The notes under the pieces: generated by a model
The model's database searches: none
Told to the model about the DNA's origin: nothing
Seen by the model: only the letters and a program-made list of their open reading frames with translations
Made by a program: the position numbers and the translations under genes
Assembly (NCBI GenBank): GCA_026002875.1
Contig: BPGE01000001.1
Span: 1,922,001 to 1,986,000, forward strand
Length of the DNA stretch: 64,000 bases
Source: Bryobacteraceae bacterium
Lineage (GTDB): Bacteria; Acidobacteriota; Terriglobia; Bryobacterales; Bryobacteraceae
Direction: 5' to 3'
In this document: piece after piece, positions 1-64,000 of the stretch
Layout of the letters: the number at the start of each line of letters is the position of its first letter
Position numbering within the stretch: position 1 is the stretch's first letter

Positions 1-2
1 CG

Positions 3-1499
3 CCGGCGGCGCGAAACGAATTCCGGGTGCAGGTCTATGACGAAGGCATCCGCGGCGATGAGCGCGTCCTTCTGGCGGACCGCATGGGAACGCCGCGATC
101 GGAGCGGGCGTGGCGCATGGTCGAGGCGCCGAACGTGGAGGCGACGATCCGTCTGGCGGACCGGCGCTGGCACGTCGTCTGCAGCGGAACCTATCCGCTG
201 CCCCTGTCGCGCACCTGGCCGGCGTGGCTGCTGCTGGGGACATGCGTGCTGATCACGGCGTCGGTGGTGGCGCTGATCTGGAGCCTGCAGCGGCAGAATG
301 CGCGGGTGCGGGACGAAGTGCGGCGCAGGACGCGGCAGCTGCGGCGCGCCATCCGGCTGGCGAGAGAGGGATCGGAGGCCAAGAGCCGGTTTCTGGCCAA
401 AGTCAGCCACGAGATCCGCACGCCGCTGAACGGCATCATCGGCATGACGAACCTGATGCTGGAAGGCGAGTTGAGCCCGGAACAGCGCGATTCCGCCCGG
501 ACGGTCCTGAGCGCCAGCCAGCACCTGCTGGCGGTTCTCAATGACACGCTGGATCTGTCGAAGATCGAGGCGGGGAAGCTCGCGTTGCAGAAGGAGCCGT
601 TCGATCTGCGCGGGCTGGTGAGGGAGTGCGAGCGGATTTACAGGCCTTCGGCGGAGCAGAAAGGGCTCGAGTTCCGCACGGTCGCCGGGGACGCGCTGCC
701 CGAGTGGGTGCTGGGCGATGTGACGCGTTTGCGGCAGGTTGTGTGGAATCTCTTGAGCAACGCTGTCAAGTTCACTGAACGCGGCAGCGTGGAGCTGAGG
801 GTGACGCGGGCTGCTCCGCCGCGCGTGCGCTTCGAGGTGCGGGACACCGGCTCCGGCATCGCGAAAGAGGATCTGGAAAGACTGTTCGAGCCCTATTTCC
901 AGTCGAGCCGTCCGGGGCGTCACGCCGAGGGTACGGGGCTTGGTCTGGCCATCAGCCGCCGGCTGGTGCAGTTGATGGACGGAGAGATGGGATGCGAGAG
1001 CCGCGTGGGGGAGGGAAGCCTGTTCTGGTTCGAGGTTCCGCTGCCTGAATGCGCGCATCCGGCTTCGGACTCTGCACGCGCGGAGGCGCAGCCGGAGATG
1101 GCGCGGGATCTCTCCGTGCTTGTCGCTGAAGACAATCCAGTGAATCAGAAGGTGCTGAAGCGGCTTCTGGAGAAACTCGGCTGCCGGGTGACGCTCGCCC
1201 GGGACGGCGCCGAGGCGCTCGAAAGGCTGGAACAGGAGCGCTTCGACGCCGTCTTCATGGATTGTCAGATGCCCCGGATGGACGGCTATGAGGCGGCTCG
1301 GCGGATCCGGGCGATGGGCGGCGAGATGTTGCGGGTTCCGATCGTGGCGCTGACGGCGCACGCCATGGAGAGCGACCGTCTGCGATGCCTGCAGTCGGGC
1401 ATGGACGACTATGTGACGAAGCCGGTGAGCCTGGACGGCCTGCGGGCGGCCCTGGAGAGAGCCGTGGCGCGCCCTGCCGCCGCCGCGAAGAGAGACTGA
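3..1499 (+). CDS. Hybrid sensor histidine kinase, 5' end outside window
   Basis: C-terminal part of a membrane-bound hybrid histidine kinase. The frame is open to the left edge, so the gene starts outside the window; the GTG at 27 is only the first possible internal start. Numbering from that GTG, residues 1-58 look like the end of an extracytoplasmic CHASE-type sensor domain. A membrane segment (about 64-85) and a basic coiled coil (88-118) follow. The dimerisation/phosphoacceptor H-box is VSHEIRTPLNG with His128. The ATPase has an N-box around Asn241 and G-boxes DTGSGI and GTGLGLAI. A receiver domain (about 361-480) carries acidic pair E368/D369, phosphoacceptor Asp412 and Lys465. It would phosphorylate its own receiver; any downstream partner is not visible. 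The ligand is unknown. Confidence 0.9.
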   Translation, partial: PAARNEFRVQVYDEGIRGDERVLLADRMGTPRSERAWRMVEAPNVEATIRLADRRWHVVCSGTYPLPLSRTWPAWLLLGTCVLITASVVALIWSLQRQNARVRDEVRRRTRQLRRAIRLAREGSEAKSRFLAKVSHEIRTPLNGIIGMTNLMLEGELSPEQRDSARTVLSASQHLLAVLNDTLDLSKIEAGKLALQKEPFDLRGLVRECERIYRPSAEQKGLEFRTVAGDALPEWVLGDVTRLRQVVWNLLSNAVKFTERGSVELRVTRAAPPRVRFEVRDTGSGIAKEDLERLFEPYFQSSRPGRHAEGTGLGLAISRRLVQLMDGEMGCESRVGEGSLFWFEVPLPECAHPASDSARAEAQPEMARDLSVLVAEDNPVNQKVLKRLLEKLGCRVTLARDGAEALERLEQERFDAVFMDCQMPRMDGYEAARRIRAMGGEMLRVPIVALTAHAMESDRLRCLQSGMDDYVTKPVSLDGLRAALERAVARPAAAAKRD

Positions 1500-1554
1500 G
1501 AACGGCCCTGGCAGGGCGCCGGTCTGTTACACTCAACGCGAAGCGGCACGATCG

Positions 1555-2127
1555 ATGACATCCGGGGAAGTTCTCAATCTGTTCCGGGAAACGGGCGCGT
1601 TTCTGGAGGGTCACTTTCAGCTTTCAAGCGGACTGCACTCGCCGAAATATCTGCAGTGCGCGCTGGTGCTGCAGCATCCCCGGCACGCCGAGGCGCTCGG
1701 CCGAGCCCTGGCCGGCGCGGTGACGGCGCCGGTGGATCTGGTGGCGAGCCCCGCGCTGGGCGGGCTGATCATCGGCCACGAGGTGGCGCGCGCGCTTGGC
1801 GTCAGGCACATCTTCGCCGAACGGGACGCCGCGCGGCGCATGACGTTGCGGCGCGGTTTCTCGGTGAACCCCGGCGAGCGGGCGCTGATCGTCGAGGACG
1901 TCATCACCACCGGCGGCAGCACGAAGGAAGTCGCCGATCTGCTGCGCGGACTGGGCGCGGAGGTTGCCGGGGCGGCCTCCATCATCGACCGCAGCGGGGG
2001 CGCGGCTGCGCTGGACGTCCCGCGCGTATCTCTGGCCACGCTGACCGTGGAGGCGTGGGAAGCGGCCGAGTGCCCGCTGTGCCGCGCGGGCGCTCCGGTG
2101 GTCAAGCCGGGATCGCGAAACCTCTGA
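1555..2127 (+). CDS. pyrE: Orotate phosphoribosyltransferase
   Basis: Transfers phosphoribosyl from PRPP to orotate to make OMP, the fifth step of pyrimidine synthesis, in the cytoplasm. The protein has 190 residues, normal for the short bacterial form. The PRPP-binding loop ALIVEDVITTGGST lies at about 110-123, and the N-terminal substrate region FQLSSGLHSPKYLQC is typical. It starts at an ATG 55 bp after the kinase gene and is the first gene of a tight plus-strand run: the truA start lies 7 bp after its stop. A TACACT element at 1528-1533 could be a -10 box, but no good -35 is visible. Confidence 0.93.
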   Translation: MTSGEVLNLFRETGAFLEGHFQLSSGLHSPKYLQCALVLQHPRHAEALGRALAGAVTAPVDLVASPALGGLIIGHEVARALGVRHIFAERDAARRMTLRRGFSVNPGERALIVEDVITTGGSTKEVADLLRGLGAEVAGAASIIDRSGGAAALDVPRVSLATLTVEAWEAAECPLCRAGAPVVKPGSRNL

Positions 2128-2134
2128 ACCAGCC

Positions 2135-2884
2135 ATGCGGCGCATCCGCATCGTCGTAGCCTATGACGGCACGGAATTCCACGGCTGGCAGGTGCAGCCG
2201 GGGCTGGCGACGGTGCAGGGGTGGCTCGAACGCGTGGTCGGCGAGATCGAAGGCGCGCCGGTCAAGGTGCATGGCAGCGGGCGCACCGACGCCGGGGTTC
2301 ATGCGCTCGGGCAGGTGGCGGCGTTTACGATCCGCAATCCGATTCCCTGCGCCAACCTGCGCAAGGCGATGAACCGGCTGCTGCCGCGCGCCATCCGCGT
2401 TCTGGAGGCGGCAGAGACCCGCGAGGACTTTCATCCGCGGTATCACGCCCGCAGCAAAACATACGAGTACCGCATCTGGCGCGACGAGGTCTGCCCGCCG
2501 CACCGGCGGCTCTATCTCTGCCATTTTCCCTATCCGCTGGACGAGGCGCGGATGGCGGAGCTGGCGCCTCTGTTCGAAGGCGAGCACGACTTTACCGCTT
2601 TCGCCGCGGCCGATGAGCGCGACGCTCTGGGCGGCAGCAAGGTGCGCCGGATCTTCGAGTCCCGGCTGTGGCGCGAGGGACCGGAGCTGGTCTTCCGCGT
2701 GCGGGGCTCGGGCTTCCTCAAGCATATGGTGCGCATCATGGCGGGGACGCTTGTGGAGGCGGGCAAGGGCAACGTGGGCCGCGAGGAGTTCCTGGCCCGT
2801 CTGCAGCCAGGCTTCCCGGGCAAGGCCGGGCCGGCGATGCCGGCCTCGGGGCTGTTTCTGATGAGCGTGGAGTACGAACCATGA
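2135..2884 (+). CDS. truA: tRNA pseudouridine(38-40) synthase
   Basis: Isomerises uridines 38, 39 and 40 in the anticodon arm of many tRNAs. It has 249 residues, the usual bacterial length. The catalytic motif GSGRTDAGVHALGQ at 47-60 contains the nucleophile Asp52, and KTYEYRIW and the C-terminal GSGFLKHMVRIM segment are family hallmarks. It sits 7 bp after pyrE, and its stop overlaps the ATG of the next gene (ATGA at 2881-2884), so translation is probably coupled. The gene is complete. Confidence 0.94.
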   Translation: MRRIRIVVAYDGTEFHGWQVQPGLATVQGWLERVVGEIEGAPVKVHGSGRTDAGVHALGQVAAFTIRNPIPCANLRKAMNRLLPRAIRVLEAAETREDFHPRYHARSKTYEYRIWRDEVCPPHRRLYLCHFPYPLDEARMAELAPLFEGEHDFTAFAAADERDALGGSKVRRIFESRLWREGPELVFRVRGSGFLKHMVRIMAGTLVEAGKGNVGREEFLARLQPGFPGKAGPAMPASGLFLMSVEYEP

Positions 2885-3825
2885 AAACCCTTCTCTGCGG
2901 GCTGCTGTGCTGCGCGGCGCTGGGCGCGCCGCCGCCGGCGATTTTCGACACGGACATGGGCAACGACATCGACGATGCGCTGGCCCTGGCGATGCTGCAT
3001 GCGCTGGAGGCGCGCGGCGAGATCCGGCTCCGCGCGGTCACGGTCACCAAGGACAACCCCTGGGCGGCGCGCTATGTCAGCGCGGTGAACCGTTTCTACG
3101 GGCGGGGCGATCTGCCGGTGGGCCTGGTCCGAAGCGGGGTGACGAAAGACGAGGGCAACTACGTCCGCCGGACCGTGGAAGAAGGCCGCTGGCCGCATGA
3201 CACCGAATTTCCCGACGCCGTCGAATTGCTGCAGCGCGTTTTGTCCGCGGAAGCCGACGGCAGCGTCATTCTGATCCAGGTGGGATTCTCGACGAACCTC
3301 GCGCGGCTGCTCGAGGCGCCGGGCGGCAGGGAGCTGGCCGCGCGCAAGGTGAAATTCCTGTCCCTGATGGCGGGCGATTTCACCGGAAAGGGGCCGGAAT
3401 ACAACGTGAGGGAAGATATCCCTTCCGCGCAGAAACTGGCTGCGGACTGGCCCACGCCGATGATCTGGAGCGGATTTGAAGTGGGACGGACCATGAAATT
3501 TCCGGCGCGGTCGATCGAGCGCGATTTCGCCTGGGCGCCTCGCCATCCCGTGGTGGAAGGCTACCGGAATTACATGAAATTCCCGTACGACCGCGAGACC
3601 TGGGACCTGACGTCGGTGCTGTACGCCGCCAGGCCGGAGGACGGCTATTTCACGCTCTCCGGGCCGGGGCGCGTGATCGTGGACGAGCGGGGCTTCACCC
3701 GGTTCGAGCCCGATCCGGCGGGCCGGCACCGGTATCTGAAAGTGGACGATGCGCAGCGGGCGCGCGCTCTGGAAGCCATGATCTGGCTGGCATCCCAACC
3801 GGCGCGGAACGGCATGCGAAACTAG
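2881..3825 (+). CDS. Exported nucleoside hydrolase (IunH-like)
   Basis: Predicted to hydrolyse the N-glycosidic bond of ribonucleosides. The start at 2881 is chosen because it overlaps the truA stop (ATGA) and begins a hydrophobic signal peptide, MKTLLCGLLCCAALGAPPP; a longer reading from 2668 would run through truA. The calcium-binding motif of the family follows directly as DTDMGNDIDDALAL (about residues 22-35), a variant of the classical DTDPGxDDAxAL seen in exported homologues. The protein has 314 residues, normal for the family. A secreted nucleoside hydrolase in a pyrE operon suggests scavenging of external nucleosides. The substrate is not predictable from sequence alone. Confidence 0.82.
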   Translation: MKTLLCGLLCCAALGAPPPAIFDTDMGNDIDDALALAMLHALEARGEIRLRAVTVTKDNPWAARYVSAVNRFYGRGDLPVGLVRSGVTKDEGNYVRRTVEEGRWPHDTEFPDAVELLQRVLSAEADGSVILIQVGFSTNLARLLEAPGGRELAARKVKFLSLMAGDFTGKGPEYNVREDIPSAQKLAADWPTPMIWSGFEVGRTMKFPARSIERDFAWAPRHPVVEGYRNYMKFPYDRETWDLTSVLYAARPEDGYFTLSGPGRVIVDERGFTRFEPDPAGRHRYLKVDDAQRARALEAMIWLASQPARNGMRN

Positions 3826-3833
3826 GATGTAGC

Positions 3834-4253
3834 ATGAGCGAAAAGCTGACTGAGCCGTTGCCGCCGTTGCCGCCCGTGCGCCAATGGCTGCCGCCGCTGG
3901 TGATCGCCTGGCTGGTGCCCGGGGGCGGGCACATGTATCTCAAGCGGTACTATCGCGGGGCCATTCTGGGCGGTTGCACATCGGTTTTGTTCATCCTCGG
4001 CCTGCTGATGCGGGGCTATCTGTTCGAGCCGATGACCGGCGACCTGCTGACGACCATCATCTACGTCGGCGGCGCCATCGCCGACCGGGCGACCGGGCTG
4101 CTGTACATTCTGGCGCGGATCTTCGGCTACAGCGCGCCGGACGTGGCCGGCCATTCGATCGACTACGGAACGAAGTTTCTCGTGATCGCCGGGCTGTTCA
4201 ATATTCTGGCGATGGTCGATGCCTTCGAGATCGCCGCGGGGAGGAAGGACTGA
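3834..4253 (+). CDS. Small multi-pass membrane protein (TM2/DUF6677-like)
   Basis: Protein of 139 residues with about three to four hydrophobic segments (about 20-32, 40-62, 68-90, 110-132). The LVPGGGHMYLKRYYRGA stretch resembles the PG-x-GH-x-Y motif of TM2-type and acidobacterial DUF6677-like proteins. No enzymatic motif is visible. The ATG at 3834 lies 8 bp after the nucleoside hydrolase stop, and the next gene starts 3 bp after this one, so it is part of the pyrE-truA operon. The family name is tentative and the function unknown. Confidence 0.7.
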   Translation: MSEKLTEPLPPLPPVRQWLPPLVIAWLVPGGGHMYLKRYYRGAILGGCTSVLFILGLLMRGYLFEPMTGDLLTTIIYVGGAIADRATGLLYILARIFGYSAPDVAGHSIDYGTKFLVIAGLFNILAMVDAFEIAAGRKD

Positions 4254-4256
4254 GCG

Positions 4257-4439
4257 ATGAAAATGACGCTCACGCACTTCGAGGCGACGCTGATCCTGGC
4301 CATCTTCATTTCCGCGGTTCTGGCGGTGGTGACCAAGAAGACCGACGAGGAGCGGTTCCGCTACGGAATGCGGTCGCTCGGATGGTTCTTCGTGACGGTC
4401 TTCGGGCTGGCGTGGCTCATGTACCTGGGCCACCGCTGA
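4257..4439 (+). CDS. Small two-span membrane protein of unknown function
   Basis: Protein of 60 residues with two hydrophobic stretches (about 8-25 and 42-56) separated by the charged loop TKKTDEERFRYG. It is not recognised as a known family. It starts 3 bp after the stop of the preceding membrane protein, so the two are co-translated and may work together. Its stop codon lies inside a hairpin at 4433-4447, the probable end of the operon. Confidence 0.65.
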   Translation: MKMTLTHFEATLILAIFISAVLAVVTKKTDEERFRYGMRSLGWFFVTVFGLAWLMYLGHR

Positions 4440-4447
4440 AACAGCGG
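4433..4447 (+). terminator. Hairpin at end of the pyrE operon
   Basis: CCGCTG-AAA-CAGCGG is a perfect 6-bp stem with an AAA loop. It overlaps the stop codon of the last operon gene, and a short T-run follows at 4460-4464. This is a weak intrinsic terminator at most. Confidence 0.35.
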
Positions 4448-4455
4448 GCCGGCCT

Positions 4456-5406
4456 TCACTTTTTGATCCGTGTCACCGTCTCGCTGACCGTCTCCGGGCG
4501 GCCAAGCTCCCTGGGGCTGTTGAGGCTGGGACGCTGGACGGAAAAGACGGTGACGACGGAGCCGTCCGGGCTCTGGCGCGAGGTGAAAATCTGACGCTCC
4601 CGCAGCTGCGGAGCGGCGCCGGATTCAATGGTGCGGCCGGGCGCGGCCACGCCGTAGACGTCGACGACGGTGTCCTCGGTGCCGTCAGGATTCTTTCGCG
4701 TGACGCTCGACAGCTGCCGGCTGAGCCGGAGCGAGCCGGTGGTGGCGGCTTCATATTCCTCCACCTGCTGATGGACCGTTCCATCCGTTTCCCGGGCGCG
4801 GGTCACGCGCCGCTGCGCCGGGATGAATGCGCCGTTGGCGTCGCGGACGTAGACGGTTTCCTCGCGCTCGGAGGCTTTTTCGGCTTCCCGCACGGTCTCG
4901 GTCACGCTGCGCTTTTCGAGCACTTCGAAGCCGCCGCTCAGCGACGGCCGCTCGACGCGCGTTTCGCTCACCGTCTGCTCTCCCTGCCTGCGCGCCTCGC
5001 GCACCGACTTCTCCGCCGGCCGCAGGCTGCCGTTGATGTCGCCGCGGTAGACGACGGACGTTTCCACCAGCACGCCGTCCGGCCTCACGGCCGTTTCGGT
5101 CACGATCTTCTCCGGCGGCAGCGGAGCGCCGTTGGCGTCGAATCGCCGGATGATGCGTTCCGTGACCACCGTGCCGTCCGGGCGTTTGGTCACTTTCTCT
5201 TCGGTGCGCTCGACAGGCACCTGGCGCCCGTTGAGGTTCCGGATGGTTTCCGAGGACGAGCTCTCGTCGCGCGCCGCAACGGACCACTCCGTGCGGCGGC
5301 CGTTGGGATCGAACACATAGGTCCGGGATTCGCGCTGCTGGCCCCAAAGCGCGGCGCCGGCCAGCCACACGAGGAGGATGCGCCTCATACCTGCAGTCAT
5401 CGGCAT
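4456..5406 (-). CDS. Exported repeat protein of unknown function
   Basis: Protein of 316 residues with an N-terminal export signal (RRILLVWLAGAALWGQQ). The mature part is made of about six imperfect repeats of 45-50 residues. Each carries a D-x-NG or RPDG turn followed by strands rich in V, E, T and R, such as RPDGTVVTERIIRRFDANG and RPDGVLVETSVVYRGDING. The pattern suggests a repetitive beta structure at the cell surface or in the periplasm. No known family is recognised. Two later in-frame ATGs (the seventh codon, at 5388, is plausible) could be the true start, and no clear ribosome binding site decides. It lies downstream of the carboxypeptidase-regulatory-like gene, 26 bp away on the same strand. 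Confidence 0.7.
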   Translation of the reverse strand: MPMTAGMRRILLVWLAGAALWGQQRESRTYVFDPNGRRTEWSVAARDESSSSETIRNLNGRQVPVERTEEKVTKRPDGTVVTERIIRRFDANGAPLPPEKIVTETAVRPDGVLVETSVVYRGDINGSLRPAEKSVREARRQGEQTVSETRVERPSLSGGFEVLEKRSVTETVREAEKASEREETVYVRDANGAFIPAQRRVTRARETDGTVHQQVEEYEAATTGSLRLSRQLSSVTRKNPDGTEDTVVDVYGVAAPGRTIESGAAPQLRERQIFTSRQSPDGSVVTVFSVQRPSLNSPRELGRPETVSETVTRIKK

Positions 5407-5432
5407 TCCGCCGCCGGAAGATTAGCCCCGCG

Positions 5433-5810
5433 TCACTGATAGACGCTGACCGGTGGCTGCGGGGGATTCAGCCGGACCTCGATGGTCCGTTCTTCTTCGT
5501 CGATCTCGAACGTCTGGCCGAACGTCTGATACCCCTTCGCGATCACCTGGATCAGAATGTCGCCCTGAGGCAGGGGCGGGATCTTGGCCACGCCGTCCTG
5601 GTTCGTCCGCGTCTGCCAGCTGGTGTAGACTTTCTTGCCCAGTTTCATGTAATTGCGCCCGCGGACGAACTTCACCACGACGCTTGCCTGCGGAATCGGG
5701 CGGCCCGTATGGCTCTTCACCTCGACGCGCAGGGTCGTCATCGGCGGATCCGCGCGCAGCGGAATGACCAGCAGCGATGCCAGCAGCAGCAGCCGGAGTC
5801 GTGCGCCCAT
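5433..5810 (-). CDS. Exported carboxypeptidase-regulatory-like domain protein
   Basis: Protein of 125 residues: a signal peptide (about 1-20, ending near LRADP) followed by one CarboxypepD_reg/Cna-B-like beta-sandwich. The signature is LRVEVKSHTGRPIPQASVVVK, then NQDGVAKIPPLPQGDILIQVIAKGYQTFGQ. The same domain forms the N-terminus of the Oar-type receptors in this window, but here it stands alone. It is divergent from the receptor at 5939 with 128 bp between the starts. Binding to sugars or proteins is possible; the role is unknown. Confidence 0.75.
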   Translation of the reverse strand: MGARLRLLLLASLLVIPLRADPPMTTLRVEVKSHTGRPIPQASVVVKFVRGRNYMKLGKKVYTSWQTRTNQDGVAKIPPLPQGDILIQVIAKGYQTFGQTFEIDEEERTIEVRLNPPQPPVSVYQ

Positions 5811-5938
5811 GCTTTCATTGTAAGCCCGCGGCTCAGCCGAGGTCCGCCCGTTCCGGAAACAGGCCCGTCTGGCGGGAATCCGGAACCGCCCGGCGGCTCG
5901 ATGTGCGAATCCGTTCTCATCTGGGAAACGATAACAGG

Positions 5939-8752
5939 ATGATGGGTGCGAAATCGACGTTATCTCTCCTGCTGATGGTGGCGTCCCTGGCGGTGGTCTT
6001 GCGCGTGAATGCGCAGGAGGCGAGCCTCTCGGGCCGTGTCACGGATCCGGACGGCCGCGCCGTGGCGGGCGCGCGCGTGACGGTCGTGCAATCCGCCACC
6101 GGCTGGTCCGTGGAACGCAGAACGGACGCCGCGGGGGGCTACTTCGTTTCCGGCTTGCGTGTCGGCCGCTACAGCGTGCGCGCCGTGGCCGACGGGTTCC
6201 AGGCCGTCGAAAAGACTGTAGCCGTGACGGTGGGCGACCGACTGATCGCGGACCTGGAACTGCCCTTGCAGCAGGAGAAGGTCGTCGTCGAAGTGCGGGA
6301 CTCGGCGCTGATCGTGAACCGCGAGAATGCGGCCGTGTCGACGCTCTTTACGCGCGAGCTGATCCAGGATCTGCCGCTGAACGGACGCAGCTTCCAGTCC
6401 CTTCTCGAGCTGACGCCGGGCGTCGTGCTGGCGCCGGCCAGCATCAGCAACCCCGGGCAGTTCGCCGTCAACGGGCAGCGGACCAATGCCAACTACTTCA
6501 TGGTCGACGGCGTGAGCGCCAACGTGGCGGCCAGCGCATCGGCCACCTTCACGCAGCAGGCGGCAGGAACGCTTCCGGGACTGACGATTCTCGGCACATC
6601 CAGCGGGCTGGTTTCCATCGACGCCCTGCAGGAATTCCGCGTGACAACATCCAGTTATTCGGCCGAATACGGCAGGACGCCCGGGGGCCAGGTGATGTTG
6701 GTGACGCGGAGCGGAACCAACCGTTATTCCGGCTCTCTCTACAACTATTTCAGGAATGAAAAGCTGGATGCCAACGACTGGTTCGCCAACCGGAACCAGA
6801 TTGCCCGGCAGGCGCTGCGGCAGAACAATTTCGGAGGAGTTTTCGGCGGTCCTGTCCTGATTCCAAAACTCTATTCCGGCCGGGACCGGACATTCTTCTT
6901 CTTTTCATACGAAGGCCTGCGGCTCCGGCAGCCTCAGGCGGCGCTGCGGAATTTCCTGGTCCCCTCGCAGGAGGCGCGGCAGAAAGCGCAGGGAGCCGCC
7001 AGGGCGGTGCTGGAGGCTTTCCCGCTGCCCAACGCTCCGCTGCTGCCCGCCGACCGGCCGGATCCGAATCTGGGACGCTACATCGCCGGCACTTCCAATC
7101 CAAGCTCCTTTGCCGGCATCAGCCTGCGCGCCGACCACCGGTTTTCCAGCCGGATCACTGCTTTCGTCCGCTGGAACACGGCGCCCTCGGAGTCCCGGTC
7201 CTGGGTGTTCGCCAATCAGAACAATCACAACGAGATCAACACGACAACCGTCACCGGGGGGCTCACATGGGCCCTTTCAGCGGCTTTGGCGTCGGACCTG
7301 CGCGTCAACTGGAGCGGCAGCGATGGACGGTTCGAATTCATCGGACGGGAGATCGACGGGGCGAAGCTGCCGCCCGATTCGCTTCTCTTCGGGCCCAACA
7401 TCCCCAAAGAAACGTCTTCCGTGACTCTGAACCTGCTGCCATCGCCGAACACGCTGAGCCTGAGCCAGGGGCGGACGCTCGGCAACGACCAGCGGCAGTG
7501 GAACATCGTCGAGACCGTTTCGTACTACCGCTCCGGCCACAACATGAAGTTCGGCTTCGACTACCGGAGACTGGCGCCGGCGGTGAAAGCGCGCTCGATC
7601 GGAGTCACCCACGCCTTCACGACCAGGGCCGGCTCCAATGGCGTGACAGACCTCCTGGAGACGGGGCGCGTGAATGTTTCCATCCAGGCGCTCGCGCCTG
7701 TGACGGACTTCCGGATCCATAATTTTTCGGGCTTTCTTCAGGACACCTGGCGCGTCCTGCCGCGGCTGTCGCTCAATTACGGAGTGCGCTACGAATTGAA
7801 TCCGGCGCCTTCCGGCAGGCTGCTGCCCTACCGTCTGGACCAGGTGCGCAACCCGCTCGCGGCGCGGCTCGCGCCGCCAAACACGCGCCTGTACGAGACG
7901 CAGTGGCTGAACTTCGCCCCGCGCGCCGGCCTGGCCTTGCAGCTCAACAGCCGGGGCGATCTCGTGCTGCGGACCGGCGGCGGCGTTTTCTACGATCTCG
8001 GCAACGGTCCCGCGCTTCAGGGCTACACGAGCTTCCCCTACAACTCGGTCCGCAACCTGACCGCCGAACCTTGGCCGGTGCCGTTCGAAAGGATCCAGCC
8101 TGCCCCGTTCAACCAGGACCCGCCCTATGCCTCGACGTTCCGCCTGATGGATCCCTTCATCCGTCTCCCTTACACCGTTCAATGGAACGTGACACTGGAG
8201 AAGGCCATTGGCACGGACCAGGTCGTTTCGCTCGCCTATGTGGGCTCGCGGGGCGAGCGGCTGCTGCGCACAGAACTGCTGCGCAACATTTCGGCAACGG
8301 GCCAGCCGGTCGTCCCCGTGATCAACCCGGGTCTGTTCGCGCCCACCAGCACGGTCTTCATCACGAGGAACGAGGCCAGCCAGCGCTACCATTCGCTTCA
8401 GGCGCAGTTTCAGCGCCGCATGGCGGGCGGGCTGGATCTGCTGGCGAGCTACACCTGGTCGCGCGCCATGGACAACATGTCCGACGAGGCCACGGCAGGA
8501 CTGCCGGTGACCGGAATTGGATCATTCAACACGGATCTGGACCGCGAATTCGCCGCCGCGGATTTCGACGTCCGCCACACGTTCACGGCTGGCTTCACCT
8601 GGAAGCTCCCATCCCCCGCAGCCCGCGCCTGGCGGCACCTGGCCGGCGGATGGAGCCTGCAGGGCATCGTGCGGGCCCGCACCGGATTCCCGTTTCATGT
8701 CATTACGCAGGTCGTCGATCCCCTGAACTTCGGCTCCAACCGCCGCGTCGAC
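5939..8752 (+). pseudogene. Oar-like TonB-dependent receptor, 5' part, interrupted by IS4-family element
   Basis: First 938 codons of a large outer-membrane receptor. The chosen start is the ATG pair at 5939/5942, followed by a signal peptide ending near VNAQ. A carboxypeptidase-regulatory-like domain follows (LSGRVTDPDGRAVAGARVTV, residues about 32-110), then a TonB plug (about 120-240, LPLNGRSFQSLLELTPGVV) and barrel strands. The reading frame is broken after Asp938 by an insertion sequence; as it stands, translation ends at a stop at 8789-8791 inside the element. Removing the element and one 11-bp target copy joins this part in frame to 10151-10558, giving a 1073-residue receptor that ends in Phe. 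The allele was intact before insertion and is now probably inactive. Confidence 0.9.
8742..8752. repeat. Left copy of 11-bp target-site duplication
   Basis: GCCGCGTCGAC directly abuts the left end of the insertion sequence and is repeated exactly at 10140-10150. An 11-bp duplication fits the IS4 family. Confidence 0.93.
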
Positions 8753-10139
8753 ACTGCTGTCCAAATTAGCCACCGAACCGGTTTGGTCTGACTGATTGGA
8801 CTGGGTTTATCTCTGCTATCTCTTCTTTCCACCGAACCAGACCCCCCATCCGTTGGCGCCTGCTGTCCAAACTCATCCGAACTCGAGCATCAGTTGCGAG
8901 GCCGCGTCCAGTTGGGGCGGCGGCTCGAACGGCGCCTCCAGCCAGGCCATCAAGTCGCGGTAGACAAACAGTTGTTGTCTCAGCAGCGCCACCAGGTTCG
9001 ACAGGCTCCAGTTGAAGCTGCTGCGCAGTTGCATGTACTTCACCAGCAGCATCGCGATCAGTGCTGTCCAAATCTGGATCTGCACCGCATTGGCGCTGGT
9101 GCCCACAAACGTCTTGATCCGCAACGACTGCTTCAGCGCCTTGAAGAACAACTCGATCTGCCAGCGCTCCCGGTAGACCGCCGCGACCGTCGCCGCCGAC
9201 AACTTCAGATGATTCGTCACCAGCACCACCGTCTCGCCCTCTGCGCCCTCCACTTCAATCCGCCGCAGCAACGCCGCCGGCCCAGCCTCCTGCGTCCGGC
9301 TCAGCAGGATCACCTCGTCGCGCAGGATCGACTTCCGCCTGTCGGCCTCGCGCTGTTCGACGATGCCGTAGCTGGCCACGTCTTTCAGCCGCGTCACGAA
9401 CCACACCTTGTGGCGCGACAGATCCAGCCACCAGTCATAGTCCTGGTAGCCGCGGTCGAACACCAGCATCGTGCCGGGTTCGAAGCGCTGCCGGCGGGCG
9501 ACGTCCACGTCCGACGTCTTGCCCTCGGTGATGACGGCGAAGCCCGGCAGATAGCCGTCGTGGTCCAGCACCAGATGCAACTTCACCGCGCCCTTGCTGC
9601 GCCCGAACTGAGCCCAGTCGAACATGCTCAGGCAGAGTGGAATCAGCGTTGCGTCCAGGCTCATCAGCTTATGCTTGAAGCGAAATTTGCGCTTGCAACG
9701 CTGAGCTGCTTCCGAGGCGCAACGCTGATAGAGCGCGTAGAAGACCGATTGAAACAACTCCCACGGCCGGTGCTCATTGGCATAGGCCAGCGTCGAGCGC
9801 TTCGGCGCCGAGGCCACGCCGAGATGCTGCAGCTTGCCTTCGCAAGACGCCAGGCCACCCACGATTTCACGCAGCGACTGGGCGCGTCCCAGGTGGCAAA
9901 ACAGCATGGCGACAAGCTGCGTCCAGCACCGGAATCCGCGGGCGTGGCGCTCGGCGCGATGCTGGCGGACGGCCGCCTCGAATTCCAGGCGCGGAACGAA
10001 CTTCAAGACCTGGGAGAAAATACTGCATACTCGATTCATGGCGGTGGCCTCCTGACCGGCTGAATGGGCTTCTGGCGAAACCTCACTCAACCTACCAGAG
10101 CCGCCGCCTCACTGGTCAAAAGCTAATTTGGACAAGAGT
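8753..10139 (-). mobile_element. IS4-family insertion sequence, 1387 bp
   Basis: Complete element. The ends are 18-bp imperfect inverted repeats: the left end reads ACTGCTGTCCAAATTAGC and the reverse complement of the right end reads ACTCTTGTCCAAATTAGC, two mismatches. It is flanked by an 11-bp direct duplication of the target, GCCGCGTCGAC. It carries one transposase gene on the minus strand, opposite to the receptor it interrupts. Intact ends, identical target copies and an intact transposase all point to a recent and possibly still active insertion. Confidence 0.95.
8873..10039 (-). CDS. IS4-family transposase
   Basis: DDE transposase of 388 residues that would cut and paste the surrounding element. 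The start is the ATG at 10039 (MNRVCSIFSQVLKFVPR), which matches family N-termini; an upstream in-frame ATG at 10090 would add 17 unlikely residues. The catalytic triad is Asp129 (MSLDATLIPL), Asp195 (LVFDRGYQD) and Glu296. Glu296 lies in the YREK signature of IS4: Tyr289-x2-Arg-x3-Glu-x6-Lys. An N-terminal DUF4372-like region is present. No frameshift is visible, so the enzyme looks functional. Confidence 0.95.
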   Translation of the reverse strand: MNRVCSIFSQVLKFVPRLEFEAAVRQHRAERHARGFRCWTQLVAMLFCHLGRAQSLREIVGGLASCEGKLQHLGVASAPKRSTLAYANEHRPWELFQSVFYALYQRCASEAAQRCKRKFRFKHKLMSLDATLIPLCLSMFDWAQFGRSKGAVKLHLVLDHDGYLPGFAVITEGKTSDVDVARRQRFEPGTMLVFDRGYQDYDWWLDLSRHKVWFVTRLKDVASYGIVEQREADRRKSILRDEVILLSRTQEAGPAALLRRIEVEGAEGETVVLVTNHLKLSAATVAAVYRERWQIELFFKALKQSLRIKTFVGTSANAVQIQIWTALIAMLLVKYMQLRSSFNWSLSNLVALLRQQLFVYRDLMAWLEAPFEPPPQLDAASQLMLEFG

Positions 10140-10150
10140 GCCGCGTCGAC
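10140..10150. repeat. Right copy of 11-bp target-site duplication
   Basis: GCCGCGTCGAC is identical to 8742-8752 and abuts the right end of the insertion sequence. Confidence 0.93.
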
Positions 10151-10558
10151 TACCTCGGCGGGCCGAACTGGATCGACGATCCCGGCGCCCCGCGGGGCAG
10201 GCGGCTCAACCCGGCAGCCTTCCGCATTCCGCCTGAGAGCGGACGGCTCGGCACGCTGGGGCGCAACTCCCTGCGCGGCTTCGGCGTGCACCAGTGGGAT
10301 CTGGCGGCGCGGCGCGAATTCCGGCTCTCGGAGCGCGCTGCTCTCCAATTCAGGGCGGAGGCATTCAACGTGGCCAATCATCCCAACTTCGGCCTGCCGA
10401 ACCGCAGTCTGAATCCGTTCGTCGATCCTTTCTTCGGCCAGCCGACGCAGATGCTGGGCCGCAGCCTCGGCGCAGGCGGCACTGCGGGCGGCTTGAGTCC
10501 GCTCTACCAGGTGGGCGGCCCGCGCAGCCTCCAGCTCAGCCTGCGGGCGCAGTTCTGA
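10151..10558 (+). pseudogene. Oar-like TonB-dependent receptor, 3' part, separated by IS4-family element
   Basis: Last 135 codons and stop of the receptor that begins at 5939. It reads on in the same frame once the insertion sequence and one target copy are removed. It contains the C-terminal barrel strands typical of the family: LGRNSLRGFGVHQWDLAARR, then LQFRAEAFNVANHPNFGLPN, and the final beta-signal ending in Phe (LSLRAQF). An internal ATG at 10286 would give only a fragment and is not a credible gene. Confidence 0.9.
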
Positions 10559-10595
10559 TGCAGTCTCGCATGAAATCCGACAGGAAAGGAAAACA

Positions 10596-11159
10596 ATGAG
10601 CAGAAAACCCCTTGCCATCGCCGTTTGTCTTTCGCTCGCCGCCTCGGCGGTCGCTGCCGGAGGCGAAGAAACCCTTCTCTTTTTCCGCGGAGACAACGGT
10701 AAATTCGGTTACATCAATCTGAAAAATGAAGTGGTGATTCCCCCGCAATTCGAGAACACGTCGGGATTCCACAACGGCTACGCCGCCGTGGCCGTGGATG
10801 GCAAATACGGATTCATCGACCGGAGCGGCAAGATCGTCATCCCTCCCCGCTTCGACTTCGTCTGGCGGTTCGACGAAGGCATGGCGCCGTTCCGGTCAGG
10901 GAAACTGTGGGGCTATATCAACACGGCGGGCGAGGTGGTGATCGAACCCCGGTATGAGGCGGCAGAGAGGTTCAGCGAAGGGCTGGCAGCCGTCAAAAAG
11001 GACGGTCTGTACGGTTTTGTCGACAAGACAGGCAGGCTGGTCATCCCTCACAAATACGAGAAGGTGACGCCCTTCTCCGGCGGCGCCTGCCAGGTGCACT
11101 GGCGCGGAAAGCACATCTGGCTGGCGCGCGACGGGCGGGAAATCCGGGTGCTGGATTGA
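10596..11159 (+). CDS. Exported WG-repeat protein
   Basis: Protein of 187 residues with a signal peptide (MSRKPLAIAVCLSLAASAVAA). It carries four consecutive WG (KWG) repeats of about 35-40 residues: KFGYINLKNEVVIPPQFE, KYGFIDRSGKIVIPPRFD, LWGYINTAGEVVIEPRYE and LYGFVDKTGRLVIPHKYE. WG repeats form small beta units often found in exported or surface proteins; no enzymatic role is known. It lies 37 bp after the receptor remnant, and its stop overlaps the ATG of the next gene (ATGA-type, 11157-11161), implying coupled translation. If it depended on the receptor promoter, the IS insertion would be polar on it. Confidence 0.85.
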   Translation: MSRKPLAIAVCLSLAASAVAAGGEETLLFFRGDNGKFGYINLKNEVVIPPQFENTSGFHNGYAAVAVDGKYGFIDRSGKIVIPPRFDFVWRFDEGMAPFRSGKLWGYINTAGEVVIEPRYEAAERFSEGLAAVKKDGLYGFVDKTGRLVIPHKYEKVTPFSGGACQVHWRGKHIWLARDGREIRVLD

Positions 11160-12040
11160 TGGTATTTACGCGCCTGCTCCTCGCGGCGCTTGCTGTCGCC
11201 GCAGCCGCCCCCGCTGAAGGCCCTGCACGGGAGGCCCGTTCCTGCTTTCCCGTCGAAGATTTGCCGCCAGAGGACAGGCGCGAGGCTGAAGAGCTCTTTC
11301 TGAGAATTCTCGACTCGGAAGGCCTGTACACTCTGGTCGGCGGAATCAAGCCGGCCAGCAGCGGTTTCGTCCGCTTCGTTCTGGACGCCGGCTCAGCCTC
11401 ACTGGAACCGGTTGACCGGGCGCGCCGCCTCCTTGAAACCTTCCGCTGCGGAGATCTCGTTCTCGCCACGGTGCATCACTTCCGGAAAATCTACGAACAT
11501 CCGGAGACAGGAAAGAAGGAACGCCACTACGAAGGCATCGTTCTGGCGGTCGAACCCCTGCGGCGGCTTCTGCGCCAGCACGAGCGCGAGTTCGCCCTGC
11601 TGGGCGTGAGTCCGCATTCGCACCCGATGGAAGTGCTCATGGCCGTCGAGCACGCCGGCGAGATCGATCGATGGCGCGGCTACGGACGACTGTTTGGGTT
11701 CCCACCGGCCGCGGTGGATTTCTTCGTGGATGCGGGCAGCCGTCAGAAGAAGACGGGCGAGTTTGTGAAACGGCGGTTCGTCTCTCTGCCGACTTTCGCG
11801 CGCGCGGAGCGCGGCGTTGTGTATGCGGTGGCGGAGGACGCAGAGGAGTCGGAGGAAGACGCGCGGTTGCGGCGCGCCATCGAGGCCGCGCTGGCAGACT
11901 ACAAGGAGCGCCGCGAACGCTATATCGGGCCGGGCAGACCGGGCGTCGCAAGGCTCCTGCGCGACTGGTTCTGCCCGGATGGAAAGCTGTGTGCGCTTCC
12001 CGCTGCGCCCTCCAACGAGGCGATGCCCGGCAGCAGGTAG
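11159..12040 (+). CDS. Exported protein of unknown function
   Basis: Protein of 293 residues with a signal peptide (MVFTRLLLAALAVAAAAPAEG). The ATG at 11159 overlaps the TGA of the WG-repeat gene by one base and is preferred over the TTG one codon upstream. The mature part is mixed alpha/beta with several charged helices, for example residues 225-255, DAEESEEDARLRRAIEAAL. It has Cys at about 30 and 95 and a CPDGKLC motif near the C-terminus (about 275). No family is recognised. Coupling to the WG-repeat gene suggests a shared job outside the cytoplasm. Confidence 0.7.
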   Translation: MVFTRLLLAALAVAAAAPAEGPAREARSCFPVEDLPPEDRREAEELFLRILDSEGLYTLVGGIKPASSGFVRFVLDAGSASLEPVDRARRLLETFRCGDLVLATVHHFRKIYEHPETGKKERHYEGIVLAVEPLRRLLRQHEREFALLGVSPHSHPMEVLMAVEHAGEIDRWRGYGRLFGFPPAAVDFFVDAGSRQKKTGEFVKRRFVSLPTFARAERGVVYAVAEDAEESEEDARLRRAIEAALADYKERRERYIGPGRPGVARLLRDWFCPDGKLCALPAAPSNEAMPGSR

Positions 12041-12169
12041 ATCCGCCGCTGGCCGCAAAACTGGCCGGCGGCCTCGGCAGCATCAGGCCGCCGGGTCCGG
12101 GTTCAGTCCTTTGCCTGACGCCTCTGCCGCCAGGCGCTGCCAAGGCCGATCGCCTGCCGCCCGGCGTCG

Positions 12170-15100
12170 CTAGAAATGGATCCGCGCGGCGTACTGCAGC
12201 TCGCGGCCGCGGTTCACCTGCGACGTGATCCGGCCGAACAGCGAGCTGGTCACCGAAGTCGAAGGGTTGCCCCACATGATGCTGTTCGTCAGGTTGTACG
12301 CCTCCATGCGGAATTCGAGCTTCAGCCGCTCGGTCAGCTGGAAATTCTTCGATACCGTGGAGTCGAAATTCCACCGGTTCGGCCCCCGCAAGCCTTCATA
12401 TTGCTTCGGGTTTGTCCGCCGCGTATAGGGTTCCGGAATTGCAAAAATCTCGGTGCGGAACCAGCGGTCGCGGGTTGGATTTTCCAGTTTGGGGCTGGCC
12501 TCTTCGAGCAGCTTCATCTGATCGAACGTCAGCATCGAGCCCTGGTTCCATGTGAAGATGCTCGACAGGGTCCATCCGCCGATCACCGCCTCCGCCAGGG
12601 CGGGCAGTTCGCGGAGCCATTTGCGGCCGCGCCCGGCCGGAATATCCAGGGTTCCGGCCAGGCTCAGCCGGTGCCTCGGCTCCGTGCTCTCGCGCCAGGT
12701 CCAAACCCGGGCGTATTCATCCACGTTGTCCCAGAATTCGCGGAATCGTTCCCTGTTGTAGTTGTACGAAAAGAGGAACATATATCCGCTGGCGAACTGC
12801 CTTCGCGCGCGGATCTGCCAGGACCGGAACCGCGTCCGCCCCCCATCCTGATAGTTCTCCGTGAGGCTCAGGTAATGAGGGTAGGGCGTCAGCAGGCTGG
12901 CGATGGAGACCGTGGCGCGGTTTCGCAGCTGGCCGGGGAAGGTGGACTCGGTTCCGTAGCGATAAAACGGATTGGCGACGTTCTTCGACAGGGCCGCCTT
13001 GTAAGTGAGGCTCAGATTGGGGTCGGCCATGTTCACGTTGGCCGCCCACAGCGACCGGATCCAGTTGTAGTAAAACGTGGCGTCTACCAGGATCCGTTGC
13101 GGCAGCTCGCGCTGATAGGACAGCGTCAGGCGGTCGCTCCGCGGCCGCTCGAACTCCTGCTTGAACCAGACCGCGGAATCTCCCAGGTTCTGATACCGTC
13201 CGAGCGCTTTCCCCTTCGGCAGGATCAGCGGATTTTTGTCCGCGGGGAACGGATCGCGAAGGTACGACTGCGGCCGCCCTTCCACCAGCGGCAGCGTGTT
13301 CGTGGTCACCGAATATCCATACAGCTCCAGCGGCCGCTGCGTGTCCGTGATCGTCACCACCGGCGTGTAAAAGCGAGCCCAGCTCGCGCGCAACGCCGAT
13401 TTGCCGTCCAGGCGCAGGGCCATGCCGGCGCGCGGGCTGAACAGCCGCGCGCTCGTCTCATACATCCCGCGGTGGTCGGGCGAAGTGAAATACCAGGCGC
13501 CCGTGAACTGCGGCATCTGCCTGTAGGCCAGCACTTCGGCCGGAAACACGGGCGGCTTCGACTGCATTTCCGGAATCGGATCCGTCAGGTCCAGCCGCCT
13601 TGACAGCCGGTACTCGGTGTCCCAGGGCGGCGTCTCGTACTCCCAGCGCAGCCCCAGATTCAGCGTGAGCCGCCCGTTCACGCGCCAGTCGTCCTGCACG
13701 TAAAGGCCGTAATAGTCGATCTTGACATTCTGCGGGGCCCGGTAGCGGGCGTAGGAATCGCTGCTCAGCGCCCCCAGCAGGAAGGTCGCGTAGGAATCTC
13801 CGTAACGCGAATTGTCCGCTGCGATGGCGTCGTTCGAGCTCAGTCCGGTGGCGAAATTGAAATACATCGGATACGGGAAATAGACGTAGCTGGTGTGGTA
13901 CCGGGCTTCTCCGCCGTACTTCAGATAATGCGCTCCCCGGTTCTGCGACATCCGCGCATGCCAGCTGGTCTGCCTGGGCCGCTGATACCACATCGAGCTC
14001 CGCCCGAAGCTGCCCTTGCCCGCGATGTTCATCATGGGCAGCATCCGTTTCGGAATGTCTTTCGTGTAGGGCTCGTCCCACAGCCGTCCTCCCCACACTT
14101 CCAGCAGCTGCTCGCGGGTGGCCTGCGTCCACGTCGGGTCGTAATCGTCCTGCAGGTTGCCGTAACTCCAGCGGAGATTCAGGACCGTGCTCGGACTGAT
14201 CGTGTACAGCGCATCCAGGGCGATGTTTTTCGTGTTCATCTGCCCGCCGATATTGTTGTTCACGGCGATGGAATCCACGAACCGGCTCAGGTCGAGCTGC
14301 GTGCGGAACATGCTGTAACGGCCGAAAATCCTCCACTTTTCATTGATGTTCCAGTCGACGCGGTCCGAGAAATTCCAGTACTCGTTCATCCACGCGTACG
14401 TCGTCCGGAAATTCTGGGCGCCGGTGATATCCACGCCCGGATTGTTCGGCCCCCAGATGTATTTGTTCATGAACACGCGCGCCACCGGGTCGATGCGGCT
14501 GGCGGGAATCACGTTGCCCGGAAACGGCTGGCGCGGCGCCCGGTTCGTGGACGTGTTCAGGACGGTCGTTTCGGGGTCGTAGATCACGCGCAGCGTCCCG
14601 TAACGGTTCAGCGACTTCGAAAAATCGCCCTGCCGCTCCAGATCGGTCGGCTGCGTTCCGACATACTCGCGCGGATCGCGCGTGATCCATTGTTCGAAAG
14701 TCGCGAAGTTGAACAGCCGGTTCCTGCGGAGCGGCCCGCCCGCGCTGAAACCGTAAATGTGGTTGCGCACCGTGTTCGGCGTCCGCGAAATCGCGTTCGA
14801 CACCGCGTTCAGCTTCGGATTCCGGCCGAAATAGTACAGCGTGCCCCGCAGGTCGTTTGTGCCGGATTTCATCGACACGCTCATGATGCCCCCGGCGGAG
14901 TGGCCGAATTCGGCGTCCACGCTCGATTGCTGCACGCTGAACTCCTGCACCGCATCCATCGGCGGAGCGTAGGAGCCCTTGTTCCCGATCTGGATCGGCG
15001 TGCCGTCCAGCAGCAGATCATTCTGCCCGCCGCCCGACGTCGTGCTCGGCCCGCCGATGTCGATCTGCGACGAAGAATACATGTAGAACGGGTTGCGCTC

Positions 15101-15595
15101 GTTGCCGTAGCGGTTGACGACCGACGTGTCCAGCAGCGCCAGGCTGAACGGATTGCGCGCCAGAATCGGCAGCTCGTTCAGCATCTTGCGGTCGATGGTC
15201 GTCTCCAGAGTGCTCGTGTTCAGTTGCAGCGCCACCGGCGCATCGGTCACCGTCACCCGTTCCGTGATGCTGCTCGGCTGAAGAACCACGTCCACCGTCA
15301 CATCGCCGCGCACCTGCACCTGGATGTTTTCCTGCACCACCGTCGCGAAGCCGGGCAGCTCCGCCTGCAGCCGGTACGGTCCCGGCTCGACGAAATCAAA
15401 AAAGTACCGTCCGGATCCGTCCGACACCCTCGTTACCGATACCCCCGTCGCTGCGTTCGTCAAGGTCACCTGCACGCCCGGTACAACGGCTTTGCTCGAA
15501 TCAGTCACAACACCCTGCACCCGTGCACGGTAGTCCTGAGCGAAAGCAGGGCAAAGCAGACCCATGAATACCAATAGAGAAACTGGATGGCGCAT
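12170..15595 (-). CDS. Oar-like TonB-dependent receptor
   Basis: Outer-membrane receptor of 1141 residues. It has a signal peptide (MRHPVSLLVFMGLLCPAFAQ), then a carboxypeptidase-regulatory-like domain (VQGVVTDSSKAVVPGVQVTL, about 27-110). A TonB plug follows (about 120-250, with LPILARNPFSLALLDTSVV and GGQNDLLLDGTPIQIGNKG), then a long barrel ending in the beta-signal ...YAARIHF with terminal Phe. GGAGG lies 4 bases before the ATG at 15595. The frame is intact and the length normal. It is divergent from another receptor at 16253 across a 657-bp gap. Receptors of this type are thought to take up oligosaccharides or peptides; the substrate here is unknown. Confidence 0.9.
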   Translation of the reverse strand: MRHPVSLLVFMGLLCPAFAQDYRARVQGVVTDSSKAVVPGVQVTLTNAATGVSVTRVSDGSGRYFFDFVEPGPYRLQAELPGFATVVQENIQVQVRGDVTVDVVLQPSSITERVTVTDAPVALQLNTSTLETTIDRKMLNELPILARNPFSLALLDTSVVNRYGNERNPFYMYSSSQIDIGGPSTTSGGGQNDLLLDGTPIQIGNKGSYAPPMDAVQEFSVQQSSVDAEFGHSAGGIMSVSMKSGTNDLRGTLYYFGRNPKLNAVSNAISRTPNTVRNHIYGFSAGGPLRRNRLFNFATFEQWITRDPREYVGTQPTDLERQGDFSKSLNRYGTLRVIYDPETTVLNTSTNRAPRQPFPGNVIPASRIDPVARVFMNKYIWGPNNPGVDITGAQNFRTTYAWMNEYWNFSDRVDWNINEKWRIFGRYSMFRTQLDLSRFVDSIAVNNNIGGQMNTKNIALDALYTISPSTVLNLRWSYGNLQDDYDPTWTQATREQLLEVWGGRLWDEPYTKDIPKRMLPMMNIAGKGSFGRSSMWYQRPRQTSWHARMSQNRGAHYLKYGGEARYHTSYVYFPYPMYFNFATGLSSNDAIAADNSRYGDSYATFLLGALSSDSYARYRAPQNVKIDYYGLYVQDDWRVNGRLTLNLGLRWEYETPPWDTEYRLSRRLDLTDPIPEMQSKPPVFPAEVLAYRQMPQFTGAWYFTSPDHRGMYETSARLFSPRAGMALRLDGKSALRASWARFYTPVVTITDTQRPLELYGYSVTTNTLPLVEGRPQSYLRDPFPADKNPLILPKGKALGRYQNLGDSAVWFKQEFERPRSDRLTLSYQRELPQRILVDATFYYNWIRSLWAANVNMADPNLSLTYKAALSKNVANPFYRYGTESTFPGQLRNRATVSIASLLTPYPHYLSLTENYQDGGRTRFRSWQIRARRQFASGYMFLFSYNYNRERFREFWDNVDEYARVWTWRESTEPRHRLSLAGTLDIPAGRGRKWLRELPALAEAVIGGWTLSSIFTWNQGSMLTFDQMKLLEEASPKLENPTRDRWFRTEIFAIPEPYTRRTNPKQYEGLRGPNRWNFDSTVSKNFQLTERLKLEFRMEAYNLTNSIMWGNPSTSVTSSLFGRITSQVNRGRELQYAARIHF

Positions 15596-16252
15596 GCTCC
15601 CTCCCGCACGTAGACCGGAAGTGGCCCACTGTTTTCAGACGATGGGATCTTAACGCTCCGAAAATCCGGAGTCAAGGTCTAAACTAAAAAATTGTTGTCT
15701 CTCATTCGAAACAGGCGGGCGTTCCGCCGGTGCGCGGCCGGACCCGGTTGGAGATCGCTCCGGCTGGAACGCCTGCAGACGGCTCCGTGTTGCGGGGGGG
15801 GACTTGCGGAACCGCGGGCGGTGATGGCGCTCCGCCTTTCGCTGCCGGCCGCCGCCCCGGGGTTGCAGGCTTCGCAGCGCCTGTGTTCGGCATTGTTCCG
15901 TTTGCGGCCCCGTCGTGATTCTGCGCGCGAAATCGGAGACTTGAGTTTTCTTTCAGCCGTCAGGGCTCGCCGCCCTCCGATGCCGGGAGGAATCCGGCTG
16001 GGAGCAGGGGAGGCGGACGCCCGGTTGCCAGGCTCGCCGGACAGCCAGCGGCGGCGGTGCGCCCGGAGCAGAATGGAAGATTCTTAATTCTGAAATCTGC
16101 AAATTAGTCCTTGACTCCATGAGGAGACTGGCACAGGCTGTAAGCGATTGCGGGCTGTCCGTTTTGGCGGCCGCGTGCCGCGGGGCCGGCGTGATCGCCA
16201 GTCACCGCGGGCAGTAGAGTCTCGCATGATTGCCAGCAAAGAGGTCATTCCA
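15596..16252. other. 657-bp gap between divergent receptor genes
   Basis: No convincing gene. A 131-codon open frame (15692-16087, plus) has arginine-rich composition typical of a chance frame in GC-rich DNA, lacks a ribosome binding site and resembles nothing known. AT-rich stretches at about 15645-15710 and 16078-16115 are the likely promoter regions for the two receptors. No clear operator was found. Confidence 0.5.
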
Positions 16253-19200
16253 ATGACACGATTCTTCCGTTTCAGCCTCTGGGCGGGCCTGTTCGCTGCG
16301 TGTCTCTGGGCTCAGCAGGACCGTGCCACTCTGGTCGGCACCGTCACCGATCCCACGGGCGCCGTTGTGCCACAGGTGAAGGTCACCATCGTTCAGACCA
16401 CCACGAATCTCGCCATTGAAACCCGAACCAACGAATCCGGGCAGTTCCGCGCGCCCAACCTCCCCATCGGCGAATACCGCGTCGAGTTCGAAGCGCCCGG
16501 ATTCAGGAAGGTCGTCCGCGACGGCATCCGCCTCAGCATTCAGGACGTCATCCGCGTCGACGTCCGGCTCGAGGTCGGCGCCACCGCCGAATCCCTCACC
16601 GTCACCGCTGAAGTTCCGCTTCTGAATACGGAAACGCCCGAGGTCGGCCAGGTTCTCGGCACCCGCCAGGTCATCGACCTGCCGCTTGGCTTCAGCGGCG
16701 GGCGTTATGCGGAAAATTTCGCGTTCCGCCTCACGCCCGGCGTCAGCGGAAACAACTGGACCAGCCACATCAACGGCGCTCCGTCTTTTTCGAAGGAGGT
16801 CGTGCTCGATGGCGCTTCGGCCACCATCTACATCAGCGGCCACATGGGCGAGTCCAGTCCCTCGATGGAGGCGCTGGAAGAATTCAAAATCCAGACCTCC
16901 GGCATGAGCGCCGAATTCACCCGCACCGCCGGCGGCGTCTTCAACTTCGTCATGAAGTCCGGCACCAACCAGTTCCACGGCAGCGGCATGTTCCAGCTCC
17001 ACAACGAGAGCTTTGACGCCAACACCTTCGCCAACAACTTTTATGGCCGTCCGCGCCAGTTCGACCGGCGCCACAACTGGGCCGCCTCGCTCGGAGGTCC
17101 GGTCTGGATCCCGAAGGTCGTCAACGGCAGGGACAAGTGGTTCTTCTACGCCGCCTACGAAAAGTACAAGGAACAGTTCGCCGGCGGCGGCTCGCCCATC
17201 GTCACCGTGCCCACGGAAGCCTGGTGGAACGGCGATTTCAGCAATTACCTGACCGGCGAGATCATCGGCAAAGATCCGCTCGGCCGGGACGTCCCCCGCG
17301 GCGGCATCTACGACCCCGCCACCTACCGGCTGGTCGGCGGCCAGGTGGTGCGGGATCTGTTCCCCGGCAACCGCATTCCCGCCGCGCGCTTCTCCAAGGT
17401 CTCGATGAACCTGCGCGACATCATGCTGAAGCATTACAAGCCCGCCCTCCCGACGCTGCTGAACAACAGCTTCTTCCCCGTCGCCAACCAGGCGGGCTTC
17501 GAGCAGACGCAGTTCTCCACCAAGAGCGACTTCCAGATCAATTCGAATCAGCGGCTCGCCGGCTCCTTCGTCTTCGTCGACCGCCCGCGCACGCTGCTCG
17601 ATCAGGGCGGCGTGTGGGACTTCAACGACCCCAACGGCGGCCCCCTCAGCCGCGCCCGCCTGCAGTGGGTCGCTTCCCACTATGTGCGCCTGGCCCACGA
17701 CTGGACCATCACGCCTGCCATCCTGAACCATATGCTGGTGGCCTACAACCGCCAGATCAATCCGTCCACGTCGAAGCACGTCAAGGAGCCTGGCGGCCAG
17801 ATCCTGGGCATCAAGGGCATCCGCCAGGACAGCAACTATCCCGAGATCACCGGCCTCACGGGCGACCGCGTCAGCTTCCCCACGCTCGGCTACCAGGCCA
17901 ATGACATGGGTGCGGGCACCGCCTACCAGTTCGTCAACACCCTGAGCTGGCTGCGCGGCAAGCACGCCTTCAAGTTCGGCTTCGACTACCGCTGGAACGG
18001 CCTGAACTGGCGCAACAACGCCGGTCCGGGCAACTTCAGCTTCGCCGCCGACGTCACCGGCTTGCCCGGCTTCGCCCAGACCGGCCACGGCTTCGCCTCG
18101 ATGCTGCTCGGCCAGGTCGCCGGCGCCAGCGTCAACATCGACGTGCCCGTCGGCAGCCAGTTCCCCATGTACTCCTGGTTCGTGCAGGACGACTGGAAAG
18201 TCAGCCGGCGCCTCACCGTCAACATCGGTCTGCGCTGGGACTACCAGCCGCAGGGCACCGAGAAGTACGACCGGCTGCACAACTTCAACACCGCGCTCAC
18301 GGATCCGAAATACGGCATGCCGGGGGCGGTTGAATTCGCAGGATTCGGCCAGGGCCGCATCGGCCGGCGCATGTTCTTCGACAACAACCTCTGGACCACC
18401 TGGGGGCCGCGCATCGGCTTCGCGTACCAGCTGCCGGAGGCCACCAAGATGGCCATCCGCGGCGGCTACGGCATCTTCTATTCGCCCCGCATTCCCAACG
18501 GCTGGTCCGGCGTGCCCTGGGGCAACAAGGCAGGCTTCACCATGACCAGCCAGCAGAACCGCCCCGCGCCCAACCTGCCCGCCTTCAACTGGGACGACGG
18601 CTACAACGGCGTCATCCGCAAGGCGGAAATGGACCCCTCGCTCGCCAAATACATCTGGGGTCCGGTCACCTGGGATCCCGATGGCGGCCGCGTCGGCTAC
18701 ACCATGCAGTGGAATTTCAACATCCAGCGCGAACTGCCCGGCAACATGGTGCTCGACGTCGGCTACATCGGCACGCAGAGCGTCGGCCTTCTGGCCAACG
18801 AAATCCGACGGCCGACCCAGATCCCGTACTCGGCGCTTGTGCTGGGCGATACGCTCGGCGGCTGGGTCAACAACGACGCCTCGATCCCTGCGTCCGTCCG
18901 CCAGCTCGGCGGCCGCTATCCCTACGCCAACGACGGCGAATGGATCCCGCTGTGGCAGACCCTCAGCCCCACGCCCACCGTCATCTACTGGAGCAACCTC
19001 TACAGCTGGAATTCCCCGCTCGGATTCTCCAACTACCAGGCCCTTCAGATCCAGTGGAACAAGCGCTACTCCCACGGCCTCCAGTTCACGTCCAACTACA
19101 CCCTGTCGAAGACCATGGGCAACGTCAGCTCTACCTTCGGCGATACGTGGGGCCAGAACTCCGGCCGTCCGCTCGATTACTACAACCTCCGGCTTGAGAA

Positions 19201-19819
19201 GAGCGTGATGGAGTACGATCAGCGCCACGTCGTCAAGGCGGGCGCTTCGTACGACCTGCCCTTCGGCCGCAGCCGCGCCCGCGGCAGGGGGATTCCCCTG
19301 TGGCTGGACTTCATCGCCGGCGGCTGGACCCTGCAGTACATCGGCAACTACTCTTCCGGCATGCCGATGGGGCTCGGCGCCACCGGCACCCCCAACTCGA
19401 ACTTCGCCACCAACCGGCCGTTCCTGATCACGAACGGCCAGCCGCTCTACAACTCGAACTTCGACCCCAAACAGTTCGACATGACCGACATCAGCACCCC
19501 GCGGCCCGGCAAGACCTACATCAACACCTCGATGGTCGTCGACCCCGTCAAGGTGGACCGCTACGCCCGCGGCAACGCGTCGCGCCTCATCGATCAGCTG
19601 CGGGGGTTCGCCTTCTACAGCGAGGACACCAGCCTGCAGAAGAACTGGGTGCCGCGCGAGGGCACGCGCGTCCAGTTCAGGGCTGAGTTCCTCAATCTGT
19701 TCAACCGCCACCGCTTCACCGGCATCAACACCAACCCGGCCAACCCGCTGTTCGGCCAGATCTCGGGCGTCAGCAGCGACCGCCGGCAGATTCAGTTCGG
19801 CCTCCGCGCCGACTTCTGA
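16253..19819 (+). CDS. Oar-like TonB-dependent receptor
   Basis: Outer-membrane receptor of 1188 residues. The start at 16253 (MTRFFRFSLWAGLFAACLWAQ) is chosen because GAGG lies 8 bases upstream and a signal peptide begins there; in-frame ATGs at 16148 and 16226 add non-signal sequence. A carboxypeptidase-regulatory-like domain follows (LVGTVTDPTGAVVPQVKVTI, about 25-105), then the plug (about 115-240) and a barrel ending ...RRQIQFGLRADF with terminal Phe. Codon third positions are unusually rich in C compared with neighbours, which suggests high expression. A strong hairpin at 19827-19869 follows the stop. Confidence 0.9.
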   Translation: MTRFFRFSLWAGLFAACLWAQQDRATLVGTVTDPTGAVVPQVKVTIVQTTTNLAIETRTNESGQFRAPNLPIGEYRVEFEAPGFRKVVRDGIRLSIQDVIRVDVRLEVGATAESLTVTAEVPLLNTETPEVGQVLGTRQVIDLPLGFSGGRYAENFAFRLTPGVSGNNWTSHINGAPSFSKEVVLDGASATIYISGHMGESSPSMEALEEFKIQTSGMSAEFTRTAGGVFNFVMKSGTNQFHGSGMFQLHNESFDANTFANNFYGRPRQFDRRHNWAASLGGPVWIPKVVNGRDKWFFYAAYEKYKEQFAGGGSPIVTVPTEAWWNGDFSNYLTGEIIGKDPLGRDVPRGGIYDPATYRLVGGQVVRDLFPGNRIPAARFSKVSMNLRDIMLKHYKPALPTLLNNSFFPVANQAGFEQTQFSTKSDFQINSNQRLAGSFVFVDRPRTLLDQGGVWDFNDPNGGPLSRARLQWVASHYVRLAHDWTITPAILNHMLVAYNRQINPSTSKHVKEPGGQILGIKGIRQDSNYPEITGLTGDRVSFPTLGYQANDMGAGTAYQFVNTLSWLRGKHAFKFGFDYRWNGLNWRNNAGPGNFSFAADVTGLPGFAQTGHGFASMLLGQVAGASVNIDVPVGSQFPMYSWFVQDDWKVSRRLTVNIGLRWDYQPQGTEKYDRLHNFNTALTDPKYGMPGAVEFAGFGQGRIGRRMFFDNNLWTTWGPRIGFAYQLPEATKMAIRGGYGIFYSPRIPNGWSGVPWGNKAGFTMTSQQNRPAPNLPAFNWDDGYNGVIRKAEMDPSLAKYIWGPVTWDPDGGRVGYTMQWNFNIQRELPGNMVLDVGYIGTQSVGLLANEIRRPTQIPYSALVLGDTLGGWVNNDASIPASVRQLGGRYPYANDGEWIPLWQTLSPTPTVIYWSNLYSWNSPLGFSNYQALQIQWNKRYSHGLQFTSNYTLSKTMGNVSSTFGDTWGQNSGRPLDYYNLRLEKSVMEYDQRHVVKAGASYDLPFGRSRARGRGIPLWLDFIAGGWTLQYIGNYSSGMPMGLGATGTPNSNFATNRPFLITNGQPLYNSNFDPKQFDMTDISTPRPGKTYINTSMVVDPVKVDRYARGNASRLIDQLRGFAFYSEDTSLQKNWVPREGTRVQFRAEFLNLFNRHRFTGINTNPANPLFGQISGVSSDRRQIQFGLRADF

Positions 19820-19826
19820 TACCGCT

Positions 19827-19869
19827 CCGCTCCGCGCGCCTGGGCCCCTGACGCCGGCGCGCGGAGCGG
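19827..19869 (+). terminator. Strong hairpin after the receptor gene
   Basis: A perfect 14-bp stem (CCGCTCCGCGCGCC at 19827-19840 with its complement at 19856-19869) and a 15-base loop lie 8 bp after the receptor stop. Only a weak T-run follows, so this may work as a terminator or as an mRNA-stabilising 3' end. Confidence 0.6.
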
Positions 19870-19996
19870 TTCGTCTGCCCAGATCTTTCCCTGAGGTTCT
19901 TTCTCCGCTATTTTTCTCTTGAGGCCCCCCGTTTTTTCCGAGAAGTGTAATCGGTGGCGCAGAAATAGCGTCTGTAAGAGAGAAGTGCTCGTGCCC

Positions 19997-21124
19997 ATGC
20001 TGGTGCTCGCGCAGATTGATCAGCCTTCCCGGATACGGCCGCGGCCGCTGATCGCCGTTTTTCTTTCCATTGCCTTCGCCACGCCTCTCGCGGCGCAGTC
20101 CTGGCAGCTGGCGCCCGCCCCGCGCCTCGAACTGCCGGTCCGTCCCGACGGCAACAGCGCCACATTCTGGGCTGAAGGCGCGTTCCACGTCTTCACGTCC
20201 ACCGGGCAGCCCCTCATGATCAGCACCGGCGGCAACCAGTTCAGCGAATGGGACAGCCAGCCCGTGGAAGTCGGCGCGATTGCTCATACGCCGCTGTGGA
20301 TCGAGGCTGCCCAGAACGTGGACGGCGTGCTGTTCGGCTGGTATCACCACGAGCCGGGCGGAGTCTGCGGCTCGGTTCCGCTCACCAGCCCGAAAATCGG
20401 CGCGGTCGTCTCCTGGGACAACGGCCAGAGCATCACGGATCTTGGCATCATTCTGGACTCCCCGCACCCGCATGACTGCAATGCGAAGAACGGGTTTTTC
20501 GCCGGCGGACACGGCGATTTTTCCGTCGTTCCGGACAGGCTGCAGGAGTATTTCTACTTCTTTTTCACCAATTATTCCGGCCCAAGGGAAGAGCAGGGCA
20601 TCTGCGTGGCCCGCCTCGCATGGGATGACCGCTTCGAGCCTGCCGGAAAAGTCTGGAAGTATTTTCGGGGGAAATGGGAAGAGCCCGGCCTCGGCGGCCG
20701 CTGCACGCCGATCTTTCCGGCGCAGGTGGAATGGCAGCGGGCCGACACGGACTCCTTCTGGGGTCCGGCCGTTCACTACAACACCTATCTCCGCCGCTAT
20801 GTCATGCTGCTGAACCGCTCCTGCTGCGAGCCCGGCTGGCCGCAGGAGGGCATCTACATCAGCTTCAGCGCGGGACCTCTGGAATCGGCGCGCTGGACCG
20901 GGCCCGTCAAGCTGATGGACGGCGAAGAAATCGGCTTCCGTCCGGGCTATTATCCCCAGGTGATCGGAATCCAGTACGGCGAGACGGATACCCTCGTGGG
21001 CCAGCGAGCCCGGCTCTACGTCAGCGGAATCTCCGACTGGATCATCACCTTCTCGCGTATCGCCGCGCCCCGGCCGCCATCCACCGGCCCGCAGCCGCCT
21101 CCGGGCGATGGCGAGTGGCACTAG
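19997..21124 (+). CDS. Exported beta-propeller protein, GH43/DUF4185-like
   Basis: Protein of 375 residues. A hydrophobic export segment (PLIAVFLSIAFATPLAAQ, about 17-34) precedes a mature domain rich in W, Y, G and D. Its repeated pattern (TFWAEGAFHVFTS, GGHGDFSVVPD, YFYFFFTNYSG, FWGPAVHYNTYLRRYVMLLN) is like five-bladed propeller glycosidase or DUF4185 proteins. Catalytic acids cannot be assigned with certainty. The start is uncertain: ATG 19997 is chosen, GTGs at 19985 and 19991 are possible, and no strong ribosome binding site is visible. It is probably an exported sugar-active protein. Confidence 0.65.
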   Translation: MLVLAQIDQPSRIRPRPLIAVFLSIAFATPLAAQSWQLAPAPRLELPVRPDGNSATFWAEGAFHVFTSTGQPLMISTGGNQFSEWDSQPVEVGAIAHTPLWIEAAQNVDGVLFGWYHHEPGGVCGSVPLTSPKIGAVVSWDNGQSITDLGIILDSPHPHDCNAKNGFFAGGHGDFSVVPDRLQEYFYFFFTNYSGPREEQGICVARLAWDDRFEPAGKVWKYFRGKWEEPGLGGRCTPIFPAQVEWQRADTDSFWGPAVHYNTYLRRYVMLLNRSCCEPGWPQEGIYISFSAGPLESARWTGPVKLMDGEEIGFRPGYYPQVIGIQYGETDTLVGQRARLYVSGISDWIITFSRIAAPRPPSTGPQPPPGDGEWH

Positions 21125-21262
21125 CGCCCGCGCCCGGCCCATTCCCTCCACCCGTTGCGCTCTCTCTGCGGCCGGGCCGCTTCATTTGCGGGCAACCTCC
21201 GGATTTCAGTGCTAAGCTGGGACGTCTTCCCGGTTCGCATTCCGGAGGACAGGAGGCGTCCC

Positions 21263-21962
21263 GTGCGGCCCAGGATTTTCCGGGCGACGCGTGAAGCCGG
21301 TATCGGGTCGGCCTGCGCCGCGTTTCTCTGCGCGCTGGCGTACGTCCTGCTCCAGCTTGCCGAATGGGCCGGCTGGCTGGGATCCTCGGGAGGTCCGGAA
21401 AGCGCCAGTGCGCCTTCAGGACTTTTTCTTCTGCTCACGCCCTCTCTCCTGCTCGGTCCCGCCTTCCTCCTCACGATGGTTTGCGTGCATGAGGCGGCGG
21501 CCCCCCGCCAGACGGGTGTGGAGCATGAGTGCGGTGGCCTTCGGGGCCGTGTATCTGACACTGATCAGCCTCAATTACTTCGTTCAGCTCGCGTGGGTGG
21601 CGCCCAGGCTCGCCGCCGGCAGGAAATCGGGACTGGAGCCGTTCCTGTTTGTGCCATTTGATTCTTTTCTCTATGCAGCAGACATCCTCGGCTACGGATT
21701 CATGAGCGTCTCGACGCTTTGCGCGGCGGCCGTCCTGGGGCGGGAGGGGGCGGAAGGCAGGGCGCGCCGGTGGCTGCTCGCCAACGGACTGCTGCTCCCG
21801 TTCATTACGCTCCAGATGTACTGGCATGCGTTGATCTGGCCGGCAGCTTTGTGGGCCGTCACGTTCCCTGGAGCAATGCTTTCGTTGGCCGGCCTTTTCC
21901 GGGGGTTTCCGATTGCCGAGGACTCGATCGGGGACGTTCCGCCCGATTCCGGCGCAGCGTAA
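21263..21962 (+). pseudogene. Polytopic membrane protein gene with a one-base frameshift
   Basis: Two overlapping frames together make one membrane protein of about 232 residues. The first begins at a GTG at 21263 with AGGAGG 6 bases upstream and encodes hydrophobic segments (GSACAAFLCALAYVLLQLAE, LFLLLTPSLLLGPAFLLTMV). The second continues from about 21501 with AVAFGAVYLTLISLNYFVQL and further spans up to 21962. Removing one C from the six-C run at 21501-21506 joins them as HEAAAPARRVWSMSAVAF with no gap. The frameshift is therefore either a real mutation or a base-calling error in a homopolymer. No family is recognised and the function is unknown. Confidence 0.7.
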
Positions 21963-21980
21963 GCGGGCCGCCGGGCGCGC

Positions 21981-22610
21981 CTACGCGCCGGGCTCGCGCC
22001 AGTGGAGCTCGGCGTCCGATCGCCGCACGTAATTGGCATCGAGTTTCGCCGGATCCTCCAGCCGGTCGAACGCCAGCAGCGCGATGGCGCCAGCCAGCGC
22101 CCGCGGCGTGGGCGTCGCCTGCACGCCGAACATGGCCGGGTCCGGCGTCAGCAGTTCCGCTCCCTCTGGCAGCGACGCGCGCCACACGGAGAACTTCGCC
22201 ACGACCTCCGGCCCCAGCGGTTCGAGATGGTCGTCGTACAGCGCACCGTAGATCTCGCCCCGCCGGGCGTCGAAAAACGGAGCGCGCAGGGCCGATGTTC
22301 CGAAGCTGGCCATGGCCTGCAGGTTCGAAATGGCCGCCGCCAGCGCTCCGCTTGCCTCGGCCAGCCCCTTGGCCGCGGCCAGGCCCACGCGCACTCCGGT
22401 GAACGAACCAGGGCCGGCCGCCGCGGCGAACCCCGTCACCTGTTCCCACCGCCAGTGGTGCCGTTTCAGAAGCCGCTCCAGATGCTGGAACAGCGTGTGC
22501 GCGAACCCGTCGGGAGAATGCAGGGGAACTTCCTCGATCAGCCGTCCCTCTTCGGCCAGCGCGATGCTGCCGAATTCCGACGTCGTGTCGATGGCGGCGA
22601 TCCGCGTCAT
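21981..22610 (-). CDS. tsaB: tRNA threonylcarbamoyladenosine biosynthesis protein
   Basis: Non-catalytic partner of TsaD and TsaE in making t6A37 in tRNAs that read ANN codons. It has 209 residues, normal for TsaB. The ASKHA-fold N-terminus RIAAIDTTSEFGSIAL and the motif AAAAGPGSFTGVRVGLAAAKGLA (positions about 62-84) are diagnostic; the latter separates TsaB from other ASKHA proteins. It lies about 96 bp downstream of the DUF5060 gene on the same strand. Confidence 0.92.
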   Translation of the reverse strand: MTRIAAIDTTSEFGSIALAEEGRLIEEVPLHSPDGFAHTLFQHLERLLKRHHWRWEQVTGFAAAAGPGSFTGVRVGLAAAKGLAEASGALAAAISNLQAMASFGTSALRAPFFDARRGEIYGALYDDHLEPLGPEVVAKFSVWRASLPEGAELLTPDPAMFGVQATPTPRALAGAIALLAFDRLEDPAKLDANYVRRSDAELHWREPGA

Positions 22611-22706
22611 GCCGTCCGCCTCCGGATTTTGCGGCCGCTCTGCGGAAAAAGGGGCGAACCTGCGTGGTCGAAATGTCTCAAAATGGTCACTGCCTTTTCA
22701 GGTCTG

Positions 22707-24482
22707 CTATTTCGCGTCTTTTTTCACCGGAAAGACGTAATCGAGAAGGTACAATTTGCCGGCGGCATTCAGGGCGGCCAGCCGGACGGCCAGCGCGCCC
22801 GTGGGCGACTTCATCAGCAGCGGATCCACCGTGAACGCGCCCGATTGGCCCGCGGCCAGATACCGCGCCCCTTCGCCGTCCTGCACCACCTCGCCCGTCA
22901 GCACGTACGTCATGCGCCGCGTCCCCCCGGTCTGCCGTTTGAGCGTGATTTCGAACGGAACGGCGGCGCCAGCTGTCAGCGTCTCTCCCGCCGCCGGCTT
23001 CGCCAGTTCGAACGGCGCCTTCTGCGGGCTCCGCTCCGGCTCCTGCACCGGCACCGGCCAGGATTCGAATTTGTAGCTGCGCAGCATCCCTTCCTTGCGC
23101 CCGTCGCGGGAAAGGTGCAGGACCCAGTCCTGTGCCGGACCGGGCGGAGACGTTTCGTACAGCTCCCCTTTCCAGCTCCTTTTCTCTTTGCGGCCCTCGC
23201 CCGTGGCGGGATTCACCCAGTAAACGTCGTAAGTATGTTTCCTCGTCGTGACTTTGACCGGGCCGGGTTTTTCGATATAGACAATGTATTCCGTCGCTGG
23301 CAGCTCATAATCTTCGGTTTTCAGGCCCGGAAGCGCGATGGCCCGCCCGCCTTCGACATCGAAATAGGGCTGGGTGTCCCAGAACCGCACGCGCTCGCTC
23401 ATGAAGCGGGACCACGCCTCCATGGTGCGCGCATTCGGCGAATCCGGTCCGCTGCCGCCTTTCATCGAGGGATAGGCGCCGCTCATCACCGCCCTCCAGA
23501 GCCTTCTGCGGAATTCGTCCGGCGGCAGCGATCCGTCGATCAGCGCCACCTGCGGCACCGTGTTGCTCTGATGTTCGACGGCGATCAGCTCGTCCCGGTC
23601 CGGTCCGTAAATGACGTGGTCCATCCACCCGTCGCGGCCGAGAAACGCGGCCGAATCCCGCGCGCGGGTCGAGATCGGATGGCCGTAGGGATCCATTTTC
23701 TTGATGGCGGTTCCAAAGTCTTTGAGAATGTCGCGCGCGCCCGCCTGCGCCTCCCACTCTTCCACCAGCTGCCAGGTGCAATTGAAGGCGGCGTACCGGC
23801 CGGTGAGATAGCGCACCAGGCGCTCGCGTTGGGCCGGAGACGGAGCGATTGTGGCAAGATCCTTCGGGGTTCGCGCCAGCAGAAAATCGACGGTGATTCC
23901 GGCCGAGTGGATTTCGTAAACGCGGGCGTCGAGCTTCTCGAACCACTCGGCGTCCGGCTGGTCCGGGCCAGCAAATGCGCTCTCCGGCAGCACGCGGACG
24001 GCCAGATGCGTGAACCGGCGCGCCTTCCAGTCGCTGACCGCTGTTCCTGGCTGGTCTTCGGCGCCCATGTACAGGTGGGGCTTGCGCTCTTCCGTGTATT
24101 GCCAGTGGTGGACATTGGCGCGGCGGATGAACGCAGCTGGCGGCGGCGCCGGCGCGGCGTTGAAGTTGCCCTGCTGCCCGTCGTAAGCCGGCAGATTGCT
24201 CGTGAGGCGGTAGGTCCATTGACCCGCCTCAGTGGGCGTGAAGCGGATGGTCAGGCGCCGCCCGCCGCGCCAGAAGGCATGGACAAGATAGGTCTTGAAC
24301 TCCGGGGAGCGGAACTCCGCCCTCAGGCTGACGGTCTCGTAAGGCCGGACGTGTCTCGTGGCTTCTTCGGCGCTCAGTTCGAATTCCAGTTCGCACGGCA
24401 TGTAGACCGAGGCCTGGCTGCACGGCCTCTGGCCCGCCGCCGCCAGGCACGCGAGCATGCCTGCCACAATCCGAAGCCTCAT
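22707..24482 (-). CDS. Exported DUF5060 glycoside-hydrolase-like protein
   Basis: Protein of 591 residues. The start at 24482 (MRLRIVAGMLACLAAAG) is chosen for its signal peptide; 11 codons of open frame upstream belong to the adjacent inverted repeat. A DUF5060 N-terminal beta domain (about 25-115: YETVSLRAEFRSPEFKTYLV, FTPTEAGQWTYRLTS) precedes a TIM-barrel-like region (about 130-390). A C-terminal beta domain (about 400-591) binds the arrangement together. DUF5060 proteins usually precede glycoside hydrolase domains. Candidate acids (EEW near 245, EHQS near 305) cannot be confirmed. It probably acts on a polysaccharide outside the cytoplasm. Confidence 0.75.
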   Translation of the reverse strand: MRLRIVAGMLACLAAAGQRPCSQASVYMPCELEFELSAEEATRHVRPYETVSLRAEFRSPEFKTYLVHAFWRGGRRLTIRFTPTEAGQWTYRLTSNLPAYDGQQGNFNAAPAPPPAAFIRRANVHHWQYTEERKPHLYMGAEDQPGTAVSDWKARRFTHLAVRVLPESAFAGPDQPDAEWFEKLDARVYEIHSAGITVDFLLARTPKDLATIAPSPAQRERLVRYLTGRYAAFNCTWQLVEEWEAQAGARDILKDFGTAIKKMDPYGHPISTRARDSAAFLGRDGWMDHVIYGPDRDELIAVEHQSNTVPQVALIDGSLPPDEFRRRLWRAVMSGAYPSMKGGSGPDSPNARTMEAWSRFMSERVRFWDTQPYFDVEGGRAIALPGLKTEDYELPATEYIVYIEKPGPVKVTTRKHTYDVYWVNPATGEGRKEKRSWKGELYETSPPGPAQDWVLHLSRDGRKEGMLRSYKFESWPVPVQEPERSPQKAPFELAKPAAGETLTAGAAVPFEITLKRQTGGTRRMTYVLTGEVVQDGEGARYLAAGQSGAFTVDPLLMKSPTGALAVRLAALNAAGKLYLLDYVFPVKKDAK

Positions 24483-24501
24483 TCCTCCAGTGTGAAAAAA
24501 A

Positions 24502-24527
24502 GGGGACAGGAACACAATTCCCCTTTT
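24502..24527 (+). repeat. Left 26-bp inverted repeat
   Basis: Perfect inverse of 24862-24887. The core is GGGGACAGGAACACAATTCC followed by CCTTTT. Confidence 0.9.
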
Positions 24528-24861
24528 CCGGCCCCGTCGGCGGCCGTCCGGCGCCGGGCCCGGAGGCCCCGCGTCTCTTGCCGGCTCCCCGCGTGCATGA
24601 CACCCTCTGCCCGAACGCCGCGCGGCGAGGCTGGCTGCGCAAGAGATTCAGACCCGCGCGCCGGCTGCGGTCCGCGATTCTTTCTTGCACCGCACGCCCC
24701 GCCGTCCGCTCCTGCGGCAACACTTCCAGCCTGGCGGCATTCTGCCATGGCGCCGTTCGTGGTCGACGCGTCAGAGCCTGTACCGGCCGGCCCCGGGGCT
24801 GGTGCCTCAGCCCGCCATCCGCGGCAGTTCTGGTCCGTTGCGCCGCTGATGGAGGGCGCAA

Positions 24862-24887
24862 AAAAGGGGAATTGTGTTCCTGTCCCC
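24862..24887 (-). repeat. Right 26-bp inverted repeat
   Basis: Perfect inverse of 24502-24527. It ends 9 bp from the stop codon of the M14 peptidase gene. Confidence 0.9.
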
Positions 24888-24896
24888 ATTTGATGA

Positions 24897-27371
24897 TCAG
24901 CGGGGCAGGGGCGTGGCGGCGCTCAGGTAGATGGCGTTCAGCACCAGCCGGAACGTTCCGAAAGTCTGGCCGCGGAACTGCGGGCGGAACCCGAACAGGA
25001 CTACCCGGCCTTCGCCGAGAGGCGCTTCCACCGCGGCTGCCTTGCCCGCAACCACCCGTTCTCCGGAGACCCAGCCGCTGGCCAGCAGGTTCTTCGCGGC
25101 GTAGCGGACGAACACCCGCGGCCGCTGAAGGGAAGCCGTCTCCTCGATCTCGAAGAACTGGCCCCCCGTGGACGTGGCGTAGTGTTCCGCGGGCATGCCG
25201 AAAGCGATCGGATGCCTGGTGTCGGCCGTCATGCGCAGAATCGAGCCAGGGCAGAACCAGCCGCCCTGCTCCGGCTGCGCGCCGCCGCGCAGCCCCGGGC
25301 GGACATCGAGCGGGAACAGCGACAGCGGCAGCTCGGTGGCGGAGTCGAACGCGATCAGCGTTCCGCCCGCCCGCACGAACTCTTCCAGCTGACGCGCCCC
25401 CTCCAGGCCGATGCCTCCGGCGAATTCCGGCCTCTGACGCGTCGTCTCTCCGGTCCGCAGCTTCGTGACCTCCGGCGTGCCATGCAGGATGGACTGCATG
25501 GACTGCTGGGCGAGGATGATGACATCGAAGCGCCTGCGCAGACCGCCCGCGCGGATCTGTTCGTTGCGCACCAGTTCGTAAGGCACGGCGAACTGATCCA
25601 GCAGCCACTGCGTCCAGCCCGCGTCCATGTTGGCCGTATACGGTTCGTACAGTCCCACGCGCGGCAGCTTCCACTGCCATCCGGCGGCCGGCCGCTCCGC
25701 GCTGAGCGCGCCTTCGGAGGAGACGAAAATCTCGCGGCCTTCACGAAGCGCGGCGGCGGCGGCCAGAAAGGCCGAGTTCTGCCGCAGGTCGAGAGCAGGC
25801 GCCGGGATTTCGACCGCTTCCACCGGCGCGGTCTGAGCCTCGAAGGGCGCATCGATGCGGACCGTCTGCACGCCCATCTGATACGGCAGAGTCCAGCCGG
25901 CGAGGTCGTAGGGCCTCCGCACCGGACCGTTGGGAGCCGTGCGGATTTCGGGGTATTTCTGCGGCTCCATGAGATCGGCCAGATAGCCGCGGAAAGGCTG
26001 GGCGGCGTACAGGATATGCGTGCCCGCCGGATAGGAGGCGCCCCCGGCTTCGAACGGCGCCGTGGCGCGGTGGATCTGCACGCCCGCCATCCGGAGCCGC
26101 TCGAGCATCTGCGCCGCGCTCCACGGGTCGTGCTGCCCGGCGGGGACGATCCAGGCGAAGGGATTGCCGCGGCGCCCTTCGTCGATGTTCGCCCGCGCCA
26201 TTTCCCAGGCCTTCTGCAGATAATGGGGAGCGTTCGAGGCGGCCTCCGACAGGATGGCGAAATCGGCCGTCAGCATGTACTCGACGGCGTCGCGCAGCGC
26301 CCAGCGGCCGCCCAGCCACGGCTTCGGATAGAAAACCGTCGGCTCGCGGGCCGGAACGCCGTTCTGGAATCTCTCCGGCAGATCGGACAGTTTGTATTCC
26401 TTCGGCGTCGCGTAATAAAAGAGCGCCGTTTCCGTCAGAATTCCGTGCATATTATGAAAAGCCGGAGCCGAGCGGAGGCCGCCGTTCCACCAGGCGTCGA
26501 AGCTGAGGTAGGAAATCACGCCCGGCTTGTCTTCCCGCAGAAAACGCTCGCGCATCACGCTTCCAATGCGGTTGATGCCCTCCATGACGGCCGGCTGGAT
26601 GTTGGGATTCAGCGGCTCGGCGTAAGGCGGGATGAAAATGCGCGCCGGGAACGGGGCGATTTGATGCTGGTTATAGACGATATGGGGAAACCATTCCTGA
26701 AAAAGCATTTTGCCGACGTGCCGCGTTTCCGGCAGATTGTACATGAAATAATCGCGGTTATTGTCGTGGCCGGCGTATTTCTGGTACAGCCAGGGCAGAG
26801 GGGCGAGCTCGAACGGCGTCCCCACGTTTCCTCCGTACCAGGAGGCGACCATATCGAGCCCGTCCGGGTTGATGACAGGAATCTGGATCAGGATCACATT
26901 CGCGCGGATCCGGCGGATTTCCTCGCTTTCGCCGGTCACCATGCGCCAGGCGAGATGGGGCGCATGCTGGACCGGGGCGACCTCGGTGGCGTGCAGCCCG
27001 GAGTCGATCCAGACAATGGCCTTGCCCTCGCGGGCCAGCCTTTGCGCTTCCTCCGGCGCGGCGAGTCCGAGAGCGAGCCGGCGGTTGATGTCTTTCCAGC
27101 GCTCGAGCTGCCGCAGATTGGCGGCGTCGCTGATGAAGGCGGCGATCATCGGCCGCCCTTCGCTGCTCCTGCCGAACTCGGCCAGACGGATCCGGTCGCT
27201 CGAGGCTTCCAGTTTGCGGAAGTACGCGATCACCTGCTCGTGATTGGCCAGCCGGTAGTCCTCGCCGGGCTCGAAGCCGAAGTGATCCCGGGGGGCGGGA
27301 GGCGCGGCCAGCAGGGGCAGGGCGCAAAGTAGCAGCGCAGCACGGCGGGAGAAGGCGAATCCAGACACCAT
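24897..27371 (-). CDS. Exported M14-family zinc carboxypeptidase-like protein
   Basis: Protein of 824 residues. The start at 27371 (MVSGFAFSRRAALLLCALPLLAAPP) is chosen for its signal peptide; the open frame reaching back to 27521 runs through the divergent gene. An M14 peptidase domain occupies about 25-370. WIDSGLHATEV gives the HxxE zinc motif, NPDGLDM and NRDYF are substrate-side motifs, and YNQHQ is the candidate third zinc ligand. HGILTETALFYY carries the candidate catalytic Glu. The C-terminal half (about 480-824) resembles a glutamine-amidotransferase-like fold seen in large exported M14 homologues. The start codons of this gene and aguB are only 16 bp apart. Confidence 0.83.
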   Translation of the reverse strand: MVSGFAFSRRAALLLCALPLLAAPPAPRDHFGFEPGEDYRLANHEQVIAYFRKLEASSDRIRLAEFGRSSEGRPMIAAFISDAANLRQLERWKDINRRLALGLAAPEEAQRLAREGKAIVWIDSGLHATEVAPVQHAPHLAWRMVTGESEEIRRIRANVILIQIPVINPDGLDMVASWYGGNVGTPFELAPLPWLYQKYAGHDNNRDYFMYNLPETRHVGKMLFQEWFPHIVYNQHQIAPFPARIFIPPYAEPLNPNIQPAVMEGINRIGSVMRERFLREDKPGVISYLSFDAWWNGGLRSAPAFHNMHGILTETALFYYATPKEYKLSDLPERFQNGVPAREPTVFYPKPWLGGRWALRDAVEYMLTADFAILSEAASNAPHYLQKAWEMARANIDEGRRGNPFAWIVPAGQHDPWSAAQMLERLRMAGVQIHRATAPFEAGGASYPAGTHILYAAQPFRGYLADLMEPQKYPEIRTAPNGPVRRPYDLAGWTLPYQMGVQTVRIDAPFEAQTAPVEAVEIPAPALDLRQNSAFLAAAAALREGREIFVSSEGALSAERPAAGWQWKLPRVGLYEPYTANMDAGWTQWLLDQFAVPYELVRNEQIRAGGLRRRFDVIILAQQSMQSILHGTPEVTKLRTGETTRQRPEFAGGIGLEGARQLEEFVRAGGTLIAFDSATELPLSLFPLDVRPGLRGGAQPEQGGWFCPGSILRMTADTRHPIAFGMPAEHYATSTGGQFFEIEETASLQRPRVFVRYAAKNLLASGWVSGERVVAGKAAAVEAPLGEGRVVLFGFRPQFRGQTFGTFRLVLNAIYLSAATPLPR

Positions 27372-27387
27372 ATGGAACAATCGTAGT

Positions 27388-28284
27388 ATGGCTGCACGGG
27401 CTGACTCATCATCGTTCCGCGTGGGCCTGATCCAGGCGCGCGCATCGGCCGATCCTGCGGAAAATCTGGCGAAAGCGGAAGAGAGGATCGCGGAGGCCGC
27501 GCTTGGCGGCGCACAGATCATCTGCCTGCAGGAGCTGTTCCGCAGCGAGTATTTCTGCCGGGAAGAGCGCGCCGAGCTGTTCGATCTGGCCGAACCCGTG
27601 CCGGGTCCAACGACGGAGCGGCTCGCACGGCTGGCCCGCGAGCTGAAAGTGGCGATCGTGGCCAGCCTGTTCGAGCGGCGCGCCGCGGGCCTTTACCACA
27701 ACACCGCCGCCGTGCTGAATCCGGATGGAGAGCTCGCCGGAATCTACCGCAAGATGCACATCCCGGAAGACCCGCTGTACTTCGAGAAGTTTTACTTCAC
27801 TCCGGGCGATCTGGGATACCGCGCCTTCGACACGCCGTTCGCCCGGATCGGGGTTCTGGTCTGCTGGGATCAGTGGTATCCCGAGGCGGCGCGTCTCACG
27901 GCGATGGAGGGCGCCGAGATCCTGTTCTACCCGACGGCGATCGGATGGCACCCGAAGGAGAAAGAGCAGTACGGCGCCGCGCAGGCGGACGCCTGGCGCA
28001 CGATCCAGCGGGGGCATGCGATCGCCAATGGCGTGTATGTGGCGGCGGTGAACCGCGTGGGGTACGAGGGGACGGCTGACAGCGGGCTGGAATTCTGGGG
28101 CGGCAGTTTCGTGGCCGATCCCTTCGGTGTGCTGCTGGCGGAAGCCTCCCGCGAAAACGAAGAAGTCCTGGTGGTCGAGTGCGACCGCAGACGGATCGAG
28201 GATGTGAGGCGAAACTGGCCGTTCTTCCGCGACCGGCGCATTGACTCTTTCGGCGGAATCACCCTGCGCTGGGCGGGCAAATAA
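27388..28284 (+). CDS. aguB: N-carbamoylputrescine amidase
   Basis: Hydrolyses N-carbamoylputrescine to putrescine, CO2 and ammonia in the agmatine route to polyamines, in the cytoplasm. It is a nitrilase-superfamily protein of 298 residues. The Glu-Lys-Cys triad is visible as Glu49 (CLQELF), Lys122 (RKMHIPED) and Cys159 (LVCWDQWYPEAAR). The segments IPEDPLYFEKFYFTPGD and HPKEKEQYGAAQADAW are characteristic of AguB rather than other nitrilases. No agmatine deiminase gene is in the window. It is divergent from the M14 peptidase with 16 bp between starts, so its promoter must lie inside the neighbouring coding region. A hairpin follows the stop. Confidence 0.9.
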   Translation: MAARADSSSFRVGLIQARASADPAENLAKAEERIAEAALGGAQIICLQELFRSEYFCREERAELFDLAEPVPGPTTERLARLARELKVAIVASLFERRAAGLYHNTAAVLNPDGELAGIYRKMHIPEDPLYFEKFYFTPGDLGYRAFDTPFARIGVLVCWDQWYPEAARLTAMEGAEILFYPTAIGWHPKEKEQYGAAQADAWRTIQRGHAIANGVYVAAVNRVGYEGTADSGLEFWGGSFVADPFGVLLAEASRENEEVLVVECDRRRIEDVRRNWPFFRDRRIDSFGGITLRWAGK

Positions 28285-28311
28285 AAAAAGCGGGCCGGTC
28301 TCCCGGCCCGC
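28284..28311 (-). terminator. Intrinsic terminator for the minus-strand operon ending at 28327
   Basis: A 9-bp perfect stem (GCGGGCCGG at 28290-28298 with CCGGCCCGC at 28303-28311, loop TCTC) is flanked by seven A's on the plus strand. This reads as hairpin plus U-run on the minus strand. It may also slow plus-strand transcription leaving aguB. Confidence 0.75.
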
Positions 28312-28326
28312 CATCGCCAGTAGGAT

Positions 28327-28842
28327 TCACTGCGACTGGTTGAGGGAAGAAGAAACAACGGAAAGAACGGATGCCCGCGCGGGCTGCCGGACCCGCAGGA
28401 GAGAAGGAGAAACCGTCATCGGGAAGCCCGTGTCGCGCACGGCGCCTCCCCGCCCGCTGTGCACGCGGCGCCCATGAAGGTCGGTCAGGTCTCCAGGGCG
28501 CCGGACACGGGAAATTGCGGACGGGGAGCGCTCCGTAGCGGGAAGAAACCGGGAGGAGGATGGTCCCGGTGCTCCACACCCGGCGCGGCCTCGGAAACGC
28601 GCCAGGTGGAACTGGTTGAATCCCTGCGGGGCCTGCAATCGGTACAGCCGTGCGCCGGCCGCGCCCGGACCAGCCGGTTCAGGCGCGGCCAGCCACAGCG
28701 GCGCAAGCCTGGCCGGCGTGTTCGACTCCTCCACGCAGGCCGCATGCGCGCAGGCAGCCGGGTGGGCGGGCCCCGACTCTGCCACACCCGCCGGCGCCAG
28801 AGCCAGACAGAGTGACATTGCCTGGCAAAAGACAGAACTCAT
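28327..28842 (-). CDS. Small exported protein of unknown function
   Basis: Protein of 171 residues. The ATG at 28842 overlaps the TGA of the gene before it (ATGA), with AGGAG about 8 bases upstream. It begins with a likely signal peptide (SSVFCQAMSLCLALAPAGVA). The mature part is rich in Pro, Ala, Arg and Ser, with several Cys close to the N-terminus (HPAACAHAACVEES), and matches no known family. Its low-complexity composition makes it less certain as a gene. Overlap with the upstream gene and the terminator 16 bp after its stop both support it. Confidence 0.5.
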   Translation of the reverse strand: MSSVFCQAMSLCLALAPAGVAESGPAHPAACAHAACVEESNTPARLAPLWLAAPEPAGPGAAGARLYRLQAPQGFNQFHLARFRGRAGCGAPGPSSSRFLPATERSPSAISRVRRPGDLTDLHGRRVHSGRGGAVRDTGFPMTVSPSLLRVRQPARASVLSVVSSSLNQSQ

Positions 28843-29033
28843 CCGCGGCGCTCCTGCCGGAGAGGATCGGGCGGCGGACCGGGTCTCCTGGCCTCTTCCA
28901 CCCGTTCGGCGGCTGCGGCGGCGCCCGCGCGGAGCGGATCCGGAGGACGCCCCGGACGGATGGCGGCGGCGTAAACCTGTGCGCTGGACAGAACAAGCAG
29001 GACGGCCAGAACGGAGCGCCGGATCGTGTTCAT
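28839..29033 (-). CDS. Small exported peptide with PPDPLR repeats
   Basis: Protein of 64 residues. AGGAGG lies 8 bases before the ATG at 29033, a strong ribosome binding site. A signal peptide (MNTIRRSVLAVLLVLSSAQVYA) leaves a mature peptide of about 42 residues with two copies of G-x-PPDPLR (GRPPDPLRAG and GPPPDPLRQE). No family is recognised. It lies 44 bp after the coiled-coil gene and is coupled to the next gene by an ATGA overlap, so the three form an operon closed by the terminator at 28284-28311. Confidence 0.6.
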   Translation of the reverse strand: MNTIRRSVLAVLLVLSSAQVYAAAIRPGRPPDPLRAGAAAAAERVEEARRPGPPPDPLRQERRG

Positions 29034-29077
29034 GACAGTTGCCTCCTTGCATGTCGATTCCGCCGCGGCCCCATTTC

Positions 29078-29974
29078 CTACAGCCGCTGCGCCGCTGTCT
29101 TCACTTTCGGCGCAGCCAGGTAGCCCACGACGTTGTCTTTCTTCACTTCGTTGACGACCAGCTCGTAGGGAATGCGAGCCTTGCTGGGAACGTAGAACTG
29201 AACCGGCTCGTTGATCGTGCGGTCCTTCTTTTCGACCTTCCTGTCGTCGGCGACAATTTCCAGGGTGAAGCGGTTGCGCTTCACGTCAGCCTTCTTCAGC
29301 TGCACGACGACATCGCCGATCCGCTGCGGACCGCTCTGCCGGCTGAGGCTGAACTCGTAATAGTCGCGGTCGCCCAGCTGCTTCAGCGCAGCCAGTTCCT
29401 TGCTGTTGGTGGCGATCAGACCGCTCAGCACGCCCAGGTCCCCGGTCACGCGGCGCAGCTCGGCGATGGTCTTGTCAATCTCGCTGCGGCTGGCCGCCAC
29501 TTCATTCTTCACCGCGCCCACTTCGCCCGTGATGTCCGTGAGCCTCGCCGTCGCCTGCTCGGTGCGGGACTTGATCTCGTCCAGCTGCTGCGCGATCTGC
29601 TGCTTCTCCGCCATCTGGCGCTCCGTCAGGCTTTTCTCGACCCGCGCCGCTACGGCTTCCGCCTGCCGCCGCGCATTGCGGCGGACTTCCTCGCTGGCGG
29701 AGGCGTTCTCTTTGCGGAGGTTTTCCAGCTCGCTGCGCAGCGCTGCCAGCGTCTGGACGGCGTTCACGTCGGCTGAGCTGATCGCCTGCCGCACCGTGGC
29801 CAGTTCATGCTTCAGCGCCGCCGTCTCCAGCCGGAGGTTGACCTGCTGATTGTGCAGGAACAGCAGACCCGCGACTGCGGCGACCAGCCCCGCCAGGAGC
29901 AGGATCGAAAGCCAGGGCAGCCGGGACGACGCCTGTTCCGGGCTCTTCGCGTTCGGGTTGATGACATCACTCAT
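29078..29974 (-). CDS. Membrane-anchored coiled-coil protein
   Basis: Protein of 298 residues. One membrane segment (about 20-42, LPWLSILLLAGLVAAVAGLLFL) follows a short cytoplasmic N-terminus. A long coiled coil comes next (about 45-205, rich in A, E, K, R and Q). A C-terminal globular beta domain (about 210-298: YYEFSLSRQSGPQRIGDVVVQL, NRFTLEIVADDRKVEKKDRT) ends the protein. The ATG at 29974 is preferred because the open frame further upstream crosses the intergenic region and the divergent gene. It could be an envelope-spanning scaffold. It is the first gene of the three-gene minus-strand operon. Confidence 0.75.
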   Translation of the reverse strand: MSDVINPNAKSPEQASSRLPWLSILLLAGLVAAVAGLLFLHNQQVNLRLETAALKHELATVRQAISSADVNAVQTLAALRSELENLRKENASASEEVRRNARRQAEAVAARVEKSLTERQMAEKQQIAQQLDEIKSRTEQATARLTDITGEVGAVKNEVAASRSEIDKTIAELRRVTGDLGVLSGLIATNSKELAALKQLGDRDYYEFSLSRQSGPQRIGDVVVQLKKADVKRNRFTLEIVADDRKVEKKDRTINEPVQFYVPSKARIPYELVVNEVKKDNVVGYLAAPKVKTAAQRL

Positions 29975-30286
29975 GTGCAATTCCCGGCCATTCTGTGTGC
30001 ACTTGCCATGCCAAACAAAGAGCCATTTGTTTTCAGACGAATACGGCGTTCTTTGCCGCCCGGGCCAGTAAGAATTACCGGGTGTTGCAAAGCAGACGGA
30101 CGGCAGGTGGAAACAATTACTACCCCCTAGCCATCCGGCGTGAATTGTCCTAGACTGAGGGCGCGAGAAAATGACCACCTGCCGGCCCAGGTCTGGATCA
30201 GTTTGGTGGCGCTCGCGGGCCGGGACCGGACCGGAGCGGTTCGGCAAGGGCGGCGCCGGCAACGAAAGAGCGGAAGGAGGCACGCC
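29975..30286. other. 312-bp divergent intergenic region
   Basis: Holds the upstream regions of the coiled-coil operon (minus) and the Cache-domain gene (plus). It is more AT-rich than its surroundings around 29990-30130. No confident promoter pair, RNA or operator could be assigned. Confidence 0.4.
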
Positions 30287-31426
30287 ATGCCTGGCGACCG
30301 GTACGAGCTGAGATTCCCCTTGAGGCGCCTGTTGACTGGACTGCTGCTCACGGTCATTCCGATCTGCGCCATCGGGCTGATTGTCGTGAGCCGGGCAGGG
30401 CAGGCGCTGGACCGCCAGTGGGGGCGGTATTTCCGCACCATCGCCGAGTTCACCGCGAGTGAAATCGGAATGTTTTTCCATGAACGGATTCTTGCCGTCG
30501 GCACTCTGGCTGCCGACCCGCTGATCGTGGACACCGTAAGGCAGGCGAACGCTCGCTACACAGGAGCCTCCGAACAGGCGGTCACGGAGAGAATCAATCA
30601 GATCGAGCGGGACTGGAACACTGCGAAAGGGGAGCCGCTGGTGCGGGCCGTGCTCGGCAACCCGGCGGCGCGTCTGCTGGTCAAATGGCGGGACAGGGAC
30701 CGCCGGTTCCTGCGGCTGACGCTGACCGACAAGTACGGCGCGGTCATCGCGGCTTCGCACAAAACGCTCGACTACTTCCAGGCCGATGAAGATTTCTGGC
30801 AGGCGATCTATGCCCAGGGCAGGGGAGCGGTGCACATCACCGACGTTCTCTATGACGATGTCACCAAGTCCTACTATGTCGGCCTGGGCGTGCCCGTGAT
30901 GGACGAGGAGTCGAACACGTTCATCGGGGCGCTGGATGCGCTGATCGAAGTCTCCAGTCTTTTTCCGCTGTTGCACCGGCTGGATCTGGGGCCCACCTCG
31001 CGGATGATCCTCGTCAAGTACGACGGCACGGTGATTCATGCGCCGGGAGTCAGCCTCGCCATGAACGTCAAATCGGCCGAATACCATGCGGCTCAGGAGT
31101 CCATGGCGACGGGGCCATCAAGGTGGCCTGGATATGTGATCGCGCCGCTGCCGGGTGGCGAACCCGTCATCATCGGTTACGGCAGTCCGGGGCTGGAGGA
31201 GTCCTTCCCGAACCTGAACTGGCGCGTGCTGGTCGTGCAGAATACGAGGGAGGCATTTGCGCCGACGCGCGGAGTGTTGCGCCTGCTGTATCTCATGATC
31301 CTCGCCGGGCTGGCTGCGGTCACGCTGCTGGCGATGTACTTTGCGCTCCACCGCCGTCAGGAGATGGCGCGGGTGGCGTTGCGGCCGGAGGAACCTGCCG
31401 AGGAAGCGAAAGAAACCATCAGCTGA
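30287..31426 (+). CDS. Membrane protein with extracytoplasmic Cache sensor domain and no output domain
   Basis: Protein of 379 residues. AAGGAGG lies 6 bases before the ATG at 30287. A membrane segment (about 16-36, LLTGLLLTVIPICAIGLIVV) leads into a dCache-type extracytoplasmic domain (about 40-325). Typical features are LRLTLTDKYGAVIAASHKTLDYFQADEDFWQ and VGLGVPVMDEESNTFIGALDALIEVSS. A second membrane segment lies at about 328-352, followed by a short acidic tail. There is no HAMP, kinase, cyclase or methyl-accepting domain. It may sense a small ligand and signal through a partner, but no partner is evident here. Confidence 0.8.
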   Translation: MPGDRYELRFPLRRLLTGLLLTVIPICAIGLIVVSRAGQALDRQWGRYFRTIAEFTASEIGMFFHERILAVGTLAADPLIVDTVRQANARYTGASEQAVTERINQIERDWNTAKGEPLVRAVLGNPAARLLVKWRDRDRRFLRLTLTDKYGAVIAASHKTLDYFQADEDFWQAIYAQGRGAVHITDVLYDDVTKSYYVGLGVPVMDEESNTFIGALDALIEVSSLFPLLHRLDLGPTSRMILVKYDGTVIHAPGVSLAMNVKSAEYHAAQESMATGPSRWPGYVIAPLPGGEPVIIGYGSPGLEESFPNLNWRVLVVQNTREAFAPTRGVLRLLYLMILAGLAAVTLLAMYFALHRRQEMARVALRPEEPAEEAKETIS

Positions 31427-31467
31427 CAGCGCGCAGGCTCGCGCAACCTGCGCCGCACAACGAAAGC

Positions 31468-31500
31468 GGGCCGCCCCTGCCAGGGCAGAGGCGGCCCTTG
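31468..31500. terminator. Convergent-gene hairpin
   Basis: GGGCCGC at 31468-31474 pairs with GCGGCCC at 31491-31497, with inner pairing CCCTGC/GCAGG. It lies between the converging Cache gene and Gfo/Idh/MocA gene, is flanked by AAA on one side and TTG on the other, and is probably bidirectional. Confidence 0.5.
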
Positions 31501-31520
31501 TTCAGGCGCGTTGAATCGCC

Positions 31521-32687
31521 CTACTTCCGGCTGGAGCGGGCCGGGGCGCACTTGACCCAGGTCCGTTTCCGGTTCGACTCCATCACGGCTTCCAGCAGCT
31601 GCATGCCCCGCAGGCCGTCGGCGAACGTCGGGTACTGGATCGGCAGCGAGGGATCGAGCACCCGCGACCAGAAGCGCTTGAACAGCTGCTTGTGGCTGTC
31701 GTCGTATCCTTCGCTGTGGCCGCCCGGATAATCGGCATAAGCCGCGGCTTCGGGGTAGAACAGGCTGCCGTCCTTGATGATGATCTGGTTCGGCTCGTTG
31801 CGGCGCCCAATCCAGAGCTCGTCCGGTCGCTCCTGATTCCAGGCAACGCTGCCCTTGGTGCCGCAGACCATCCACTCGAACCGGTTCTTGCAGCCCGCTG
31901 AAACCTGGCTCACCGTGAACGCGCCGCGGCACGTGTCGCCAAGATGAAGCATCGCCATGCCGAAGTCCTCGGTATCGATTTTCACTTCGTCATAGTCGGA
32001 CGGCTTCAGAGTCTTGCCGGCGAAGGTCTCGATGGCGACTTTCGGCTGCTTGCGGGTCTTGTGGACGATCTTGAGATCGGCGCACAGCGACGTGATGGAC
32101 AGCCCGGTGACGTGCTGGATCATGTCCATCCAGTGCGAACCGATGTCGCCCATGACGCGCAGCGGGCCGTTGTGCTTCTTCAGGATGCGCCAGTTGAAAT
32201 CGGTGTCATACAGCAGCCAGTCCTGCGAATAGGTGCCCTGGACCACGAGGATATCGCCGAGGTCGCCGCGGGCGATCATCGCACGCGCCTGCTGCACGGC
32301 CGGATAGTAGCGCAGATTGTGGTTGGTCGCGTGGCAGAGCTTCTTCTTCTCGGCCAGGTCGAGCATCTCCTTCGCCTCTTTGGAGCTCATGGCGAGGGGC
32401 TTCTCGCACAGCACATGCTTGCCGGCGGCGAGAGCGGCCTTGGCGACAGGCGCATGCAGCGCGTTGGGCGTGCAGATGTGAACGCCGGCGATCTCGGGAT
32501 CCGCCAGGATTTCCTTGTAATTTCCCGTGGCCTTCGGGATGTTGTAAGTCTTGGCGAAGCGGTCCGCTTCTTCCTGCGAGACGCCCGCCACGGCGGCCAC
32601 TTCCACAAATCCGAGCCGGCGGAGGTTCTCGACATGGGTCTTCCCCATGAAGCCGGCGCCGATGACTGCAACTTTGAGTGTGCTCAT
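31521..32687 (-). CDS. Gfo/Idh/MocA-family NAD(P)-dependent oxidoreductase
   Basis: Protein of 388 residues. The Rossmann fold begins at once (LKVAVIGAGFMGKTHVENLR), so the ATG at 32687 is taken, with AAAGGAA about 9 bases upstream; the open frame extends 17 codons further without support. The family catalytic motif HVLCEKPLAM (about residues 92-101) carries the conserved Lys. The C-terminal domain has GDIGSHWMDMIQHVTG with the candidate catalytic His. Members oxidise or reduce sugars and cyclitols, and the substrate is not predictable. No sugar operon surrounds it, and the hairpin-repeat array lies 0.6 kb upstream. Confidence 0.88.
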   Translation of the reverse strand: MSTLKVAVIGAGFMGKTHVENLRRLGFVEVAAVAGVSQEEADRFAKTYNIPKATGNYKEILADPEIAGVHICTPNALHAPVAKAALAAGKHVLCEKPLAMSSKEAKEMLDLAEKKKLCHATNHNLRYYPAVQQARAMIARGDLGDILVVQGTYSQDWLLYDTDFNWRILKKHNGPLRVMGDIGSHWMDMIQHVTGLSITSLCADLKIVHKTRKQPKVAIETFAGKTLKPSDYDEVKIDTEDFGMAMLHLGDTCRGAFTVSQVSAGCKNRFEWMVCGTKGSVAWNQERPDELWIGRRNEPNQIIIKDGSLFYPEAAAYADYPGGHSEGYDDSHKQLFKRFWSRVLDPSLPIQYPTFADGLRGMQLLEAVMESNRKRTWVKCAPARSSRK

Positions 32688-32772
32688 AAAGAATCGTTCC
32701 TTTCGAGCCGATAATCGGTACGATGGGTGTAGACCCAATACACTCTATAACAACTGCGCGCGGCAAGGCATC

Positions 32773-33105
32773 ATGGTGGTGAAGCTCCAGTGGAAACGGG
32801 CAAGAAGCACGCCGCGAACCGTCCGCCTCCGCACTGCGCCCGAGCCGCCGCCGCCACCGCTGACGCTGCGGGAAATTGAAGGCGGTCTGGCGGCTATTCT
32901 GTCCCCCGTGGCGGCCATGCTCTTCGCAGTTTCGTTGTGGCGGCTGGGGCAGGACCTGGGCTTCGCAGCCAATTTCTTCGTCGAAGAAGGACCTCTCGCC
33001 CACTGGCAGCCGTGGTTCGCACTGGCAGCCGGACTCGCCCTGGTCAGGTCCCGCCTGAACCGCCGTTCGCAAAGCGGCGGCGACGATGCAGCCGCCGCCG
33101 GTTAA
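32773..33105 (+). CDS. Small membrane protein of unknown function
   Basis: Protein of 110 residues. A basic, proline-rich N-terminus (to about 32) is followed by two hydrophobic segments (about 43-58 and 76-92) and a charged tail. The ATG at 32773 is chosen because the open frame upstream overlaps the divergent oxidoreductase gene. No family is recognised. It lies 85 bp from the divergent oxidoreductase start; the gap contains GTGTA-N7-TACAC, a possible operator. Confidence 0.5.
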   Translation: MVVKLQWKRARSTPRTVRLRTAPEPPPPPLTLREIEGGLAAILSPVAAMLFAVSLWRLGQDLGFAANFFVEEGPLAHWQPWFALAAGLALVRSRLNRRSQSGGDDAAAAG

Positions 33106-33278
33106 CCGCGCCCCCGCAACCCTGCGGGACTTCAGCCTGGATGAAAATCCCCGCGAATACAGAGCCGCGAGGGAGTAGCCCGAAGGGCTGCGACCGAGCG
33201 GTTCCCCAACCCCCCCAACCCTTCGATCCCTCCCCATCGCGCCGAAGGCGCGACCGGTCAACGCACACCCCAACGGGC
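33106..33278. other. Leader of the repeat array, no gene
   Basis: GC-rich, without a gene. It contains degenerate relatives of the array that follows, for example GCCCGAAGGGC at 33178-33188 and CACCCCAACGGGC just before the first unit. Confidence 0.45.
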
Positions 33279-33893
33279 TTCCCCTCGCGCTCGCGCGAGG
33301 GCTGCATCCCAACCGTGCCCCACCGCGCCCTCTCCTTCGGATTCCCCCTCGCGCTTGCGCGAGGGCTGCATCCCAACCGTGCCCCGCTCGCAGCCTCCCC
33401 AACGGGTTTCCCCTCGCGCTCGCGCGAGGGCTGCATCCCAACCGTGCCCCGCTCGCAGCCTCCCCAACGGGTTTCCCCTCGCGCTCGCGCGAGGGCTGCA
33501 TCCCAACCGTGCCCCACCGCGCCCTCTCCTTCGGGTTTCCCCTCGCGCTCGCGCGAGGGCTGCATCCCAACTGTGCCCCACTCGGAGACTCCCCCCGGGT
33601 TTCCCCTCGCGCTTGCGCGAGGGCTGCATCCCAACCGCGCCCCACCGCGCCCTCTCCTTCGGATTTCCCCTCGCGCTCGCGCGAGGGCTGCATCCCAACC
33701 GTGCCCCACCGCGCCCTCTCCTTCGGATTCCCCCTCGCGCTTGCGCGAGGGCTGCATCCCAACCGTGCCCCGCTCGCAGCCTCCCCAACGGGTTTCCCCT
33801 CGCGCTTGCGCGAGGGCTGCATCCCAACTGTGCCCCACTCGGAGACTCGCCGACGGGTTTCCCCTCGCGCTTTCGCAAGGGCTGCATCCCAAC
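33279..33893. repeat. Tandem array of ten 64/65-bp hairpin-bearing units
   Basis: Ten copies begin at about 33281, 33345, 33410, 33475, 33539, 33603, 33667, 33731, 33796 and 33861. Each unit has a conserved core of about 43 bp, starting CCCCTCGCG and ending GCATCCCAACCGTGCCCC. The core contains a 7-bp stem (CCTCGCG, loop CTCG or CTTG, CGCGAGG). A 21-bp linker of one of three types follows: A (ACCGCGCCCTCTCCTTCGG), B (GCTCGCAGCCTCCCCAACGG) or C (ACTCGGAGACTCSCCSNCGG). The linker order is A-B-B-A-C-A-A-B-C. The last unit is degenerate. The period is not a multiple of three, and no stop codons arise in several frames, so long apparent reading frames here are artefacts. Confidence 0.93.
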
Positions 33894-34144
33894 AATGACT
33901 CTCAGCGGCCAGCGCTCCCTCCATTGAAGAATCACCCCGCTCTTCTGAAGTCTCGGCACCTCACGAAACAGCGCGGGAGCGCCCTGTCCTTCCTGCAGCT
34001 GGCTGTCTGCCCGCGAACCGCCTTACGCAGATCAGCCGCCCGGATTGCAGCTGCGCCCGGCGTTCCAGCTGGCCGCAGTCCGCCGCTTCCCCGCGGCGTC
34101 TTCAAGCTGCTTTACTGAAAGAAGCTTCGTTCCAGGGAGAACGT
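33894..34144. other. Gap between repeat array and threonine dehydrogenase gene
   Basis: No gene supported. It carries the upstream region of tdh; GGGAGA lies 6 bases before the tdh ATG. Confidence 0.4.
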
Positions 34145-35194
34145 ATGGACATTCCCACGACCATGAAGGCTCTCGTGAAAAAGAAGGCCGAGCCCGGGCT
34201 GTGGCTCGAAGAAGTGCCCGTGCCCGAAATCGGCATCAACGACGTTCTGATCCGCGTCGAGAAGGCGTCCATCTGCGGCACCGACGTCCACATCTGGAAA
34301 TGGGACGATTGGGCGCAGAAAACCATCCCCGTCCCGATGGTGGTCGGCCATGAATTCGTCGGCCGCATCGTGAAAGTCGGCGCCAATGTCAACGACTTCT
34401 TTCCCGGCGACCTGGTGAGCGCGGAAGGCCACGTCGTCTGCGGGCGCTGCCGCAACTGCCTGGCCGGGCGGCGGCATCTGTGCGCGCACACAATGGGCGT
34501 CGGCGTCAACCGTCCGGGCTGTTTTGCGGAATATATCTCGGTTCCAATGTCCAATATCTGGAAACATGCCCCGGGAATTCCGCTGGATATCGCGTCGATT
34601 TTCGACCCCTTCGGCAACGCCGTGCACACGGCGCTCAGCTTTCCCGTGCTCGGGGAAGACGTGCTGATCACGGGCGCAGGTCCGATCGGGCTGATGGCGG
34701 CGGCAGTGGTGCGGCACGCCGGGGCGCGCTTCGTGGTGATCACGGACCTGAACCCGAAGCGCCTGGAGCTGGCGAAGAAGTTCGGCGTCACGCGCGCCGT
34801 CGATCCGCGCACAACCAGCCTCAGGGACGTCATGCAGGATCTCGGCATGAAGGAAGGCTTTGACGTAGGGCTTGAAATGTCCGGCAGCCCGCAGGCGTTC
34901 CGCGACATGATCGCGCATATGTGCCATGGCGGGAAGATCGCGCTGCTCGGCATTCAGCCGGGCGAAGCGGCGATCGACTGGAATACGGTCATCTTCTCGA
35001 TGCTCACGATTAAAGGCATCTACGGGCGCGAGATGTACGAGACCTGGTACATGATGACCGTGATGCTGCAGTCCGGGCTCGATATTTCGCCCGTGATCAC
35101 GCACCGCTTCCCCTACACGGAGTTCGAGAAGGGCTTCGAAGCGATGATGAGCGGCGAGGCAGCCAAGGTGGTCCTGGACTGGTCAGAGACCTAG
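34145..35194 (+). CDS. tdh: L-threonine 3-dehydrogenase
   Basis: Oxidises L-threonine to 2-amino-3-ketobutyrate with NAD+. It is a zinc-containing medium-chain dehydrogenase of 349 residues. Catalytic-zinc ligand candidates are Cys44, His69 and Glu70. Structural-zinc cysteines are 99, 102, 105 and 113. The spacing matches E. coli Tdh shifted by six. The segments [18 protein letters not shown] and [14 protein letters not shown] are diagnostic of Tdh among related alcohol dehydrogenases. The NAD fold has the GAGPIG motif near 178. No kbl (2-amino-3-ketobutyrate CoA ligase) gene is adjacent. GGGAGA upstream supports the start. Confidence 0.93.
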
Positions 35195-35560
35195 TCGCAA
35201 GCCGCTGTCGGAAGCGGCTGCCGATGCCGGCGCACGCAGAATCCGCCGTTCCGTCGCGGCGGCGAATCCCCTCTGTGCAGACAGTGCGCAGCCCTCGTTT
35301 TCGGACGTGAACCGTGATGCTCCGCTCGAGAACCGCATCCCGGCTGCGGCAGCCTTTGTGCGGATGGCAGCGGACCGTCAGCAATTCTGTCCGCCCATGC
35401 GGTTCTGCATCACGGGCTTGATGCGGGTGCGGTTGCCTCCGGAGCCGAAGATGTCTTCTTCGCGTTCGGTGCGGTCGCGGGTCGGACCGGAATCAGCAGC
35501 CCGCCGGGTCAGAGACAGAATTCGCCCGCCCGCAGCGCAGACTCCGCCAACAGAAGGCTC
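35195..35560. other. 366-bp gap, no gene
   Basis: Between tdh and the converging small exported protein gene. It contains a hairpin AGCCGCT-GTCGGA-AGCGGCT (35200-35219) just after tdh without a T-run, possibly a weak terminator. Nothing else is recognised. Confidence 0.4.
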
Positions 35561-35944
35561 TCAGCGCCAGTCACGCTTGTGCGGCTTGTACGCCTTGCGA
35601 TAGTGCTTCGGCGGCGGAGGACCATAGGGCGCATACACCATCACGGGCGGCGGACCCGCGGGCGCGAACAGGATGTGCCGCGGAACCCGGTACCGCGAGC
35701 ACACGAAATTCCAGCCGCCATGCCGGTAGGCATCCACAATGACCACCGGGCGCACGCGCGCATGGCGCGCAGCCACAAACACCAGCGGCGCGTCATACGC
35801 GGGCACGTGCCGCTCGACGTAGACGACTTCGGCCGGCGCATAGCCGTAATAGGGCGGCGAGCCGATGTTCACATGCACGTTCCAGTCCGCCAGGAGCGGG
35901 AGCGCGAAGGCCGTCAGCGCGGCCGCCATTGCAATGTGTTTCAT
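35561..35944 (-). CDS. Small exported Pro/Tyr-rich protein
   Basis: Protein of 127 residues. A signal peptide (MKHIAMAAALTAFALPLLA) is followed by a mature part with WNVHVNIGSPPYYGYAPAEVVYVERHVP, a variable middle, and a basic C-terminal tail (PPPPKHYRKAYKPHKRDWR). It resembles small YXXP-type envelope proteins common in this kind of genome but belongs to no family that can be named. The ATG at 35944 is chosen for the signal peptide. Confidence 0.65.
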   Translation of the reverse strand: MKHIAMAAALTAFALPLLADWNVHVNIGSPPYYGYAPAEVVYVERHVPAYDAPLVFVAARHARVRPVVIVDAYRHGGWNFVCSRYRVPRHILFAPAGPPPVMVYAPYGPPPPKHYRKAYKPHKRDWR

Positions 35945-36032
35945 GGCTCGTCTCTCCAGCACGGGAGACGCGGGCCCCGCAGTTCGAGTTGCAGGAAATT
36001 CGCCTGAGCTGCAAACGGCGGCAGCGCGGCGG

Positions 36033-37604
36033 TCAGACGGCGGCGCGGATTCGGCGGAGTTCCGGCAGCACGTCGCCGATGGCCACGGGCTCCGAGCCGG
36101 GGCGGCCAAGGGCGAAATAGAGCTTGCGGTAAAGCGGATAGAGCTGCTCGTAGACGGCGGCTTCGCGCGGGTCGGGTTCGACGATGCGGTACGAGGGGCA
36201 GAGCCTCTGCTGCGCTTCTTCAATCGTGCTGAAAGCGCCCGCGGCAAGGAACGCGAAGATCGCAGAGCCGAGGCTGGTCACCTCCTGGGCGGGCACCAGC
36301 ACGGGCTTGTTGAACACGTTGGCGTAGACGCGGTTCAGCACCTCGTTCTTCTGCGGGACGCCGCCGCCATTGATGACGCGGTGGATGGGCACGCCGTGTT
36401 CCGCCATGCGCTCGAGAATGATGCGCGTGTGGAAAGCGGTGCCTTCAATCGCTGCGAACAGCTCGTCGGCGGGCGTAGACGTGAGCGTCCACCCGAGCGT
36501 GACGCCGCCCAGTTCGGCGTTGACGAGCACCGTGCGGTCGCCGTTGTCCCAGCTCATGCGGAGCAGACCGGTGGAGCCTGCCCTGAACTGTTCGAGACCT
36601 CTGGAAAGCTCCGCCACCGTCGTTGCGGCGCGGCGCGCGATGGCTTCAAAAATGTCGCCCACGGCGGACAGTCCCGCTTCGATGCCGAAGTAATCCGGAT
36701 GAATCGAGCCCTTGACGACCCCGCAGACGCCCGGAATGAGGCCCACTTCTTTTGCAATGGCCATCATGCAGGTGGAGGTGCCGACGACGTTGACGACGTC
36801 GCCCTCGCGGATGCCGGCGCCGATGGCGTCCCAGTGGGCGTCGAACGCGCCGACAGGAATGGGGATGCCCGCGCGCAGCCCGAGCTTCTCCGCCCATTCG
36901 GCGCACAGACGTCCGGCGGTCTTGTCCGACGTTTCATAGCGCCCGCGCATCTTCGCGCGCACGCCTGCCAGCAGCGGATCGACGCTCGTGAGAAATTCTT
37001 CCGGCGGCAGCCCGCCGAGCGCCGCGTTCCACATCCACTTGTGGCCCATGGCGCAGACCGAGCGCGGCAGGTCGTCGGGAGAGCGGATGCCGCACAGCAC
37101 CGCGGCGACATAATCGCAGTGCTCGATGGCGGTGGCGAAACGGTCGCGCTTGTCGGGATTGTTGCGCAGCCAGTGGAGAAGTTTCGAGAAGCCCCACTCG
37201 GAAGAGTAGACGCCGCCGCACCACTCGATGGCTTCGAGCTTCTGCTCGTGCGCTTTGGCCGTGATCTCGGCGGCTTCGCCCTTGGCGCGGTGGTCGCACC
37301 AGAGGTAATAGTCGTCGAGCGGCTCGAGGTTCCCGTCGAGCACGAGCACCGTGGAGCCGGTGGTGTCGAGGGCGATGGCCTCCACCTGCTCGCCGCTGAT
37401 GCCTGCCGATTGCAGCGCGGCGCGGGTCGCCAGCACGAGCGCGTTCATGTGATCCGGGTGGCTCTGCGTGGCGTGATCGGGATCCTCGCGCTTCCGGTGA
37501 ACCGGATATTCGGCCACCGCCGCGCCGATTCTGCCCTTTTCGCTGTCGAACAGAGAAACCCGCACGCTCTGCGTGCCGAAATCCACGCCTGCGACGATTG
37601 CCAT
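36033..37604 (-). CDS. araB: Ribulokinase
   Basis: FGGY carbohydrate kinase of 523 residues that phosphorylates L-ribulose (some homologues also D-ribulose or ribitol) in L-arabinose catabolism. The N-terminus MAIVAGVDFGTQSVRVSLFD is characteristic of AraB. Other family marks are ALDTTGSTVLVLD, YYLWCDHRAKGEA, PVGAFDAHWDAIGAG (catalytic Asp candidate) and the C-terminal INGGGVPQKNEVLNRVYANVF phosphate-binding region. The ATG at 37604 is chosen because the Rossmann-like strand follows immediately. It is divergent from araD with 68 bp between starts, so both are probably controlled by the same regulator. Confidence 0.9.
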   Translation of the reverse strand: MAIVAGVDFGTQSVRVSLFDSEKGRIGAAVAEYPVHRKREDPDHATQSHPDHMNALVLATRAALQSAGISGEQVEAIALDTTGSTVLVLDGNLEPLDDYYLWCDHRAKGEAAEITAKAHEQKLEAIEWCGGVYSSEWGFSKLLHWLRNNPDKRDRFATAIEHCDYVAAVLCGIRSPDDLPRSVCAMGHKWMWNAALGGLPPEEFLTSVDPLLAGVRAKMRGRYETSDKTAGRLCAEWAEKLGLRAGIPIPVGAFDAHWDAIGAGIREGDVVNVVGTSTCMMAIAKEVGLIPGVCGVVKGSIHPDYFGIEAGLSAVGDIFEAIARRAATTVAELSRGLEQFRAGSTGLLRMSWDNGDRTVLVNAELGGVTLGWTLTSTPADELFAAIEGTAFHTRIILERMAEHGVPIHRVINGGGVPQKNEVLNRVYANVFNKPVLVPAQEVTSLGSAIFAFLAAGAFSTIEEAQQRLCPSYRIVEPDPREAAVYEQLYPLYRKLYFALGRPGSEPVAIGDVLPELRRIRAAV

Positions 37605-37672
37605 GATCGGATGACCTCCCCGGGACATGCCATGATATCGCATACACTCGGTAGAGAGGCAAAGCGACTGAG
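37605..37672. promoter_or_regulatory. Divergent araB-araD control region
   Basis: 68 bp shared by two divergent pentose genes. It contains CGCATAC at 37639-37645 (half-site GTATGCG on the other strand), which recurs in the symporter leader palindrome at 40085-40096, and TACACT at 37643-37648 as a possible -10 for araD. No regulator gene is in the window. Confidence 0.4.
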
Positions 37673-38365
37673 ATGCGGATTCCGGCACTGCGAGAAGAGG
37701 TTCTTGAGGCGAATCTGGAGATTGTCCGCCGCGGACTGGTGCTCTATACCTTCGGCAACGCCAGCGGCTTCGACCCCGAGGAGAGGCTGGTGGCGATCAA
37801 GCCCAGCGGCGTTCCGTTCGAGAAGCTGCGTCCCGCTGACATGGTGGTGACGGACCTCTCGGGCAAGATCATCGAAGGCACGCTCCGTCCTTCGTCCGAT
37901 CTCGATACGCATCTGGAGATCTACCGGAACTTCCGCGGCGTGCGCGGCGTCGTGCATACGCACTCGGCGCATGCGACGGCGTTTGCGCAGGCGCGGCGCG
38001 AGATCCCCTGCCTGGGCACGACGCATGCGGACTACTTCCACGGCCCGGTGCCCGTGACGGAGCCGCTCAGCGAGGCCGAGATCCAGACGGACTATGAACT
38101 GAACACGGGCCGGGCCATCGTGCGGCGGTTCCTGAACCTCGATCCGCTGACGCATCCGGGCGTGCTCGTGGCGATGCACGGCCCGTTCGCGTGGGGCAGA
38201 AGCCCGTCGCAGGCGGCCATGCACGCCGTGCTGCTGGAAGAGATCGCGCGCATCGCCTCTCTGACGCTTGCGCTGCGGCCGGATGCGGCGCCCATCCCGC
38301 AGGCGCTGCACGACGAGCACTTCCTGCGCAAGCACGGGCCGCAGGCGCGCTACGGGCAGGGCTGA
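37673..38365 (+). CDS. araD: L-ribulose-5-phosphate 4-epimerase
   Basis: Converts L-ribulose 5-phosphate to D-xylulose 5-phosphate, the last step before the pentose phosphate pathway. It is a class II aldolase-fold protein of 230 residues, normal length. Zinc ligands His95, His97 and His169 (VVHTHSAHATAF and AMHGPFAWG) and Asp76 align with the known E. coli residues. GNASGFDPEERLVAIKPSGV is the N-terminal phosphate-binding part. It converges on the symporter gene with only 7 bp between stops. No araA (isomerase) gene is in the window. Confidence 0.93.
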   Translation: MRIPALREEVLEANLEIVRRGLVLYTFGNASGFDPEERLVAIKPSGVPFEKLRPADMVVTDLSGKIIEGTLRPSSDLDTHLEIYRNFRGVRGVVHTHSAHATAFAQARREIPCLGTTHADYFHGPVPVTEPLSEAEIQTDYELNTGRAIVRRFLNLDPLTHPGVLVAMHGPFAWGRSPSQAAMHAVLLEEIARIASLTLALRPDAAPIPQALHDEHFLRKHGPQARYGQG

Positions 38366-38372
38366 AACAGAA

Positions 38373-40073
38373 CTACCAGAAAATGATCTGAAGCAGCACG
38401 AACACGCCGCCCACCACCCAGGCCCAGAAAATCGGGCGCTGGAACAGCGGGATGTCGCGCTCGTGCGGCACGTCCGTGCAGCCGTAGACCAGCCCCCGCA
38501 GCGAACTCTCCGGAAGCGGTTTGGTGGCGTAGCTCACGGCGACCGTCACCACGACGCAGATGATCCAGCACCAGAGGGCGCGGTACATGTTCTCAGCCAT
38601 GTCCTTGGCGTGCTCGGACAGGGCGATGTAGCGCAGCGCGCCGGGATCCATCTTCACCCACGCCCACATGGCGATGGAGGACACCGTGCCCGCCAGCAGG
38701 CCCCAGAAGCCGCCCGCCGGCGTGGCGCGCTTCCACAGCATGCCCAGCAGCACGGTTCCGAACAGCGGCGCGATGAAGAAGCTGAACAGGGCCTGCACGT
38801 AGTCCATGATGGACTTGAACTGCATCACCAGGTAGGCGGTGCCGATGGAGACCAGCACGCCGAGCACCGTGCACCAGCGGCCCATGGAGACGTAGTGCGC
38901 GTCGGTGGCCTGCTTGCGCATGAAGGCGCGGTAGATGTCGTAAGTCCACACGGTGGCGAACGCGCTGACATTGCCCGCCATGCCGCTCATGAAGCCCGCG
39001 ATCAGGGCCGTGATGCCCAGCCCCAGCAGCCCCGGGCCGGCGTAGCGGGCCAGCATCAGCGGCAGCACTTCGTTATAGCTGTGCCCGCCGGTAGCGACGG
39101 CCACGTCCTCCGGCACCAGCTTCACCGGCAGAACGGCGAGGGCCAGCAGGCCGGGCAGGATCACGATGAACGGAACCATCATCTTGAAGGCCGCGCCGAT
39201 GATCGGCGCCATCTTCGCCGCCCGCAGGTCCTTGGCCGCAAGCACGCGCTGCACGACGAGAAAGTCCGTGGTCCAGTAACCGAAGCTGATCACCCAGCCG
39301 AGCCCCAGAACGATGCCCGTCCAGTGGATGCCCATCGGGTTGTCGGTGAAGCTGCCCATCGTGCGCCACAGATGCGTGAAATCCTGGCCGGCGAAATTCG
39401 CCTGGATGCGCGCCACCATGCCGTCCCAGCCGCCCGCTTCGATCAGTCCCACGATCGGAATGACCAGCGCGCCGGCCCAGATCAGGATGAACTGCAGCAC
39501 TTCGTTGAAGATCGCCGAGCGCAGCCCGCCGAGCGCGACGTAAATGGCCACCGTCAGCGAGCTGACCCAGATCGAGAAGTTGATGTCCCAGCCAAGAACC
39601 ACCTTCATCACCAGGGCCATCGAGTACATGTTGATGCCGCTCATCAGCACGGTCATCACGCCGAACGTGATGGCCGACAGCGCGCGCGCCGGTTCGCCGA
39701 AGCGGAGCTGCAGATAGCCGGGAACGGAGTGCGTCTTGGAGATGTAGTAGAACGGCATCATCACGATGCCGAGGAAGAGCATGGCGGGGATGGCGCCCAC
39801 CCAGTACCAGTGCGTGGCGAGAATGCCGTACTGATAGGCGGCCGCGGCCCAGCCCATCAGCTCGAGCGAGCCCAGATTGGCTGCCAGAAAGCTGAGTCCG
39901 GCGATCCAGGCCGTCATCTCGCGGCCTGCAAGGAAAAAGTCCTCGCCCGTGCCGGAACGGCCTTTCAGGTAGAAGCCGATGCCGAGCACCATGGCGAAAT
40001 AGATCACGATGATGGCGATGTCGATGCCGCCGAGGCTGATGAGTCTGCTGGCTGCCTGTTCCATGGCTGACAC
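38373..40073 (-). CDS. Sodium/solute symporter (SSS family)
   Basis: Inner-membrane transporter of 566 residues with about 14 membrane segments, normal for SGLT-type members. The N-terminal motif region FFLAGREMTAWIAGLSFLAANLGSLELMG and GINMYSMALVMKVVLGWD place it in the sugar branch (SGLT/vSGLT-like). Its position next to araB and araD suggests uptake of L-arabinose or a related pentose. ATG 40073 or the next one (40064) may be the start. A 12-bp palindrome GTATGCGCATAC lies 11 bp upstream. Confidence 0.88.
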   Translation of the reverse strand: MSAMEQAASRLISLGGIDIAIIVIYFAMVLGIGFYLKGRSGTGEDFFLAGREMTAWIAGLSFLAANLGSLELMGWAAAAYQYGILATHWYWVGAIPAMLFLGIVMMPFYYISKTHSVPGYLQLRFGEPARALSAITFGVMTVLMSGINMYSMALVMKVVLGWDINFSIWVSSLTVAIYVALGGLRSAIFNEVLQFILIWAGALVIPIVGLIEAGGWDGMVARIQANFAGQDFTHLWRTMGSFTDNPMGIHWTGIVLGLGWVISFGYWTTDFLVVQRVLAAKDLRAAKMAPIIGAAFKMMVPFIVILPGLLALAVLPVKLVPEDVAVATGGHSYNEVLPLMLARYAGPGLLGLGITALIAGFMSGMAGNVSAFATVWTYDIYRAFMRKQATDAHYVSMGRWCTVLGVLVSIGTAYLVMQFKSIMDYVQALFSFFIAPLFGTVLLGMLWKRATPAGGFWGLLAGTVSSIAMWAWVKMDPGALRYIALSEHAKDMAENMYRALWCWIICVVVTVAVSYATKPLPESSLRGLVYGCTDVPHERDIPLFQRPIFWAWVVGGVFVLLQIIFW

Positions 40074-40084
40074 AAGATCCTATC

Positions 40085-40096
40085 GTATGCGCATAC
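40085..40096. promoter_or_regulatory. Palindromic operator candidate upstream of the symporter gene
   Basis: GTATGCGCATAC is a perfect 12-bp palindrome 11 bp before the symporter ATG. The GTATGCG half recurs in the araB-araD gap. This arrangement would suit a repressor, but the regulator is unknown. Confidence 0.4.
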
Positions 40097-40119
40097 ATCC
40101 CCGCCAGTGGCCGGGTCCG

Positions 40120-41118
40120 CTATTTTTCGGCGGCGAGGAATTCCCTGACGGCGGCGGCGATACGGGCGTCCTCGCACCTTGTCACCAGATGCCCGCAATG
40201 GCTCTTCAACGGCAGCACGTCAAACCCTGCAACCGCGGCCATTTCCAGCGCCGGGAGCGGGTTGACCATGTGATCCTGCGCGGCGGCGACGACAAGGACG
40301 CGCGCCCGCACAGCCGCGCCGGCTTTTTCATACGAGCCGCCGAAACGGCGCGTGGCGTCGTGCGAGATCATGGCCCGCAGCTGGGCAGCATAGTCCCGCG
40401 GATCCATGCCCTTGGGCGCCTCCTCTTCCAGCTTCTTCAGGAACGCCGGCATGTCCTGCGGCGGGCGGTTGCGGTGGAGCCATTCCGGCGAGGTGAGGGC
40501 GAACTCGTGCATCATCCGCACGGCCGGCATGATGCGGCGCGGATCGGCGCCCGCGGAGATCATCGTTTCAATCGCCGTCAGCTCGGCGCTCCACAGCAGG
40601 ATGTCGGATGCGCTCAGGCGCGGCGAGCCGATGATCGGGATGGCGAGCCGGACCATGTCCGGATGCGCCGTGATCCACTCGAACGTCTGCATGCCGCCCA
40701 TCGAAATGCCCATCACGGCGTGCAGCCGGCGCAGACCGAGGATCTCCGTCACGAGCCGGTGCTGCGCGGCCACCATATCCGCAATCGTGAGACTGCCGAG
40801 CGCGGCTCCGGCATTCGACGGAGAGCAGCTGACGCCGTTTCCAGGGGCATCCACCGTGATGACAAAGAACCGCGCGGGATCCACAAGACGGTCCGGACCG
40901 ATGAACCCGTCCAGCTGCGCGGTCGTGCCAGTGAACCACGTCGGGAAGAGAACGGCGTTCGACCGGTCTGCGTTCAGAGCGCCGTAGGTGCGGTAGGCGA
41001 GCCTGCAGGAAGCGATCTCCTGTCCGTTCGCGAGACGGAAAGGACGCAGTTCGGCGAACTGCAGCGGGGGTTGGGCCAGCAGCGGGGCTGCGGCCAGCAG
41101 GAGCAGCAGAAACCTCAT
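40120..41118 (-). CDS. Exported alpha/beta hydrolase, homoserine-acetyltransferase-like
   Basis: Protein of 332 residues. The ATG at 41118 starts a signal peptide (MRFLLLLLAAAPLLAQPP); upstream open frame is not supported. The fold is that of the MetX family: YRTYGALNADRSNAVLFPTWFTGT, a nucleophile in GISMGGMQTFEW (Ser139), Asp in QDHMVNP and His in SHCGHL. Exported, shorter MetX-like proteins are usually not methionine-pathway enzymes, so acyltransferase or esterase activity outside the cytoplasm is more likely than MetX itself. Confidence 0.8.
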   Translation of the reverse strand: MRFLLLLLAAAPLLAQPPLQFAELRPFRLANGQEIASCRLAYRTYGALNADRSNAVLFPTWFTGTTAQLDGFIGPDRLVDPARFFVITVDAPGNGVSCSPSNAGAALGSLTIADMVAAQHRLVTEILGLRRLHAVMGISMGGMQTFEWITAHPDMVRLAIPIIGSPRLSASDILLWSAELTAIETMISAGADPRRIMPAVRMMHEFALTSPEWLHRNRPPQDMPAFLKKLEEEAPKGMDPRDYAAQLRAMISHDATRRFGGSYEKAGAAVRARVLVVAAAQDHMVNPLPALEMAAVAGFDVLPLKSHCGHLVTRCEDARIAAAVREFLAAEK

Positions 41119-41131
41119 GCTGCCGAGATTA

Positions 41132-41794
41132 CTACGAGCCGGAATGCAGATGGGCTGGCGAAACAGGCGAAGCCACGAGCCGAGGCAGGACTTTCTCTTC
41201 CGGAATCCACGGCTCGCTCTGAGGTGCCGCCGGCTCGCCGGGCGCGCGCACGACCAGTCCCAGACCCGTGCCCACAAGCAGCAGCGCCGTGCCGATCAGG
41301 AACATGGCCGCCACGTGGAGCCGGTCGGCGCGCGCCACGAGATCGAAGGGAATCGAGATGCCCCGGGCAGGCTGTCCGACGCGGGGTGGCGGAGGCAGAA
41401 TGGCAGCCGTGCGCGAGAGATCTGCAGCGGAGGCCAGAAGCCACCGGTTTTGCGGCGGCACCATCGTGCGTGCGGCCAGCACGGGCAGGTGCCGTCGCAG
41501 CGGAGCGGCAAGCGCGGCGGGCATGGTGTTGTGCGGCGTCTCGATCAGGCAGCCGCCGTCCAGGGTGCAGAAGGCGGGTTGCGGATCGAAGAATACGAGC
41601 CTTGCCGGCGCTGCCTCGATCAGCGGTTCGGGCGTGAATCTCTGCTGGAGAACGGCGCCCTCCGAGAGCACGCCCGTCAGGTGCAGAACGAGGATGAAAG
41701 CGGACAACGAAAACGGATGAGTGCCGCGGCGGGACACGGACCCTGCTCTCCCCGGCAGCCGCCCGGGAGCGGGCCGAAGGCAGGATGACAGCAC
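41132..41794 (-). CDS. Membrane-associated protein of unknown function
   Basis: Protein of 220 residues as drawn. It has a hydrophobic segment near the N-terminus (about 29-42, LSAFILVLHLTGVL), an extracytoplasmic domain (about 45-155) with two Cys (TLDGGCLIETPHN, FCTLDGG), and a membrane anchor (about 160-182, HVAAMFLIGTALLLVGTGLGL). A GTG about 19 codons downstream of the drawn start is an alternative. It lies 13 bp upstream of the MetX-like gene on the same strand. No family is recognised. Confidence 0.55.
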   Translation of the reverse strand: MLSSCLRPAPGRLPGRAGSVSRRGTHPFSLSAFILVLHLTGVLSEGAVLQQRFTPEPLIEAAPARLVFFDPQPAFCTLDGGCLIETPHNTMPAALAAPLRRHLPVLAARTMVPPQNRWLLASAADLSRTAAILPPPPRVGQPARGISIPFDLVARADRLHVAAMFLIGTALLLVGTGLGLVVRAPGEPAAPQSEPWIPEEKVLPRLVASPVSPAHLHSGS

Positions 41795-42039
41795 GTGGGT
41801 CTACTCCGGATCCTTCGACCAGCAGTGGATACAGCTTCTGGTTTCGCAAAGAGAGTGCCGTCTGACAGCCGGGATTCTCAAAGCAAGTTCTAATCCTCCC
41901 GGTACTCGGGCATATCACCCTTGCGGCAGAGCCGCCGGACAGGGCAGAGAGTCCTTGCGCAAAGATTGAAATCCGGCAGAGGCGGCAGCTCTCGCCATCC
42001 GGGCGGGAGTTGAGATACACTGAGAAACAGACGAACCGT

Positions 42040-42115
42040 GGGCGGCTAGCTCAGTTGGGAGAGCACCGCGTTCGCAACGCGGGGGTCGTGGGTTCGAGTC
42101 CCATGCCGTCCACCA
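42040..42115 (+). tRNA. tRNA-Ala (anticodon CGC)
   Basis: 76-nt tRNA with encoded CCA. The acceptor stem GGGCGGC pairs with GCCGTCC and includes G3:U70, the alanine identity pair. The D arm is TAGCTCAGTTGGGAGAGCA, the anticodon arm CCGCG-TTCGCAA-CGCGG with anticodon CGC, and the T arm GTGGGTTCGAGTCCCAT. It reads the GCG codon. TACACT at 42016-42021 is a possible -10 box. Confidence 0.97.
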
Positions 42116-42667
42116 TCCCTCCTTCCTCTTCCAGTCGGCCTGGAGGATTCACGCCAGATTTGCAGGCAGGGCTGGAGTCCCTCCTCAGGAAGCCGGCAGA
42201 GAATTTTGACCCGCATCCTGCGTGAGCCGATGCGCGCCACGCGCCGCCAGCTGATTTGTGTACAGCGCGGGACGCGGATCCCGCGTCCGTTCCGCCGGGA
42301 AAAACCGGCCTTGGGCGCGCTTCCACCGCGCTCACGAGAGTCTGTTTCGACGCTCGCTCTCGTTCGCCGGAGGAAACGCTGCGTTGCGCTCAGCACGTCG
42401 CGTGTTTCATTGTCAACGGAGCGTCGCATATGGGAAGGAAATGCCGCCCATGGCAAACGCTCGAAATCCGATGCGGAACCGCGCAGCTCGCTCCGTGCGG
42501 CAATCCGGCCGTGACACAGCGTACTCGCCTGCGCCGCGGCAGCCCGGACCAGAAGGCGTGAACTATCTCTTGTGGAAGCCGGGCGCGGGAAAAAGGATCG
42601 GTGGAGGCGGGAGGGTTGTCGAGGGCAGCCTCCGCAGCAGCCTCCCGCCGTCCGGTTCACGCTGCCG
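42116..42667. other. 552-bp gap after tRNA-Ala, no gene
   Basis: Several overlapping open frames exist on the plus strand but none has a ribosome binding site or recognisable protein. One inverted repeat is seen: GGACGCGG-ATC-CCGCGTCC at 42270-42288. Sites 3' of tRNA genes can receive integrated elements, but no integrase or direct repeat of the tRNA end was found here. Confidence 0.5.
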
Positions 42668-43978
42668 CTATGCCGATGCGGCAAGCATGGAGCTGGCCGT
42701 TTTCTCCGGAACGTGGCGTTCGCCGTAGCCCACGTACATCTGGCGCGGGCGGGCGATCTTCTGCTCGGGATCGGTCAGCATCTCCTCCCACTGCGCCAGC
42801 CAGCCAACGGTGCGCGGAATGGCGAACAGCACGGTGAACATCTCCGGCTTGAAGCCCATGGCCTGGTAGATGATGCCGGAGTAGAAGTCCACGTTGGGAT
42901 AGAGCTTGCGCTTGATGAAGTACTCGTCTTCCAGCGCGATGCGCTCGAGCTCGATGGCGATGTCGAGCTTCGGGTTGCGTCCCGTGACCTCGAACACGCG
43001 GTCGGCCGTCCATTTGATGATGCGGGCGCGCGGGTCGTAGTTCTTGTAGATCCGGTGGCCGAAGCCCATCAGCTTCACTTCGCCCTTCTTGACGCGCTCG
43101 ATGTAAGCCGGCACTTTGTCCTTCGAGCCGATCTCGTCGAGCATCTTGAGCACTTCCTCGTTGGCGCCGCCGTGAAGCGGACCCGAAAGCGCGGCTGCCG
43201 CGGCAGCCAGCGCGACGTACGGATCGGCGTGGGAGCTGCCGACGCTGCGCATCACGTTGGCGCTGCAGTTCTGCTCGTGATCCGCGTGGAGGATGAACAG
43301 AATGTCGAGCGCCCGCGCCAGCACGGGGTTGGCGTGGTACTTCGGCTCGACCATCTTCCACAGCATGTTCATGAAGTTCTCGGTGTAGCTGAGGTCGTTG
43401 TCGGGGTAGACGTACGGATAGCCGAGGCTGTGGCGGTAGCAGTAGGCGGCGATGGTGGGCACCTTGGCGATCAGCCGCGTCATCTGCAGGCGGCGGACGT
43501 CTTTGTTGAAGATGTCGCGCGCATCCTTGTACACCGTGGACAGCGCCGCAACGGTGCTGATGAGCATGGCCATCGGGTGGGCGTCGTAGCGGAAGCCTTC
43601 GAGGAACTTCTTGGTGGTTTCGTGCAGCATCGTGTGATGCTTGATGGAGTCCTCCCAGGCTTTCAGCTCCTCGGGCGAAGGCAGTTCGCCGTTCAGCAGG
43701 AGCCAGGCGACTTCGAGGAAGGTGCAGTGTTCGGCAAGCTCCTCGATCGGGTATCCCCTGTAGCGCAGGATGCCCTTGTCGCCGTCGATGAAGGTAATAG
43801 CGCTCCGGCAGGAGGCCGTGTTCATGAACGCAGGGTCATAGCCCATGACGCCGAAGTCTTCCTCGTCTTTCTTGATCTGACGAAGATCCATCGTGCGGAT
43901 GCAGCCATCGACGAAGGGAATCGTGTAGGTCTTCCCGGTGCGGTTGTCGGTGATCGTGAGAGTATTCTGGTTTTCCAT
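42668..43978 (-). CDS. gltA: Citrate synthase
   Basis: Condenses acetyl-CoA and oxaloacetate to citrate in the TCA cycle. It has 436 residues, the type II (NADH-regulated hexameric) length. ATG 43978 ([22 protein letters not shown]) is chosen because it matches family N-termini; the open frame upstream is unsupported. Active-site segments are [28 protein letters not shown] and [15 protein letters not shown], with the catalytic histidines visible in GPLHGG and FGHRIYK. Divergent from icd across 288 bp. A promoter candidate lies at 44124-44152. Confidence 0.96.
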
Positions 43979-44123
43979 CAGTGCAGCTCCAGCAAGGCAG
44001 AATCTGTCCGGCGCGCCCGGCGCCCCTCGGTGACACCGGACTCTCCGGCGAGCCAACACCTGCCGCCGGCCGCGGCGCAGGCGGCAAACCAATCCTCCTC
44101 ACGGGACCGCTTGTCCCAGCTAC

Positions 44124-44152
44124 CGTGTAGCACCTCCCGAGTCCGGATTCAA
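44124..44152 (-). promoter_or_regulatory. Promoter candidate for gltA
   Basis: On the minus strand TTGAAT (44147-44152) is followed after 17 bp by TACACG (44124-44129). This would leave a leader of about 140 bases. Confidence 0.4.
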
Positions 44153-44167
44153 GGGCTATCAGGAGCA

Positions 44168-44197
44168 TGTGACCTGAATGTCTGGAGGCGATATAGT
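44168..44197 (+). promoter_or_regulatory. Promoter candidate for icd
   Basis: TGTGAC (44168-44173) and TATAGT (44192-44197) with an 18-bp spacer give a leader of about 60 bases. It lies back-to-back with the gltA promoter candidate. Confidence 0.4.
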
Positions 44198-44266
44198 AAA
44201 GAAGCCGCTGGCCCGAACCTGGCCCCATGTGCGGGCGGCGCGGCGAGATCATTGAGAGGTGCTGTC

Positions 44267-45499
44267 ATGGAATCGTACAATGGCGTACCGGTACCCGCGG
44301 AGGGGCAGCCCGTCGGCTATCAGAACGGGCGTTTCCTGGTTCCTGACAATCCGATTCTGCCGTTCATTGAAGGCGACGGCACGGGTCCCGACATCTGGCG
44401 GGCGGCGAAAGCGGTATTCGACGCCGCCGTGGAGAAAGCGTACGGCGGACGCAGGAAGGTCGTCTGGTACGAGGTCTTCGCCGGAGAGAAGGCCTTCCAG
44501 AAGTTCAACACGTGGCTCCCTGAAGACACCCTGAAGGCCATTCAGCGGTTCCGTGTGGCGATCAAGGGGCCGCTGACCACGCCTGTCGGCGGCGGCATCC
44601 GCAGCCTGAATGTCAGCCTCCGCCAGCTGCTCGACCTGTACGTGTGCATGCGCCCCGTCAAATACTATCCGGGCGTTCCCTCGCCGATGAAGCGTCCCGA
44701 GCTCCTCGACATCGTCATCTTCCGGGAGAACACGGAGGACGTTTACGCGGGCATTGAATACAAACAGGGAACGCCTGAGGCTGCCAGGGTGATCGAGTTT
44801 CTCACGAAGGAAATGGGCGCCAGGATCCGCCCGGATTCCGGCATTGGCGTGAAACCGGTCAGCGTGACGGGCTCCAAACGCCTGGTGCGGCGGGCGATTC
44901 AGTATGCGTTGGAATATGGCCGCCGCAGCGTGACGCTTGTGCACAAGGGCAACATCATGAAGTTCACCGAGGGCGCGTTCCGCGATTGGGGCTACGAGGT
45001 GGCCAGAGACGAATTCGCCGGCCGCGTCGTGACCGAAGCGGAAGCCGGCGCGAATCCGCCTGATGGAATGGTGATCATCAAAGACCGCATCGCCGATTCG
45101 ATGTTCCAGCAGCTCCTGCTGCGGCCCGATGAATACGACGTCGTAGCGACGCCCAACCTGAATGGCGACTACCTGTCGGACGCGGCGGCGGCGCAGGTCG
45201 GCGGACTCGGCATGGCGCCCGGCGCCAACATCGGCGACGGCTACGGCGTGTTCGAGGCGACGCACGGCACGGCCCCGAAATATGCGGGGCAGGACGTCGT
45301 GAACCCTTCGAGCGTGATTCTGTCCGGCGTCATGATGTTCGAGTTTCTCGGCTGGAAGGAGGCGGCGCAGCTCATCGAGAAAGGCGTTACGGAGACGATC
45401 CGCCAGAAGCGCGTCACTTACGACCTGCACCGGCTGATGGAAGGGGCTGCGAAGCTGAAGACGAGCGAATTCGGCCAGGCGATCATCGGGAACATGTAG
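44267..45499 (+). CDS. icd: NADP-dependent isocitrate dehydrogenase
   Basis: Oxidatively decarboxylates isocitrate to 2-oxoglutarate. It has 410 residues. ATG 44267 has AGAGG 7-8 bases upstream; a much longer open frame reaching to 42572 runs antisense through gltA and is not real. The substrate loop [17 protein letters not shown] gives Ser113, Asn115, Arg119 and Arg129 at the same numbers as in E. coli, and Ser113 is the site used by AceK where that kinase exists. [14 protein letters not shown] and the NADP-side [12 protein letters not shown] are conserved. Confidence 0.96.
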
Positions 45500-45522
45500 G
45501 CTGCGCGGAATCCAGAATGCAA

Positions 45523-45552
45523 GAAGGGCGCGCCCGCCGGGGCGCGCCCTTC
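45523..45552. terminator. Bidirectional terminator between icd and a receptor gene
   Basis: A 13-bp perfect stem (GAAGGGCGCGCCC and its complement) with loop GCCG, between converging genes. A short T-run follows on the plus strand (45555-45558). Confidence 0.75.
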
Positions 45553-45577
45553 GCCTTTCAGACTGCCGCAGCCCGCC

Positions 45578-48500
45578 TCAGAACGACATGCGCAGGCCGA
45601 AGCGGAACTGCCGGGAATTGTCCGCGCTCGTGATGCACATGAAGTTGTTCAGCGGGAACGGGAAGTCGGTGTTCAGCGTCCCGTCGGGCCGCAGGCGCAT
45701 GTTGCCGGAGAAGCCGTTGGGGTTGCCCCACCGGCGCGCCGCGGTGACGTTGTAGGACTCGGCCCGGAATTCCATGTTGACCTTCTCGGTCACGCGGAAG
45801 TTCTTGAACAGGCCGGGATCCAGCCGCCAGAAGCCCGGGCCGCGCATGCTGTTGATGCCCATGCTGCCGGGGATGTACTGCGGGTTGGCCGGGTTGAAGT
45901 AGAACAGCGGGTCGCGGAAGCTGGACGGGTCGTAGTAGGGCTGCTGCGGGCCCTTGCCGCCAAGCTTCTTCACGGGACCGATCTGGTGAGCCGTCTGCGT
46001 GCAGCCGATGCACTGCAGCGAAGCCGCGCTGCCCGTGACGGTGAACGGCGTGCCCGAGTAGGCGCTGAACATGCCGGTCAGACGCCAGCCGCCGGCGATG
46101 AAGTCCGCCACCTTGTTGTCGATCGAGTAGCGGCGGCCCTTGCCGAACGGCATCTCGTACACCCAGCCGGTCGTGAACATATGGGTGCGGTCGTAGCTGG
46201 CCGGCGAGTAGTTGCGGCGCAGCATGCCTTCCCAGTTGAACGCCTTCGGACCGGCCCATCCCGTGTCGTCGGCCATGTTCAGGGCCTTGCCGAACGTGTA
46301 GGACGTCGTGAAGTACAGCCCGTCGCTGAAGTTCTTTCTCACGTTGACCTGCAGCGAGTCGTAGGCGCCGTAGCCCCAGCCGTCCCACATGTTGGCGCCG
46401 ATCGTGCGGCCGTGGGCCCTGAACAGCGGCAGGTTGGCCGTGGTCACGCCCAGGCCCGGACCGACGGTGTTGATGTTGCGGTCCATCAGCTGCTTGATCG
46501 TGCGGGTGGCCACATAGCCGGCGCTGGCCAGGATGTTCCACGGCAGCTGGCGCTCCAGCATGAAGTTCCAGCTCTGGATGTAGCCCCGGTTCAAGAGGCC
46601 GCCCCACGGGCTGCGCGGGCCCATGTCAAAGTTCAGCGGCAGCGGAATGACGCCCGAGCTCACGTCCGGCGTGGGCACGTCGGGGATGCCCTGGTCGAGC
46701 GTGTTGTACCAGCCGAACACGCTGACCTGGGGAACCCACGAAGCCGACAGCGTGGCCGGATACAGGCCGCGCAGCGGACGGCCGAACGGGATCGGGTCGT
46801 AGGTGATGCCGTAGCCGGCGCGGATCACGTTCTTGTCGCCAAGGCGGTAGGCGAAGCCGACGCGCGGAGCGAACAGCTTCTTGCTGACCGTGATGCCGGC
46901 GTTGCGCGGCACGTTGCCGATGCCGCCCAGGTACACGAGGTTGGTGGACGGATCCCAGCGCTCGATGCCGCGGTCGCCGCGGTTGATCAGCGGGTAGTAT
47001 TCATAGCGCAGGCCGAGATTCAGCGTCAGCCGGCGGTTGACCTGCCAGCGGTCGCGGAAATACCAGGCCAGCTGCCATTCGCGGGTCTTCATTTCGAAGA
47101 ACTGGATCGACTTCGAGTAGGTCGAAACCAGCCCGAGCAGCGCGGCCGCAAAAGCGTTGGGCTCCTGGGCCACTTGCGCCGGGTTGTTTGTGATGCCGCC
47201 GGCGAAGCTGATGGCCCCGCGCGGATTCGCCGTCTCCGGCTGCCAGTGGTTCAGCTCGAGTCGGCGCGGCTCGAAGCCCCAGCGGAGCTCGTGCGCGCCC
47301 TGGATCTTGCTGAAGTTGGTCTGGTAGGTGTAGCTGCGCTCCTTGCGGAACAGCGGGGCCCAGGTGGCGCCGACGCCGATGTAGCTGAAGCCGAAGCCGG
47401 TCAGCTGAGGCAGGCCGCCGTAGCGCGGGTCGTTGGCGAACTGGCGTCCGCCGTTCGTGCCGGGGATCTTCCAGTCGTCAAGGCCGACGTTGCGGCCCAT
47501 GCCCGGGATCGTCACGTCCTGGTCCATGCGGGTGTACCCGAACACGCCGTCCATGTAAAACGTGGGAGAGAACGTGTAGGTGTGACCTGCGGTGACCAGC
47601 TGCGTGGTCGTATCGCCGATGCCCTCCGTGCCGAGAGCCGCGCCGCCGAGATCGCCGAACGGGTAGTGGCCCTGCACAGGGGCGTCCATGCGGCTGTACT
47701 TGCCCCAGACCATCAGCTTGGACGTGGCATTCCAGTTGGACTTGAAGTCGTACTGATTGCGGATCAGCGTCATCAGGCCCTGCGCCAGATAGTTGCCCTG
47801 CAGGTTGTTGGGATCGGTGGGCGAGATCTGGTTGGGCAGGGGCATCTTCGCGTAGATGTTCGGGAAGATCGGGTTCCACCGCGCCTTGGGCACGATGTTG
47901 TTCGGGAACGGCGTGCGGGCCGCGGCATTATTGGCCGGCGCGCTGGCCGGATCGTACACGCGGGCGTAGTTGATCCACTTGCTGAAATCGCCGTCGCGGA
48001 ATTCCTGGGGCGCCACGGAGTAGTTGCCGGATTGGCCCGTGGCCTCGTCGGTGCGCTCGTACGAGAAGAAGTAGAACAGCTTGTCCTTCTTGATCGGGCC
48101 GCCCAACGTGCCGCCGGCGATGTTCTGCGTCGTCTTCGGCATGCGGAACGTCGCGGCGCGGAAATACGGCGCGTTCATCAGACGGTTGTTGGTGTGGAAC
48201 CAGTAGGCGACGCCGTGCAGGTCGTTGGTGCCGCTCTTCGTCGTGATGGTGATGGCGGCGCCGCCGGCCATGCCCTGTTCGGCGTCGAACGAGTTCGTGC
48301 TGATATTGACCGTCTCGATGGTCTCCACCGGCTGCACGTAGGCCACGTGGTGCGGCAGCCAGATGTTGATGTTCACCGCGCCGTCGGTGAGCGTGTTGTT
48401 GTTGTTGCGCGGCGTGCCGTTGATGTTGGTCGTCAGAGCGCGTCCGGGGGTGTCGACCGGAGCGTTCTGGAAAGCCGCCGGCGTGGCGCCAGGCACCAGA

Positions 48501-48982
48501 TTGATCAGCGTCTGGTAGTTGCGGTAGCCGGGCAGAGGCATGCTGGTGACCGTCTGCGAGGAGATCTCGGCCCGCACATCGCTCTTGTCCGTCTGCAGCA
48601 CCGCGGCGGAGGCGGAGACGGTGACCTGCTCGGTCATCTGGCCGACTTCCAGGCGGGCGTCGACGCGGGTCACGGTGTTGATCGTCACTTCGACGCCGGT
48701 CTTGCTCAGCATCCGGAAGCCGGGCGCTGAAAACCTCAGTTCATACGTGCCCGCAGGAAGCGTGGGCACGGTGTAACGGCCCGCCTCGTCCGCTTCGACT
48801 TCGCGCGTGACGCCTGTGGCGGGGTTGGTGATGGTGATCCTGGCTTTGGGAACCACCGCGCCGGTGGGGTCTTCCACAACGCCAACAATCGAGCCGTAGA
48901 GAACCTGCGACAGGGCAGGCGATGCCGCCGCAACAAGCAGGGTTGCGAGGGCAAGGATAGTGATTGTGATCTGTCTTCGCAT
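45578..48982 (-). CDS. Oar-like TonB-dependent receptor
   Basis: Outer-membrane receptor of 1134 residues. ATG 48982 (MRRQITITILALATLLVAAA) starts the signal peptide; 26 codons of open frame upstream are unsupported. A carboxypeptidase-regulatory-like domain (VGVVEDPTGAVVPKARITI, about 30-110) leads into a plug (about 120-250, with LPGYRNYQTLINLVPGATP and DRNNNNTLTDG-type loops) and a barrel ending ...SRQFRFGLRMSF with terminal Phe. Strongly C/G-ending codons suggest high expression. The frame is intact. It is transcribed toward icd and shares a terminator with it. Confidence 0.92.
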   Translation of the reverse strand: MRRQITITILALATLLVAAASPALSQVLYGSIVGVVEDPTGAVVPKARITITNPATGVTREVEADEAGRYTVPTLPAGTYELRFSAPGFRMLSKTGVEVTINTVTRVDARLEVGQMTEQVTVSASAAVLQTDKSDVRAEISSQTVTSMPLPGYRNYQTLINLVPGATPAAFQNAPVDTPGRALTTNINGTPRNNNNTLTDGAVNINIWLPHHVAYVQPVETIETVNISTNSFDAEQGMAGGAAITITTKSGTNDLHGVAYWFHTNNRLMNAPYFRAATFRMPKTTQNIAGGTLGGPIKKDKLFYFFSYERTDEATGQSGNYSVAPQEFRDGDFSKWINYARVYDPASAPANNAAARTPFPNNIVPKARWNPIFPNIYAKMPLPNQISPTDPNNLQGNYLAQGLMTLIRNQYDFKSNWNATSKLMVWGKYSRMDAPVQGHYPFGDLGGAALGTEGIGDTTTQLVTAGHTYTFSPTFYMDGVFGYTRMDQDVTIPGMGRNVGLDDWKIPGTNGGRQFANDPRYGGLPQLTGFGFSYIGVGATWAPLFRKERSYTYQTNFSKIQGAHELRWGFEPRRLELNHWQPETANPRGAISFAGGITNNPAQVAQEPNAFAAALLGLVSTYSKSIQFFEMKTREWQLAWYFRDRWQVNRRLTLNLGLRYEYYPLINRGDRGIERWDPSTNLVYLGGIGNVPRNAGITVSKKLFAPRVGFAYRLGDKNVIRAGYGITYDPIPFGRPLRGLYPATLSASWVPQVSVFGWYNTLDQGIPDVPTPDVSSGVIPLPLNFDMGPRSPWGGLLNRGYIQSWNFMLERQLPWNILASAGYVATRTIKQLMDRNINTVGPGLGVTTANLPLFRAHGRTIGANMWDGWGYGAYDSLQVNVRKNFSDGLYFTTSYTFGKALNMADDTGWAGPKAFNWEGMLRRNYSPASYDRTHMFTTGWVYEMPFGKGRRYSIDNKVADFIAGGWRLTGMFSAYSGTPFTVTGSAASLQCIGCTQTAHQIGPVKKLGGKGPQQPYYDPSSFRDPLFYFNPANPQYIPGSMGINSMRGPGFWRLDPGLFKNFRVTEKVNMEFRAESYNVTAARRWGNPNGFSGNMRLRPDGTLNTDFPFPLNNFMCITSADNSRQFRFGLRMSF

Positions 48983-49092
48983 AGGCGACGAGACAACCTC
49001 CTCCCCGCCATTAGACTCCAATTCCGGATTCCGGTCAACCCTGCAAATCCTGCAAAGCACGTTTCAGATTTGTAACTCTGACAGGTCAGCCG

Positions 49093-50232
49093 CTAAGGCC
49101 GGCTCTCGCGGATCTGGCGCAGAGCCGGAGCGAGATTCCGGGGCAGGTAGATCGAGAACACCTTGCCGCCCAGTCCCTTCACCAGGCTGGTCAGAGCGTC
49201 CGTGTCCTCGGGCGTGTTCGGCAGCGAATATGCAAGATGGAATGCGGGCGGAGACGCCTCTTTCAGCGCCGGATCCATGGCTTTCACCTTCGGCCCTCCC
49301 CGCCACCGCGCTCCGATGAAGATCAGCGCATCCGGCCGCGGCTCGCCGCGCAGCCCGCGCCGGACGAGGTCCTGCAGGAAATCGCCCGGCAATGGCCCGT
49401 CCTTCAGAGTCTGCAGCGGGATGGTGCCGTAGTCGATGCGCGCCAGTTGCCGGGCCAGCTGCCCCACGTCTTCCGGGCGGACCTGCTGCGCCTCGAAGAC
49501 GACTTCGCGCTTCATGAGATCGAAAACCGTCAGCGACGCCGACCGGAAGCCCGCCTCGCGCAAGACCGCATTGAGCGTGCTCAACAGCACCTGGCGGTCC
49601 CACGGCGAAAGCCGCGTGACGTAACGCCGCGGCCGCACGGGAGAGGCGTGCAGGAAGATGGCCGCATGGCCGCGGCCCTCCCCGTTGAACCCCTGCCACA
49701 GTCCGCTGTCCAGCGCGCCCACCATTCCGGGTGCAAGCGTGGCGCTGTCCTCGCGGACGTTGATCGTGGACTGCGCCCGGCACTCGCCGCCCGCCGTCGT
49801 CATCACGAGCATTTCGACGCGGTACTTCCCGCGGCCCAGAAGCCAGCCGCCCCCCAGGCTCATTTCGACCTTTTTCAGGTCCGCCCCCGGCGGCGGATCG
49901 GGCACGGAGAGCCTCTGGTACAGGTGAGCCGCCTCGCCCTTCGGTTCCAGCGGAGTGACCCGCGCCACCGTGATGACTTCCCGGGGAGGATCGCCCTGCA
50001 TCAGCGCGGCGGCAGGCGCGGACAGCGTGTAGCCGGACCACACCCGGAGGCTGTAGTCGAGGAAGGGCGGGTATTGGCCGAACCGGCAGGCCATGGGCCT
50101 TTCCGGCTTGCGCCGCCACTGGTCGTCGAACGCCGCAATCAGCCGGCGCCCCGAATCGGACGCGGGATCCACCAGCCACTGCGCCGCGGCCGGCGCGGCA
50201 AGCGCGATCCAGGCTGCCAGGATTGCTTTCAC
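49093..50232 (-). CDS. Exported protein of unknown function
   Basis: Protein of 379 residues with a signal peptide (MKAILAAWIALAAPAAAQW). It is mixed alpha/beta throughout. The region 330-350 (RPDALIFIGARWRGGPKV) and the C-terminal VFSIYLPRNLAPALRQIRE look like alternating strands and helices of a Rossmann-like or vWA-like fold, but no metal-site motif is complete. No family could be named. It lies 110 bp upstream of the receptor gene on the same strand and may be co-transcribed with it. Confidence 0.7.
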   Translation of the reverse strand: MKAILAAWIALAAPAAAQWLVDPASDSGRRLIAAFDDQWRRKPERPMACRFGQYPPFLDYSLRVWSGYTLSAPAAALMQGDPPREVITVARVTPLEPKGEAAHLYQRLSVPDPPPGADLKKVEMSLGGGWLLGRGKYRVEMLVMTTAGGECRAQSTINVREDSATLAPGMVGALDSGLWQGFNGEGRGHAAIFLHASPVRPRRYVTRLSPWDRQVLLSTLNAVLREAGFRSASLTVFDLMKREVVFEAQQVRPEDVGQLARQLARIDYGTIPLQTLKDGPLPGDFLQDLVRRGLRGEPRPDALIFIGARWRGGPKVKAMDPALKEASPPAFHLAYSLPNTPEDTDALTSLVKGLGGKVFSIYLPRNLAPALRQIRESRP

Positions 50233-50375
50233 GGAGGCCTGATTTCATGATGCCCGAGCCTCCCTCGCGGGCGCAGGGAGCCCGGGAAGGCCTCCAAACC
50301 CGCTTCCGCAGGGCCTCCGGACGCCCTGGAGGCAAAAAAAACCCTGAAAATCCGCGGTTCCGGTGCGTTTCCCCC

Positions 50376-50405
50376 TTTACAGTGGCCCTCGGTTTCCCTT
50401 ATGAT
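50376..50405 (+). promoter_or_regulatory. Sigma-70-type promoter for the HU gene
   Basis: TTTACA (50376-50381) and TATGAT (50400-50405) are separated by 18 bp and placed about 100 bp before the ATG. This is the best promoter match noticed in the window. Confidence 0.55.
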
Positions 50406-50507
50406 TGATCTGCGAACGGAACCATCCAACATTTCCGGTTGGTTTTGTTTTATTCACTCCGGCACGGCCCGGCGGCCGCGCCGGCGAAGGGAGAGACAGA
50501 GACAACT

Positions 50508-50816
50508 ATGGCCGAAGTGAAGAAAATGACCCAGACGCAGGTGGTCAACGAAGTCGCCACCGCCGCAGGCATCACCAAGAAGCAGGCGAAGGCCGCCATG
50601 GAGAAGCTGGTGGAACTCGCCATCGCGCAGACGAAGAAAGTGGGCGTGTTCGTCATCCCGGGCATCGGGCGCCTGAAGAAGGTGGAGCGCAAGGCGCGCA
50701 TGGGCCGCAACCCCGCCACGGGCGAGCCGATCAAGATCCCGGCCCGCAAGTCGGTGAAGCTCACCCTGTCGAAGTCCATCAAGGACGCGATCGTTCCGCC
50801 CAAGCCGAAGAAGTAA
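50508..50816 (+). CDS. HU-family nucleoid protein
   Basis: DNA-bending nucleoid protein of 102 residues. The N-terminal helices (MTQTQVVNEVATAAGITKKQAKAAMEKL) and the beta-arm signature GRNPATGEPIKIPARKSVKL are diagnostic, and Pro72 or so marks the arm tip. The C-terminus carries a lysine-rich extension (PPKPKK). ATG 50508 is chosen because the helical domain starts there. A promoter (50376-50405) and a strong terminator (50840-50883) frame it as a single-gene transcript. Confidence 0.95.
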   Translation: MAEVKKMTQTQVVNEVATAAGITKKQAKAAMEKLVELAIAQTKKVGVFVIPGIGRLKKVERKARMGRNPATGEPIKIPARKSVKLTLSKSIKDAIVPPKPKK

Positions 50817-50839
50817 GGGCGGACCATCCGGTCTGTCAT

Positions 50840-50883
50840 GGCCCCGCTGCCCGGCGCCGGGCGGCGGGGCCGTTCTTTTTTTT
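50840..50883 (+). terminator. Intrinsic terminator of the HU gene
   Basis: GGCCCCGC (50840-50847) pairs with GCGGGGCC (50864-50871) around an inner CCCGGCGCCGGG stem, followed by a run of T's from 50876 to 50883. Confidence 0.85.
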
Positions 50884-50914
50884 GCCCGGCGCCCTCGGGA
50901 CATGAAAATGCGAA

Positions 50915-50945
50915 GCCCCGCCCGGCCTTCCGGGCCGGGCGGGGC
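50915..50945 (-). terminator. Hairpin at the end of the tatA transcript
   Basis: A 13-bp stem (GCCCCGCCCGGCC and its complement, loop TTCCG), with TTTT downstream in the minus-strand sense. It sits 71 bp after the tatA stop. Confidence 0.6.
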
Positions 50946-51016
50946 GTGTCTTCTGGAGAATCCGGAACCGCCGCCTCGCTTGCTGGCGGCGCGTCAGCCA
51001 GACGCGGTCTGATGGC

Positions 51017-51193
51017 TCAAGCCTGCTTCTTCTCTTCCGGCTTGGCGGGCGTCTGTTCTTCCTTCAAAGCGTTCTTGAAGTTCTTGATTCCTTCTCCGAG
51101 GCCTTTGGCCAATTCCGGGATCTTCTTCCCGCCAAACAGCAGGACGGCGACGCCCAGAATAATCAGCAGTTCAGGTAAGCCAATCGACCGCAC
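51017..51193 (-). CDS. tatA: Sec-independent translocase subunit TatA
   Basis: Protein of 58 residues with a GTG start at 51193 and AAGGAGG 4 bases upstream. The sequence fits TatA: a short N-terminus, a membrane segment ([18 protein letters not shown], residues 7-24) with the FGGKK hinge, an amphipathic helix ([20 protein letters not shown], about 24-43) and a charged tail ([14 protein letters not shown]). TatA forms the pore of the twin-arginine pathway, which exports folded proteins. At least two neighbours (M20 amidohydrolase, esterase) carry Tat signals. No tatB or tatC is adjacent. Confidence 0.92.
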
Positions 51194-51295
51194 GGGGCCT
51201 CCTTGTCACCTTCATTGTATGGAGCCGCGGAAACAGGCGTCAAGCAAGACGTTTCGGCCGCCGCCAGAAGGCCTCGCCCGGCGCCACGGTCGGCG

Positions 51296-52558
51296 TCACT
51301 CCACGCGCAGCGCCTCGGCCGGGTCCAGCCGCGCGGCGCGCAGCGCCGGCGCCAGCCCGCTGGCCACGCCCACAACGAAAAGCGCCGCTGCCGAGATCAT
51401 CACGATGCCCGCCCGCACGCGCAGCACGAGATCGCCCCTGCCGCTGTCGTCCTCGAACAGCGCGCTCAGCATCGGCATGGGCGGAATCATCCACGTGATG
51501 GCGTACGAAAGCAGCACGCCCAGCACGCCGCCCGCGAGCGTCAGGAACAGCGCCTCCGCCAGAAACTGCCCGGCCACGTGCCACCGCCTCGCCCCCAGCG
51601 CCCGCCGCAGGCCAATCTCCCGCGTGCGTTCCGTGACGCTCACCAGCAGGATGTTCATCAGCCCGATGCCGCCGATGGCCAGCGTCAGGGCGCCGATGAA
51701 GAGCAGCAGCGCCTGAAGCCCGATCGTCAGCCCGTCGATGATGGGCCGGATCGTCGAAGTGCCGAACGCCGTCAGCGCCCGCTCGTCGCGCGCGTCGAAG
51801 CGCAGCCGCTTCGCCATGGCGGCGCGGAACTGCCGCTCGGCCTCCACCTCGTAGACGGGCGCGATGGGCTGGAGCACGGCATTGGTGGGATAGCGCGCGT
51901 CCCACAGTTCCGCCGCCGTTTCGTAAGGAATGAATACGGAGCGGTCGTCGGGGCCGTAGTAGTTGCCGAAGCTCAGCTTCCTGTCCATCACCCCAATGAC
52001 GGTGAACCGCGCGCCCTGGATCGTGATCGTCTCGCCCACGGCGGGCCGGCCGGCGAACAGCTTCTCCTTCGCCCAGTGGCCGAGGAAAGCGACGCGGCGC
52101 CGCTCGGCCTGATCTTCCCTGGTGATCCACCGCCCTTCGGAGGGAATCTCGCTGCGGATCTCGCCATACTCGGCGCAGACGCCGCGCACGTTCAGGCTGA
52201 CCAGACGGTCGCCGTAGGACAGGTTGACGCGCCGGATCGTCTCCGGGCAGATCTGGCGCAACAGCGTGCATTCCAGCCGCACGGCTTCGAGATCCGCCAA
52301 CTCGAACCGGATGCGCCGGCCCGCCCGCTCGCCTCCGGCCTGCATGCTCGTCTGGCCCGGAAACACGATGATGGCGGACTTCGAGAAGTTCTGGAACACG
52401 CCAATCATCAGCGAGCGGAAGCCGCTGCCGTAGGCCATCAGCAGCGTCACCGAGGCGATGCCCCAGACGATGCCGAGCATCGTCAGGATGCTGCGCGTCG
52501 GGTTGCGGCGCAGCGAGTCCCAGGCCTGCAGCACGATCTCCACGAGCATCGCGAACAT
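51296..52558 (-). CDS. ABC transporter permease, MacB/FtsX type
   Basis: Inner-membrane permease of 420 residues with the MacB/FtsX layout: one N-terminal span (about 22-42, ILTMLGIVWGIASVTLLMAY), a large periplasmic domain (about 50-280), and three C-terminal spans (about 295-400) with the NILLVSVTERTREIGLRRALGA motif. It has no ATPase domain. ATG 52558 is preferred over upstream in-frame ATGs because the membrane domain begins there. It starts 5 bp after the stop of a second permease. The pair shares a near-identical periplasmic segment FPGxTSMQAGGERAGRR. Confidence 0.9.
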   Translation of the reverse strand: MFAMLVEIVLQAWDSLRRNPTRSILTMLGIVWGIASVTLLMAYGSGFRSLMIGVFQNFSKSAIIVFPGQTSMQAGGERAGRRIRFELADLEAVRLECTLLRQICPETIRRVNLSYGDRLVSLNVRGVCAEYGEIRSEIPSEGRWITREDQAERRRVAFLGHWAKEKLFAGRPAVGETITIQGARFTVIGVMDRKLSFGNYYGPDDRSVFIPYETAAELWDARYPTNAVLQPIAPVYEVEAERQFRAAMAKRLRFDARDERALTAFGTSTIRPIIDGLTIGLQALLLFIGALTLAIGGIGLMNILLVSVTERTREIGLRRALGARRWHVAGQFLAEALFLTLAGGVLGVLLSYAITWMIPPMPMLSALFEDDSGRGDLVLRVRAGIVMISAAALFVVGVASGLAPALRAARLDPAEALRVE

Positions 52559-52562
52559 GGCC

Positions 52563-53822
52563 TCAGCCTCCCGCCTCGAAGTGCAGCGCCTGCACGGGAT
52601 CGATGCTGGCGGCACGCGACGCCGGATACAGCGCCGAAAGGAACGCCACCAGCCCCAGCAGGGCCGCGCACGCCGCGCCAACCTCCCAGGATGGCATCAG
52701 CCCGGCAAAATACTGCGGCATCGGCAGCTTGTTGACAAAATGGCAGACCGCGAGCGCGAACCCCATGCCTAGAGCTCCGCTCGAGAAAACGATTAGCGCC
52801 GTCTCGAGAAAGAACATCATCTGGATCTGCCGCCGCGTGGCGCCCACCGACATGCGCAGGCCGATTTCGCGGGTGCGCTCCCGCACGGCCACCAGCATGA
52901 CGTTCATTGTGCCGATGCCTCCGAGCAGCAGCGTCACCACGCCGATGGCGCCGAGGAAGTGCTTCATCCCGTCCGTCATCGTCTTGAACGCGCGCGACTC
53001 GCGCACCGTGTCCCAGATGGCCGCAGCCATCGTGTCTTCCGGATCGAAGCGGTGCAGACGGGCCAGCCCGCGGCGCACTTCGGTCACGCACGCCTCGTGC
53101 TGTTCGATCGTCCGCGCCTTGACAATCAGCTGGTCCACCGTGTCGGGCGGCCAGGGCGGCGGCTGCGGCAGATCGCGGATCATCGCTGAAAACGGCACGA
53201 ACACCTTGTTCACGTCCCGGCCGTCGTAGCTCGAATCCTGATCCTTGAACTGCATCACGCCGATGACGAGATACGGAAACCCGGCGATGGAGATGCTCTC
53301 TCCGATGGCATTGCGCGCCCCGAACAGCTGCTTCTTCGCGTCCGCGCCGAGGAACGCCACGCGGCGGCCCTGCGCTTCGTCTTCCCAGGAAAAGAACCGG
53401 CCTTCCGCCACGGTCAGCGCGCGCAGCCGCTGATACGGCGGCTGGCTGCCGCTCACCAGGAGCGATCCGGCGTTGTAGTCGCTGCGCACGGCCACCGCGC
53501 TGCGCGTCAGCTCCGGCAGGATATGCTCGCACGACGGTGCATGAGGCCGCAGCAGCTCGTGGTCGCGGACCGTCCACATGACTCGCCGGCCGGCGCGCTC
53601 GCCGCCCGCCTGCATCGACGTGCGGCCCGGAAACACGATGAAAATGTTTTCCCCGAAATTGGCCGCTACCTGCCGCTGGCCTTCACGGAAGCCGTCCCCG
53701 GCGGCCGTCATCAGCATGATGGACACGATGCCCCACATCAGGCCGAACATCGTCAGTCCGGCCCTCAGCTTGTGGGCCATCAGCGTCTGCAGCGTGTCGC
53801 GGACCAGGTCGCGGAAGCTCAA
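52563..53822 (-). CDS. ABC transporter permease, MacB/FtsX type
   Basis: Second permease of 419 residues with the same layout: N-terminal span (about 18-40), periplasmic domain, and C-terminal spans (about 290-405) containing NVMLVAVRERTREIGLRMSVGA. No nucleotide-binding domain is present. It lies 17 bp after the adaptor gene and 5 bp before the other permease, so the three are one operon. The pair could form a heterodimer with an ATPase encoded elsewhere. Confidence 0.9.
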   Translation of the reverse strand: MSFRDLVRDTLQTLMAHKLRAGLTMFGLMWGIVSIMLMTAAGDGFREGQRQVAANFGENIFIVFPGRTSMQAGGERAGRRVMWTVRDHELLRPHAPSCEHILPELTRSAVAVRSDYNAGSLLVSGSQPPYQRLRALTVAEGRFFSWEDEAQGRRVAFLGADAKKQLFGARNAIGESISIAGFPYLVIGVMQFKDQDSSYDGRDVNKVFVPFSAMIRDLPQPPPWPPDTVDQLIVKARTIEQHEACVTEVRRGLARLHRFDPEDTMAAAIWDTVRESRAFKTMTDGMKHFLGAIGVVTLLLGGIGTMNVMLVAVRERTREIGLRMSVGATRRQIQMMFFLETALIVFSSGALGMGFALAVCHFVNKLPMPQYFAGLMPSWEVGAACAALLGLVAFLSALYPASRAASIDPVQALHFEAGG

Positions 53823-53839
53823 CCCTGCAACGCCTCGCT

Positions 53840-55048
53840 CTACTGCAGAATCACCTGCGCGCCTTCCTCCAGCCCGCCGAGCAGCTCCGTCCTGATGCCG
53901 TTCGAGATGCCGAGCTTCACGGCAACCTTCCGCCGGCCTTTTTCAGCCGCCGGATCGGGCACTTCCACGCCGGGGTTGCGATCCTTGTCATACAACACCG
54001 CGGCCTCGGGCACCAGAAGCACGTTCTTCTTTTCCTCGAGGATGATCTCGGCGTTCGCGCTCATGTTCGCCTTCAGCTCGCGGCCCGGGTTGTGGATGGA
54101 GACCTGCACCTCGAACGTCGTGACGTTGTCCTTCTCGACCCCGTACGGGGAGATGCGGTAGACCTTGCCCTCGAACCTGCGGTCGCGGAAGCTCTCGACG
54201 ACGATCCGCGCCGGCTGGCCGAGATAGACCTTGCCGATGTCGGCCTGGTCTACCTTGCCACGGACGAAAACGTCGCTCATGTCGCCCAGCGTGAAAAGCG
54301 GCGCCGCCTGCGAGCCCTGCACGAGAATCGAGCTGACGGCATTGCCGACCTCGACGTTGCGCGAAAGCACCAGCCCGTCGATGGGACTCACAATGGTCGA
54401 GTTCCGCAGGTCTTCCTCGGCGCGCTCAAGCACGGCTTTGGCCTGCGCCACCTGGGCGCGGGCGCGGGTGATTTCAGCCCGGCTCACCGCCAGCGCGCGG
54501 ATGGCGGCGCTCTGGCGGTTCAGGGCCAGCTGGTAGGCCTTTTCGGCCTCTTCCACCACGTTTTTCGCCACCAGCTTCTCTTCATGCATCCGCTGGGCGC
54601 GCTCGAAGGCGGACTTCAGGAACGGAATGTCCGGCCCCTCCGCCTCCACCTTGTTCCGCTCCAGCGCGGCCGCGGCGCTCTCTTCCATGGCCTGCGCCGC
54701 CTGCAGATTGGCGCGCGCTTCCCGCACGCGCGCCTCCAGCTCTTCCTTGTCGAGCTCCGCCAGCACCTGGCCGGCGCGCACCGTGTCGCCGTAGTTGACG
54801 TAGATGTTCTTGACGATGCCGCTCGCCTTGGATTTGACCTCCACGATGGCCCGGGGCTCGATCTTTCCCGTCGCGACCACGACGCGGGCGATGTCGCCGC
54901 GCTCCACTCGCGCGAGCTTCGAAGGGTCGATCCGGTTGTCGGGCTTCAGCGCCGCCCGGACCGCGGCGCCCGCGCCGGCCATCGCCGCCACTGCCACGAT
55001 CACCCAGATCCAGACCTTCTTCGACTTCCGCCTGCCGTTGTTCGCCAT
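53840..55048 (-). CDS. Periplasmic adaptor (HlyD/MacA-like)
   Basis: Membrane-fusion protein of 402 residues. A membrane anchor (about 12-32, WIWVIVAVAAMAGAGAAV) precedes a lipoyl/barrel-sandwich half (about 60-100, VVATGKIEPRAIVEVKSKASG) and a coiled-coil hairpin (about 100-215). The second lipoyl half (STIVSPIDGLVLSRNVEVGNAV) and a beta-barrel and membrane-proximal domain complete the protein. It would link the two permeases to an outer-membrane exit channel, as MacA does for MacB. ATG 55048 is chosen because upstream open frame runs through the divergent M20 gene. Confidence 0.9.
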   Translation of the reverse strand: MANNGRRKSKKVWIWVIVAVAAMAGAGAAVRAALKPDNRIDPSKLARVERGDIARVVVATGKIEPRAIVEVKSKASGIVKNIYVNYGDTVRAGQVLAELDKEELEARVREARANLQAAQAMEESAAAALERNKVEAEGPDIPFLKSAFERAQRMHEEKLVAKNVVEEAEKAYQLALNRQSAAIRALAVSRAEITRARAQVAQAKAVLERAEEDLRNSTIVSPIDGLVLSRNVEVGNAVSSILVQGSQAAPLFTLGDMSDVFVRGKVDQADIGKVYLGQPARIVVESFRDRRFEGKVYRISPYGVEKDNVTTFEVQVSIHNPGRELKANMSANAEIILEEKKNVLLVPEAAVLYDKDRNPGVEVPDPAAEKGRRKVAVKLGISNGIRTELLGGLEEGAQVILQ

Positions 55049-55138
55049 GAAAAAACAGCTCCGTTCATCTGTTTGATACGCGCGGGCGCGCGAAATGTTC
55101 CGTGCGGAACGATTCTCCAGCGCGGGCTCCCTTCGCAT

Positions 55139-56710
55139 ATGATGAAACCCATGTTGCGCAGGACGTTTCTGGGAGCGGCGGGCGCGGCGGCCGTGGCGCG
55201 CGGACAGGCGCCGGATCTGGCGCAGTTGAAGCAGGCGGCTGCGGAGATGGTGGAGGGGCGGCACAAGCTGACGCAGGAGATCGTGGATTCCATCTACTCG
55301 TTCGGCGAGCTCGGCTACCAGGAGTTCGAGACGTCGAAGTACGTCACCTCGATTCTCGCCAGGCACGGCTTCCGCATCACGCAGGGCGTGGCCGGCATGC
55401 CGACGGCGTGGGTGGCCGAGTGGGGGGAGGGAAGCCCCGTCATCGGCTTCATGGCCGACATCGACGGGCTGCCGGAGACATCGCAGACGCCCGGCATCCC
55501 GTGGCATCAGCCGCAGGTGGAGGGCGGCCCTGGCCACGGCGAGGGCCACAACGCCGGCCAGGCGGTGAATGTCACGGCCGCGCTCGTGGTGCAGGAGCTG
55601 ATGCGGCGGCACGGCATCCGCGGCACGCTGCGCGTCTACCCGGGCGTGGCCGAAGAGCTGATCGGCAGCCGGACCTACATGGTGAACGCGGGCCTGTTCC
55701 GCGATCTCGACGTGATGCTCAGTTCGCACATCGCGTCGGACTTCGGCACCAGCTACGGCCCTGTCGGCACGGGGCTCGTCAGCGTGGAATACACCTTCCG
55801 CGGCCGCAGCGCGCACTCGGCCGGCTCTCCCTGGGCAGGCCGCAGCGCGCTGGACGCCGTCGAGCTGATGAACATCGGCTGGAACTACCGGCGCGAACAC
55901 CTGCGGCCGGACCACCGCTCGCACTATGTCATCACGCAGGGCGGCGACCAGCCCAACGTCGTGCCTCCGGTCGCGAAGGTCTGGTACTACTTCCGCGAGT
56001 GGGATTACGAGCGAATCAACGAACTGCACGAAATCGGCACGCGCATCGCGCGGGCGGCGGCGATGATGACCGACACCGAGATGAGCGAGCGCACGCTGGG
56101 CGCCGCATGGCCGGGACATTTCAACAAACCTCTGGCGGAAGCGCTCCATGCCAATATCGTGCGCGCCGGCATGCCGCACTGGTCGCAAGCCGACCAGGCT
56201 CTCGCCCGCGCGGCGCAGCGCGAGCTGAAAGTCAAAGAGGAAGGACTCCGAACGGAGGTCGCCGAGCTGCGCCCGCCCGATCCGTCGCGCCGCAGTTACG
56301 GCTCCGACGACATCGCCGAAGTCGGCTGGAACGTGCCCACGGTCGTGCTGCGCTATCCGGGCAACATTCCGGGCATGATCGGGCATCACTGGTCGAGCGG
56401 CATCGCCATGGCGACGCCGATCGCGCACAAAGGTTCGACTGCGGGCGCCAAGGCGCACGCCATGACGGCTCTGGATCTGCTGCTCAACCCGGCGCTGCTC
56501 GCAGCAGCAAAACAGTATTTCGCCGAGCAGACGAAAGAAACGAAGTGGAAATCGCTGATCCCCGTCGATCAGAAGCCGCCCACCGATCTCAACCGCGAGC
56601 GCATGGAGCGGTTCCGCCCGCAGATGCGGAAGTTCTACTACGATCCGTCGCGCTACGCGACGTATCTGGAGCAGCTCGGCGTTGCCTACCCGACGCTGAA
56701 GAAGCCATGA
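55139..56710 (+). CDS. Tat-exported M20-family amidohydrolase (AbgB-like)
   Basis: Protein of 523 residues. The N-terminus MLRRTFLGAAGAAAVARGQ carries a twin-arginine signal (RRTFLG). The M20 domain has the metal-binding FMADIDGLPE (Asp) and GEGHNAGQAVN (His) regions, EEL as the acid pair candidate (PGVAEELIGSR), and a C-terminal metal His in MIGHHWSSGIAM. It most resembles the AbgB/aminobenzoyl-glutamate hydrolase branch. ATGs at 55139 and 55142 are equivalent. Its stop overlaps the next start (ATGA), so it is co-translated with the membrane acyltransferase. Substrate unknown. Confidence 0.88.
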   Translation: MMKPMLRRTFLGAAGAAAVARGQAPDLAQLKQAAAEMVEGRHKLTQEIVDSIYSFGELGYQEFETSKYVTSILARHGFRITQGVAGMPTAWVAEWGEGSPVIGFMADIDGLPETSQTPGIPWHQPQVEGGPGHGEGHNAGQAVNVTAALVVQELMRRHGIRGTLRVYPGVAEELIGSRTYMVNAGLFRDLDVMLSSHIASDFGTSYGPVGTGLVSVEYTFRGRSAHSAGSPWAGRSALDAVELMNIGWNYRREHLRPDHRSHYVITQGGDQPNVVPPVAKVWYYFREWDYERINELHEIGTRIARAAAMMTDTEMSERTLGAAWPGHFNKPLAEALHANIVRAGMPHWSQADQALARAAQRELKVKEEGLRTEVAELRPPDPSRRSYGSDDIAEVGWNVPTVVLRYPGNIPGMIGHHWSSGIAMATPIAHKGSTAGAKAHAMTALDLLLNPALLAAAKQYFAEQTKETKWKSLIPVDQKPPTDLNRERMERFRPQMRKFYYDPSRYATYLEQLGVAYPTLKKP

Positions 56711-57825
56711 AGCTGCGCCTGCCCGCGCTCGATGCGCTCCGCGGGCTGATCATGGTGCTGATGGCGCTGGACCACGCCTCGCTGCTGCTGGCGCGCGTCC
56801 ATCCTTTCGAGATGTGGAACCAGCCGCTGCCAGCCTACGGGAGCGCGTCGTGGTTCTTCACGCGCTGGCTGACGCACCTGTGCGCGCCGGGATTCTTCCT
56901 TCTGATGGGGGCGGGCATGGCGCTGCTGGAAGCGTCGCGGCGCGAGCGGGGCTGGAGCGGGGCGCGGGTGCGGCGGTTCTTTCTGCTGCGCGGAGCGGTG
57001 CTCGTAGTCATCAGTTATGCCTTCGAAGTCGCGCCGATGGCTCTGATGGCGCATTCCGGGCGCGACGCGATGTCGGTATCGCCGGTGGTGCTGGGAGTCC
57101 TGGTGACGCTGGGGCTCAGCATGATGGCGGCAGCATGGATGTTGGGGCTGGCGGCGCGCTGGTGGTTCGCCATTGGGGCTGCCGCGGTGCTCGCGCCCAA
57201 CCTGCTGCTGCCGTGGCTCAGCGCTGAGCGGGCGCAGCATGCGCTCGCGCTGCTGCTGGTGTCGCCGGGGCAGTCGGGGCTCGTCACGAGCGGATATCCC
57301 GTGCTGCCGTGGTTCGGCATCTGCGCGCTGGGCGTGGGATTGGGGCATCTGCTGCGGCGCGGCGCGGAGCGCACTCTGCAGGCGGCTCTGCCCGCGGGGC
57401 TCGCGCTCGTCGCCCTGTTCGTTCTGGTGCGCGCCAGCGGCGGATTCGGCAACCTGCGGCTGGCGGAAGGATCGGGATGGATGGCGTGGCTCACAGTCGT
57501 GAAATATCCGCCAAGTCTGGCCTTCGCGTCGCTGATGATCGGGCTGGATCTGGTGCTGCTGTCGCTGCTGCACCGTTCCCAGGATCGCCTCGGCGCACTG
57601 ATCCGCGTGCTTCTGGTATACGGGCAGGCGCCGCTGCTGTTTTACATCGCGCACTTCTACCTGTTCGGCGCCGTTTCCATGATCGCCTTCAGCCGCCAGC
57701 CGTCGCCGCAGTGGCTGCTCTATCCGCTGTGGCTCGCAGGGTGCGCGGCACTCTACTATCCCTGCCTGCGGTTTCGCGAATTCAAGCGGAAGCAGCCGGA
57801 GAGCTCGCTGTGGCGGATGCTGTGA
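56707..57825 (+). CDS. HGSNAT-like membrane acyltransferase
   Basis: Polytopic protein of 372 residues with about 10 membrane segments. The N-terminal LPALDALRGLIMVLMALDHASLLLA is the heparan-alpha-glucosaminide N-acetyltransferase (DUF1624) motif with the conserved DxxRG and MxxDH. Such proteins move an acetyl group across the membrane onto a sugar amine. It starts inside the stop of the M20 gene (ATGA), which suggests that the two act on the same exported substrate. Confidence 0.87.
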   Translation: MKLRLPALDALRGLIMVLMALDHASLLLARVHPFEMWNQPLPAYGSASWFFTRWLTHLCAPGFFLLMGAGMALLEASRRERGWSGARVRRFFLLRGAVLVVISYAFEVAPMALMAHSGRDAMSVSPVVLGVLVTLGLSMMAAAWMLGLAARWWFAIGAAAVLAPNLLLPWLSAERAQHALALLLVSPGQSGLVTSGYPVLPWFGICALGVGLGHLLRRGAERTLQAALPAGLALVALFVLVRASGGFGNLRLAEGSGWMAWLTVVKYPPSLAFASLMIGLDLVLLSLLHRSQDRLGALIRVLLVYGQAPLLFYIAHFYLFGAVSMIAFSRQPSPQWLLYPLWLAGCAALYYPCLRFREFKRKQPESSLWRML

Positions 57826-57828
57826 GCC

Positions 57829-58617
57829 TTACTCGTATTTGAGTTCGCTGCCCAGCAGGCTGTGGGGAATCGCGAACACGATCATCATGACGATGGCTGC
57901 GCCCAGCACCCACGCGCCCGCCCGCTCCGGCGTGCGGCGCAGCTTCAGCCACGCAATCAGCCACGCCAGCCACGCCACCGCGGTCTTGTTGTCGGTCAGG
58001 TCCGTTCCGAACGGCCACCCCGTCCAGTAAGCGCCGAAGGCGTACTTCTGCACGATGGGGCCGAGCACCAGCCCTCCAACGGTCAGCAGACCAACGGTCC
58101 AGAGCAGGAGCGCCCGGTACTGCGGCTGCGGGCGGAAGGACTCGAGCCCCGCGCGCGTGCCCACGAGCATCGCCCCGAACATGGCGATCACGTGCAGCAC
58201 CAGCACGGCCATCGGCACTTCGCCGCGGAAACGGAGGATCACCGGCTCGCCGCCCAGAGTGACGCGCTCGCTGCCGTCCTGCAGAATGACGCGGTAGGCC
58301 AGCTTGCCCGCCGGCGGCTGCTGCGGGAGTTTCCCCACAAGCTGATCTCCGTCGCGCGTCATCTCCACGTATGTCCAGTCGTCGCGCGTCTTGTGCCGCT
58401 TCCACGCCAGCGTCCCTTTGGTTTCCGGCGAAACGGCGGGCGCGCGCACTTCCGCGTCTCCGCCCGCCATGCTGCGCACCAGCCGGTACCGGACCTCCTT
58501 CCCGGCCAGCGTGGCCTTCCCGCGTTTCGGGTGCGTCGGTCCGGTGATGCGCTGATAGACGGCGGACGCCAGAGTGATGACAAGAGCAAGAATCCAGAGA
58601 ACCCATGAACGGCGCAT
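57829..58617 (-). CDS. Membrane protein of unknown function
   Basis: Protein of 262 residues. One N-terminal span (about 4-20) leads to an extracytoplasmic domain (about 25-130) with beta-rich sequence (WTYVEMTRDGDQLVGKLPQQ, ILQDGSERVTLGGEPVILRF). Four C-terminal spans follow (about 132-255). No family is recognised. It is 7 bp downstream of the GNAT gene and probably co-transcribed with it. Confidence 0.7.
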   Translation of the reverse strand: MRRSWVLWILALVITLASAVYQRITGPTHPKRGKATLAGKEVRYRLVRSMAGGDAEVRAPAVSPETKGTLAWKRHKTRDDWTYVEMTRDGDQLVGKLPQQPPAGKLAYRVILQDGSERVTLGGEPVILRFRGEVPMAVLVLHVIAMFGAMLVGTRAGLESFRPQPQYRALLLWTVGLLTVGGLVLGPIVQKYAFGAYWTGWPFGTDLTDNKTAVAWLAWLIAWLKLRRTPERAGAWVLGAAIVMMIVFAIPHSLLGSELKYE

Positions 58618-58624
58618 AGCGCGC

Positions 58625-59101
58625 TCATTCTTTCAGAATCCGCCCGAAGTCTGCACGCGTCAGCCGCATGGTGATCCATTCGTTGAGGCGGCGCGCGCCG
58701 AAGCGCTCGTAAAAGTCGAGCGCCGGCCGGTTCCAGTCCAGCACCACCCACTCCATGCGCCCGCAGCCCCGTCGCTCCGCTTCTTCCACCAGGCGCAGGA
58801 AAAGCGCCTTGCCCGCGCCGCGGCCGCGGTGCTCGGGCTTCACGAAGATGTCCTCGAGATACAGCGTGGGCAAAGCAAGAAAGCTGGAATAGGTTTCAAA
58901 CACGAGGGCGTAGCCCGCCGCCTCTCCGTCCACGAACACGAGCCACGCTTCCAGCCGCGGCTTCTCGCCGAAGATGTCTCGCACCAGCCGCTGCTGCGCC
59001 GCTTCGTCCGGCGGTTCGAGCTTTTCGTATTCAGCCAGACCGAGGATCAGCTGGAGAAGAACCGGCGCCTCCTCGGGGCGCGCGCGGCGGACTTCATGCA
59101 T
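58625..59101 (-). CDS. GNAT-family N-acetyltransferase
   Basis: Cytoplasmic protein of 158 residues. The acetyl-CoA site is visible as LYLEDIFVKPEHRGRGAGKALF (R-G-x-G-A/G, about 80-101), and the C-terminal VVLDWNRPALDFYERFGARRL is the helix-strand pair typical of GNATs. The N-terminal HEVRRARPEEAPVLLQLILGLAEYEKL resembles diamine and amino-acid acetyltransferases of the SAT1-like branch, but the substrate is not certain. It lies between the membrane protein and rtcB on the same strand. Confidence 0.9.
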   Translation of the reverse strand: MHEVRRARPEEAPVLLQLILGLAEYEKLEPPDEAAQQRLVRDIFGEKPRLEAWLVFVDGEAAGYALVFETYSSFLALPTLYLEDIFVKPEHRGRGAGKALFLRLVEEAERRGCGRMEWVVLDWNRPALDFYERFGARRLNEWITMRLTRADFGRILKE

Positions 59102-59138
59102 ACCGACTCCCAGTGTAGCCGCCGGGCGCGGCGCGCAC

Positions 59139-60569
59139 TCAGCCTTTGATCACGCCCATGGGACGCAGACGCGCCACCTTCCGCGCCAGCCCCGCCTGAT
59201 GCACCACCTCGATCACCTCGTCGACGTCCTTGTACGCCTCCGGCACCTCCTCGATGATGCCGTCGCGCGTCTCGCTGCGCACCAGAATGCCGCGCTCCTC
59301 CAGCTGCCGCTGCACCGCGCGCGCGTCCCGGCCATGCTTGGCCGCATGGCGGCTCAGCAGCCGCCCGGCCCCATGGCAGACGCTGCCGAAACTCTCCTTC
59401 ATCGCTCCTTCGCAGCCGGCCAGCACCCACGAAGCCGTGCCCATGCTGCCGGGGATCAGCACCGGCTGGCCCACCGGGCGGTAATCGGCGGGAATCTCCG
59501 GATGACGCGGCGGGAACGCCCGCGTGGCCCCCTTGCGGTGCACCAGCACGTCCACCGTGCGGCCGTTGTATTCGTACTTCTCGCGCTTGGCGATGTTGTG
59601 GCAGACGTCGTAAATCAGCCCGAGCCGCACGTGCTTGCCGAATACCTTCTGGAACGAGCCCCGGACGAAATGCAGCATGGCCTGCCGGTTGGCCCAGGCG
59701 AAGTTGGCCGCTGCGCGCATGGCCTTCAGATACGACTGGCCCTCCGGGCTCTGGATGGGCACGCACGCCAGTTGCCGGTCCGGCAGCGTGATGCCGTATT
59801 TCTTCATCGCCGCGCCCATCTGCGCCAGGAAATCCGTGCAGACCTGATGGCCCAGCCCGCGCGAGCCGCTGTGGATCAGCACCACCACCTGGCCCTCCTC
59901 CAGCCCGTAGCACCGCGCCGCCTCTTCATCGTGCACGCGGTGGACGAACTGAATCTCGAGGAAGTGGTTCCCGCTGCCCAGCGTGCCGATCTGCGGCCGG
60001 CCGCGCTCTTTGGCGCGCGCGCTCACCTCGCCGGCGCTCGCTGCCGCCAGGCAGCCGCGCTCCTCGCAGTGCTCGATGTCGGACGGCTCGCCGTAGCCGT
60101 GCTCGACCATCCACTCCGCGCCCTGCTCCAGAATCTGGTTCAGCTGCTTCTCGCTGATGTCGAGATGGCCCTTGCCGCCGACGCCGCAGGGCACGTCGCG
60201 GAACACTTGGTCGACCAGCTCTTTCAGCCGGGCCCGCACCTCGTCCTTTTCGAGATTCGTCCGGATCAGCCGCACGCCGCAGTTGATGTCGTAGCCCACG
60301 CCGCCGGGGCTCACCACGCCGCTGTCCCAGTCCATCGCCGCCACGCCGCCGATCGGGAACCCGTATCCCTGGTGGATGTCGGGCATGGCCAGCGACGGTC
60401 CGACGATGCCGGGCAGGCAGGCGACGTTCATCGCCTGCTCGAGCGCGCGGTCCTTCTCGACCTGCTCCAGAATCGGCCCGCTCGCGTAGAACAGCACATC
60501 GGTGCGCATGCCGTGGCGCGCGCCCTTCGGAATCCGGTGGCGGACTTCGTCGACGTGTTCGATCAGCAT
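59139..60569 (-). CDS. rtcB: RNA-splicing ligase RtcB
   Basis: Joins RNA 2',3'-cyclic phosphate or 3'-phosphate ends to 5'-OH ends using GTP and manganese. It has 476 residues. ATG 60569 (MLIEHVDEVRHRIP) is chosen because it matches the family start; 19 codons of open frame upstream overlap archease. The metal and guanylate residues align with studied RtcB: Cys97 (YDINCGVRL), His202 (GSGNHFLEI), His233 (HSGSRGLGHQ), His324 (DVCHNIAK) and His399 as the GMP-accepting His (CHGAGR). The archease stop is one base before its start, so the two are coupled. Confidence 0.96.
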   Translation of the reverse strand: MLIEHVDEVRHRIPKGARHGMRTDVLFYASGPILEQVEKDRALEQAMNVACLPGIVGPSLAMPDIHQGYGFPIGGVAAMDWDSGVVSPGGVGYDINCGVRLIRTNLEKDEVRARLKELVDQVFRDVPCGVGGKGHLDISEKQLNQILEQGAEWMVEHGYGEPSDIEHCEERGCLAAASAGEVSARAKERGRPQIGTLGSGNHFLEIQFVHRVHDEEAARCYGLEEGQVVVLIHSGSRGLGHQVCTDFLAQMGAAMKKYGITLPDRQLACVPIQSPEGQSYLKAMRAAANFAWANRQAMLHFVRGSFQKVFGKHVRLGLIYDVCHNIAKREKYEYNGRTVDVLVHRKGATRAFPPRHPEIPADYRPVGQPVLIPGSMGTASWVLAGCEGAMKESFGSVCHGAGRLLSRHAAKHGRDARAVQRQLEERGILVRSETRDGIIEEVPEAYKDVDEVIEVVHQAGLARKVARLRPMGVIKG

Positions 60570-60570
60570 G

Positions 60571-60987
60571 TCAGATGTCGAGGAAGACCTCGGCCTCCCA
60601 CATGCCATTGTGCTCACGGATGACAAGTTGATGAAAGGTGGCCGCCTTCACCACGATCCGCGGCGGGTGGCGCGCGTCGTCGCGCGGCTCGCCGCAGGCC
60701 AGGGCGCTGACGTCATCGCCCTCCAGCCGGAGATCGTCGAAATGCACGGGCAGGAAGCGCTCTCCGTCCAGCAGCCAGAGCACTTCGTTCAGCCAGTTGA
60801 TGAACCGGTCCTCGAGAGTCGCGCCCGTGCAGCGCAGCAGACGGCTCTCCACCGGGACGGCGCATGAAGGATTCACCGCGATCGACACCAGCGCTTCCGC
60901 CGCTTTGACGAACAGCTCTTCGAGGCTCGCGGCGCGGACGCGGAACCCCGTGTCCGCCGTATGGTCGAGCAGCTCGTAGTCCGCCAT
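60571..60987 (-). CDS. Archease, RtcB activator
   Basis: Protein of 138 residues that helps RtcB take up GTP and turn over. The N-terminal YELLDHTADTGFRVRAASLEELF and the C-terminal ATFHQLVIREHNGMWEAEVFLDI are family signatures; conserved acids include Asp8 and Asp12 and the final Asp of the C-terminus. It ends one base before rtcB, the arrangement known from many bacteria and archaea. Confidence 0.94.
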   Translation of the reverse strand: MADYELLDHTADTGFRVRAASLEELFVKAAEALVSIAVNPSCAVPVESRLLRCTGATLEDRFINWLNEVLWLLDGERFLPVHFDDLRLEGDDVSALACGEPRDDARHPPRIVVKAATFHQLVIREHNGMWEAEVFLDI

Positions 60988-60993
60988 GGGCTC

Positions 60994-62139
60994 CTACACG
61001 CCGAGATGCTTCTCCAGAAACGGAAACCCGAGTTTGCCCGAGAACTGATGCCCCGCTTCGAAGATCTCGTGCCCGATCCGGTCCTCCGCCCCGAAGACGC
61101 GGTACACCTTCTGCACCTCGCCGAAGGCGAAGCGGAAAGCGTCGATCGGAAAGATGTCGTCCTTCGTCCCGGACTCGCAGAATAAAGGCCGCGGTGCGAT
61201 CAGCCCCGCGACGTCGTACATCTCGCACCAGTGGAGAATGCCGGGAACGTAGTTGTCGATGCAGTGCGAGAGGCTGAAAATCGAATCGCGGAACGTGTTC
61301 AGGTAGCCGCTGATCAGCGCCGCCGAGATGCGCGGCTCCAGCGCCGTTCCGAACGTCGTGATCGTGCCGCCGCCGCTGATGCCCATCAGCCCGATCCGGC
61401 GCGCATCCACTTCCGCGCGCGTCTCGAGATAATCCACCGCGCGCATGACGTCGTAAACGCGCCACCCGATCATTGTTTCGCCCATCAGCAGCGCCGCTCC
61501 AGCGGCGGGTTGGCAGGAAGACTGCCCGAGTCCGCGGCGCCGGCTCGCCGGATCGCGGCGGCAGCCGAAGCCCAGCGGCTCGATGGCGAACGCCGCAAAG
61601 CCCCGCTCGGCCGCCTGCACGGCGAAGTCAAACTGATAGGGGCCCTTCTCCGTGCGGTCCTGTCCTTTTTCGTCGATGCCTGCAATGTCATCGGCGCCGC
61701 GCCCGTGCCCGGGCACGCAGATCAGCACCGGGCGCGGCTGAGGGCGGTTCTTCGGGATCAGGAAATAGCCCAGCACGCCAAGCCCCGGCCGCGACTCGAA
61801 GATCACCGTCTCGCGTACGTAAGCCGGAAACTCCCGCTGCTCGAGAATCTCCGGCCGCAGCGGCGTGCGGCGCGGGAAGCCGCCCAGCAGTTCCGTCAGC
61901 TTCGCGCGCAGCTTGCGCTGCCACGCCTGCGCCTCGCGAAGATTGCGCGCGCGGAAGCCAAGCTGGCGCGGCATCTCTTCGTAACGCTTCCGCGTCCACG
62001 CGAGGGAATCAAACGAGTCCGGCGGGTAGCGCCCCTCGAACTTCTGCAGTGCGCCCCGGTAAGCGGGCTGCTGCGCCCGGGCGCGTTTCGCGGTGGTGAG
62101 GGCTGCGGCCGCCATGGCAAGATCTCTGCGCGTGATCAC
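60994..62139 (-). CDS. Tat-exported alpha/beta hydrolase (acetyl-esterase-like)
   Basis: Protein of 381 residues with a twin-arginine signal (MITRRDLAMAAAALTTA). The hydrolase core has an oxyanion region (VLICVPGHGRGADDIAG), a nucleophile in MGISGGGTIT (Ser255), an acid candidate in CESGTKDDIFPI (about 340) and a His in FEAGHQF (about 365). It resembles the family of large exported acetyl xylan and carbohydrate esterases (PF12715-type). It probably deacetylates sugars outside the cytoplasm. The gene stands 6 bp upstream of archease on the same strand, so it could be part of that transcript. Confidence 0.83.
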   Translation of the reverse strand: MITRRDLAMAAAALTTAKRARAQQPAYRGALQKFEGRYPPDSFDSLAWTRKRYEEMPRQLGFRARNLREAQAWQRKLRAKLTELLGGFPRRTPLRPEILEQREFPAYVRETVIFESRPGLGVLGYFLIPKNRPQPRPVLICVPGHGRGADDIAGIDEKGQDRTEKGPYQFDFAVQAAERGFAAFAIEPLGFGCRRDPASRRRGLGQSSCQPAAGAALLMGETMIGWRVYDVMRAVDYLETRAEVDARRIGLMGISGGGTITTFGTALEPRISAALISGYLNTFRDSIFSLSHCIDNYVPGILHWCEMYDVAGLIAPRPLFCESGTKDDIFPIDAFRFAFGEVQKVYRVFGAEDRIGHEIFEAGHQFSGKLGFPFLEKHLGV

Positions 62140-62181
62140 ACGTTCAGAGATATCATGCCGCGCCGCCCGCCGGAGCCCGCC

Positions 62182-62523
62182 TCAGGCCTCGCTCCACTCG
62201 TCTTCCTTGAACCCGAGCAGGACCTTCGAGCCGTGCACGAGAATCGGACGCCGGATCAGATTCGGATTCTCGCTCATCAGGCGCAGCGCTTCCTCGCGCG
62301 GCGGCGGATTCGTCTTCATGCCCATCGTGCGGTAGAGCTCGTTTTTCGGGTTCAGGAACTCGCCGTAGTCGCGCTTTCCGATCAGGCGGTCGAGCTCCTC
62401 GACGCTGAGGCCTTTCGACAAATCCACCACTTCCGCTTCCACCCCCTTCTGAACCAGGAAACTCCTGGCTTTCCGGCAGGTGGTTCAGGTGGGCTTGGTG
62501 TAGAACTTCGGCTTCTGTGGCAT
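62182..62523 (-). CDS. ArsC/Spx-like thioredoxin-fold reductase, probable selenoprotein (UGA = Sec13)
   Basis: Protein of 113 residues if the in-frame UGA at 62485-62487 is read as selenocysteine. The reading is MPQKPKFYTKPT-Sec-TTCRKARSFLVQKG, then NPNLIRRPILVHGSKVLLGF. UGA falls exactly where ArsC/Spx relatives have the first Cys of CxxC; Cys16 and the RRP motif (91-93) are kept. A hairpin (62452-62470) with the first loop base, G, 22 nt after the UGA fits bacterial SECIS rules. Read without Sec, only a 12-residue stub or an 86-residue fragment from an internal start remains, lacking the active site. It follows the rhodanese gene with 7 bp between. The alternatives are a nonsense mutation or a sequencing error. 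Confidence 0.78.
62452..62470 (-). promoter_or_regulatory. SECIS-like hairpin inside the ArsC-like gene
   Basis: On the minus strand AGCCAGGA-GTT-TCCTGGTT forms an 8-bp stem (one G-U pair) with a 3-base loop beginning with G. The loop starts 22 nt after the in-frame UGA. Known bacterial SECIS hairpins place the loop 16-37 nt after UGA and need a G in one of its first two positions. Confidence 0.7.
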
Positions 62524-62530
62524 GGCCGTG

Positions 62531-62875
62531 TCAGTACCGGGGAACCTGGGGATCGATCTGCCGGCTCCAGAGATCGATGCCGCCGATCAGCGACACGCAC
62601 TGCTCGACGCCCTGCCGCCGGAGCCAGTCGACCACGCTCAGGCTGCGCACGCCGTGGTGGCAGTAAATGATCAGCAGGCTTTCGTCAGCGGCCGCCTCGA
62701 TCTCCTGCAGGCGGTGCGGAACCGTGTTCATGGGGATCAGCTGCGCGCCGTCAATGCGGGCGATCTGATACTCATGCGGCTCGCGCACGTCGATCAGCCG
62801 CGCCTTGCCCTCTGCCAGCAGGCGCCGGGCTTCGTCGGGCGTGATCTCCAGGGAGAGAACGGAATCACTGCTCAT
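62531..62875 (-). CDS. Single-domain rhodanese
   Basis: Protein of 114 residues with one rhodanese fold. The catalytic Cys72 lies in the loop YCHHGVRS, of the single-domain sulfurtransferase type. N-terminal LEITPDEARRLLAEGKARLIDVREPHEY is typical. It transfers sulfur (or selenium) between carriers. ATG 62875 is chosen by family alignment. It is the first gene of a pair with the Sec-containing ArsC-like gene, 7 bp apart, suggesting related redox or sulfur/selenium chemistry. Confidence 0.9.
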   Translation of the reverse strand: MSSDSVLSLEITPDEARRLLAEGKARLIDVREPHEYQIARIDGAQLIPMNTVPHRLQEIEAAADESLLIIYCHHGVRSLSVVDWLRRQGVEQCVSLIGGIDLWSRQIDPQVPRY

Positions 62876-63037
62876 ACTGCGGGGTTCTCAAGAACCCGAT
62901 TCTAGCGTAGAATCGGAGTGTGACGCGGACGCCCGCGGCCATGCGGCCATTCCTGTTTGCCTGCGATTAAGCCTCCTCCCTCCGCGCGCCCGCCTGCAAT
63001 CAAAGCAAAAGATTCCTACTTTGAGGGAGATACGCCC

Positions 63038-64000
63038 ATGTCCACCACCACCCGCCAGGATTTGCCCCGGATCCTGACCGAATTGCCCGGTCCGAAGGCC
63101 AAAGCCATCGTCGAGCGCGACCACGCCGTCATGAGCCCCTCCTACACGCGCAGTTACCCGTTCGTCATCGAGCGCGGCGAAGGAGCCATCGTCATCGACC
63201 CCGACGGCAACCGCTTCCTCGACATGAACGCCGGCATCGCCGTCGTGGCCACCGGACATTGCCATCCCCGCGTGGTGGAGGCCATCCGCCGCCAGGCGGA
63301 GCGGTTCCTCCACATGTCTGGCACGGATTTCTACTACGAAAACATGGTGGCGCTGGCAGAGCGGCTCGCGAAACTCGTGCCCGGCGGCGGTCCGCGCCGG
63401 GTGTTCCTCAGCAACTCCGGCGCCGAAGCCATTGAGTGCGCGCTGAAGCTGGCGCGCTACGCGACACGGCGCGACAAGTCCATCGCCTTCCTCGGCGCCT
63501 TCCACGGGCGCACGATGGGCGCGCTCTCTCTGACAGCCTCGAAAACCGCGCAGCGCGAGGGCTTCGCTCCGCTGTTTCCGGGCGCCACGCATATCCCTTA
63601 CGCCTACTGCTACCGCTGCGCCTATAACCGCACGCCGGACACGTGCAACGTCGAGTGCGTCAAGGTTCTCGAGCAGGATCTGTTCCGCACCATCCTGCCG
63701 CCCTCGGAAGTGGCTGCTGTGTTCGTCGAACCCGTGCAGGGCGAGGGCGGCTACGTCGTGCCTCCGCAGAAGTTCTTCGACGAACTGCAGGCTGTGTGCC
63801 GCCGGCACGGCATTCTGCTGGTGGCCGACGAGGTCCAGAGCGGCATGGGGCGCACGGGCAGGATGTTCGCCAGCGAGCATTTCGGCCTCGAGCCGGACAT
63901 CGTCGCCATCGCCAAAGGCATCGCCAGCGGACTGCCTCTGGGAGCCACGGTGGCGCGCGCGGAACTGATGACCTGGAAGCCCGGCGCGCACGCCTCGACA
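63038..64000 (+). CDS. Class III aminotransferase (4-aminobutyrate aminotransferase-like), 3' end outside window
   Basis: PLP-dependent aminotransferase, first 321 codons; the gene runs off the right edge. The start ATG 63038 has GAGGGAG about 7 bases upstream. The PLP lysine is Lys293 in AIAKGIASGLPLG; LSNSGAEAIECALKLAR binds the cofactor phosphate, AFHGRTMGALSLTASK supports the ring, and VADEVQSGMGRTGRMFA holds the Asp. Overall it resembles GabT and its relatives. A Cys-rich stretch CYRCAYNRTPDTCNVEC (about 189-205) is an unusual insertion. The substrate is not certain. Confidence 0.9.
   Translation, partial: MSTTTRQDLPRILTELPGPKAKAIVERDHAVMSPSYTRSYPFVIERGEGAIVIDPDGNRFLDMNAGIAVVATGHCHPRVVEAIRRQAERFLHMSGTDFYYENMVALAERLAKLVPGGGPRRVFLSNSGAEAIECALKLARYATRRDKSIAFLGAFHGRTMGALSLTASKTAQREGFAPLFPGATHIPYAYCYRCAYNRTPDTCNVECVKVLEQDLFRTILPPSEVAAVFVEPVQGEGGYVVPPQKFFDELQAVCRRHGILLVADEVQSGMGRTGRMFASEHFGLEPDIVAIAKGIASGLPLGATVARAELMTWKPGAHAST

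Follow-up and report, generated by a model that had tools for sequence, protein, structure and literature searches.

A predicted selenoprotein of the ArsC/Spx family in Bryobacteraceae (Acidobacteriota), encoded next to a rhodanese-domain protein

Described ArsC-family selenoproteins and the Bryobacteraceae group

Selenocysteine (Sec) in the ArsC family has been documented in several surveys. An arsenate reductase selenoprotein was described in 2005 in the Sargasso Sea survey (PMC1088965) and is also listed in PMC13188914. The 2008 GOS survey gives both UxxS and UxxC forms, the latter under the name 'Arsenate reductase 2' with the assignment cd03032 (PMC2398784). In the accessible part of a survey of Deltaproteobacteria, 'ArsC-like' and 'distant ArsC homolog' selenoproteins are reported and three selenoprotein families are counted for Acidobacteria (PMC1794560). 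A recent listing of ArsC-family selenoproteins includes the model NF041106 for the UxxC form (PMC13188914). The gene considered here lies on the minus strand of a 64,000-nucleotide stretch of a Bryobacteraceae genome, referred to below as the window.

NF041106 (ArsC_rel_Se_1) resembles the window protein in its ArsC-family thioredoxin fold, N-terminal UxxC, bacterial SECIS and the existence of Cys homologues. Nevertheless, the window protein reaches 31.4 bits and other orthologues of its group 24–38, the cut-off being 85, whereas two tested members of the NF041106-type group (YHRPGU...), which is about 26–31% identical to the window protein, score 119–123. By this model, therefore, the predicted window group is a distinct subfamily. 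NF041106-type UGA genes (YHRPGUxTC) were also seen in other genera of the order, with UGA in 14 of 14 copies.

The remaining relatives are likened in different ways. The GOS 'Arsenate reductase 2' (cd03032) shares UxxC with the window group, a likeness drawn from its description and not from its sequence; the ArsC-like selenoproteins of Deltaproteobacteria are likened by description only (PMC1794560). The Sec-containing arsenate reductase with UxxS (TIGR00014) has ArsC family membership and Sec at the catalytic Cys position in common with the window protein, which differs in having UxxC and in missing two of the three ArsC arginines. Spx/MgsR (TIGR01617) of Firmicutes shares the fold, the position of CxxC, the RRP motif and a GF/GY near the C-terminus, whereas the acidobacterial window protein has predicted Sec where Spx has its first Cys and is devoid of Gly52 and the C-terminal tail. 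ArsC-like selenoproteins are thus already known, and the window group looks like an uncurated subfamily; of five UGA-form sequences run (the window protein and four relatives), none exceeded an NCBIfam cut-off. The literature on Spx-like selenoproteins yielded no link with rhodanese or Acidobacteriota, and an earlier description is possible (Haft and colleagues, cited in PMC13188914).

Reading frame, orthologues and selenocysteine machinery

The minus-strand frame 62523..62182, a predicted selenoprotein CDS, comprises 113 residues and a terminal TGA (62184-62182), and reads MPQKPKFYTKPT-U-TTCRKARSFL... with a single internal TGA at codon 13 (62487-62485), the predicted selenocysteine. Its assignment draws on PF03960, the orthologues and an AlphaFold2 model. 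Codons 1–12 (62488..62523), which precede the UGA and correspond to the β1 strand of the thioredoxin fold, are conserved as coding sequence. As the preliminary description had it, the second Cys (codon 16, TGC, 62476..62478), the RRP motif (R91-R92-P93) and the whole downstream frame up to the terminal TGA are intact; Cys16 is predicted to be the resolving residue of UxxC. The expectation that a routine gene call would miss the active site was borne out as well, for at this locus the standard ORF list holds only a GTG-started ORF of 86 aa (62442..62182, minus strand). As the UGA is read as a stop at the active site, ordinary gene callers would cut off the active end. The listed ORF could be taken at face value, the UGA closing a leader of 12 codons and the true protein beginning at GTG 62442. 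This reading is hardly credible, as its product would be devoid of β1 and the active site, while the codons 5′ of the UGA are conserved as β1 (FYxKPT) and match their counterparts in Cys forms, whose frame is uninterrupted.

The near relatives of the locus belong to Bryobacteraceae/Bryobacterales (Acidobacteriota). Among 200 sampled genomes from Bryobacterales, an orthologue, defined by >45% identity, is present in 72. Codon 13 is TGA in 57 of these and TGC or TGT in the other 15, with no other codon, and codon 16 encodes Cys in 71 of the 72. A phylum-wide sample revealed UGA forms in other Acidobacteriota families, at 16 of 18 loci examined. Comparison with Cys-containing homologues, which had been proposed as a check, thus places the UGA opposite Cys, and the same UGA recurs in relatives well beyond the genus.

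A decayed gene would likewise show a single in-frame stop near its 5′ end, and the UGA might then be an ordinary nonsense change or a sequencing error. The chance of this is practically nil: 57 orthologues of the order share this UGA at the identical codon, as do further members of the phylum, differences from same-genus relatives downstream of the UGA concentrate at third codon positions, and the hairpin 3′ of the UGA is conserved among orthologues. A sequencing error is excluded because the UGA is common to the order orthologues and the distant loci, and the pseudogene reading was rejected on the same shared UGA and hairpin. A change of genetic code (UGA = Trp) was also rejected, as UGA swaps only with Cys and both the ArsC/Spx-like gene and the upstream rhodanese gene end in ordinary TGA stops. 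Two orthologues (L092 and L102, in genomes G192 and G121) contain TAG besides UGA and are possibly decayed copies or assembly errors.

The host genome is complete, a single contig of 4.86 Mb. Profile searches found selA (500 bits), selB (354 bits, full-length, covering profile positions 1–578 of 581) and selD (354 bits), all over their curated cut-offs. A tRNA-Sec (selC) scores 75.5 bits, and ARAGORN also calls tRNA-SeC with anticodon tca. Absence of selABCD from the genome had been named beforehand as grounds for refutation, and the presence of selA, selB, selD and tRNA-Sec removes it.

The selD gene of this genome (G000:C1:3321497-3322402, minus strand) has an in-frame UGA of its own in the motif KAAGU-ASKLS, and 20 nt past that UGA begins the GGU loop of a hairpin. 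The best match to the formate dehydrogenase alpha subunit (G000:C1:3823133-3825268) contains no in-frame UGA, so that FdhA does not seem to be the reason why the genome keeps Sec. A non-exhaustive search identified two selenoproteins in the genome, the ArsC/Spx-like protein and SelD.

Among the orthologues, the state of codon 13 goes along with the Sec genes. In each of the 57 UGA genomes, selA and/or selB scores over the cut-off or nearly so; both were found in 50, and seven drafts miss one. Both genes are absent in 6 of the 15 Cys carriers (Fisher p 3e-5 against UGA carriers), a value that overstates the case, since the tree of orthologues (protein tree) needs about eight state changes in all and the sequences are therefore non-independent. 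On that tree the association between sel genes and UGA comes down to few independent events, and a tree-based independent-pair test had a single well-supported pair and adds nothing. In one genus (g2), the sel genes are present in five genomes with UGA and absent from five with Cys. The other nine Cys forms occur in genomes keeping selA and/or selB, and Sec is therefore not indispensable; such forms beside Sec genes would follow if genes can lose Sec one by one. A probable recent Sec-to-Cys change was noted in orthologue L035 (genome G086), which has TGT at codon 13 and is close to UGA relatives; its loop reads AGAT instead of AGTT, and its genome has selB and no selA match.

The hairpin downstream of the UGA

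A SECIS-like hairpin with an 8-bp stem and a GTT loop 22 nt past the UGA, as claimed in the preliminary description, was found at 62470-62452 on the minus strand. In the mRNA folding run this upper stem-loop (62452..62470) has an energy of −9.9 kcal/mol and a 3-nt apical loop GUU (62460..62462, minus strand), the G-U of which falls in the Ser21 codon AGT (62463-62461). Published limits for bacterial SECIS elements are a loop of 3–9 nt with G in the first two positions, a stem of 4–16 bp, a distance of 16–37 nt after the UGA and an MFE <= −7.5 kcal/mol (PMC13188914), and the window hairpin falls within all of them.

Taken singly, the window hairpin is mildly unusual against dinucleotide shuffles (z −2.5 for a 60-nt piece) and not significant against synonymous-codon shuffles (p about 0.12–0.15), and neither the MFE of the whole piece nor codon shuffling is decisive for the single sequence. 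It is the comparison across orthologues that lifts the hairpin above chance, the decisive tests being those of the loop codon and of UGA against Cys genes. The full set of limits, including the energy of −7.5 kcal/mol, is satisfied by 34 of the 57 UGA genes and by none of the 15 Cys genes; the 23 UGA genes that miss the strict energy limit do so in a scoring of the perfect upper stem only. In a set of 29 sequences aligned in the register of the window hairpin, 93% of stem cells pair, as against 18–60% in slid registers, and seven stem cells are changed on both sides. A second subgroup of 23 sequences pairs one register over, with weaker evidence of covariation. The loop codon for Ser21 is AGT in all 55 UGA orthologues that have Ser21; of the 208 Ser codons at other positions in these genes, 8 are AGT. 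In one family (f21) a different stem (e.g., GCAAAAGGUCUUUUGC) carries a GGUC loop, which is another sequence for the same structure.

The frame, the UGA/Cys conservation, the Sec machinery, the SECIS conservation, the fold and the gene order were computed here. The sel genes, the orthologues and the SECIS comparison together support the original proposal of a probable selenoprotein with UGA at the catalytic Cys position. On comparative grounds, this ArsC/Spx-family gene of Bryobacteraceae is almost certainly a genuine bacterial selenoprotein gene, with Sec predicted at codon 13.

Fold, rhodanese neighbour and proposed role

Read with C for U, the protein matches PF03960 (ArsC) at 9e-20. The AlphaFold2 model of the predicted selenoprotein has a pLDDT of 91.6 and displays the Spx/ArsC fold, i.e., a thioredoxin-like fold with the ArsC/Spx insertion. 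Its fold matches include 3gkx, an ArsC-family protein of Bacteroides (Z 17.6), and 1z3e, Spx (Z 16.1), over 109–111 residues; ArsC structures are among the matches with Z 14–16.

The Pfam domain and the ArsC structures among the fold matches would suit a selenium-containing arsenate reductase. That identity is nevertheless very unlikely. The motif is UxxC rather than the C/UxxS of arsenate reductase, and the TIGR00014 score of 47 bits falls well short of the cut-off (106). Only one of the three catalytic arginines of glutaredoxin-type ArsC is kept (R92). The second and third, R60 and R107 in the R773 protein, align with Asn58 and Phe105, and no ars genes are present among the neighbours scanned.

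Spx-type regulators offer another comparison. CxxC is the redox switch of Spx, and Gly52 of Spx is needed for binding the polymerase alpha-CTD. Spx is among the best sequence and fold matches, and the best NCBIfam model is TIGR01617 (Spx/MgsR), for which the window protein scores 72.8 bits against a cut-off of 75.05 and one Cys orthologue 84.5 bits. The protein could then be a redox-sensing RNA polymerase-binding regulator whose CxxC switch has turned UxxC. We regard this as unlikely, though less so than arsenate reduction: the position of Gly52 is occupied by a nearly invariant Asp52 in the orthologues, the C-terminal tail of Spx is absent, the Spx subfamily model PRK01655 gives 58 against a cut-off of 123, and the neighbouring gene encodes a sulfurtransferase. 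With two ArsC arginines and the Spx glycine missing, the evidence speaks for a shared fold and supports neither function. The earlier label 'ArsC/Spx-like' thus stands for the fold, on the model and its Z scores, and is unsupported for arsenate reduction and Spx function, for which key residues are missing.

The sulfurtransferase in question is a rhodanese-domain protein of 114 aa with an intact CHHGVRS loop (62531..62875, minus strand; PF00581, 1e-16), a probable operon partner whose gene ends 7 nt upstream of the ATG of the predicted selenoprotein. Among 30 orthologous loci with long flanks, 20 have a rhodanese gene next upstream on the same strand, no more than 69 nt away, and 10 lack it. 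Such a gene also adjoins some Cys forms. Downstream on the same strand, at 59139-60987 of the window, the genes for RtcB RNA ligase and archease, a known functional pair, overlap; the position of archease is conserved in several relatives.

How Sec is inserted in vivo, how the protein would work as a thiol/selenol oxidoreductase and on which substrate is inferred as follows. SelB with Sec-tRNA-Sec would bind the hairpin just 3′ of the UGA and thereby place selenocysteine at codon 13, after which translation would stay in frame up to the TGA at 62184-62182. The product would consist of one ArsC/Spx-family domain with the thioredoxin fold, and its U-x-x-C active site would open helix 1. Most likely, Sec13 would act as the attacking selenolate and Cys16 would resolve the intermediate as a selenenylsulfide. 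The likeliest substrate would be a persulfide or disulfide that the rhodanese encoded upstream carries or produces. A persulfide or disulfide role together with a sulfurtransferase is favoured because many relatives have the rhodanese gene immediately 5′ of this one; that the Sec/Cys thiol oxidoreductase has such a rhodanese-linked substrate is a tentative proposal, to which we would give a little less than an even chance. About evenly balanced is the broader reading of the group as an uncurated selenoprotein subfamily of Acidobacteriota, namely a Sec-containing Spx-like redoxin, paired with rhodanese in Bryobacterales, that may reduce or relay persulfide sulfur (or selenium) and switches from Sec to Cys upon loss of the Sec machinery.

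Throughout this phylum of common soil bacteria, annotations of the gene are likely to be wrong, the active site being lost each time. Moreover, where Sec and Cys switch within a genus along with the loss of sel genes, nature provides an experiment on the benefit of Sec, and the rhodanese partner offers a concrete idea of the substrate that is open to testing.
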